From Vicinamibacteria bacterium (GTDB taxonomy: Bacteria; Acidobacteriota; Vicinamibacteria; Fen-336), in contig DATMML010000095.1 of the NCBI GenBank assembly GCA_035570235.1, positions 1 through 33,466 of the forward strand: a stretch of DNA of 33,466 nucleotides, read 5' to 3'. Position 1 is the stretch's first letter, and each line of letters opens with the position of its first letter. Of the stretch, positions 1-33,466 are shown piece after piece. The notes beneath the pieces were generated by a model, which searched no databases, was not told the DNA's origin, and worked only from the letters and a program-made list of their open reading frames with translations. The position numbers were made by a program, and so were the translations under genes.

Positions 1-790
1 CGAGAAGGCGTGCTTTGGCCTCATCGAGGTCACTCACCTCCAGGCAGATGTGGTGCTGGGAGCCGCGTGCGTTCGGCGGCGGAAGGGTGCCGTAGAGCAT
101 AAGCTCAAGGTAGTCCAACCCGTCGGGAACTCGCAGGTTGACCCACGACAGCTCGGTGCCCGAACGGCTGCCCCGCCAGACCTCGGTCAGACCCAGGACC
201 TCGTGGTAGAAGTGGTCGGCCGCGGACAGATCGCCCGCCAGGATCCCCGCGTGTCGGATCAGGCTAGCCACGGGCCCCGGAGCCGACGCGGGCCGGGGGA
301 GAGTGTTTCTCGGCCCCGCCTCGGGAGCGGGCTGCACGAACTCAATCGAGCGTCCCTCGGGGTCCCTCACCATGAGGCAGCGTTTCCCGTTCGCTTCAGA
401 CACAACGCCAGGGACCTCAACTCCTCGTGCCGCCAAGTAACGGCGCATTCCCTCGGCGTCGTCGGTCTCGAGAGCGATGTGGTCCAGCCGATCCCCGTCA
501 GGTCTCAGGCCGTCGCGCAACTCCACGTACTGTCGCTCCCCCACGGCGACGCGGAGCGTCGAATCCTTCTCTGCAGTCGCCGCCTGTACCGTGGCATAGC
601 CCAGAAACTCCTGGTAAAAGACTCTCGAGCGCGCGAGGTCGCTAACCCGCAGGGCCACATGAGAGATCCCGAGAATACGGGGACGCCCGGGGCCCCCCGA
701 GGCGCGGACGGCGGACATGTTCGGGGAGCCAGGAGGCGTCGCAGCGATGATCAGACTCCCGAGAACGGGCGCCCAGCGCAGTCTGGTCAC
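1..790 (-). CDS. Exported VOC (glyoxalase/dioxygenase fold) protein, two domains, 3' end missing
   Basis: The reading frame runs from a GTG at 790 off the left edge, giving at least 263 residues. An AAGGAGG ribosome site lies seven bases before the GTG, which fixes this start. The first 25-30 residues (one Arg-rich turn, then VLGSLIIAA) resemble a signal peptide, so the protein may be exported, which is uncommon for VOC enzymes. Two VOC repeats follow. The first starts at ISHVALRVSDL with later RLDHIAL and a closing RDPEGRSIEF. The second starts at SLIRHAGIL and shows YLELML and HHICLEVSDL. His and Glu at metal-ligand positions are kept in the first repeat. The family includes glyoxalases, ring-cleavage dioxygenases and antibiotic-binding proteins; the substrate cannot be told here. 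A start at the ATG 25 codons inside would remove the signal and give a cytosolic protein. Confidence 0.85.
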   Translation of the reverse strand, partial: MTRLRWAPVLGSLIIAATPPGSPNMSAVRASGGPGRPRILGISHVALRVSDLARSRVFYQEFLGYATVQAATAEKDSTLRVAVGERQYVELRDGLRPDGDRLDHIALETDDAEGMRRYLAARGVEVPGVVSEANGKRCLMVRDPEGRSIEFVQPAPEAGPRNTLPRPASAPGPVASLIRHAGILAGDLSAADHFYHEVLGLTEVWRGSRSGTELSWVNLRVPDGLDYLELMLYGTLPPPNARGSQHHICLEVSDLDEAKARLL

Positions 791-797
791 CTCACGG

Positions 798-804
798 CCT
801 CCTT
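798..804 (-). promoter_or_regulatory. Strong ribosome binding site deciding the GTG start of the VOC gene
   Basis: AAGGAGG on the minus strand, seven bases before GTG at 790. It supports the longer form with the signal-like N terminus over the internal ATG. Confidence 0.75.
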
Positions 805-847
805 GACCCCCGAACCTGGGTGGGTGAGCAGCATACCCGGCGAAAGG

Positions 848-853
848 TATACT
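848..853 (+). promoter_or_regulatory. Possible -10 element (TATACT)
   Basis: TATACT stands out in a GC-rich intergenic stretch between the divergent VOC and Ig-like genes. No good -35 is present at 16-18 bases upstream. If used, the leader before the ATG at 981 would be about 120 bases. Confidence 0.25.
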
Positions 854-980
854 AGCCATGGCCCTCAGGGGGGGCGCCGGTATGCAGCATCGCCGGGGAC
901 GAGCGTCGCAGCGGGAGCCGCGGCGGCCGTGTGGTCGAACTGAACGAGCCCGCCCCTTCGGCATTCACAGGGTTCGCCCC

Positions 981-1712
981 ATGATGGAACCACGCAAGGG
1001 CCTTCTTCTGCTTTGCCTCGCAACCCAGATTGCGTGTGCCAGCGGGCTCCTCACGGCACCACCGGGATCGTCGATCAGTTGCTTCCCGAATCCCCCGTTC
1101 GTCGCCGCGTTCGGGGACGTTTCCGTGATCTCCTCACTGATCCTTGAGCCGGCGGGATTCCCGGTTCCCGACGGCACCGTCGCGCAATTCTTCACCACCC
1201 TGGGCCGCATCGATCCCGAGGGGAAGACCAAGAACGGGATCGTCCGGGTGAACTTCGTCTCCGACAGCCGCTCAGGAACGGCCTCGATCACCGTCGTGTC
1301 GGGCGGACCCGCAGCCGCCCCCTCCGCGTCGCCCTCTCCGGGCACGGGCGGCGCGAGCAGCGGCAACGGAACCTGCTCCACAGCGGTAACGATCGGCAGC
1401 GCACGGCCCGCGCTGGTGAAGGTGGTTCCGAATCCGCCCCGCCTCGCCGGCAACCGCTGCACGTTGATCACGGCGACTGTTTACGACACAAACGGCAATC
1501 CCGTCTCCAACGTCCCCATCATCTTCTCGGTGAGCAGCCCCACCGCGGAATTCTTCCAGAGCGGCAGCGTCCCCATCTTCTCCGACACCAACGGCCAGTC
1601 CTCGGACTTCATGTGCACGCGTCGGTCGCCGGACGACCCCGAGACGACGGTGACGGTGACCGCGACGCCACCCGTAGGGACCCCCGGCACCACGCTCGTG
1701 ACCATCAACTGA
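981..1712 (+). CDS. Secreted or lipoprotein with two Ig-like (Big-1-type) domains
   Basis: A 243-residue protein. The start at 981 is chosen because it puts a Lys/Arg n-region and a Leu-rich core (GLLLLCLATQIAC) at the N terminus. The Cys there could be lipidated, although the residue at -3 (Gln) is not ideal for a lipobox. The open frame extends upstream to 858, but that part is Arg-rich and not signal-like. Residues about 33-105 and 130-243 resemble invasin/intimin-type Ig-like domains: the second has the typical TATVYDTNGNPVSNVPIIFSV pattern, here broken by different residues. An Ala/Ser/Gly/Pro linker joins them. Likely role is a cell-surface structural or adhesive protein; no partner is visible. 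The start has no clear ribosome site. Confidence 0.7.
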   Translation: MMEPRKGLLLLCLATQIACASGLLTAPPGSSISCFPNPPFVAAFGDVSVISSLILEPAGFPVPDGTVAQFFTTLGRIDPEGKTKNGIVRVNFVSDSRSGTASITVVSGGPAAAPSASPSPGTGGASSGNGTCSTAVTIGSARPALVKVVPNPPRLAGNRCTLITATVYDTNGNPVSNVPIIFSVSSPTAEFFQSGSVPIFSDTNGQSSDFMCTRRSPDDPETTVTVTATPPVGTPGTTLVTIN

Positions 1713-1860
1713 GAGCCTCCTACGGCCATTCCCCGCCCTGCCTGTTCCAAGGCACGGCGGGGCCTGCGGCCTGCGGTGTCCACGCTTTGACCATCGGTGC
1801 CGGCCAGCGTTTGGTGAGCGAGTTCGCCTTCCCGCAAGACACGGCGGCGCGGGGGCCCAC

Positions 1861-3384
1861 ATGAAGCTGGGCCGTCCGGTCTTTGGCGCCCTTCTGTGGC
1901 TCCCCCTCGCCAAAGCCCTGCTGCACACTGTGTTCGCGCCCGGCTACGGGTACTACCGGGATGAGTTCTACTACCGTGCCTGCGCCGACCACCTCGCCTG
2001 GGGCTACGTCGACCACCCACCCCTCTCGATCTTGCTCCTTTGGATCGTCCGACTAACGCTGGGCGATTCGCTCTTCGCCATCCGCCTGTTGCCCGCGATC
2101 GTGGGCGCACTCACGGTCCTGCTCACGGGATTGATCGCCCGCGAATTGGGCGGTGGACGCTTCGCGCAGACGCTTGCCATGCTGTGCACCCTTATCGCAC
2201 CCGAGTATCTCGCCATCGACAGCGTCTACTCTATGAACACGGTCGACCTCCTGGTATGGACCGGGAGCGGCTACCTCCTCGTGCGGGTCCTTAAGGAAGA
2301 CCGCCCGGGCTGGTGGCTGGCCCTGGGCGTGCTCCTGGGGCTCGGGCTGCTCAACAAAATCAGCATCCTCTGGTTGGGTTTCGGTCTCGGAGCTGGACTG
2401 CTGTTGTCGCGCCGGGACGTGCTTCGAAGGTCGGGCCCGTGGATGGCGGCGAGCGTCGCGGCCCTTTTGTTCCTTCCCCACGTCTTGTGGCAAATACGCG
2501 ACGGCTGGCCGACCCTTGAGTTCATAAGGAACGCCACCGGCGTGAAGATGGCGGCCATAGGGCCCATGGCCTTCACGGTGAGCCAGATCCAGAACCAGCA
2601 CCCGCTGACCTTCCCCGTCTGGCTCGCCGGCCTCTTCTTTTTTCTCTCAACCCACGCGGGACGGCCCTTCCGGCCCCTCGGGATCATCTACCTCGCTGTC
2701 TTCCTGCTGCTGGTCGTCAACCAAAAGAGCCGGACCGGCTACCTGGCGCCCGCCTATTCAACCCTGTTCGCCGCCGGAGGGGTCGCCATCGGCCGCGTCA
2801 TCGAAGAACGTAGGTGGAGAGTCGCGCCGCGAGCGGTCCTCATCACGCTTTTCATTGCGGGGGTGGTCACGGCGCCTCTGGCGCTACCGATTCTGCCCGT
2901 CGAGAGCTACATCGCCTACGCCCAAGCCTTGGGTCAGAAGCCCTCAACGGAGGAGAAGAAAGAGGTTGGCGCGCTGCCCCAGTTCTTTGCCGACATGCAG
3001 GGATGGGAGGAGATGGTGGCGGTCGTCGCGCGCGTCTACCGCTCCCTCTCCGCGGAAGAGCAAGCCAAGGTCGGCATCTTCACCTCCAACTACGGAGAGG
3101 CGGGCGCGATCGACCTCCTGGGCCGGCCGTATGGCCTCCCCCGCGCGATCAGCGGTCACAACAACTATTGGCTCTGGGGCCCGAGGGGATTCTCCGGCGA
3201 GTTGATGATCATGCTCACTCCGTCGCGCACTCGGCTGGAAGAGAGATTCGAGTCGGTCGAACAGGCTGGCACAATCGAGTGCGGGCATTGCATGCCTTAT
3301 GAGAACCATCGCCCCGTCTTTCTCTGCCGACGGGCGCGGGTATCCCTTCCCGAGCTCTGGCCAATGCTCAAGCACTATGACTAG
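1861..3384 (+). CDS. Polytopic membrane glycosyltransferase, PMT/ArnT type
   Basis: A 507-residue protein with many hydrophobic segments over residues 1-350 and a soluble C-terminal part. The first loop holds YYRDEFYY (Asp34-Glu35) followed by WGYVDHPPL, the hallmark of the PMT_2 / ArnT-like (GT39/GT83) families that move a sugar from a polyprenyl-phosphate donor. The Asp-Glu pair is the expected catalytic site facing the periplasm. NQKSRTGYLAPAY in a later loop is also typical of bacterial members. Candidate acceptors are lipid A, a glycan or a protein; nothing nearby decides this. The gene stands alone, 148 bases after the Ig-like gene and convergent with the B12 operon. Confidence 0.85.
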   Translation: MKLGRPVFGALLWLPLAKALLHTVFAPGYGYYRDEFYYRACADHLAWGYVDHPPLSILLLWIVRLTLGDSLFAIRLLPAIVGALTVLLTGLIARELGGGRFAQTLAMLCTLIAPEYLAIDSVYSMNTVDLLVWTGSGYLLVRVLKEDRPGWWLALGVLLGLGLLNKISILWLGFGLGAGLLLSRRDVLRRSGPWMAASVAALLFLPHVLWQIRDGWPTLEFIRNATGVKMAAIGPMAFTVSQIQNQHPLTFPVWLAGLFFFLSTHAGRPFRPLGIIYLAVFLLLVVNQKSRTGYLAPAYSTLFAAGGVAIGRVIEERRWRVAPRAVLITLFIAGVVTAPLALPILPVESYIAYAQALGQKPSTEEKKEVGALPQFFADMQGWEEMVAVVARVYRSLSAEEQAKVGIFTSNYGEAGAIDLLGRPYGLPRAISGHNNYWLWGPRGFSGELMIMLTPSRTRLEERFESVEQAGTIECGHCMPYENHRPVFLCRRARVSLPELWPMLKHYD

Positions 3385-3494
3385 GGTGGACGCCCAATTG
3401 TCGTCCCGCACCACCCCGAGGGTAGAAGGCGACCGTCTGGGCTGATCAACCGCGGGGCCTTTTTGCCGCCCTTCTTCAAAGCGGCCGAGACCGC

Positions 3495-4028
3495 CTAGCG
3501 AGGCCCCTGCTTCAGGACGAGCGGCAGCCCCGACACCATGAGGACGACATGACCCGCCTCGCGGGCCAGCAACTGGTTGGCCAGGCCCTGGAGATCGCGG
3601 AACACGCGTCCTAGCGGCTGCTCGGGGACGACTCCGTTGCCCACCTCGTTGCTCACCGCGATCACGTCACGCTGCCTGGCCGCGTCCGGCAATTGAGAGA
3701 CGGCTTCCATAATGAGCCGTTCCTGCTCCCCCCCGGGAAGGTCGGGCCGGGTTACCAGGAGGTTGGCCACCCAAAGGGTGACGCAGTCGACCACCACCGG
3801 CGCGTCCAGGGGTTTCGCCTCCCGAACCGCACGCACGACATCCCGAGCCTCCTCGATGGTCGTCCAGCCCGGCCTCCTCTCCGCCCGGTGCCGAGCGATC
3901 CGAGCCTCCATCTCCGGGTCGCCATCCGATCGCGCGGTGGCGAGATAGACCGCGGGACCCCGGGCGCACAGGCTCTGTGCATAGCGGCTCTTGCCGCTCC
4001 TCGCCCCGCCCAGAATCAGGGTCAGCAC
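3495..4028 (-). CDS. cobU: Adenosylcobinamide kinase / adenosylcobinamide-phosphate guanylyltransferase
   Basis: A 177-residue protein, normal CobU/CobP length. The N-terminal P-loop GGARSGKS and the ARIARHRAER segment, carrying the His that takes the guanylyl group, are both present; a CobU-typical VVDCVTLWVANLL strand and SNEVGNGVVPE follow. It phosphorylates adenosylcobinamide and then attaches GMP to give the activated corrinoid used by CobS. The start is GTG at 4028, overlapping the end of cobC by seven bases, so translation is probably coupled. It is the last gene of the riboswitch-controlled operon. Confidence 0.95.
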   Translation of the reverse strand: MLTLILGGARSGKSRYAQSLCARGPAVYLATARSDGDPEMEARIARHRAERRPGWTTIEEARDVVRAVREAKPLDAPVVVDCVTLWVANLLVTRPDLPGGEQERLIMEAVSQLPDAARQRDVIAVSNEVGNGVVPEQPLGRVFRDLQGLANQLLAREAGHVVLMVSGLPLVLKQGPR

Positions 4029-4693
4029 CGAAGGCCCAGGTCACGCGCGGGAACGGCGTTGAGCAACCGAACCAGCGGGGCATGCCCGTAGTAGTCGATG
4101 ACACTCACCGCCCCGTACGATTGCTCCATTCGGAACAGATGGCGGGCCTCCAGGCTCAATGCCTCCGCCAAAAGGATGCGGCCCACCCCCCCATGGGAGA
4201 CGACGGCGAGGGTGTGGCCCTCGTGTCTTCCCCGGAGCTCGCTGGCTGCCGCCACCACCCGGACCCGCATCGTGGACAGGCTCTCGCCGCCAGGAAACTC
4301 CACCTCCGTGGGCCTCTCCATCCAGGCCTTGTAGATCTCGGGGAAGCGCTCCGCCGCCTGATCGTACGTGAGACCCTCAAGGCTCCCGAAGTCGATCTCC
4401 CGGAAGCGATCCTCGGGCCGCGGGGTCAGCCCGTGGGGTCCAGCAACGATCTCGGCGCTCTCCCGTGCCCGGACGCGCGGGCTGCAATAGACGGCGGTCA
4501 AGGGAACGCTCTCCAGGAGGCGCGCCACCCGTCTCATCTGCCTTCTGCCCCGCGGCGAGAGGTCCAGGTCGAGCGTTCCGTAGCAGCGGCCGTGGGCAGA
4601 GGCTTCCGGCTCTCCATGGCGCACGAGGACGACACGGAGGGTGGTTCCCTCCGGTCTTCTCCATCGCGGGGCCTCGAGCGGCAAGCCCGTCAC
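4022..4693 (-). CDS. cobC: Alpha-ribazole / adenosylcobalamin-phosphate phosphatase, histidine phosphatase family
   Basis: About 223 residues. VVLVRHGEPEA near the N terminus is the RHG motif with the phospho-accepting His; later YCSPRVRARESAEI, the FREIDFGSLEGLTYDQ segment and VVSHGGVGR with the second His complete the phosphoglycerate-mutase-like active site. In the nucleotide-loop pathway it removes the 5' phosphate from alpha-ribazole phosphate or from adenosylcobalamin phosphate. The frame stays open far upstream, but the start is placed at the GTG at 4693, which shares GTGA with the stop of cobS. Placement between cobS and cobU supports the B12 role over a generic phosphatase. Confidence 0.9.
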   Translation of the reverse strand: MTGLPLEAPRWRRPEGTTLRVVLVRHGEPEASAHGRCYGTLDLDLSPRGRRQMRRVARLLESVPLTAVYCSPRVRARESAEIVAGPHGLTPRPEDRFREIDFGSLEGLTYDQAAERFPEIYKAWMERPTEVEFPGGESLSTMRVRVVAAASELRGRHEGHTLAVVSHGGVGRILLAEALSLEARHLFRMEQSYGAVSVIDYYGHAPLVRLLNAVPARDLGLRC

Positions 4694-5472
4694 CCAGACA
4701 CGGCCACGGCGATGGCCAGGACGGCGACCTCCGTCAGCTCCGAGGCCGCGCCCATGATGTCGCCGGTGACGCCTCCAATGCGGCGTCGGCTGCCACGCCC
4801 TACGGCAGCGGTGACTAGGACCGCCGCTCCCCAGCAGGCGGCGGCGGCCAGGGGGCCGACGAGAAGGGACAGGGCCACCGCCAGGACCGTGGCGCCGAGG
4901 AACTCGCGGCTCCCCACATGATCGGTGAGGGCCGTTCCCAGGCCCCCCTCCCGGCGGGCGTAGGGCAGGAAGCGCCCCAGGGCAACGGTGGCCCAGCGGC
5001 CCAGGGCGGGCGCGACCACCAGGTAACGCGCCGCGGCTCCTCTTTCGATGAGGCTGCCCAGGGAGAGGACCTTGCCCGAAAGCAACAAGACGAGGGCCGT
5101 GGCCCCGAAGGCTCCGATGGAGGGATCTCGCATGATGCGGAGAACCTCCTCCCGGGAATGTCCGCCTCCGAAGCCATCGGCCATATCCGCCAAGCCATCC
5201 AGGTGCAGGCCACGGGTGACCCAGGCGGTGAGGGAAACGAGGCAAACGGCCGTCAGCGCGGACGGGAGCCAGGGGCCGCCGAACCGGGGGCCCTGCCCCC
5301 AGGCCACCCTCACCGACAAGAGCTCCAGGCCCACGACTGCGATACCCCCGATGCCAGCGCCGATGAGCGGGAAGAACACCGCCGCGCGCCCGACATCGGC
5401 AGCGTCAAAGCTCCAGCGCGCGGGCACGGGAATGCGGGTGAGGAACGCGACCGCCGCCAGTAAAGCCCTCAT
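4690..5472 (-). CDS. cobS: Adenosylcobinamide-GDP ribazoletransferase (cobalamin synthase)
   Basis: A 260-residue, strongly hydrophobic inner-membrane protein. FLTRIPVP at the N terminus and GLHLDGLADMADGFGG with its Asp-rich metal site are typical of CobS, as is the later MRDPSIGAFG and GGVTGDIMGAASELTE. It joins adenosylcobinamide-GDP with alpha-ribazole (or its phosphate) to make cobalamin (phosphate). The ATG at 5472 overlaps the cobT stop as ATGA, so the two are likely translationally coupled; the frame is open further upstream but only as a shadow of cobT. Confidence 0.95.
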   Translation of the reverse strand: MRALLAAVAFLTRIPVPARWSFDAADVGRAAVFFPLIGAGIGGIAVVGLELLSVRVAWGQGPRFGGPWLPSALTAVCLVSLTAWVTRGLHLDGLADMADGFGGGHSREEVLRIMRDPSIGAFGATALVLLLSGKVLSLGSLIERGAAARYLVVAPALGRWATVALGRFLPYARREGGLGTALTDHVGSREFLGATVLAVALSLLVGPLAAAACWGAAVLVTAAVGRGSRRRIGGVTGDIMGAASELTEVAVLAIAVAVSG

Positions 5473-6581
5473 TTGCGACCAGAATCCGGCGGTCCCTCGC
5501 TGGGTCCCGGCACGTCCGTGACCGCCGCGGATTCGAACGTCGCCATCTCCGTGAAGGCGGCAACCGCGGCCCCGATCACGTTCATAGCGAGCGCCGCCCC
5601 CGTACCCTCCCCGAGCCGCATTTCCAGATCGAGTAGCGGTCGCTGGCCGATCCGGTCCAAGAGGACGGCGTGGCCAGGCTCCGGCGACCGGTGCCCCGCG
5701 AACAGGTAGTCGGCCACGGCTCCACACAGCCCTACCGCCAGCGCGGCACCTGCCGTCGCGATGAAGCCGTCGCAGATCAGCGCGCGGCCTCGCCGGGCTC
5801 CGCCCAGGCACAAGCCGCAGAGGCCGGCGATCTCGAGGCCTCCCACTTTCTGCAGGACGTCGAGGGGATCATCCGGCCGGGGGGTATTCTCGGCCAGCGC
5901 CCGCTCCACTACCCCGACCTTGCGGGCCAGGCCGTCGTCGCTCACCCCCGTTCCCCGTCCCGTCACCCGCGACGGGGGCAGGCCGGTGAGCGCGGCCGTC
6001 ACCGCGCTCGCGGCGGTGGTGTTGCCGATCCCCATCTCGCCCAGCCCAAGCAACGCCACCCCATCTTCTGCGGCCTGCTCCGCCTGCTCGATGCCGGCTA
6101 GGACGGCAGCGAGCGTCTCCGGCTCGGTCATGGCCGGACCCTCAGCCATGTTTCGGGTCCCGTTGCGCACGCGGCGCTGGATCAGCCGCGCGCGGCCGGA
6201 GCCCACGCTTACGGGCACGGCGACCCCGATGTCCACCACCCAGACGTCGGCGTTGGCGACGCCCGCGAGGGCATTCACGGCGGCGCCCCCCCGCACGAAG
6301 TTGACGACCATCTGGGCAGTCACCTCGCTGGGGTAGGCGCTCACCCCCTCAGCCGTGACCCCGTGGTCGGCGGCAAAAACCACGATCCGCCGCCGCGCGA
6401 CGTGGGGCTCGATCCTCTCCTGGATTGCGCACATACGCTCCGCGACCTCTTCCAGGCGCCCCAGGCTACCGGGGGGCTTGGTCAGCGACCGCTGGCGCTG
6501 GCGAGCGCGGGTGATCCAGTCGGTGCTTACGGGGCGAATGTTTCGGATAGTCTCCAAGATCAACTCTTTGGCGTCGTTCAT
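5469..6581 (-). CDS. cobT: Nicotinate-nucleotide:dimethylbenzimidazole phosphoribosyltransferase
   Basis: A 370-residue protein of usual length. It has the conserved KPPGSLGRLEE entry, FAADHGVTAEGVSAYP, EMGIGNTTAASA, RGTGVSDDGL and near the end RLGEGTGAAL, whose Glu is the catalytic base. It makes alpha-ribazole phosphate from nicotinate mononucleotide and a lower-ligand base. GAGGAG lies nine bases before the ATG, so cobT has its own ribosome site even though the gene in front (cobQ) is broken; this may have kept cobT and the downstream genes expressed. Confidence 0.95.
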   Translation of the reverse strand: MNDAKELILETIRNIRPVSTDWITRARQRQRSLTKPPGSLGRLEEVAERMCAIQERIEPHVARRRIVVFAADHGVTAEGVSAYPSEVTAQMVVNFVRGGAAVNALAGVANADVWVVDIGVAVPVSVGSGRARLIQRRVRNGTRNMAEGPAMTEPETLAAVLAGIEQAEQAAEDGVALLGLGEMGIGNTTAASAVTAALTGLPPSRVTGRGTGVSDDGLARKVGVVERALAENTPRPDDPLDVLQKVGGLEIAGLCGLCLGGARRGRALICDGFIATAGAALAVGLCGAVADYLFAGHRSPEPGHAVLLDRIGQRPLLDLEMRLGEGTGAALAMNVIGAAVAAFTEMATFESAAVTDVPGPSEGPPDSGRK

Positions 6582-6865
6582 GAAATTGGCTCCTCAAAGC
6601 GCGCGTCTGGGCCGAGGGCTCCCGGGGTGGTTGGTACGGCCGATACCCGCCAGCGCTCTCTCTCACGTGGCTCGCGAGACGGCCGAAGCGAGCCTCGCGC
6701 TCCGCGGAAAACCACGTGAGCTCCCTGGGCGGCTCCCGCCCGCAGACGGCGCGTGCGGCCCGCAAGAACGAGTGGCGGAACGCGTCGGAGTCGAACAACC
6801 CGTGAAGATAGCGATTTGCCTACGTGGGACCCCGTCCCGAGCACCATCAGGGCTTTCGCGCGCAT
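6578..6865 (-). pseudogene. cobQ: Remnant of cobyric acid synthase with most of the gene deleted
   Basis: From ATG 6865 the first 18 codons read MRAKALMVLGTGSHVGKS, the standard CobQ opening with its nucleotide-binding loop. After position 6812 this frame turns into unrelated Arg-rich sequence. One base further on, another frame reads YLHGLFDSDAFRHSF (from 6810), which is the C-terminal glutamine-amidotransferase end of CobQ including the catalytic His, and continues with EREARFGRLASHVRE to about 6650. CobQ is normally near 490 residues, so roughly 400 internal residues are gone and the two ends meet out of frame with no filler. The first frame ends in a TGA that overlaps the cobT start as ATGA. 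A GTG at 6883 is an alternative start. No working enzyme can come from this locus. Confidence 0.85.
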
Positions 6866-6895
6866 CGTCCACTCACCGTTCACGATCCCGCCCCG

Positions 6896-7465
6896 TTACC
6901 AGGCGCGCGACCAGCGCGGGCCTCCCGTCTTGGGATCCCGCAGGGCGGCGTTCGCCCCCGCGTCCTTCTCCAGGAGCCGTCCCAGCAGCCAGAGCAGATC
7001 GGCCAGCCGATTGAGGTAGGGAATCAGGCTCCCGTCGATTTCGTGTCCAGCGTCCACCAGCCGGGCCACGACGCGCTCCGCCCGACGGCACGTGGTCCGC
7101 GCCACGTCGAAAGCCGCCGCCGCCGCGTGCTCGCCGGGCAGGGCCCAGTCCTGGAGGACTCCCTCCATGCTCTCAATCCGATGGACGTGGTTGGTGAGGG
7201 CCTCGACCCGCGCGCCTCCGACGGAAGAGTCCTTGCCGGACGGCGGCGACTCGATGGCGCCGGAGAGGTTGAACAGGTCTCGCTGGAGGGCCTTCGTCAG
7301 CTCCCGCACTTCTTGGTGCTCGCTGATGGCCCGCGCGAACCCGAGCTGGCTGATCAGCTCATCGACCACTCCGTACACTTCAACCCGAAGATCTCCCTTG
7401 GAGACGCGTTCTCCACCGATGAGACTCGTCTTCCCGCTGTCACCACGCTTGGTCGAGATGCTCAT
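6896..7465 (-). CDS. PduO-type ATP:cob(I)alamin adenosyltransferase
   Basis: A 189-residue protein of the PduO/MMAB family. It has the family N terminus with Thr-Lys-x-Gly-Asp and Thr-Ser-Leu, a DELISQLGFAR helix, and the C-terminal CRRAERVVARL, YLNRLADLLWLLGR segment that forms the ATP and corrinoid site. It attaches the 5'-deoxyadenosyl group to the cobalt of cob(I)alamin or cobinamide, which is needed before CobU and CobS act. GGAGGAGGG lies directly before the ATG at 7465. The gene sits 39 bases after btuC and just before the cobQ remnant. Confidence 0.93.
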   Translation of the reverse strand: MSISTKRGDSGKTSLIGGERVSKGDLRVEVYGVVDELISQLGFARAISEHQEVRELTKALQRDLFNLSGAIESPPSGKDSSVGGARVEALTNHVHRIESMEGVLQDWALPGEHAAAAAFDVARTTCRRAERVVARLVDAGHEIDGSLIPYLNRLADLLWLLGRLLEKDAGANAALRDPKTGGPRWSRAW

Positions 7466-7504
7466 CCCTCCTCCTTCCGATTGGTCCCAGCCGAAGACCC
7501 CGCC

Positions 7505-8572
7505 TTACAGCAAGGAGGCATGCCGCCTCCGGCCCAGCAGCCACAGGAAGGCCGGCCCGCCGGCCAGGGCGGTCACCGCCCCCACGGGGACCTCGGCCGC
7601 CCCCAGGAGGGTTCTCGCCATCGTGTCCGCCAGCACCAGAAACGCCGCCCCCAGCAGGAGCGAGCAGGGCATGACCACACGGACATCCTCTCCGAAGAGC
7701 CGCCGCACCGCGTGCGGCACGACGAGACCGACGAAGCCAATCGGGCCCGCCACCGCCACCGTCGTCCCCACCACCAGGCAGGAGGCGACGTACGTGATTC
7801 GCTCGACCCGATGGACATTGACGCCCAGGCTGGCCGCGGTCTCCGCATCCACGGCAAGCAGGTGGAGATCCCGGGCAAGGACCAGGAGGGCCACGATCCC
7901 GGGGGTGAGAAAGAGCAGCATCGGCCAGAGCACTCCTGACCCCACCACATCCAGGCTGCCCACGAGCCAGCGAAGAATCTGGAGGGCACGGGTGTAGTCC
8001 GCCAGGCACTGGAGCATCAACACCCCTGCCGCGGCGATGAGGTTTATGACCACCCCTGCCAGAAGCAGCGCTCCGGGCAGGAGCACCGCCCCCACCGATG
8101 CCAGGCGGTAGACGATCAGGACCGCGAGGCCCGCACCCATCAAAGCCGCCACGAAGACCAGGGGCAGGGCCCCCACCCGGCCGCCGAGGCCCAGAGCGAT
8201 GGCCAGGCTCGCCCCCAGCGCCCCCCCGCCCGACACCCCGAGCGTGAAGGGATCGGCCAGGGGGTTGCGGAACAGAGCCTGGAGGGCCGCGCCCACGACT
8301 CCCAGAGACCCACCCACGATCAAGCCCAGCAGCACCCGCGGAACCCGGATCTCGAGAAAGATCGTCCGTGACGTGGGATCCGAGCGGAGGGCCTCGAGAT
8401 CGATCCGCCGATATCCGGTAGACAGGGCGCCCACCGTCACCAGGAGGACGGCCCCCGCCAAGAGCAGAAAGGGCATCCCTCGTCGTCCGGGCGCCGGTCC
8501 CCCGCCCTGATCCAACGCCGGGTCCCCCGCCGTCGGCATCGCCGGGATCGGTCCCGCGCCCCCCGCGTCCAT
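7505..8572 (-). CDS. btuC: Corrinoid ABC transporter permease (BtuC/FecCD family)
   Basis: A 355-residue polytopic inner-membrane protein. RVPRVLLGLIVGGSLGVVGAALQ followed by NPLADPFTLGVSGGGALGA is the signature of the FecCD/BtuC permeases; GPIGFVGLVVPHAVR in the C-terminal half marks the loop that meets the ATPase. The ATG at 8572 overlaps the stop of the ATPase gene as TGATG. The same family also carries iron siderophores and haem; B12 is inferred from the riboswitch and cob genes. Confidence 0.93.
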   Translation of the reverse strand: MDAGGAGPIPAMPTAGDPALDQGGGPAPGRRGMPFLLLAGAVLLVTVGALSTGYRRIDLEALRSDPTSRTIFLEIRVPRVLLGLIVGGSLGVVGAALQALFRNPLADPFTLGVSGGGALGASLAIALGLGGRVGALPLVFVAALMGAGLAVLIVYRLASVGAVLLPGALLLAGVVINLIAAAGVLMLQCLADYTRALQILRWLVGSLDVVGSGVLWPMLLFLTPGIVALLVLARDLHLLAVDAETAASLGVNVHRVERITYVASCLVVGTTVAVAGPIGFVGLVVPHAVRRLFGEDVRVVMPCSLLLGAAFLVLADTMARTLLGAAEVPVGAVTALAGGPAFLWLLGRRRHASLL

Positions 8573-9354
8573 CACCACTCCGACCACACGAAGGTGCGCC
8601 CGTCCAAGCGGCAAGCGCGCACGTTCGCGTCCTCGTAGATCTCCTTGAGGGTGTCCTCCCGCAGAACCTCCCGGGGCGCCCCCTCGGCGGCCAGGCTGCC
8701 GCCCCGCAAGGCGAAGACATGGTCGAAAGCGGGGTCCAGGAACGCGAGGTCGTGGGTGACGACGAGGGCGGTGAGCCCCCGCTCCTTCCGAAGCCGCCGC
8801 AGGGCCGCCACAAGCTGGGCGCGGTGCTTCAGGTCCAGGGAGGCGGCGGGCTCGTCGAGGAGCAGCAGCTCGGGTTGCTGCGCGAGGGCACGGGCTACGG
8901 CCACGAGCTGCTTTTCGCCCCCGGAGAGCTCGGTCATGGGCCGTTCCGCCAGGTGCTGGGCGCCGAGTGTGGCGAGCGCCTCCATGGCGATGGTGCGGTC
9001 CCTCGTCCCCTCCAGCCGAAAGCGCGGCGTGTACGGCGCCCGCCCCGTGAGGACGACCTCGAGAGCAGTGAAGGGAAACACGGTTGTCAGCTCCTGCGGC
9101 ACGTAGGCCATCCTCATGGCAAGACGTCGCCGCGAGATCGAGCCGAGGGCCGCCCCGTCCAGGGTGACCAGCCCCTGCCATGGCCGCAGGAGCCCGGCCA
9201 AGAGCCGCAGGAGCGTCGACTTCCCGCTACCGTTGGGACCGATCAGGGCCGCGAACGTCGTGCGGGGCAGGGCCAGCGATAAGCCCGAGACCACGGGCTT
9301 CGTGCCGGCGTAGCCGAAACCGAGGCCCGTCGCCTGCAGGAGGGCGCTCGTCAT
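8572..9354 (-). CDS. btuD: Corrinoid ABC transporter ATP-binding protein
   Basis: A 260-residue ABC ATPase with Walker A (GPNGSGKST), Q-loop (YVPQELTT), signature (LSGGEKQ), Walker B (LLLLDEPAASLD) and H-loop (VVTHDLAFL) all intact. The ATG at 9354 shares ATGA with the stop of the binding-protein gene; the frame is open further upstream but that stretch overlaps btuF and is not ABC-like. Works with the permease encoded right after it. Confidence 0.93.
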   Translation of the reverse strand: MTSALLQATGLGFGYAGTKPVVSGLSLALPRTTFAALIGPNGSGKSTLLRLLAGLLRPWQGLVTLDGAALGSISRRRLAMRMAYVPQELTTVFPFTALEVVLTGRAPYTPRFRLEGTRDRTIAMEALATLGAQHLAERPMTELSGGEKQLVAVARALAQQPELLLLDEPAASLDLKHRAQLVAALRRLRKERGLTALVVTHDLAFLDPAFDHVFALRGGSLAAEGAPREVLREDTLKEIYEDANVRACRLDGRTFVWSEW

Positions 9355-10289
9355 TTCGGGAACGCCTCCGGGTGAAGGAGCATCGCCATGTGGCGTGCGG
9401 TCTCGCTCACGAACTGCGAGGGATGAACGACAGTCCGGTCCCTGAATGCGTACACCCGCCCCTGGCGCACGGCGCGCACTCGCGGGAGGTCGGCCCACAC
9501 CGCCGCCGCCTCTTCCCTCAGAGGGCCGGCCACGATGGCGGGGGGCGTCACCGCCTGTGCAAGGTCGAGGATGACTTCCGGATCGAGGGAGACCAGGGCC
9601 TCGGTTGTTAGCCTCACGTAGTTGGCCGCCCCGGAGGGCGCGATCGGGTCGCCTCCGGCGATATCGATCAGCTCCGTCAGGTAGCTTCCCTGCGTCGCCA
9701 CGTATAGGTCCCGCAGCGTGCCCGGGAGGCGGTCGACGACACAGAGCACTTTGGGGCGCACTCGCCCGCTCGCCTTCCCCCGGATCGCGGCGAGCTCGGC
9801 TCGGGTACCGGCTTCCAGCCCCTCAGCCTCTTGGTCATTGCCCACGGCCCGGCCGATCTCTCGGATGGCCCTGAAGACGTCCTCGATCGTCTGGCTTGGT
9901 ATGACGAGCGTTCGGAGGCCGAGGAGGTCGAGCCGGTCCTTCACGAGCGGGGCCTGGTCGTCCGTCATGATGATCAGGTCGGGCCGGAGGGCCGTGACCT
10001 TCTCCAGATTGGCGTTGAGCCAGCCCCCGACCCGCGGCAAGCCCTCGACCTCGGGCGGGAAGCTGCAATAGTCGGAAACCGCGACCACCCGGCTGAAGGC
10101 TCCGATCCCATGAAGTATCTCCGTGACGTTGGGGGAGAGCGAAATGATCGCTCGGGGACGGGGGCTAACGACATCCGTTGCCCGTCCAGCGACGGGCCCG
10201 GGGGCGACCAACGCGAGCCCGAACAGGAGCCCCCCCGTGCGGCACAGAATGAGTCCCTTCGCGTTTCTCTCAGTACGCAAAGGCCACAC
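9351..10289 (-). CDS. btuF: Periplasmic corrinoid-binding protein (BtuF type)
   Basis: About 312 residues. After an N-terminal signal segment (GGLLFGLALVAPGPVAGRA) the mature part starts with RAIISLSPNVTEILHGIGA and carries DYCSFPPEVEGLPRVGGW and LEKVTALRPDLIIM, as in BtuF-like class III binding proteins. It takes the corrinoid from the outer-membrane receptor to BtuCD. The start is unsure: GTG at 10289 (overlapping the receptor gene by 20 bases) or TTG at 10280 both leave a signal peptide; the ORF beyond that is a shadow of the receptor. Confidence 0.88.
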   Translation of the reverse strand: MWPLRTERNAKGLILCRTGGLLFGLALVAPGPVAGRATDVVSPRPRAIISLSPNVTEILHGIGAFSRVVAVSDYCSFPPEVEGLPRVGGWLNANLEKVTALRPDLIIMTDDQAPLVKDRLDLLGLRTLVIPSQTIEDVFRAIREIGRAVGNDQEAEGLEAGTRAELAAIRGKASGRVRPKVLCVVDRLPGTLRDLYVATQGSYLTELIDIAGGDPIAPSGAANYVRLTTEALVSLDPEVILDLAQAVTPPAIVAGPLREEAAAVWADLPRVRAVRQGRVYAFRDRTVVHPSQFVSETARHMAMLLHPEAFPK

Positions 10290-12687
10290 CCCCCAACGCG
10301 ACCCGGCCCGGGGTCGCGAAGCCGCTCTCGAAATAGGTCCGATGGAAGACGTCTGCGACCTTGCCGAAGAGCCGCAGGCTTCCCCGTTCCGACACGCGCA
10401 TGCTGTAGCTGGCCACAAAATCCGCCTTCACGATCCCTTGGAAGCGGTAAGTGCGGCTCGCGAACGTCACCGGATCGAGGACGGGCGCCAGATAGCTGTC
10501 GGAGGCCGCGAGGGCGAGCGTCGCTTGGAAGCCGCCCAGCCGCTGGGTTGCCACCAGGGAGAACTGATGCTTTGGAATGATGTAGGCCTGGGGCAGATCC
10601 TGGGGCTGGCGCGTCGGAGGCTCGGCGGCGTTGTAGGTGTAGGCCGCGTTCAGCCGAAGCCCCCGCAACGGCTCCGCCGCGGCCTCGACCTCGAGCCCCT
10701 GGGCCTTTCCGCCGTCCACCAATCGGTATCCGCCGAAGCGCCCGAAGGGGTCGGTCTCGGGACTGATGGCTCCCGAGAAGTCGAAAATGATCACCTTTCG
10801 GAGATCGGTGCGGAAGAGCGTCAGCGATGTGCGCAGCCGGCCCGCGGCAAATTGCTGGTCCACCCCCAGGTCAACCCCCAGCGACCGCTCGGGGCCGAGC
10901 CGCGGATCCCCGTAGACGGAATACCCGAAGCTCCCGAAGGAGCTGCCAAAGCGCTCGAAAAGCGAGGGCGCCCGATAACCGTTCCCGACGTGGCCCCGCA
11001 GCTTGGTGCCTGTCTTCTCCAAGAAGTAGGCGATCGACCCATCGGCGGTGTAGGCACTGGGGAGCGAGGGGAGGTGGAGTCCTTGAAAGGGCGACCCCGA
11101 AGCTGGGGTGAGGGTTGGGGCGTCGAGCGAGAACCATTGGGCGCGGAGACCAGCGGAGGCCTGCAACGCCCCCCCAAGAAGACGGATCTGGTCCTGGATG
11201 AAGCTGGCATGGCTGAGCTGGGCCGCGTTCACCGAGGAGCCGGCGGCGGGGTCGGTCGGGGTCGAGCGGCCCAGGTATCGCTCGCTCTCCAGCTGATACC
11301 CGACCGTGAAGAGGTGGTGGGGGCCGACACCGAAGTCGGCGTGGGCGTCCAGGGTGTGTACGCGTCCGTCGAATTCGTCGCGGGTCATACCATCGGGCTG
11401 GAACCCGGGACCCAGGGGACCATTCACAAAGGTCCGGTTGGTGAGCAAGCCGTGATAGGTCACGCTGTAGGCGAAGCCCGGGGAGGGACGATGCTCGAAT
11501 GTCACCAGCGCGGAAAGGAAGTTGGCACTACGGGTGTTGTCGGGGTCATGGGCGGAGGGAATGAAGTTCGCCCCGTCGAGGTTCAGCTCGGAGACCGGCG
11601 TACCCGACTCGTAGCGGGACAACTCCGACCGCGAGAGGGGGCTGGCGTCGATGATTCCATCGCTGGGGAGGGTGCCCAGGGTCAGCGGACTCTCGTTGAG
11701 CTTTGTGAACGAGTCGGCGAAATAAATCCGGGTCGCGAGCGTCGCTGTCGGGCCGAGACGAACCTGGACACGCCCCTGGATGCTGGAGGTGCGTGCCTTG
11801 TCGTCGCCTCCCACGCCTTCGGAGACGTTCAGGTGGGCGAATCCGGCGCTGTAGGTGATGCGGTCCTTGTTAAAGCCCCCGGCGGTGTCCGCGCGCCCCC
11901 GAAAGAAGCCCAGCGAGCCGCCCTCGAGGAGGAGGCCGCCCCGGGCCTGGCCTCCGCCGTGGTCGGTCACGACGTTGACCACTCCCCCAATGGCGTTGGA
12001 GCCATAGAGCGAAGAGCCCGACCCGCGAAGGACCTCGACCCGCTCGATGTTGGTCACCAGGAGATCCTCCAGGAACCCAGACGCGTCGGCCTGGGGACCG
12101 GCGGCGTCGCGAAAACGCACGCCGTCGATGAGGATGGCCGTGTCTTGGTCGCGTAACCCCCGGATCTTGATGGACGCGAAGGAACCGGGCCCTCCCAGCT
12201 GCTGGACGCGGAGACCGGCAACGGTGCGCAGCGCGTCTGCGAGGGCGAACTCGTCGCGGCCGTCGATCTGCTCGCGGTCCACGACAGCGATGGCCTTCGA
12301 GACCTCGTCGGATCCCTGCATGCTGCCGGATGCGGTCACGACCACTTGCTCTCTGAGGCCGGCGAGCTTGAGGGCAAACTCGACGTCGACCTCGGTCGCT
12401 TTGACCAGCGCCACGCGCTGCACGTCGGGGCGGCCAAAACCAGATGCCGCGGCTTCCACAAGATAGTCGGCAGCGGGCAGACTCTCGAAGCGACAGAGTC
12501 CGGCCGCATCAGTCACGGCGTTGATCCGAAGCCGATCGTCCCTCGTGTAGAGGGTGACCCGAGCTCCCCGAACCGGCACCACCTGCGGATCCACGACCCG
12601 CACGGTGATCGTGGACAAGCCTTCAGACGCCCCGGCAGCCGCTTGGACGCTAGAGAAAAGGAACAGTCCCAGGACGGACACACGCAT
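10270..12687 (-). CDS. btuB: TonB-dependent corrinoid receptor with N-terminal carboxypeptidase-regulatory-like domain
   Basis: About 805 residues. ATG 12687 is preceded by GGGAGG and gives a clean signal peptide (VSVLGLFLFSSVQAAAG). Residues about 25-110 form a carboxypeptidase-regulatory-like beta-sandwich, often found at the front of TonB receptors in Bacteroidetes and Acidobacteria but absent from E. coli BtuB. The plug follows (VVVTASGSMQG, IKIRGLRDQDTAILIDGVR, VEVLRGSGSSLYGSNAIGGVVNVVT), then a long beta-barrel ending in an aromatic residue (VAFAY). First gene after the B12 riboswitch, so it is most likely the corrinoid entry gate. Confidence 0.9.
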   Translation of the reverse strand: MRVSVLGLFLFSSVQAAAGASEGLSTITVRVVDPQVVPVRGARVTLYTRDDRLRINAVTDAAGLCRFESLPAADYLVEAAASGFGRPDVQRVALVKATEVDVEFALKLAGLREQVVVTASGSMQGSDEVSKAIAVVDREQIDGRDEFALADALRTVAGLRVQQLGGPGSFASIKIRGLRDQDTAILIDGVRFRDAAGPQADASGFLEDLLVTNIERVEVLRGSGSSLYGSNAIGGVVNVVTDHGGGQARGGLLLEGGSLGFFRGRADTAGGFNKDRITYSAGFAHLNVSEGVGGDDKARTSSIQGRVQVRLGPTATLATRIYFADSFTKLNESPLTLGTLPSDGIIDASPLSRSELSRYESGTPVSELNLDGANFIPSAHDPDNTRSANFLSALVTFEHRPSPGFAYSVTYHGLLTNRTFVNGPLGPGFQPDGMTRDEFDGRVHTLDAHADFGVGPHHLFTVGYQLESERYLGRSTPTDPAAGSSVNAAQLSHASFIQDQIRLLGGALQASAGLRAQWFSLDAPTLTPASGSPFQGLHLPSLPSAYTADGSIAYFLEKTGTKLRGHVGNGYRAPSLFERFGSSFGSFGYSVYGDPRLGPERSLGVDLGVDQQFAAGRLRTSLTLFRTDLRKVIIFDFSGAISPETDPFGRFGGYRLVDGGKAQGLEVEAAAEPLRGLRLNAAYTYNAAEPPTRQPQDLPQAYIIPKHQFSLVATQRLGGFQATLALAASDSYLAPVLDPVTFASRTYRFQGIVKADFVASYSMRVSERGSLRLFGKVADVFHRTYFESGFATPGRVALGGVAFAY

Positions 12688-12859
12688 GCACGCCTCCCAC
12701 CGGGCGTAAGCCCGAATCCTCTTGTTTTGGCCGGACAAGCGGAGAAAGGCCTCGGCGGCAGGTGGCGAAGGGGTGAAGAGACTCTGCGCTAGAGCTGAGA
12801 GCTCTGGCGGAGCTGCCGTGAAACCGGACTCTTCCCATCGAAGAGCACTCCGACTTCTC
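12688..12859 (-). promoter_or_regulatory. Leader between B12 aptamer and btuB (expression platform)
   Basis: The stretch holds several small hairpins: CTCTTC/GAAGAG and AGAGCT/AGCTCT just after the aptamer, and CGGGC-TTAC-GCCCG (12701-12714) two bases before the GGGAGG ribosome site. No stem followed by a run of T is present, so control of translation start looks more likely than a terminator. This is inference from pairing by eye. Confidence 0.5.
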
Positions 12860-13048
12860 GGCTCGGGCAGGTTTCCTGACTCACGGAGCCCTACGTCGTC
12901 GCCCGCCTTCCCCCCAGTATCCTGGGAGTGGCTGCTCGTACCCCTTAGGGCAATCGAGCCAGAGCGCCGACTCTCCGATCACAGTGGCGTGGGCCGTTGG
13001 GGTTTCTCACCCCATTCCCTTTTACCCCGTACGCCGGGCACCCGAGCC
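12860..13048 (-). ncRNA. Cobalamin riboswitch (B12 element)
   Basis: Read on the minus strand, the closing stem P1 pairs GGCTCGGG (13048-13041) with CCCGAGCC (12867-12860). Inside are the conserved blocks in order: AAAAGGGAA then GGTGAGAAACCCC, CGCCACTGT, a GGGGAAGGCGGGCGACGA block and the B12 box GTCAGGAAACCTGCC at 12866-12880. These are the hallmarks of the adenosylcobalamin-type element. It sits in the 5' leader of the whole btu-cob unit and should lower its expression when cobalamin is plentiful. Confidence 0.95.
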
Positions 13049-13069
13049 TGTCCGTACAAGGTCGACTGG

Positions 13070-13098
13070 ACATTAGTCCCTTTTGCCCGTCATTTCAA
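13070..13098 (-). promoter_or_regulatory. Sigma70-type promoter of the B12 operon
   Basis: On the minus strand TTGAAA (13098-13093) and TAATGT (13075-13070) are 17 bases apart. The predicted start, near 13063, lies about 15 bases before the riboswitch P1 stem, exactly where a leader promoter is expected. Confidence 0.7.
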
Positions 13099-13227
13099 GA
13101 GCGCGTAGGTACCGTCCGTCCACCAGACGAACGGTAGTAGGATCCAGCGCTACGTGCGGCCGATGAAGGCTCCCGCCCACCCCCCAGGGGAGGGGAGCTC
13201 AAGGCCGCCAAGAGAGGGGTTAAGGAG

Positions 13228-14517
13228 ATGAGACAACTCACGAGCCTCTTCCTGGGCTTGATCTTGATGGCCGCCGTGGCGGCCGCCGAACCGACGACCT
13301 TGATTCGATGCGGGAGGCTGATCGACGGCCAGGCGGACCAGGCGACGGCGAGCATCGACATCCAGGTCGTGGGCGATCGGATCACGGCGGTCGGGAAGGG
13401 CCTGGCCGCACCGGCCGACGCCCGCACCGTCGACCTCTCGAACGCGACCTGCCTGCCCGGGTTCATCGATCTGCATGCCCACATCCTGCTCAACCCCGGA
13501 GACGTCCTGGCCGACTCGCTGCGGAAATCGAGCGCGCGCAAGGCGCTCGAGGGCCTGCGCAACGCCTTGGTCCGGCTCCAGAACGGCTTCACCACCCTGC
13601 GCGACCCGGGTGACCTGGACCTGTACTACTCCACGGTCGAGATCCGAGACGCGATTGCGCGCGGCGATTTTCAGGGGCCCCGCCTCTTCGTCGCCCCCCA
13701 CATGATCTCCCCCACCGGCGGTCACGGTGACTTCAACGACCTGGCCCCAGACCTCGCCCTCCAGGTCCCCAACGTCGTCGTGGACGGTGCCGAGGCCATG
13801 CGCAAGGCGATCCGCGAGGAGGTCAAGCACGGGGCGGACTGGATCAAGTTGGCGGCCAGCGGTGGCGTCATGTCGGCAGGGGACGACCCGCGGGGCCAGG
13901 CCTTCACGGACGAGGAGTTCCGGGCGGCAACGGACGAGGCCCACCGGCTCGGCCGGAAGGTGACGGTCCACGCGATCGGCGCCGGTAGCATCAAGGCCGC
14001 GCTGCGCGCTGGCGTGGACTGCATCGAGCACGGGGCGTTGATCGACGACGAGGGAATTGGGCTCATGAAGGAGCGTGGCGTGCCTCTGGTGCCTACGGTC
14101 TACGTGCTTGACTACATCATCGAGGAGGGGGAGAAACGCGGCATCCCCGCCGATCGCATCGCGAAGGCGAAGGCGCTCCAGGCCGAACGCGATCGCTGTC
14201 TTCGCGCGGCTTTCGCAGCCGGGTTGACCGTCGCCTTTGGCTCCGACACCATCTACCCCCACCCGCACGCCAACCGCGAGTTCGCGCGGATGGTGCGCCT
14301 CGGCCTGTCCCCCATGGCCGCCATCCGGTCAGCCACGACGCGCGCGGCCCGCGTTCTCGGGATCGAGAAGGACGTGGGAACCCTCGAGACCGGAAAGCGG
14401 GCGGACGTCGTGGCCGTTGGCCGCGACCCCCTCGCCGACGTGAGCGCCCTCGAGAATGTCCTCTTCGTCATGAAAGACGGCCGGGTGGTCAGGCCCACCG
14501 AGGGAGGTCGGCGCTGA
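13228..14517 (+). CDS. Secreted metal-dependent amidohydrolase (imidazolonepropionase-like)
   Basis: A 429-residue protein with a signal peptide (LTSLFLGLILMAAVAAAE). The amidohydrolase barrel shows the metal pair in FIDLHAH (His83, His85), a Lys in DWIKLAASGGV that may be the carbamylated bridging residue, single His residues in TVHAIG and IEHGAL, and the Asp of FGSDT. The C-terminal RAARVLGIEKDVGTLETGKRADVV is the classic small beta domain. Related secreted enzymes are prolidase-like or organophosphate-acting, so the substrate may be a dipeptide or similar amide, not imidazolonepropionate. AAGGAG touches the ATG, which is too close; GAGAGGGG about ten bases before may serve instead. Transcribed away from the B12 operon. 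Confidence 0.9.
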   Translation: MRQLTSLFLGLILMAAVAAAEPTTLIRCGRLIDGQADQATASIDIQVVGDRITAVGKGLAAPADARTVDLSNATCLPGFIDLHAHILLNPGDVLADSLRKSSARKALEGLRNALVRLQNGFTTLRDPGDLDLYYSTVEIRDAIARGDFQGPRLFVAPHMISPTGGHGDFNDLAPDLALQVPNVVVDGAEAMRKAIREEVKHGADWIKLAASGGVMSAGDDPRGQAFTDEEFRAATDEAHRLGRKVTVHAIGAGSIKAALRAGVDCIEHGALIDDEGIGLMKERGVPLVPTVYVLDYIIEEGEKRGIPADRIAKAKALQAERDRCLRAAFAAGLTVAFGSDTIYPHPHANREFARMVRLGLSPMAAIRSATTRAARVLGIEKDVGTLETGKRADVVAVGRDPLADVSALENVLFVMKDGRVVRPTEGGRR

Positions 14518-14543
14518 CGGGCTCGGGCCTGGGAAACCGTGAG

Positions 14544-15344
14544 CTAGTGCGACCGCCGGAAGGTCCTTTGAATATCCGGCCAGAACTCCTGGAAGACGTT
14601 GAAGGCGGCGCTCATCGCCAGCTGCAGGTTCGCGGCCTGCACGCCTTCGCGCCAAGCGTGGTGACCGGGCGGGTATAAGAGGGCACTGGCGATGCTGCTG
14701 CCGTAAAAGGACGCGACGTTGGCGGTGCCGAAGCATGTCCGGCCGCGGTCGTCGTAGGTGAACACCGTGAACTGCACCGCATGCGCCGCGCGACGCCAGA
14801 AGCCCCTCTGGCCGCTCCGAATGAAGCGCGGGTCCTGCTTGAGCATGGCGTCGCCTGCGGACTGGATCACTCCCTGGACGACGTTGGTGCCGAAGGCCAG
14901 AGCCATTCTCTTTCCGAACCCCGAGGTGTTGTCTCCCCACTCGGGTGGGGTCCGAAACCGCTGGGCGAGGACCGCGGTCGCGAGGACGGGCGCGAATGCC
15001 CCCGGCGACGTCACGGTTTGGTTCAAGAACAGCCTCCAGCGCTCCCCTCGCGTGAGCGGCGAGTAGTCGAGGGCGGACGTCTCCGAGAAGCCAATGAGGC
15101 TGACGTGTGTCGCCGCCTCTTCCCGAGCGACAACAGCAACGACCGAATCGGGTCGCGGGCCATTGGCCGGGCAGAGGCTGCGAGCCTCGGCCGAGGCCGC
15201 GTCCGGGCCCGGCGGCGGTTCGAGGCGAATCAGGACGCTCGCCCACGCGGGTGGGTTGGCAGCGGGGAGGCTCGTGACACCGTCCCCCACACCAGAGCCC
15301 GTGGGCGTGAACTGCAGGAGCGTGAGTAGGGCAAGGCCGACCAC
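14544..15344 (-). CDS. Secreted/membrane-associated protein of an acidobacterial family of unknown function
   Basis: A 266-residue protein starting at GTG 15344; an in-frame stop 36 bases upstream leaves no better start. The N terminus is hydrophobic (GLALLTLLQF). The C-terminal two thirds carry GFGKRMALAFGTNVVQGVIQSAGDAMLKQDPRFIRSG, a FW-RRAAHA stretch, ASFYGSSIASALLYP and a closing NVFQEFWPDIQRTF. I recognise this layout from hypothetical proteins common in Acidobacteria, but no function is known to me. A sigma54-like promoter lies just upstream and would start the transcript almost at the GTG. It is convergent with the amidohydrolase gene, 26 bases away. Confidence 0.75.
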   Translation of the reverse strand: MVGLALLTLLQFTPTGSGVGDGVTSLPAANPPAWASVLIRLEPPPGPDAASAEARSLCPANGPRPDSVVAVVAREEAATHVSLIGFSETSALDYSPLTRGERWRLFLNQTVTSPGAFAPVLATAVLAQRFRTPPEWGDNTSGFGKRMALAFGTNVVQGVIQSAGDAMLKQDPRFIRSGQRGFWRRAAHAVQFTVFTYDDRGRTCFGTANVASFYGSSIASALLYPPGHHAWREGVQAANLQLAMSAAFNVFQEFWPDIQRTFRRSH

Positions 15345-15357
15345 GGAGCAGGTACTC

Positions 15358-15372
15358 GCAAGGCAGGTGCCA
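15358..15372 (-). promoter_or_regulatory. Sigma54-like promoter (-24/-12)
   Basis: On the minus strand TGGCAC, five bases, TTGC: a full match to the core consensus. The predicted start is near 15347, only a few bases before the GTG at 15344, so the message would be nearly leaderless or a later start codon is used. That geometry lowers my confidence. Confidence 0.4.
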
Positions 15373-15390
15373 AGAAGCGAAGCTCAGTGA

Positions 15391-15409
15391 CCCCCCTCAC
15401 TCTGGGGGG
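15391..15409 (-). terminator. Hairpin after the kinase gene
   Basis: CCCCCC, seven bases, GGGGGG. It lies about 175 bases past the kinase stop and just upstream of the sigma54-like promoter, so it could separate the two units. There is no T-run. Confidence 0.3.
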
Positions 15410-15584
15410 CAAACGCCAACTCGTACAAGCACTTGCCGGTCAAATTCTTAGGCTGGGATGGCCGGACCTCGGCCATAAACACTCGGGCACGGGTTACCGA
15501 ATCACCCTTCCCGAACAGGAGTTCCCGACCGCGGACGACGGAGAAAGAGCGAGATCCGTGTCGGCTCGAACTCCAAGAACCGCC

Positions 15585-18350
15585 TCAGGGTCCGCTATCC
15601 TTCCGCTTTTCCAAAGCGCTGGGCGGCACGGAGCCAAGAACCGGCTCCGAGCGCTTGAGGATGTCGCGGATGGCGGCCATGTCTTCGTTGGTTATGCGTG
15701 TGAAGCGGACCCCAAAGCCAGGCGGCCAATCGCGGGAAGAGGGCGCGGCTGCATTGTTCACCCACGAGACCTGGCCAACCACCTTGAGAAACGTGGTGGG
15801 CGCGAGCTCGACCACGAGCGTCACCATCTCGCCCACGGGTGGAGGCTGTTCGGTCGAGGCGAACAGGCCCCCCGTGCCAAGGTTGGCCACGCGCATCCTC
15901 TCGCTGCCGGCCACGCAGTACACGTTCTCCACGTAGAACCGATTTACCGGCGTCTTCCCCTTTCCCCCGAGCCGGGCAACGAGGCTCGAGGCTTTGCCCC
16001 GGATCCGCGGATTCTCGTCCCGGAGCGCCTCGATGAGAGCGGGGACGGCGGCCCGGCCGATGCTGAACAGGGCTTCCTGGGCCTCGTCGGGCTCAAGAAA
16101 GTCCCTCTCTTTCAGCGCCTCGATGAGCGCGGGGACGGCGGCCAGGGCGTCCGGACCGATCAACCCCAGAGCCGCCGCCGCGTGATGCCGGAGAACCTCG
16201 TCCCCGTCCCTCAGGGCGGCGGCGAGGGCGGGGACAGCCTCCTTGGCAGCTGAGTTCATTCGCCCGAGAGCCCGGGCCGCTTCGCCACGGACCGTGTCGT
16301 CTTGGTCCTCCAAAGCGCCGGTCAGGGCCGGGACCGCCTCCTTTGCCACCCGACCCATATCCCCGAGAGCTGCCGCCGCCCGCCAGCGAACGCCGGATTC
16401 GTCGTCAGTGGTGAGAGACAAGATGAGGCTGCCGACGTCGACCGTGTCAGGAGCCGCGGGTCCCGGAGGCTCGGGGTTCGGGAGCGGGTTCGGTTGGGGG
16501 CTCGGTTCCGGCTTTCCGATGACCTTCTCGAGGGCCAGGGCCACGGCGTCGGTAGTCGACGCATCCCTGTCCTCCAGTGCCGAAAGGAGGGCGGGGATGG
16601 CTGCTCTCGCCTCTGGGCCAATCTCACCGAGCGCGGCCGCGGCCCGCCAGCGAACGTTGGCGTTCTCGTCTCTGAGCGCTCCGACGAGATCGGGCACCAC
16701 GTCCTTGGCGGATGGGCCCATAGCGCCTAGGGCCGCCGCCGCGGCAGCGCGCACGAAGCGGCTCTCGTCCTTGAGAGCTCCCACAAGGTCCGGGATCGCC
16801 TCCCTCGCTTCAGGACCGATGCCACCGAGAGCAGCCGCAGCCCAGTCGCGGATGCCGCTCATCGTGTTCTTGAGAGCCGCCCGCAGCGCCGTGACCGCGG
16901 CCTTCGCGGACGGCCCTAGGTGTCCCAGGGCGACCGCTGCCCACTCGCGGACGCTCACGTCCTCGTGCCGCAGCGCGTCGATCAGGGCCGAGACATCGAT
17001 CGGTCCGGTACCGGTCGTAGGCGAGGCGTCCGAGCGGTCCGGCTCTCGTTCCTCCGTGATCGTCCTCAGGGCCTCGGCGGCGGCATGGGCGACAGAGAGC
17101 GCCTTGTCTTCGAGCGCTTTCGTAAGGGCCGGAACCGCATCCTTGGCCATGGGGCCCATCTCCCACAAGCCCACGGCCGCCCTCCAGCGGACGCGCACGT
17201 TGGGATGGTCCAGGCCCGATATGAAGCTGGCAAGCCGTTCCTTGCCGGCCAACTCCGCCTCGGCGGCGATTTCGGAGGGGATCGGGCGAGTTGTGTCACG
17301 CCTCGCGGGCGGGGCGCCATCGGCGGCCCCCGGAAGGGTGTAACCCCTGGGCGGAGTGAAACCCCGGGGAGGGAGTGGGAGCGGTGACCTGAGCGGGGTG
17401 GGCTTTCGGCGGGGCTCAAGGTCGGGTCCGCCCCGAGCCAGGCGCAAGGCCTCGCTCATTCCCCGCGCCGTCGCATAGCGCTCGTCGGGTGACTTGGCGA
17501 GCGCCTTCCGCAAGATCGGAACCAGTTGCCTCGGGAGGGGGGCGGCGTGGGGCCCGCTTAGCGGGGGAGCCTCCCGCAAGTGCTTGAGGATCGTGAGGAC
17601 CGGACTCTCACCGCGAAAAGGGACGCGGCCCGTGAAAAGCTCGAAGACGACCACCCCGAGCGCGTAGAGGTCGCTCCGGAAGTCCACACTTCCCCCGCGT
17701 GCTTGCTCGGGGCTCATGTACTCCGGGGTCCCGATGATCTCCCCGGCAACGGTGCCCTCGGTCTGTCCGTCGGCCATCCACCGCTTTGCGGCTCCGAAAT
17801 CGATGAGTCTGACGATTCCGCGTGAGTCCAGCATCACGTTCGACGTCTTGAGGTCGCGGTGAACGATCCCCACGTCGTGGATCGCCTGTAGCCCCTTGCT
17901 GATCTGGATCGCGACCTCGAAAGCTTCGTCCCATCCCAGGCTGCCTTTCTCTGCGATCCTGCGGCGCAGGTCGACTCCGTCCACGAACTCCATCGAGACA
18001 TAGGTACGCCCCCTGTCCTCCCCGTATTCGTGAAAGCGGCAGACGTTGCGGTGGCTCACTTTGCGGGCAAGCTTGATCTCGAACTGGAACCGGCGGCCCC
18101 ATTGGGGGGTCCGGCTCATGTCGAAGCGCAGGAGCTTGACGGCGACGACTTCATCGAGGATGCGGTCTTGAGCTTTGTAGACCGCTCCCATGCCTCCCTG
18201 ACCGAGGAGGTCGAGGATTTCGTAGCGGCGGCTCAGGACCTCGCCCACCTTGAGAATGGAGAGATGCCGCCCACATTGGGAACACGCGTCCGCGGCGCTA
18301 TCGTTTTCTGCCTTACACGACGGGCAGATCACCGGAGGATCAAGCCCCAT
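15585..18350 (-). CDS. Zinc ribbon / Ser-Thr protein kinase / HEAT repeat / PilZ-like fusion
   Basis: A 921-residue cytosolic protein. Residues 9-26 form a four-Cys zinc ribbon (CPSC...CSQC). The kinase spans about 43-305: glycine loop GQGGMGAVY, Lys72, catalytic HRDLKTSN (Asp166), DFG at 184-186, and GTPEYMSPEQ, so it should be active. A Pro/Arg-rich linker (about 306-365) follows. Residues about 366-765 are HEAT/PBS-lyase repeats of about 31-36 residues with VRWRAAAALG and AVPALIEAL units, split by a Pro-rich linker. The last 150 residues resemble a PilZ-type domain (MRVANLGTGGLFAST, GQVSWVN, GFGVRFTRI); the usual Asn-x-Ser-x-x-Gly has Gly for Ser, so cyclic-di-GMP binding is uncertain. No transmembrane segment is seen, unlike PASTA-type kinases. 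Confidence 0.92.
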   Translation of the reverse strand: MGLDPPVICPSCKAENDSAADACSQCGRHLSILKVGEVLSRRYEILDLLGQGGMGAVYKAQDRILDEVVAVKLLRFDMSRTPQWGRRFQFEIKLARKVSHRNVCRFHEYGEDRGRTYVSMEFVDGVDLRRRIAEKGSLGWDEAFEVAIQISKGLQAIHDVGIVHRDLKTSNVMLDSRGIVRLIDFGAAKRWMADGQTEGTVAGEIIGTPEYMSPEQARGGSVDFRSDLYALGVVVFELFTGRVPFRGESPVLTILKHLREAPPLSGPHAAPLPRQLVPILRKALAKSPDERYATARGMSEALRLARGGPDLEPRRKPTPLRSPLPLPPRGFTPPRGYTLPGAADGAPPARRDTTRPIPSEIAAEAELAGKERLASFISGLDHPNVRVRWRAAVGLWEMGPMAKDAVPALTKALEDKALSVAHAAAEALRTITEEREPDRSDASPTTGTGPIDVSALIDALRHEDVSVREWAAVALGHLGPSAKAAVTALRAALKNTMSGIRDWAAAALGGIGPEAREAIPDLVGALKDESRFVRAAAAAALGAMGPSAKDVVPDLVGALRDENANVRWRAAAALGEIGPEARAAIPALLSALEDRDASTTDAVALALEKVIGKPEPSPQPNPLPNPEPPGPAAPDTVDVGSLILSLTTDDESGVRWRAAAALGDMGRVAKEAVPALTGALEDQDDTVRGEAARALGRMNSAAKEAVPALAAALRDGDEVLRHHAAAALGLIGPDALAAVPALIEALKERDFLEPDEAQEALFSIGRAAVPALIEALRDENPRIRGKASSLVARLGGKGKTPVNRFYVENVYCVAGSERMRVANLGTGGLFASTEQPPPVGEMVTLVVELAPTTFLKVVGQVSWVNNAAAPSSRDWPPGFGVRFTRITNEDMAAIRDILKRSEPVLGSVPPSALEKRKDSGP

Positions 18351-18440
18351 GGTTCACAGCTCGTTCCATGTGGAGGATCGTGCGAATCGCGGCTGGAGAG
18401 ATGGCCAAGAGAGGTTAAAGCACTCCCGAGCACCTGGCAA

Positions 18441-18469
18441 GGGGGGCGGACAGGGGGGCGGGCAGGGGG
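18441..18469 (+). other. G-quadruplex-forming tract
   Basis: Four G-runs (6, 6, 3 and 5 bases) with loops of 6, 1 and 2 bases on the plus strand, about 90 bases before the kinase start, i.e. on the template strand for the kinase. Confidence 0.55.
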
Positions 18470-18489
18470 CAGGCACCCGCTCGGACGCT

Positions 18490-18504
18490 CCCCGCCGAGC
18501 GGGG
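18490..18504 (-). terminator. GC hairpin downstream of the small membrane protein gene
   Basis: CCCCGC, three bases, GCGGGG, no T-run. A 10-base palindrome GGGCCGGCCC (18531-18540) lies between it and the gene end. Either could end the transcript of the 18621-18860 gene. Confidence 0.3.
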
Positions 18505-18620
18505 GGCCCTTGACCCGGCACGGGCGCGGAGGGCCGGCCCTTCCTAAAACCAGTCCGATGACAGAGCTCGCCCGCCCCGCGATGGCCACCATGCCCGTCG
18601 CCGGGCGACGCGGTTCTCCG

Positions 18621-18860
18621 CTACTCCGGCCGCTGCCATCGGTCGGGCAGCCAACGCCAGAACGCCCACCAGGGCGTCTGAAGGACCGCCAAACGTGCCC
18701 GCTGTACGGGATCCATGCGCCGTGGCGTCGTGATCTCCCTCATGCTCAAGAGGAATCTCTCTCGCTCGTGGAACTTCTTCCAATGTCTGTAAGAGGACGC
18801 GAGAAACAGACTGAGCCCCAGGAGGAGCACTGACGCGAGCAGATAGAGAGTCGTTCGCAC
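18621..18860 (-). CDS. Small single-pass membrane protein, unknown function
   Basis: A 79-residue ORF from GTG 18860. Residues 4-23 are a hydrophobic helix (TLYLLASVLLLGLSLFLASS) followed by a basic, Trp-rich tail (HWKKFHERERFLL ... WWAFWRWLPDRW). Composition looks protein-like, and no other frame is better. No clear ribosome site precedes the start. I do not recognise a family. Confidence 0.5.
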   Translation of the reverse strand: MRTTLYLLASVLLLGLSLFLASSYRHWKKFHERERFLLSMREITTPRRMDPVQRARLAVLQTPWWAFWRWLPDRWQRPE

Positions 18861-18913
18861 AACACGCTCGTATGATGATCGTCGTACGACTCACTCCCAC
18901 GCGGAAGTCGCGG

Positions 18914-19075
18914 TCAGGACATGGGCTTCACAGCGAGCGCCCCCCTGACCTTCGCCCTTTCACCGGCGGCATCCAAGCTCCCTTCGCAACCAAACTCAGT
19001 GATTCCGGACACCACCGCCACCAACTGCACCCCTGGCTCGCTCCCGACCCCAGCTGGCGGCAACAACCAACTCAT
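18914..19075 (-). CDS. Possible 53-residue ORF coupled to the PATAN gene
   Basis: Its ATG shares ATGA with the stop of the PATAN-domain gene, the same coupling seen across the B12 operon. The product is small, without a membrane segment or known motif (SWLLPPAGVGSEPG start). It could equally be chance read-through. Confidence 0.3.
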   Translation of the reverse strand: MSWLLPPAGVGSEPGVQLVAVVSGITEFGCEGSLDAAGERAKVRGALAVKPMS

Positions 19076-19845
19076 TGAGCCTTGCCCGCATGCGGTTCCC
19101 TGGGGCCAGGAGGCGGTTCGCGACCTGGGCCAGCCTGCGCCGCCTCCGCCTGGCCGTACCGGATTACGCCCAGGATCCGGAGGGCCCAGAGAGTGCGACA
19201 GGCCTCCAGGTTCGAAAGGTAGGAGACCTGGCAGATCTGCTCTACCGAGGCCCGGCCGTTGACGTGGGCCAAGACCTGTTGCTCCTCGTCCGTCAACCCG
19301 AGCTTGACAAGGACCTCCGTGTTGCCGGTGGGAACGGGAACGGAGCTCATGTCCCCGATCCCGCGATGGATGAGGCTCCAAGCGCGGATCCGGCGGATCC
19401 CCTCCAGGATGAGATTTTCCATGGGAAAACTGAGGATCACCACGTCCTCGAAGCCGATCTCGCCCGAGGTCAGCTCGTACTCCCCGTGGGTCCACGTGAG
19501 GACGTCGAGCAGGATCTCCTTCACGTGCTGCTGCATTGCGGGGAGCAGATCCAGTGGCTCGAGGACCCCCATCTCCACCAGGACCGTCCCCAGCCGCTGG
19601 CCGGGCTGCATCCTCTGGCTGCCCTCCCGGTACTGGCGAGCGGTGATCTTGCCTCGCCGAAGCAGGCTCTCGCCCATGCGTTCATCGGGGTCGCTGCTTT
19701 TGGCGTAGATCACATGGCCCATGTGCAGGTATAAGCTCTTAGTGACCGACCCGTTGCGAAAGGTAAGTATTCCCGTCTCCCGATTGGCCAGCGCCGATAG
19801 AAGTCGCTCGGGAACGCTGGCGTCTTGGATCATCCCCCGAGTCAC
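19072..19845 (-). CDS. PATAN/DUF4388-domain protein
   Basis: A 257-residue protein. Residues 10-110 (RLLSALANRETGILTFRNGSVTKSLYL broken into shorter matches, HMGHVIYAKSSDPDERMGESLLRRGKIT) are typical of the PATAN/DUF4388 domain, found in regulators of motility, development and gliding in deltaproteobacteria, cyanobacteria and Acidobacteria. The second half (LTDEEQQVLAHVNGRASVEQICQVS, ACRTLWALRILGVI) looks like a winged-helix-like end common in this family. Start: GTG 19845; an ATG at 19833 is an alternative. It follows a response-regulator-like gene on the same strand, and PATAN proteins often work with receiver proteins. Confidence 0.8.
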   Translation of the reverse strand: MTRGMIQDASVPERLLSALANRETGILTFRNGSVTKSLYLHMGHVIYAKSSDPDERMGESLLRRGKITARQYREGSQRMQPGQRLGTVLVEMGVLEPLDLLPAMQQHVKEILLDVLTWTHGEYELTSGEIGFEDVVILSFPMENLILEGIRRIRAWSLIHRGIGDMSSVPVPTGNTEVLVKLGLTDEEQQVLAHVNGRASVEQICQVSYLSNLEACRTLWALRILGVIRYGQAEAAQAGPGREPPPGPREPHAGKAQ

Positions 19846-20047
19846 GGTGTGACCCCCAGGCTCGCCTCGGAGATGCTCATGTGACAGCTGCCTTTTCCCC
19901 GGCCATGACCCGCGTCAATGCCTCTGGGACAGGAGGAGAGGAGCAGGCGAGGCCCGGGGAGAACGCCGCAGTATGCGGTGCGCAGACGCTCCTCCACCTT
20001 CCCTCCATTCAGGCCGCCTGGAACCCGGCGTCGATCCATGCGGTCTT

Positions 20048-20851
20048 TCAGCCTTCCCTTTGAAAGATCTGGATCACCCGCGCAACCAGCGCCTCGACCT
20101 CACCGGAGCCCTTCGGAACCAAGTCGTCAGCGCCATGGATGGTACGAGCCTCCTCCTGGTTTTCGATGGGGAGCCCCGTGTAGAGCACGATAGGGATGCC
20201 CACCCACTCCATCGTGGCTTTGATCACGTTGATGACGTCCCGCCCCGACATCGGGTCTGGAAGCCCGAGCTCGAGCACGATGACGTCGGGTCTCTCCGCA
20301 GTGATCGCCGCGATGGCGGCCCTGCCGTCTGCCACCGCTCGTACGGGCACGTTTGCGGACTCAAATGCCGCGGCCGCTTCGCGACGAGCCTCATCGTCAT
20401 CGTCGACGAGAAGCACCGCCTTGCGTCGACGGCGGGTGCGCACCGGCTGGAGGCTGGCAGAGGCCCCAGGCCCTCCTTCAGCAGGCATGCTCGAGAGATC
20501 ACTTCTCCCCGACGCGAGTCCCGACGACTGCGGTGGCGCAAAGCGTGAGCTCACCATCGCAAAGACCTCGCGTAGGATCAAAAGGCTTTCTTCTTGTCCC
20601 CTTGCGAGCGCCCGCAGCTCGACTAATAGCCCCTCCGAGTCCCAGACCGGACTCAACGCCGGGCTCGGGGCCGGGGATTGAGCCGCCGGAGCTGGGGAAG
20701 AGCCCATTGCCATGGGGCTCGGACCGCCGATGGGTGTCTCCGTGGTCGCGGGGGCCCTGAGGCGAGCGCCGCACTGCGGGCAATTGAGGAAGCGCTCTTC
20801 GTCTGGGGTTGCAGTGATGATGCCCTTGCAACGTGGGCATTTCGCCGTCAT
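20048..20851 (-). CDS. Zinc-ribbon response-regulator-like protein with Glu at the phospho-acceptor site
   Basis: A 267-residue protein; ATG 20851 is preceded by GGGAGAG. The N terminus is a zinc ribbon (KCPRCKG ... NCPQCGARL). A Pro/Ala/Ser linker and a helical segment follow, then a receiver domain at about 145-267: VLLVDDDDEAR (acidic pocket), IVLELGLP where the phosphorylated Asp should be but is Glu, LYTGLP (conserved Thr) and LVPKG (conserved Lys). Glu there often mimics the phosphorylated state, so the protein may be always-on or not use a kinase. There is no output domain, so it should act by protein contact, perhaps with the PATAN protein encoded next. Confidence 0.85.
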   Translation of the reverse strand: MTAKCPRCKGIITATPDEERFLNCPQCGARLRAPATTETPIGGPSPMAMGSSPAPAAQSPAPSPALSPVWDSEGLLVELRALARGQEESLLILREVFAMVSSRFAPPQSSGLASGRSDLSSMPAEGGPGASASLQPVRTRRRRKAVLLVDDDDEARREAAAAFESANVPVRAVADGRAAIAAITAERPDVIVLELGLPDPMSGRDVINVIKATMEWVGIPIVLYTGLPIENQEEARTIHGADDLVPKGSGEVEALVARVIQIFQREG

Positions 20852-20919
20852 CTCTCCCACCTCTATCTCCGGTTCTCCGCTTGTGGCGGCACCAATTCGC
20901 TAGCAACTTCTCTACAGGG

Positions 20920-21168
20920 TCAGTGCGACCGGGCCCGGCCGTCGGGAGAGGGAAGACCGATGGCGATGCGACCAGGGCCGCTCAGGTAGACGCTCGCCTC
21001 CGAGAATATGACCCGCACGGCCTTGGCTTCGCTGAAGGAACTTGCCTGCAACATCAAACTGGCGCTGCCGGCGGTCGTCAGTCCAGAAGAGCCGGCAGAG
21101 AATGCGGTGGGAGTGCGGCTCCCGTAGCCGACCAAAGCCGACACAGGCTGCCAGCGCCCTCTGGGCAT
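20920..21168 (-). CDS. Small hypothetical protein with strong ribosome site
   Basis: An 82-residue ORF. AGGAGGGG lies four bases before ATG 21168, one of the best ribosome sites in the window, and the ORF sits between a terminator-like hairpin and the response-regulator gene. The product is Ala/Ser/Gly-rich, with no membrane segment or known motif (SALVGYGSRTPTAFSAG, VRVIFSEASVYLSG). Confidence 0.5.
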   Translation of the reverse strand: MPRGRWQPVSALVGYGSRTPTAFSAGSSGLTTAGSASLMLQASSFSEAKAVRVIFSEASVYLSGPGRIAIGLPSPDGRARSH

Positions 21169-21191
21169 GAAACCCCTCCTGAGCCCCGATT

Positions 21192-21220
21192 GGCCGCCGA
21201 GCCTTTTCGGCTCGGCGGCC
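21192..21220 (-). terminator. Perfect 12-bp hairpin after the lipoprotein gene
   Basis: GGCCGCCGAGCC, loop of five (GAAAA on the minus strand), GGCTCGGCGGCC, 68 bases past the lipoprotein stop. No T-run follows, so it may stop transcription weakly or protect the message end. Confidence 0.65.
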
Positions 21221-21287
21221 TCACGGGGGTTGATGCTTCGGCTAGCGCGATGAGGTGCCGGCAAGCGCGCTGTCAATCGTCCCGCCT

Positions 21288-22040
21288 TCAGTGCTGGAAC
21301 TTGACCTGGTTCGCTTTCACCTGGGCTGCGGTCAGCGAGCAGGACGTCAGGGTACCGCTCACGTGCACCTTGGCCCCCGCCACGAGCAGCGTCGCATCGC
21401 ATGTGCCCTTGATGCCCGCGCAGTCAAAGCTCGCGCTCGTGGCGTCGACGCTCACGAGCCCGCTCGACCGGTTGCCATTGACTGACATCTTGAACGTCTT
21501 GCCCGAGGCCGAGTTCACGGAGCCCTCGAGCTCGATCGACGAGCCCACCGTGCCGCCGTCGATCAGGCAGGTCTTGGTCCCGTCGTTGGTCCCGTTGTTG
21601 TTCTCGTTGTCGGTCTCGTCGGTGCCGTTGATCTCGACCTTGACCATGATGACGACGGTGGTCGTGATCTGAACCACGAGGTTGATCTCCGCCTGGGTCG
21701 GTACGCTTGTGATCGTGACCGTGCCGAGGGTCACGCCGTTGCTGGTGAAGACGAGGGTGAAGGTGCCCGCCGGGAGTCCATTCAGCTCGAAGCTGCCGTT
21801 CCCGGAGATCGTCGTCGAGATGGTGGTCCCCTGCACGGTCACGGTGATGCCGCTACCCGTAGACATCGCTTTGAACGCGCCGGAGGAGGAGGCGCTCGCC
21901 GAGCTCTGGCCCATGGCCAGGCCGTGCAGGTTCACGCCCGCGCTCGTGCCTGAGGGCGAGGTCGGGCTGCTGCCGCAGGCGGAAAGAGTAAGGGCCAGAA
22001 CGGCAACTACAGCCGGGAGAAGAACTTGAGAACGCTTCAT
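21288..22040 (-). CDS. Lipoprotein, unknown function
   Basis: A 250-residue protein. ATG 22040 is preceded by GGGAGG. The signal peptide ends in a lipobox (LTLSAC), followed by a Ser/Thr/Gly-rich linker. Residues about 55-110 (GITVTVQGTTISTTISGNGSFELNGLPAGTFTLVF, in short matches) look like a carboxypeptidase-regulatory or Ig-like beta-sandwich. The rest has paired Cys residues (KTCLIDGG, SFDCAGIKGTCDAT, TSCSLTA) suggesting disulphides, and an Asn/Asp/Thr-rich loop. Anchored in a membrane facing the periplasm or outside; role unknown. Confidence 0.85.
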   Translation of the reverse strand: MKRSQVLLPAVVAVLALTLSACGSSPTSPSGTSAGVNLHGLAMGQSSASASSSGAFKAMSTGSGITVTVQGTTISTTISGNGSFELNGLPAGTFTLVFTSNGVTLGTVTITSVPTQAEINLVVQITTTVVIMVKVEINGTDETDNENNNGTNDGTKTCLIDGGTVGSSIELEGSVNSASGKTFKMSVNGNRSSGLVSVDATSASFDCAGIKGTCDATLLVAGAKVHVSGTLTSCSLTAAQVKANQVKFQH

Positions 22041-22449
22041 GCCTGCCTCCCAATTTGGGTAACGGTCAGAACTCTCGCTCATGGCGGCATTTACGTCCGA
22101 CCGGGGCCTTTATTTCGCCCGCTTGTCTCGTTTCCCCGACATGTGTGATCGGCGTCACCAGCGCCTGGGTCAGTAGACGCTCGCTTCCGAGCCCGGCGGG
22201 CCTTCAAGGAAGCCCGCCTGGTGCCCAAGGGCCGTCACGGCTTGGATAATCGGAGCCGGACCAATCGAGGAGCAGCTCGGACGTCCGCACGGGAAAGCGA
22301 CTCCGGGACCCTTCCGGCGCGAAGCTCGGACCCAGTCCTGCGAGCGCGTCGGTCTCGGCAGTAAGGCTCGACAGGTTTGGCTGACTTGGCTGGGCACGCA
22401 CTAGGCTGGGCGGATGTGGTCCCCACTGGTCTATGCTAGGTGACGGACA
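22041..22449. other. Divergent intergenic region
   Basis: Between the lipoprotein (minus) and outer-membrane barrel (plus) genes. It holds the lipoprotein leader, an inverted repeat at 22195-22218 and a 19-base near-copy of a stretch at 20986-21004. A 75-residue minus ORF (22170-22397) has no ribosome site and is Arg/Pro/Ser-rich. No convincing promoter was found. Confidence 0.5.
22195..22218. repeat. Inverted repeat GGCGGGC/GCCCGCC
   Basis: Seven-base arms with ten bases between, in the middle of a divergent promoter region; an operator or small hairpin. Confidence 0.4.
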
Positions 22450-23382
22450 ATGCACACTCCGAGGCGCTTTGCGCGCGCCCTTCTCTGCGGCGTGGTGTTG
22501 GTGCCGGCAACGGCGCTCGCCCAAAAGCCGCCCAAGCCGCCCCCCCATTCCAAGCGCCCGCCCCTTCCTCCTGGCGCCAAGGGGCATGGTCAAGGAACTG
22601 CTGGACGGACCGAGCTGCCCGTGCCCGCAGTGGGGGGTGGCACCGGAAGCCCGACCAGCGCCGTCATCCTCGCCGCGTGGCTCGACGACGCCGAAACGCT
22701 CGCGCCGGGCGCGGCCACGATCGGCTTGTCGATCGGCCGCGCAGAATCGCTGGACGGCGGGGAAACGGACGCGCCCGTGGTCAACGCGGCGGTCGGAGTC
22801 TCGAGCCGGCTACAACTGAGCGTCAGCTTGCCTTTCTACTGGGCGAGCTACAACGACGGCTACAATGCGAGCGGCCTCGGCAACACGTACGTCGCCGCCA
22901 AGGTGAAGCTCGTGGACCCGAATCAGCATGCCGTTGGCCTCGCCGTGGCCCCCATGCTGGAGATCTTGAGCGACGCGGCCGTGTCGGACACGACTCTCGG
23001 GCTCTCGCGCGTCAACTGGGCCCTCCCGGTGAGCGTCCAGGTCACCCGAGGCCCCACGCGGGTATTCGCAACTACAGGGTACTTCTCGCGGGGCGCGGTC
23101 TTCTTGGCAGGCGCGCTGGAACGGGCGCTATCCCAGCGGGTGACTCTCACTGGCGCCTTGTCGTACATGCACGCCACGGGCACGACCGCGACGAGCGACC
23201 TGAACGGGCTCAGCCGGTCGCGTCTGGACGCGACCGCGTCGGTCACGGTGCGTGTCTCCCCGTCCCTGTTCGTCTCGGGTGCGGCGGGACGCACCATCTC
23301 GAGCCTGGATCAGAACGGCGCCACCCTGCTCGCGAGCGCCAACATCAGCTACGCATTCAGCCGGACGCGGCCGCAGCCCTGA
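22450..23382 (+). CDS. Outer-membrane beta-barrel protein (transporter-like)
   Basis: A 310-residue protein with a clear signal peptide (ARALLCGVVLVPATALAQ), a Pro/Lys-rich linker (res 26-60), and then many alternating amphipathic strands (LQLSVSLPFYWASYNDG, NTYVAAKVKLVD, VTLTGALSYMHATG). It ends with ANISYAFSRTRPQP. The pattern matches the MetA/phenol-degradation-type outer-membrane proteins; the substrate is unknown. The Pro-rich stretch may reach through peptidoglycan. Confidence 0.75.
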   Translation: MHTPRRFARALLCGVVLVPATALAQKPPKPPPHSKRPPLPPGAKGHGQGTAGRTELPVPAVGGGTGSPTSAVILAAWLDDAETLAPGAATIGLSIGRAESLDGGETDAPVVNAAVGVSSRLQLSVSLPFYWASYNDGYNASGLGNTYVAAKVKLVDPNQHAVGLAVAPMLEILSDAAVSDTTLGLSRVNWALPVSVQVTRGPTRVFATTGYFSRGAVFLAGALERALSQRVTLTGALSYMHATGTTATSDLNGLSRSRLDATASVTVRVSPSLFVSGAAGRTISSLDQNGATLLASANISYAFSRTRPQP

Positions 23383-23468
23383 ATCCCTCACGCCCTCGGG
23401 GCTGACACCTAAGCGCCGCCTCCTGGGCGACGACTTGCATGAGTGCGTGTTCCTCGTAAGCTTCACCC

Positions 23469-24077
23469 ATGGCGAATCTCCCTCCCGCGGAGGAGGAGGA
23501 CCTGGAGGCGATCCGAGCCGTCCTCTCCGGTGACGATGAAGCCTTTCGCCCTCTCGTCGACAAGTATTCCCGCTCCATCTTCAATCTGGCCTACCGAATG
23601 ACAGGCAACGCGGCGGATGCGGAGGATATGGCCCAGGAGGCTTTCCTTCAGGCCTTTGCGCGCCTAGGGGACTTTCGGGTCGGCTCGCGGTTCCACCCCT
23701 GGCTGTACACGATCGCCCTCAACCTCTGTCGCAGCCATCTGCGCCGACGATCGTTGCCGCGGTGGTTAGCGTCGCCTCGGGAGCGCGAAGAGGAGGGCCG
23801 GGAGCCGGAGCTGTCCGAACGATCGCCCGATCCGGAGCAGGCATTCCTCGCCCGGGAGGCCGAGGAAGGCCTCCAGACGGCGGTGGCGTCCCTGCCTGTC
23901 AAATACCGGGAGGTGTTCGTCTTGCGCCAGTCGCAGGAACTGTCGTACGAGGAGATCGCCGCCCTTCTGGGGCTGCCGCTCGGCACCGTGGAGGTTCGCC
24001 TCTTTCGAGCCCGGCGGCTCCTTCTCAAGAGTCTCGAGGCCAGCAACTTAAGAAGGGCTAAGAAGAGGGCGAAATAA
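23469..24077 (+). CDS. ECF-type RNA polymerase sigma factor
   Basis: A 202-residue sigma70-family protein. Region 2 (FRPLVDKYSRSIFNLAYRMTGN and ADAEDMAQEAFLQAF in two blocks, then FHPWLYTIALNLCRSHLRRR) and region 4 (LPVKYREVFVLRQSQELSYEEIAALL, then GTVEVRLFRARRLL) are both intact, joined by an acidic linker. It should direct polymerase to a small regulon that may include its own operon. The next gene, 44 bases on, is its likely anti-sigma factor. Confidence 0.95.
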   Translation: MANLPPAEEEDLEAIRAVLSGDDEAFRPLVDKYSRSIFNLAYRMTGNAADAEDMAQEAFLQAFARLGDFRVGSRFHPWLYTIALNLCRSHLRRRSLPRWLASPREREEEGREPELSERSPDPEQAFLAREAEEGLQTAVASLPVKYREVFVLRQSQELSYEEIAALLGLPLGTVEVRLFRARRLLLKSLEASNLRRAKKRAK

Positions 24078-24121
24078 ACCCCCGGTCCCCCCGTATATGA
24101 ACGCGAAGAGGTGGATACGCG

Positions 24122-24739
24122 ATGGCCAGCAATCCCTGTCGACACCCGATCGAGGGTTGGCTTCACAAGAAGGCAGACGGCCGCCTCTCGCCCGAAGAGG
24201 CGGTTGCAATGGAGCAGGTCGTCGGTAGCTGCCCTGCTTGTGCGGAGCGGGTGGCCTTGTTCGAGTGGGCGGGCAAGACGCTGCGTGGCCAGAGGGCGCT
24301 CCCCGTTGGCTTTTCAGACAACGTCTTGCGGCGTTTGGCCGCCCTTCGATCTCCGGGTCGGTTACGCGAGCGCCCTAAGACGGCTCTCTACTGGCTGCCG
24401 GCCGCCGTCAGCGCACTGGCTGTGGGCCTCGTAGTCTTCTCTGTGTTTATCTTCCGCGGCCGCGCCCCGCTCGAGGCCCCTAGCGTCCAGGTCGAGCTGA
24501 AGCTGGCGGGCGAGAAGGCGCGTAGTGTCGCCATCGTCGGGGATTTCACCGGCTGGGATGCCGTCGCTATGAGGAAGGGCGAGGACGGAGTGTGGAAGAC
24601 GCGGCTCTCCCTTCCGCCCGGTCGTTACCGCTACGCCTTCGTGGTGGACAGTGACAAGTGGGTGGCCGATCCGCAGGCCGCCACCGTGCTTGACAGCGGC
24701 TACGGCGGGGCCGACTCGGTACTCGACATTTCCCTCTGA
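24122..24739 (+). CDS. Membrane anti-sigma-like protein with a periplasmic CBM48/AMPK-type domain
   Basis: A 205-residue protein, ATG 24122 after GAGGTGG. The cytosolic part (1-85) has an early CxHP and CPAC, like a zinc anti-sigma (ZAS) domain, though the His just before CxxC is replaced. A transmembrane helix lies at about 92-115 (WLPAAVSALAVGLVVFSVFIF). The C-terminal 85 residues match the glycogen-binding CBM48/AMPK1 fold: SVAIVGDFTGWDAVAMRKGEDG, then GRYRYAFVVDSDKWVADP. This suggests the sigma factor is held at the membrane and released on a carbohydrate or envelope signal. Direct partner of the upstream ECF sigma is inferred from position. Confidence 0.85.
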   Translation: MASNPCRHPIEGWLHKKADGRLSPEEAVAMEQVVGSCPACAERVALFEWAGKTLRGQRALPVGFSDNVLRRLAALRSPGRLRERPKTALYWLPAAVSALAVGLVVFSVFIFRGRAPLEAPSVQVELKLAGEKARSVAIVGDFTGWDAVAMRKGEDGVWKTRLSLPPGRYRYAFVVDSDKWVADPQAATVLDSGYGGADSVLDISL

Positions 24740-24753
24740 GGGCCAGGACAGGA

Positions 24754-25659
24754 ATGGGCTTGATCGCGAGGGACGTCCTGTTGGACCTGGCCCGGCTCCG
24801 AGCCGGGATGGTCCTCCTCACCCTGGTCGCGTCCGGCCCGGCATGGGGCGATGCCTCCTTCGACGCTAGCGACATCCGTGGCCGGCTCGAGTCGCAGGGT
24901 TTCACGCCCTCCCAGGCGCAGGCCGCGCTGGCCATGCTCGACCGCGCCGACGGTCACGGGCTTCCCGCATCCACTCTCGTCAACCGCATACGCGAAGGGA
25001 TCGCCCGACGGGCCCAGCCTTCGGCCATCCTGGGCGTCCTCACCGATCGCCTTGCCGACCTGGAGAGGGCGGACGAGGTGACGCGGCGCTGCGCCAAGGA
25101 AGGGATCACGGTCCGCGATCGGGACCGCTCCGTCGTGCGGCTCGCCGATTCCTTCTCGATGGGGGTGACACCTGGGGATGTCGTCACCGTGGTCCCGGCA
25201 GCGGCAAGGACGCGGCGGGATCTCGAAGCCGTCTCCCGGGCCGCCGAAGTCATGGGCCGGCTCACCCAGAGGGGGTTTCCGCCCGCGGACACACGGGATG
25301 TTCTGGCCGCCGCCACGGGAGCGGGCTGGACGCGAGAACAATTGGATGGGCTGGTGGACGTCTACACCGAAGCTCAACGCCTCGGTGTCGGGAAGGAGAA
25401 AGTGCGTCAGATTCTCGCCCAGGGGATTCGAGACCGGAAGGAACCGTCGCACTTGATCGAAGACATGAAGGAGAGCACGAAGGCCGCCTCCGCCTCCCAT
25501 CCCTCCGGCGAGTCACACTCCTCGAATTCGCCCGCTTCCGGATCGTCCACCTCTGCCGCCGGAAAGGGAGGCAAGGGCGGGGCCCCCCACGGCGCGGGCC
25601 CGAAAGTTTTGCCTCACCACCCTCCCCCTCCCCCGCCCCCCCCGCGACCCCACCCCTGA
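24754..25659 (+). CDS. Secreted helical protein, third gene of the ECF unit
   Basis: A 301-residue protein 14 bases after the anti-sigma gene. The N terminus is hydrophobic (GMVLLTLVASGPAWG), so it is likely exported. Residues 25-235 hold repeated short helices with a similar pattern, e.g. GFTPSQAQAALAML, GLPASTLVNRIREGIARR and GFPPADTRDVLAAA, GVGKEKVRQILAQGIRDRK. A low-complexity Ser/Gly/Lys tail ends in His-Pro and ten or so Pro residues. I do not recognise the family; the repeats suggest protein binding in the periplasm. Confidence 0.75.
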   Translation: MGLIARDVLLDLARLRAGMVLLTLVASGPAWGDASFDASDIRGRLESQGFTPSQAQAALAMLDRADGHGLPASTLVNRIREGIARRAQPSAILGVLTDRLADLERADEVTRRCAKEGITVRDRDRSVVRLADSFSMGVTPGDVVTVVPAAARTRRDLEAVSRAAEVMGRLTQRGFPPADTRDVLAAATGAGWTREQLDGLVDVYTEAQRLGVGKEKVRQILAQGIRDRKEPSHLIEDMKESTKAASASHPSGESHSSNSPASGSSTSAAGKGGKGGAPHGAGPKVLPHHPPPPPPPPRPHP

Positions 25660-25686
25660 TCGAGCGCTCAGCCCATCCGCAGGTTG

Positions 25687-26337
25687 CTAGCGGGCGCGAG
25701 AGCGCCGGCGTGCCTTGATGAGGACGCCGATCTCATCCGGACGCGGGTTCACGAAGTCGAGGCGGATCCGACCGTCCGCCGTCTCGGACACCACAGCGGG
25801 GATGGAGCTGGCGGTCAGGATCCAGCCCGCCGGCAGCACGACCGCATTCCGCGGTCGGCCGAAGCTGCGGTCCCACACCAACTCCTCGCCTTCGACCCGG
25901 TACCGCTCGGGATCGGCGTAGGTTTCGCTGATGCGCAGCCGCACGCTAGCCCCTCGTGCCACGGGCGTGAAGCGTACCAGCACGACCTCGCTATCGGGCC
26001 GGACCGGCTCGCCGATGTCGAGGCCGGCGGCCGTGATGGCATTGCCCCTGACGATCTCGGCCTTGAGCTGCTCACCCGTATCCAGGATCCGCGCCGCCGG
26101 GTTCGACACCGTGCTCCCCTTGCGGACGACGTTGATGTAGCGGTCTGTACCTTCGCGGGCCTCGGTGTAGTCGTGGTAGAGGTCGAAAGAGTGCGTCTCG
26201 GGGTCGCGGAGGAAGTAGACGATGTCGCGATCCTGGTGCGCGCGCTCCTGGAGCCTCGTCGGCGCTTCCTGGGCGAATGCGGCGTTGGCTACCGCCCATC
26301 CCGCGGCGAGCATGCGCAGGGAGAGGCCCGGCCTCAC
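25687..26337 (-). CDS. Secreted protein, paralogue of its neighbour, unknown function
   Basis: A 216-residue protein from GTG 26337, which shares GTGA with the stop of the upstream gene. It has a signal peptide (RMLAAGWAVANAAFAQ). Shared with the upstream protein are an early YINVVRKGST-like / FFNPIRKGSV-like segment, a middle RISETYADPERYRVE / LIEKTYQDVKSYFVE segment and a late RNAVVLPAGWILTASSIPAVV / RNAVALPAGYELIACNVPAQV segment, so the two arose by tandem duplication. The C terminus is basic (ARRRSRAR). Confidence 0.8.
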   Translation of the reverse strand: MRPGLSLRMLAAGWAVANAAFAQEAPTRLQERAHQDRDIVYFLRDPETHSFDLYHDYTEAREGTDRYINVVRKGSTVSNPAARILDTGEQLKAEIVRGNAITAAGLDIGEPVRPDSEVVLVRFTPVARGASVRLRISETYADPERYRVEGEELVWDRSFGRPRNAVVLPAGWILTASSIPAVVSETADGRIRLDFVNPRPDEIGVLIKARRRSRAR

Positions 26338-26978
26338 GGCAGCCTCCTCGCCTTGAGTACCACCGCGGCCTGGCCGGGGAAAGTGTTGATGAAGCTGACC
26401 ACAACGCGCCCATCCGCCTCCGTGAGCACCTGGGCCGGCACGTTGCAGGCGATCAGCTCATAGCCGGCGGGCAGCGCCACGGCGTTGCGCTTGATGCCGA
26501 GCGGGCGCGAGAACACGATGTGGTCCGCTTCGACGAAGTAGCTCTTCACATCCTGGTAGGTCTTCTCGATGAGGAGACGCACCCCGCCCTCGGGCGGTAC
26601 CGGGCGCGGGAGCTGGACCGCGATGTATTGATCGCTGGGGTCGGCCTCGGAGACGCCGCCGGCGCCTGCCTCGCGCCCGCTTACGACTGCAAAGCGCAGA
26701 GGGCGGCCCGTAAGGCGATCGCTCACCGCCTCGTCCGTAGCCACGCTGCCCTTGCGGATCGGGTTGAAGAACCGCGTGGCCCCCGATGTGGTTGCCGTCA
26801 CCTCGTAGCGGATGCGGAAGCGGCCCGTGCCGGGCTCGAGCAGCTCGTAACGGGTGTACTCGTCGGCTTCCGTCTGCGCTGGTGCCGAGGGCGGAGGTGA
26901 CGGCCCCGGGGCGGCCGCGGCCGACGAGACGGCGATGAGCAGGGCCAATACGTACTGGGCATTGTGAGCTCCGGGCAC
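26334..26978 (-). CDS. Secreted protein, paralogue of its neighbour, unknown function
   Basis: About 214 residues from GTG 26978, chosen because it places the signal segment (YVLALLIAVSSAAAAPG) near the N terminus; ATG 27068 would add 30 Arg/Gly-rich residues. Neither start has a good ribosome site. The mature part begins with a Pro-rich linker and shares all three conserved blocks with the downstream gene. The residue pattern is beta-rich, suggesting a periplasmic domain. Coupled to its paralogue by a four-base overlap. Confidence 0.75.
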   Translation of the reverse strand: MPGAHNAQYVLALLIAVSSAAAAPGPSPPPSAPAQTEADEYTRYELLEPGTGRFRIRYEVTATTSGATRFFNPIRKGSVATDEAVSDRLTGRPLRFAVVSGREAGAGGVSEADPSDQYIAVQLPRPVPPEGGVRLLIEKTYQDVKSYFVEADHIVFSRPLGIKRNAVALPAGYELIACNVPAQVLTEADGRVVVSFINTFPGQAAVVLKARRLP

Positions 26979-27357
26979 AACGGATCTCGGGGCTGGAACG
27001 CCCACGTCCTGTCCACCGATCAGACGGCGCGAGGACTCCCTTCCGAGGCTCTTCACGCTGGCTATCATAGGGCGCGAAGCGGGGAAAGGGTACGTCCTAG
27101 CCGCTGCCGTTCACCCTGGCATAGGGACTGCCCCTTCCGCTAGGGCGCCAAAGGACGCAGGCGCAAGGCCCCGAGGATCGCCGTCCCTGTCTATCGGGAA
27201 GGTGCGGAGCACAGTGTCAATCGACGCTCGATCCTAAGGCCGATGGTCCTCCTTTTTCGGGAAACCGACGCGTGACTGAAGCGGCGACTGATCCGGGGTG
27301 TCTTCAACAGCACGCTGACGCAGCGACATTTGGCGCGTGCAAGCGATACCATGGGCC
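26979..27357. other. Divergent intergenic region
   Basis: Lies between the secreted paralogue pair (minus) and the binding-protein gene (plus). No riboswitch, strong hairpin or clear promoter was seen. A 62-residue minus ORF at 27191-27379 is Arg/Ser-rich and probably chance. Confidence 0.5.
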
Positions 27358-29061
27358 ATGACCGTCGCGGCAGACTCACGTCTCGGCTCTGTCAGAGTCT
27401 TCAGCGTCGCGATTGCGGGGCTGATCTCGGCCCTCTACGTCGCTGCTGAGGCTCCGTCACCGTCGCCAGCTGGCAAGACCGCTGTTCTGACCGCATCCCC
27501 GGGGCCGCGACAAAATCCCTGGAAGAGGTCTTTCAACCCGTTCCGGGGCGATGCAGAGTTCCTTTGGCCCGCCTCAGCCGGCGTATACGAGCCACTCCTT
27601 GTCTACAACCGGGCCACCGGCCGCTACCTCTCCTGGTTGGCCACGAGCTACGCCTGGAGCCCCGACAACCTCAAGCTGCGCTTTGCCATCCGCCCCGGGG
27701 TCCTGTGGTCGGATGGTGTGGCGTTCGCGGCCCGCGACGTCACGTTCACTTTCGAGCTCATGCGCCGAGTGCCCGCTCTGGACCGGCAAGGGATCTGGAC
27801 CTTCCTCTCCTCGGTGTCGGCCATCAGCCGAGATACGGTCGAGTTCACCCTGAAGCGTCCATTCACGCCAGGTCTCGCCTCCATAGGGCAGTGCGCCATC
27901 GTGTCCGAGCACAAGTGGAAGGACATCGCCGACCCCGCGGCCTTCGACGATCCTGCCCCCGTCGGCACCGGCCCGTTCACCGAGGTCAAGCGGTTCGAGC
28001 CGATGCTATACGAGCTGGGTCGGAACCCTAAGTATTGGCAAGCCGGCAAGCCTGCGGTCGAGCTCCTCCGGGTCCCGCTCTACCGCAGCAACGACGACGT
28101 CTTCCGGGCGCTCCAGGCCGGTGTGCTAGACTGGGCTTCGCTCTTCCTGCCCGATGTCGAGAAGTCTTGGGTCGCCGCCGACCCCGCCCATCGCCAGTAT
28201 TGGTTCCCGGACTTCGGACCGATGGTTCTCCTCTACCTGAACACGCAGCAGAAGCCCCTCGACGACCGGAACGTCCGTATGGCGCTGAGCATGGCCCTGG
28301 ACCGCCCCAGAATCGTCAAGGAGGCACTGAACAACTATGTGGCCGCGGCCGACACGACGGGTCTGGCCGATTCGCAGCGCAATTGGAAGGATGCCGGCCT
28401 GCTGGCCGGCAACCGTTGGACTATCCGCGACGTGGGGCGGGCGAACCAGCTCCTGGACGCGGCCGGCCTGGCTCGGGGCAGCGGCCAGATCCGCTTGGGC
28501 CCCTCGGGTCCCCTGCGCTACGAGCTCAACGTCGTGAAAGGCTGGACGGACTGGGTGGCGGCGGCCGAGATAATTGGGCAGAACCTCGCCGAAATCGGCG
28601 TCGCCGTCTCCGTCAAGGCGCTCGACTACAATGCGTGGGACGACGCGCTGCGGCGGGGCCGATTTGCGCTTAGCATGGGCTTTGGAAGCCGGGGCCCCGA
28701 CCCGTGTCAGTTCTACCGCGACGTGATGGATGGATCATTGGTGCGGCCCGTGGGTGAAAGAGCCGAGGCAAACTTCAATCGCTTTGCTAGCGACGACGCG
28801 ACGCAGCTCGTTAGACGGTTCGAGGCCCTCTCCGACGAAAAAGAGCAGCGCCCGTTGGCTATTGCGATGCAGAGGCTCTTCATCATGAACGCCCCGAGCC
28901 TGCCCCTCTTTGCGAGCCCGCTCTGGGGGGTGTTCAACACTACTCACCTAAGTGGGTTCCCGACGCGGTTCCGGCCGTTTGCGAGCGCGGTGCCCGGTGT
29001 CGGCCCCCCCCCGGGGGGAACGGACGCCCTCCCCGTGCTGGTCGAGGTCCAGCCTCGCTGA
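27358..29061 (+). CDS. ABC-type oligopeptide/solute-binding protein (SBP_bac_5 family), orphan
   Basis: A 567-residue protein. ATG 27358 gives a signal peptide (VFSVAIAGLISALYVAAE); a GTG seven codons earlier is possible. The fold is that of DppA/OppA: VYEPLLVYNRATGRYLSWLA (short matches), WSDGVAFAARDVTFTFELM, PVGTGPFTEVKRF, NVRMALSMALDRPRIV and the late FNTTHLSGFPT. It binds peptides or other small molecules for an ABC importer, but no permease or ATPase gene is nearby, so its partner is elsewhere or it has another role. Confidence 0.88.
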   Translation: MTVAADSRLGSVRVFSVAIAGLISALYVAAEAPSPSPAGKTAVLTASPGPRQNPWKRSFNPFRGDAEFLWPASAGVYEPLLVYNRATGRYLSWLATSYAWSPDNLKLRFAIRPGVLWSDGVAFAARDVTFTFELMRRVPALDRQGIWTFLSSVSAISRDTVEFTLKRPFTPGLASIGQCAIVSEHKWKDIADPAAFDDPAPVGTGPFTEVKRFEPMLYELGRNPKYWQAGKPAVELLRVPLYRSNDDVFRALQAGVLDWASLFLPDVEKSWVAADPAHRQYWFPDFGPMVLLYLNTQQKPLDDRNVRMALSMALDRPRIVKEALNNYVAAADTTGLADSQRNWKDAGLLAGNRWTIRDVGRANQLLDAAGLARGSGQIRLGPSGPLRYELNVVKGWTDWVAAAEIIGQNLAEIGVAVSVKALDYNAWDDALRRGRFALSMGFGSRGPDPCQFYRDVMDGSLVRPVGERAEANFNRFASDDATQLVRRFEALSDEKEQRPLAIAMQRLFIMNAPSLPLFASPLWGVFNTTHLSGFPTRFRPFASAVPGVGPPPGGTDALPVLVEVQPR

Positions 29062-29159
29062 GTGTCGCGCGTGCCGTCGGCGCCTGCCCCTGCATCGGCG
29101 GTCGCTCTCGGGTTGGTTTGCCAAGTACATAATCCGCCATCAACGTCGCTTTCTCTTCT

Positions 29160-29190
29160 TCGTCGTGCACAAGTGTCCGATACACGACGA
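29160..29190. promoter_or_regulatory. Inverted repeat, candidate upstream activator site
   Basis: TCGTCGTG, 15 bases, CACGACGA: perfect eight-base arms centred about 140 bases before the predicted sigma54 start, the usual distance for enhancer-binding proteins. A stem-loop ending the binding-protein transcript is the alternative. Confidence 0.45.
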
Positions 29191-29203
29191 TAGCCTGAAA
29201 GTC

Positions 29204-29215
29204 GCACCTTGGTGC
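29204..29215. promoter_or_regulatory. Short inverted repeat GCACC-TT-GGTGC
   Basis: Five-base arms, about 107 bases before the predicted sigma54 start. Second candidate activator or operator site, with arms unlike the first. Confidence 0.3.
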
Positions 29216-29290
29216 ATTCCCCTCAGTAACACGCCACCCGACAATACTTTACCCCCGCCGGTCGCCGCCGCTAACCCCCAGAATATCGAG

Positions 29291-29306
29291 TGGCACATCG
29301 GTTGCT
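29291..29306 (+). promoter_or_regulatory. Sigma54 promoter (-24/-12)
   Basis: TGGCAC, five bases, TTGCT: full match to the sigma54 consensus with the right spacing. The start would be near 29317, about 93 bases before the GTG of the enhancer-binding-protein gene, suggesting self-activation or control by another activator. Confidence 0.75.
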
Positions 29307-29390
29307 GTAGGAATCAGCGTGTGCGGTGTGCTCTCCTTCTGATTCGGAGTGGCACTCGGCCGCGCCGCGTCCCGGAGGCGTGGGTAGAAG

Positions 29391-29404
29391 GTCAAGGAGG
29401 AGGG
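29391..29404 (+). promoter_or_regulatory. Ribosome binding site deciding the GTG start
   Basis: AAGGAGGAGGG, five bases before GTG 29410. It argues against the longer frame from 29326. Confidence 0.75.
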
Positions 29405-29409
29405 TCTCG

Positions 29410-30597
29410 GTGGCTAAGCCAGAGGGTCTCATACCGAAGATGGCGTACGCAGTAAATGGCGGAGCTCGGGATCTGACGCTAGCCTCAACCGGGGAGACTC
29501 TGGCCGAGTGCGACCCGAGGCTAGCTGACCACGAGCATCCGGCAGTGGCGTTCCGAACGGCAGGCAGCGCGCGCTCCCCACGCCGAAAGATGCGCCGCCT
29601 CCGGACTGCCCGCGACGAGGCGGAAGATCCTTGGGGAGAGAGCCCGGCTTGGCGGCGGGTCGTGGCCATGGTCGAGTCCGCGGCCCCCGTCGACGCCCCC
29701 GTGCTGCTGCTGGGCGAGTCAGGCACGGGCAAGGAGCTGCTGGCGCGGCTCCTTCACCGTCGCAGCGCGCGCGCCTCCGGACCCTTTGTCCTTGTCAACT
29801 GCGCAGCCGTCCCCCTCGAAATGTGGGAGAGCGAATTCTTTGGCCACCGGAAGGGCTCCTTGGCGGGCGCCCCCACTCACCGCGCGGGCCGGTTCCAACT
29901 GGCGGACGGCGGCACTCTCCTCCTCGACGAGGTCGCGGCCATGCCCGCGGCCAACCAGGCCAAGCTTCTGCACGTAATCGAGAGCGGGGAGTTCGAGCCT
30001 CTGGGCGACGACCGGCCCCGCAGAGTCGACGTGCGGATAGCCGCTTCCACCAACAGCGATCTGCAGAGAGAGGTCGCGGAGGGACGCTTCCGGCCGGACC
30101 TCTATCACCGGCTCAACGTGGTGCGGATTGCCCTGCCCCCTCTCAGGGAACGCCCGGAGGACATCGAGCTGCTAACGCGGAGGTTCGCGGAGAGGACCGC
30201 GGCCCGGCTAGGCAAGGCGAGGCCCGCCATCGGCTCCGAGACCCTGGCGCGTCTCCGCGCCCATTCCTGGCCCGGCAATGTGCGCGAACTCAAGAACTTG
30301 ATCGAGCGTGCCCTCATCCTGGACGAGGACGGGGGTCTCGGGGCCGTCGACTTCGCCGTCGGTGGGACCCCCGGCGCCCCCGGTCTCGATGGGGATCTCA
30401 ACCTGCGCGGTGCCCTCGGCCGGCTGGAACGTGATCTGCTTCTCGAGGCCCTGCGTCGCGCCGGAGGCGTGCGCAAGGAGGCGGCAAGGCTTCTCGGCAT
30501 CGATCGCCGCAATCTGGCCTACTACCTGCGCAAACAGGTCCCGTTGTTCGTCCGCAAGGCGGGGCCGCGGGCCCACGCCAGCGGAGCCCAGTCTTAA
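29410..30597 (+). CDS. AAA+ enhancer-binding protein (NtrC type) without a sensor domain and with an altered GAFTGA loop
   Basis: A 395-residue protein. The first 75 residues show no receiver, GAF or PAS domain. The AAA+ core has Walker A (GESGTGKE, about 102-109), Walker B (GTLLLDEVA, about 168-176), sensor and Arg-finger segments (VDVRIAASTN, RPDLYHRLNV, LRERPEDI) and WPGNVRELKNLIERA. The C terminus is a Fis-type helix-turn-helix (VRKEAARLLGIDRRNLAYYLRK). The loop that touches sigma54, normally GAFTGA, reads GSLAGA (about 149-154): both the Phe and the Thr that are critical in PspF/NtrC are changed. It may activate poorly, work with an adapted sigma54, or act as a repressor. No sensor kinase gene lies nearby. 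Confidence 0.92.
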   Translation: MAKPEGLIPKMAYAVNGGARDLTLASTGETLAECDPRLADHEHPAVAFRTAGSARSPRRKMRRLRTARDEAEDPWGESPAWRRVVAMVESAAPVDAPVLLLGESGTGKELLARLLHRRSARASGPFVLVNCAAVPLEMWESEFFGHRKGSLAGAPTHRAGRFQLADGGTLLLDEVAAMPAANQAKLLHVIESGEFEPLGDDRPRRVDVRIAASTNSDLQREVAEGRFRPDLYHRLNVVRIALPPLRERPEDIELLTRRFAERTAARLGKARPAIGSETLARLRAHSWPGNVRELKNLIERALILDEDGGLGAVDFAVGGTPGAPGLDGDLNLRGALGRLERDLLLEALRRAGGVRKEAARLLGIDRRNLAYYLRKQVPLFVRKAGPRAHASGAQS

Positions 30598-30831
30598 GTT
30601 CTCAAATCAGATCGATCAAACCAGGTCCTCGTCGGGTTCGGCGTTGTCAGCCCCCTTGCCCAGAGTCCAGATTCCAGTAGACCGCCCCTGACGCAGGTGG
30701 AACTGACTCAGTTCGGCAGACGCCCTTGACAAGGCAGACCGGGGGTGTCCGAATGGACAAGAGAATCGTCCAACGCTAGAGAGGGTGAGACTCCGAGACG
30801 GGGCGCCTGGTCCGCCGGGGGAGGTAAGAAG

Positions 30832-33030
30832 ATGGGCACGCGTAAGGCCGTTGTCGCTCTCTGCGCGGTGATCGCAGCAGGGGGCCATGGTTCGGCGCTT
30901 TCGCAGGAGGCGGTTCCGGGCGCCAAGGCTGAGATCGTCCGGCTGGACGCCGTCGTCACTGATACCAATGGGAACCCGATCCGGGACCTCTCCCGAGAGG
31001 ACTTCGAGCTGCGTGACGATGGCAAGCCCCAGCGGCTCACGCACTTCGCATTTGTCGGCAAAGACGGGGCCACGGAGGCCAAGGCCACCGCGGAGCCCCC
31101 GGAGAAGGGCGCAACCGCCCCTGCAGCCGCCCCTGAAGAGGAGGCGGCCCCGCAAGCCGGTCGCCAGATCGCGATTCTCGTCGACGACCTGCACATCTCG
31201 CCGGGCAGTCTGGAATCCGTCAAGGAGGCACTCCGACGAGTCGCCGATGAGTTCCTCCGTCCCAACGACAACGTCGCCCTCATCACGACCAGCTCTCCGG
31301 GCGGCGTCCAGGCCCTCACGCAGGAACGCGCCACTCTGAAGCAAGCGATCAACGCCCTGGCTCTCAACCCGCGCGCGACCGCGCCGGGGAAGGACTCGCA
31401 GATGACGCCGGAGCAGGCGGAGCTGATCCTACGCGGGGACCGCAACGCTCTGCTCCTCGCCGCGAAGATGATGGTTGAAGATCCAAGCAGCGTCTACAAC
31501 GACCCCCGAGGGACGCCCCGAGGGCAAGTCGGAACCGGGTCGGGGGCCAACCCTCGGAGCGTCAGCCCGGACAAGGGCGAGCAACAAGCTGCGGTGGAGG
31601 CTTCGTCGCAGGCCCGAGGGATCCTGATGGAGGCACTGCGCTTCTCGACCGTGTCGTTGAGCAGGGTCGACGACATCTTACGCGGCCTCGCCTCGCTACC
31701 CGGACGCAAGCTCTGCCTCCTGGTTTCGGAGGGGTTTCTGGTAGGAGCCGGCACGACCGAGGAGCGCACCCAAGAGCTGCAGCGAATCATCGACGCGGCT
31801 ACCCGCTCCGGTGCCGTCGTCTACGCGCTCGATGCCCATGGTCTTGCCACGGATATGCGGGATGCCAGCCACGAGCGCCAGACGTCATCGGCGGGTCTTC
31901 AGGCGATCGTCGCCCATCAGGGCGGCGCGCTCATGCGCACGACTCTTCAGACAGTGGCGAACGATACCGGAGGTTTCCTCGTGCGCGGGACAAACGACCT
32001 CACGGCGGGCATGCGCCGGATGCTCGCGGACAACGAGGCTTATTATCTTTTGGCTTACGAGCCAGTCAACCAGAAGCGCGACGGGCACTTCCACAGGATC
32101 GAGCTGCGCCTGCCGCACCGCCCTCAACTCGTGGTTCGGACGCGCAAGGGCTACTACGCGCCACAGGAAGGGAAGGTGGCGGGCGCCCCCCCGCGTGGCC
32201 TCACCGAATCCGACAGCCTGGCGGTTCTTGGCCAGGCCATCCCCACCAGTACCAAGCTCAGCATAGCCGCCGACTTCCTCGCTCTTCCTACCCTCGGGCC
32301 GCATGCGGTCGTCCGCGCCCACGTCGATGTCGGCGGGCTCACGTGGCGGAGGGGAGATGGGCGCCTCCGCGCCGCCCTCTACATCGTGGGCGGCGCCTAC
32401 AATGCAGACGGCAATCCCGTCGGGACGCCTTTCCGGGCCCGCCGAGAACTGGACCTGAGCCAAGCCGAGTACGAGCGGGCCAAAGTGGAAGGCATCGACT
32501 TTCAACAGCAGGTTCCCCTCGAGGCGGGCCGTTATCAGATCCGGGTCGTGGCCCAGGACCCCGACGGGCAGACCGTGGGCGGGGCAACGCAGTGGGTCGA
32601 GATTCCCAACCTGGCAGACCGGAAGCTCGCGCTGAGCGGCATCTTCCTGATGTCGTCCCCCACAAGCGGGGGGAGTCTCGCCTCGAAGCCCGCGACTGGC
32701 GGCCTCACAACCCGGGACGTGCATGCGCTGCGCCGCTTCAAGCGGACGGACGGGCTGTACTTTCAGTTCTACGTCTATAACCCCGCGGTTGACGACCAGG
32801 GAGCCTGCGACGCCGTGATTCAGGCCCAGATCTGGTCGCAGTCGAAGGTTGTGGCCGCTTCGAAGCCTCAGCCAGCCACGCAGTTGGTCAAGGACGGCGC
32901 CTCCATCACCCAAGCCAACGGGATGAGTCTGGACAGCCTGGCCCCCGGCCTCTACGCGCTGCGCATCGTCGTCGTCGACCGCAAGGCCAATGCGACGGCC
33001 TCCCGTAACATCGACTTCACGGTGGACTGA
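30832..33030 (+). CDS. Secreted VWFA-related protein (acidobacterial type)
   Basis: A 732-residue protein; ATG 30832 is preceded by GGGGGAGG and opens a signal peptide (AVVALCAVIAAGGHGSALS). The mature start (IVRLDAVVTDTNGNPI, then LSREDFELRDDGK) and the VWFA-like domain with IAILVDDLHIS, a long insert, LPGRKLCLLVSEGFLV, GAVVYALDAHGL, NDTGGFLVRGTNDL, and YYLLAYEP are the layout of TIGR03436. The metal site has DDLHIS, not the classic DxSxS. The C-terminal third is beta-rich and Ig-like. Such proteins are numerous in Acidobacteria; function is unknown but extracellular binding is likely. Confidence 0.93.
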   Translation: MGTRKAVVALCAVIAAGGHGSALSQEAVPGAKAEIVRLDAVVTDTNGNPIRDLSREDFELRDDGKPQRLTHFAFVGKDGATEAKATAEPPEKGATAPAAAPEEEAAPQAGRQIAILVDDLHISPGSLESVKEALRRVADEFLRPNDNVALITTSSPGGVQALTQERATLKQAINALALNPRATAPGKDSQMTPEQAELILRGDRNALLLAAKMMVEDPSSVYNDPRGTPRGQVGTGSGANPRSVSPDKGEQQAAVEASSQARGILMEALRFSTVSLSRVDDILRGLASLPGRKLCLLVSEGFLVGAGTTEERTQELQRIIDAATRSGAVVYALDAHGLATDMRDASHERQTSSAGLQAIVAHQGGALMRTTLQTVANDTGGFLVRGTNDLTAGMRRMLADNEAYYLLAYEPVNQKRDGHFHRIELRLPHRPQLVVRTRKGYYAPQEGKVAGAPPRGLTESDSLAVLGQAIPTSTKLSIAADFLALPTLGPHAVVRAHVDVGGLTWRRGDGRLRAALYIVGGAYNADGNPVGTPFRARRELDLSQAEYERAKVEGIDFQQQVPLEAGRYQIRVVAQDPDGQTVGGATQWVEIPNLADRKLALSGIFLMSSPTSGGSLASKPATGGLTTRDVHALRRFKRTDGLYFQFYVYNPAVDDQGACDAVIQAQIWSQSKVVAASKPQPATQLVKDGASITQANGMSLDSLAPGLYALRIVVVDRKANATASRNIDFTVD

Positions 33031-33053
33031 AGGGGGCCTAGGCCACGAGCACT

Positions 33054-33466
33054 TCAGCGACCAAGGGGGTCGGGTCCCACACGCGTGACGAAGGTCAACG
33101 CACTGGTGCCGGCCTTCGCGGAAATCTCCCAGCAGCCCCCGCTGGGGAACGTCAGCCCGCTGGCCTGGAACCCGGTTGGATAACAACAGGGAATCCTGGC
33201 CTTCAGCGCTGACGCCTCTCCGTCGAGTCGGCGCCCCGAGACCACGAGTTGCGTGCCCTGAGGCCGGATCCAGAGCACCTTGTTGCCCTTCTCGCCCGCC
33301 ACCATGTGGGGGGCATCGGCTCCGGCCCAAACGCTTTGATCAGCATTCACGTACCAAGGCCCGGTACCGAAAGGGTCCGCGTTTGGATCCCGCGGCGGCT
33401 CCGCGCGGATCGGCTCCGTCACCGTACAGGGCCCACTGGCGGCGGGCGATTCCAACCCCAACCCCG
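33054..33466 (-). CDS. Secreted protein of unknown function, 5' end missing
   Basis: The frame stays open to the right edge, so the N terminus lies outside. The visible 137 residues have two Cys pairs (PCTVTEP, IPCCYPTGFQ, GGCWEISAKAG) and a beta-rich pattern with NKVLWIRPQGTQLVVSGRRLDG. I recall similar hypothetical proteins in Acidobacteria; they are likely exported. Convergent with the VWFA-related gene, 23 bases apart. Confidence 0.75.
   Translation of the reverse strand, partial: GLGLESPAASGPCTVTEPIRAEPPRDPNADPFGTGPWYVNADQSVWAGADAPHMVAGEKGNKVLWIRPQGTQLVVSGRRLDGEASALKARIPCCYPTGFQASGLTFPSGGCWEISAKAGTSALTFVTRVGPDPLGR

Follow-up and report, generated by a model that had tools for sequence, protein, structure and literature searches.

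The window, a stretch of 33,466 nucleotides, carries on its reverse strand a gene (15585..18350) for a 921-aa protein that joins a zinc ribbon-like N terminus, a Hanks-type Ser/Thr kinase, an arm of HEAT repeats, and a non-canonical PilZ domain. The explanation that we favour, with slightly better than even confidence, is that of a soluble kinase built on a lineage-specific chassis, whose tail combines a HEAT solenoid with a PilZ domain that was once a separate protein and now acts as a protein-interaction module. This docking explanation is drawn from the absence of both cyclic-di-GMP motifs in the PilZ domain, its sequence matches to Xanthomonas PilZ proteins, its stand-alone relatives, the varied tails of the kinase paralogues, and the precedent of Myxococcus xanthus Pkn1.

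Domain architecture and kinase relatives

The reading frame starts with an ATG and has a coding-like third-position GC of 0.80. Judged from the assembled sequence, the gene is unlikely to result from misassembly or a frameshift: it is a single open frame, its codon use is coding-like along the whole length, and the fusion point lies at a clean domain boundary. All the parts of the protein listed below with their positions are on the reverse strand. The N terminus (CPSC...CSQCG, residues 9–27, 18270..18326) contains four cysteines, C9, C12, C23, and C26, in a zinc ribbon-like pattern that is found again in most of the paralogues, and its match to the Pfam model DZR is weak (18.5 bits against a cut-off of 27.3). 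It is followed by the kinase domain (residues 43–295, 17466..18224), identified as Hanks-type by its match to the Pfam Pkinase profile (E 1.9e-49, 168.9 bits) and by intact catalytic motifs: GQGGMG (50), VAVK (69–72), HRDLKTSN (164), DFG (184), and GTPEYMSPE (207). The closest solved kinase by sequence is Mycobacterium (Mtb) PknB (E 1e-56), and from its motifs the enzyme is most likely catalytically active.

A Pro-rich linker, visible in the sequence at about residues 310–372 (17235..17423), leads into the HEAT region, which extends over roughly residues 375–794 and in which Pfam recognised HEAT_2 in seven stretches (E 8e-60, 199.5 bits). The repeats fall into three blocks, at about residues 375–434 (17049..17228), 453–613 (16512..16994), and 639–794 (15969..16436), each supported by Pfam and by a structural model, and the second and third also by Foldseek. 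Between these two lies another Pro-rich linker (about residues 614–638, 16437..16511) with low pLDDT in the model. Because the PilZ rows were misplaced in a mixed full-length alignment, the HEAT and PilZ parts were folded without the kinase. The resulting 547-residue model (residues 375–921) shows helical repeats, interrupted around residues 436–449 and 615–635 by linkers of low confidence, and after them a beta-rich domain ending in a helix; its pTM of 0.45 means that the relative placement of the domains is not reliable. In Foldseek comparisons the HEAT part resembled alphaRep proteins and the PP2A scaffold, and the region qualifies as a HEAT-repeat solenoid both by profiles over the cut-off and by its helical pairs. 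No membrane segment stands out in the protein, the highest 19-residue hydropathy mean (1.76) being located within a HEAT helix.

Relatives of the kinase half, 50–61% identical, are present in 13 of the 14 genomes of the taxonomic family, with several per genome. As judged from these sequences, the zinc ribbon and kinase together are a multi-copy chassis with differing tails, particular to this lineage, a family membership that the original prediction had overlooked. The tails include a hydrophobic segment with PEGA, HEAT repeats, GAF with HD_5, DUF4388, DnaJ, and a PilZ-like domain, as well as others recognised by eye only (CARDB-type, WD40-like or TonB-like). In a maximum-likelihood tree of the kinases, tail type changed at least 14 times, with at least three changes for HEAT and at least two for PilZ or PilZ-like tails; these minima rest on an uncertain tree, the backbone of which is poorly resolved, including around the window protein. 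The two PilZ-type tails appear as separate gains on the paralogue tree. In the genome of the window itself, searches gave 52 kinase, 26 PilZ, and 25 GGDEF matches, and the window gene was the only frame matched by both the Pkinase and the PilZ searches.

Some members of this family are worth describing individually. A 690-aa paralogue from the same genome (L220, 2146–4215 on the reverse strand of contig C64) has the zinc-ribbon kinase chassis followed by GAF_2 and HD_5. Its motif HHERWDGSGYP suggests an HD-GYP domain, so a single polypeptide may hold both a Ser/Thr kinase and a cyclic-di-GMP phosphodiesterase. The chassis kinases L202 (2698–4020, on contig C91 of the same genome), L203, L212, L213, and L215 carry a second PilZ-like tail (RRxxxRL...NxGRGG) and form one clade on the kinase tree; in L215 this tail is present in two copies, together with a DnaJ domain. 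We call this tail only PilZ-like because profile comparison with the PilZ subfamily of the window protein gave nothing significant and because its Pfam PilZ scores (19.2 and 16.0 bits) are under the cut-off. Upstream of the window kinase gene and on the same strand are genes for a DUF4388 protein (19072–19845) and a receiver-domain protein (20048–20860), and DUF4388 is also the tail of a chassis kinase from another genome (L219). The tail exchanges of the whole zinc-ribbon kinase family (loci L198–L234) could merit a separate study.

The PilZ domain and its subfamily

The C-terminal domain (residues 800–905, 15636..15953) matches the Pfam PilZ model PF07238 at residues 814–898 with 32.1 bits, above the curated cut-off of 22.5. 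Its scores against the NCBIfam model TIGR02266, 46.9 bits for the whole protein and 51.5 for the domain alone, are below the curated cut-off of 68.7 for that paralogous domain. An AlphaFold2 model of the domain alone (pLDDT 87) has the PilZ beta-barrel with its C-terminal helix and matches the solved PilZ domains of MotI (Z 13.6) and Alg44 (Z 13.2; Foldseek E 3e-4). Given the confidence of this model and these matches, the predicted fold is that of PilZ. A complete kinase with a zinc ribbon, some 400 residues of HEAT repeats, and a PilZ-like end in one protein, as originally predicted, is thus confirmed by Pfam, motifs, and fold; Pkinase, HEAT_2, and PilZ all exceed their cut-offs, and the C terminus does match a PilZ model. 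Structure prediction gave a confident answer for the PilZ fold and none for the packing of the domains.

Ten strong members of the PilZ subfamily were found in eight genomes, all from the taxonomic family of the window (eight of its 14 genomes). The same set of members was recovered by a single-sequence search of 60 relatives and by a profile search of 193 genomes of the class, and after the strong members the score dropped from 135 to 53 bits for the next best matches. A sample of 396 genomes spread over the phylum yielded no further member. As the profile was built from the members themselves, their high scores are expected, and it is the absence elsewhere that constitutes the result. Nine of the ten are stand-alone proteins, and the fusion to a kinase is restricted to the window copy (one of the 193 class genomes). 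A long frame in genome G003 is an open-frame artefact, the PilZ gene there starting at its own MKATDR.

The nearest relative, encoded by a 135-aa frame on contig C19 of genome G008 (L022), is 45% identical and shares the sequence NLGTGG with the window domain; it differs in being unfused and in having neighbours unrelated to those in the window. The subfamily paralogue on contig C36 of the same genome as the window carries NLSVSG. The window domain retains the 13 subfamily-invariant positions, R804 being invariant in the subfamily. The stand-alone proteins start at the very alignment column where the HEAT region of the window protein ends, which is the pattern expected of a gene fusion. No homologues of the tested window neighbours were found near the stand-alone genes, and three stand-alone loci had no common theme in their surroundings (by Pfam: aminotransferase III, GDSL lipase, PhoH, topoisomerase IB, and LigD).

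Roles considered for the HEAT–PilZ tail

Canonical cyclic-di-GMP-binding PilZ domains carry the motifs RxxxR and [DN]xSxxG. In the window protein the first position reads TPVNR and the second NLGTGG (residues 823–828, 15867..15884), while both motifs are present, by pattern, in about 13 of the 20 other PilZ domains of the same genome that were compared. The altered NLGTGG motif noted at the outset is therefore upheld, and RxxxR is missing too. At the level of sequence this loss is a strong hint against cyclic-di-GMP binding, though short of proof: PixB is without the Ser of the second motif and yet binds the nucleotide, and PlpA has the residues and yet is reported as non-binding (PMC8316039). 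The only solved structures matched by the subfamily profile are those of PilZ proteins from the Xanthomonas type IV pilus (E about 6e-6 to 2e-5). One of these entries (3dsg) mentions in its title 'trivial c-di-GMP binding activity', and others, also according to their titles, show the protein bound to PilB and FimX. The early proposal that the domain may bind protein instead of nucleotide is supported by these matches and by the loss of both motifs.

Binding to other proteins is what HEAT solenoids and PilZ domains of the non-canonical type do. In the window protein the two would provide docking surfaces holding protein partners or substrates close to the kinase; the PilZ tip, which would descend from a separate PilZ protein with a protein-binding role, would work in protein interaction and not as a cyclic-di-GMP receptor. 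We infer that protein docking by the HEAT arm and PilZ is the most likely role and that cyclic-di-GMP sensing is less likely. Against docking are the facts that motif loss is not decisive, that a single genome has the fusion, that the kinase tree is poorly resolved around the protein, and that by overall fold the domain is nearer to the cyclic-di-GMP binders MotI and Alg44 than to the non-binding Xanthomonas PilZ (Z 7.6).

This fold similarity, mainly with cyclic-di-GMP-binding proteins, is one of several observations in keeping with an unlikely, though not negligible, alternative, that the PilZ domain binds cyclic-di-GMP or another nucleotide non-canonically and the HEAT arm relays the signal, making the kinase a second-messenger effector. 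The genome is rich in GGDEF domains (25), all subfamily members keep R804, the HD-GYP-type domain sits on a chassis paralogue encoded by the same genome, and a related zinc-ribbon–kinase–PilZ protein without HEAT repeats from another genome, L256, has the canonical motifs. However, TPVNR stands in place of RxxxR and NLGTGG in place of [DN]xSxxG, the latter being common to the nearest stand-alone relative. Of the links first suggested for the protein, the one to cyclic-di-GMP is no more than possible in principle, considering the numbers of GGDEF and PilZ matches in the genome; as to motility, none of the window genes could be recognised as a motility gene.

It is rather improbable that the main task of the PilZ domain or the HEAT arm is to regulate its own kinase, through oligomerisation or autoinhibition, instead of docking substrates. 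HEAT solenoids commonly mediate assembly, and tetrameric self-assembly of a PilZ protein is known (title of entry 3ph1); however, the sequence offers no pointer to such a role, and the packing of the domains in the combined model (pTM 0.45) is not reliable. A wider reading, which we regard as just as speculative, is that the protein would be an integrator: the degenerate PilZ at the tip of the HEAT arm would bind a partner such as a cyclic-di-GMP enzyme or a canonical PilZ protein and thereby connect Ser/Thr phosphorylation with the cyclic-di-GMP network, in a tail-swapping kinase family in which some tails (HD-GYP, PilZ) are related to cyclic-di-GMP. Least probable is a recent and nearly neutral fusion in one lineage, with no role beyond that of a kinase–HEAT protein, since the intact frame, the confident PilZ fold, and the retained invariant positions suggest maintenance, even though the fusion is confined to a single genome of the class, the other nine subfamily members are unfused, and kinase–HEAT proteins without PilZ exist elsewhere in the family.

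Comparison with known systems

Returning to the docking explanation, its closest described precedent is Pkn1 (MXAN_1467) of M. xanthus, a kinase with a PilZ domain that has no cyclic-di-GMP motifs and is needed for sporulation (PMC8316039, PMC8844925). Like the window protein, Pkn1 has a kinase and a C-terminal PilZ in one protein; compared by description, it differs in consisting of kinase and PilZ only, with no HEAT solenoid or zinc ribbon mentioned. Literature text searches found no paper describing a kinase–HEAT–PilZ protein. The architecture, initially considered unusual, is indeed rare in the genomes searched, but the fusion of kinase and PilZ was already known from Pkn1 (PMC8316039). 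Proteins joining a kinase to PilZ thus have precedent, and what sets this one apart is the HEAT arm that separates the two domains. A scan of the contigs of named genomes with the full protein returned kinase-domain relatives only and is uninformative on how far the full architecture has spread.

Among 19 long PilZ frames from seven genomes, mostly of Myxococcota or Deltaproteobacteria, was L256 (genome G202, which also holds locus L111). It shares with the window protein an N-terminal zinc ribbon, a Pkinase domain, and a C-terminal PilZ (50.3 bits) and differs in belonging to another genome, in having no HEAT repeats, and in a PilZ domain that retains RxxxR and DxSxxG; its sequence makes it a promising candidate for a Ser/Thr kinase that responds to cyclic-di-GMP. 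The kinase–HEAT paralogues (L165 on contig C93 of the same genome as the window, L201 in genome G002, L228, L229, and L233) have the same chassis with HEAT repeats, and most have the zinc ribbon, but they have no PilZ and fewer repeats; L201, unlike the window protein, shows by eye a hydrophobic, membrane-like segment ahead of its HEAT region. The best solved sequence relatives of the PilZ subfamily, XC1028 and XAC1133 of Xanthomonas (E 6e-6), differ in being stand-alone pilus regulators with neither kinase nor HEAT repeats and in their weaker fold match (Z 7.6 against 13), and the entry title of XC1028 describes its cyclic-di-GMP binding as trivial.

Bacterial Ser/Thr kinases with a known link to cyclic-di-GMP signalling are few, and the single chassis that this lineage combines with PilZ, HD-GYP, HEAT, and DUF4388 tails offers a ready-made series in which to study how such kinases are directed by their tails. 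The window protein by itself adds one more combination to this set, with a degenerate PilZ; its parts are known and only their combination is new, so that it does not represent a new kind of system.
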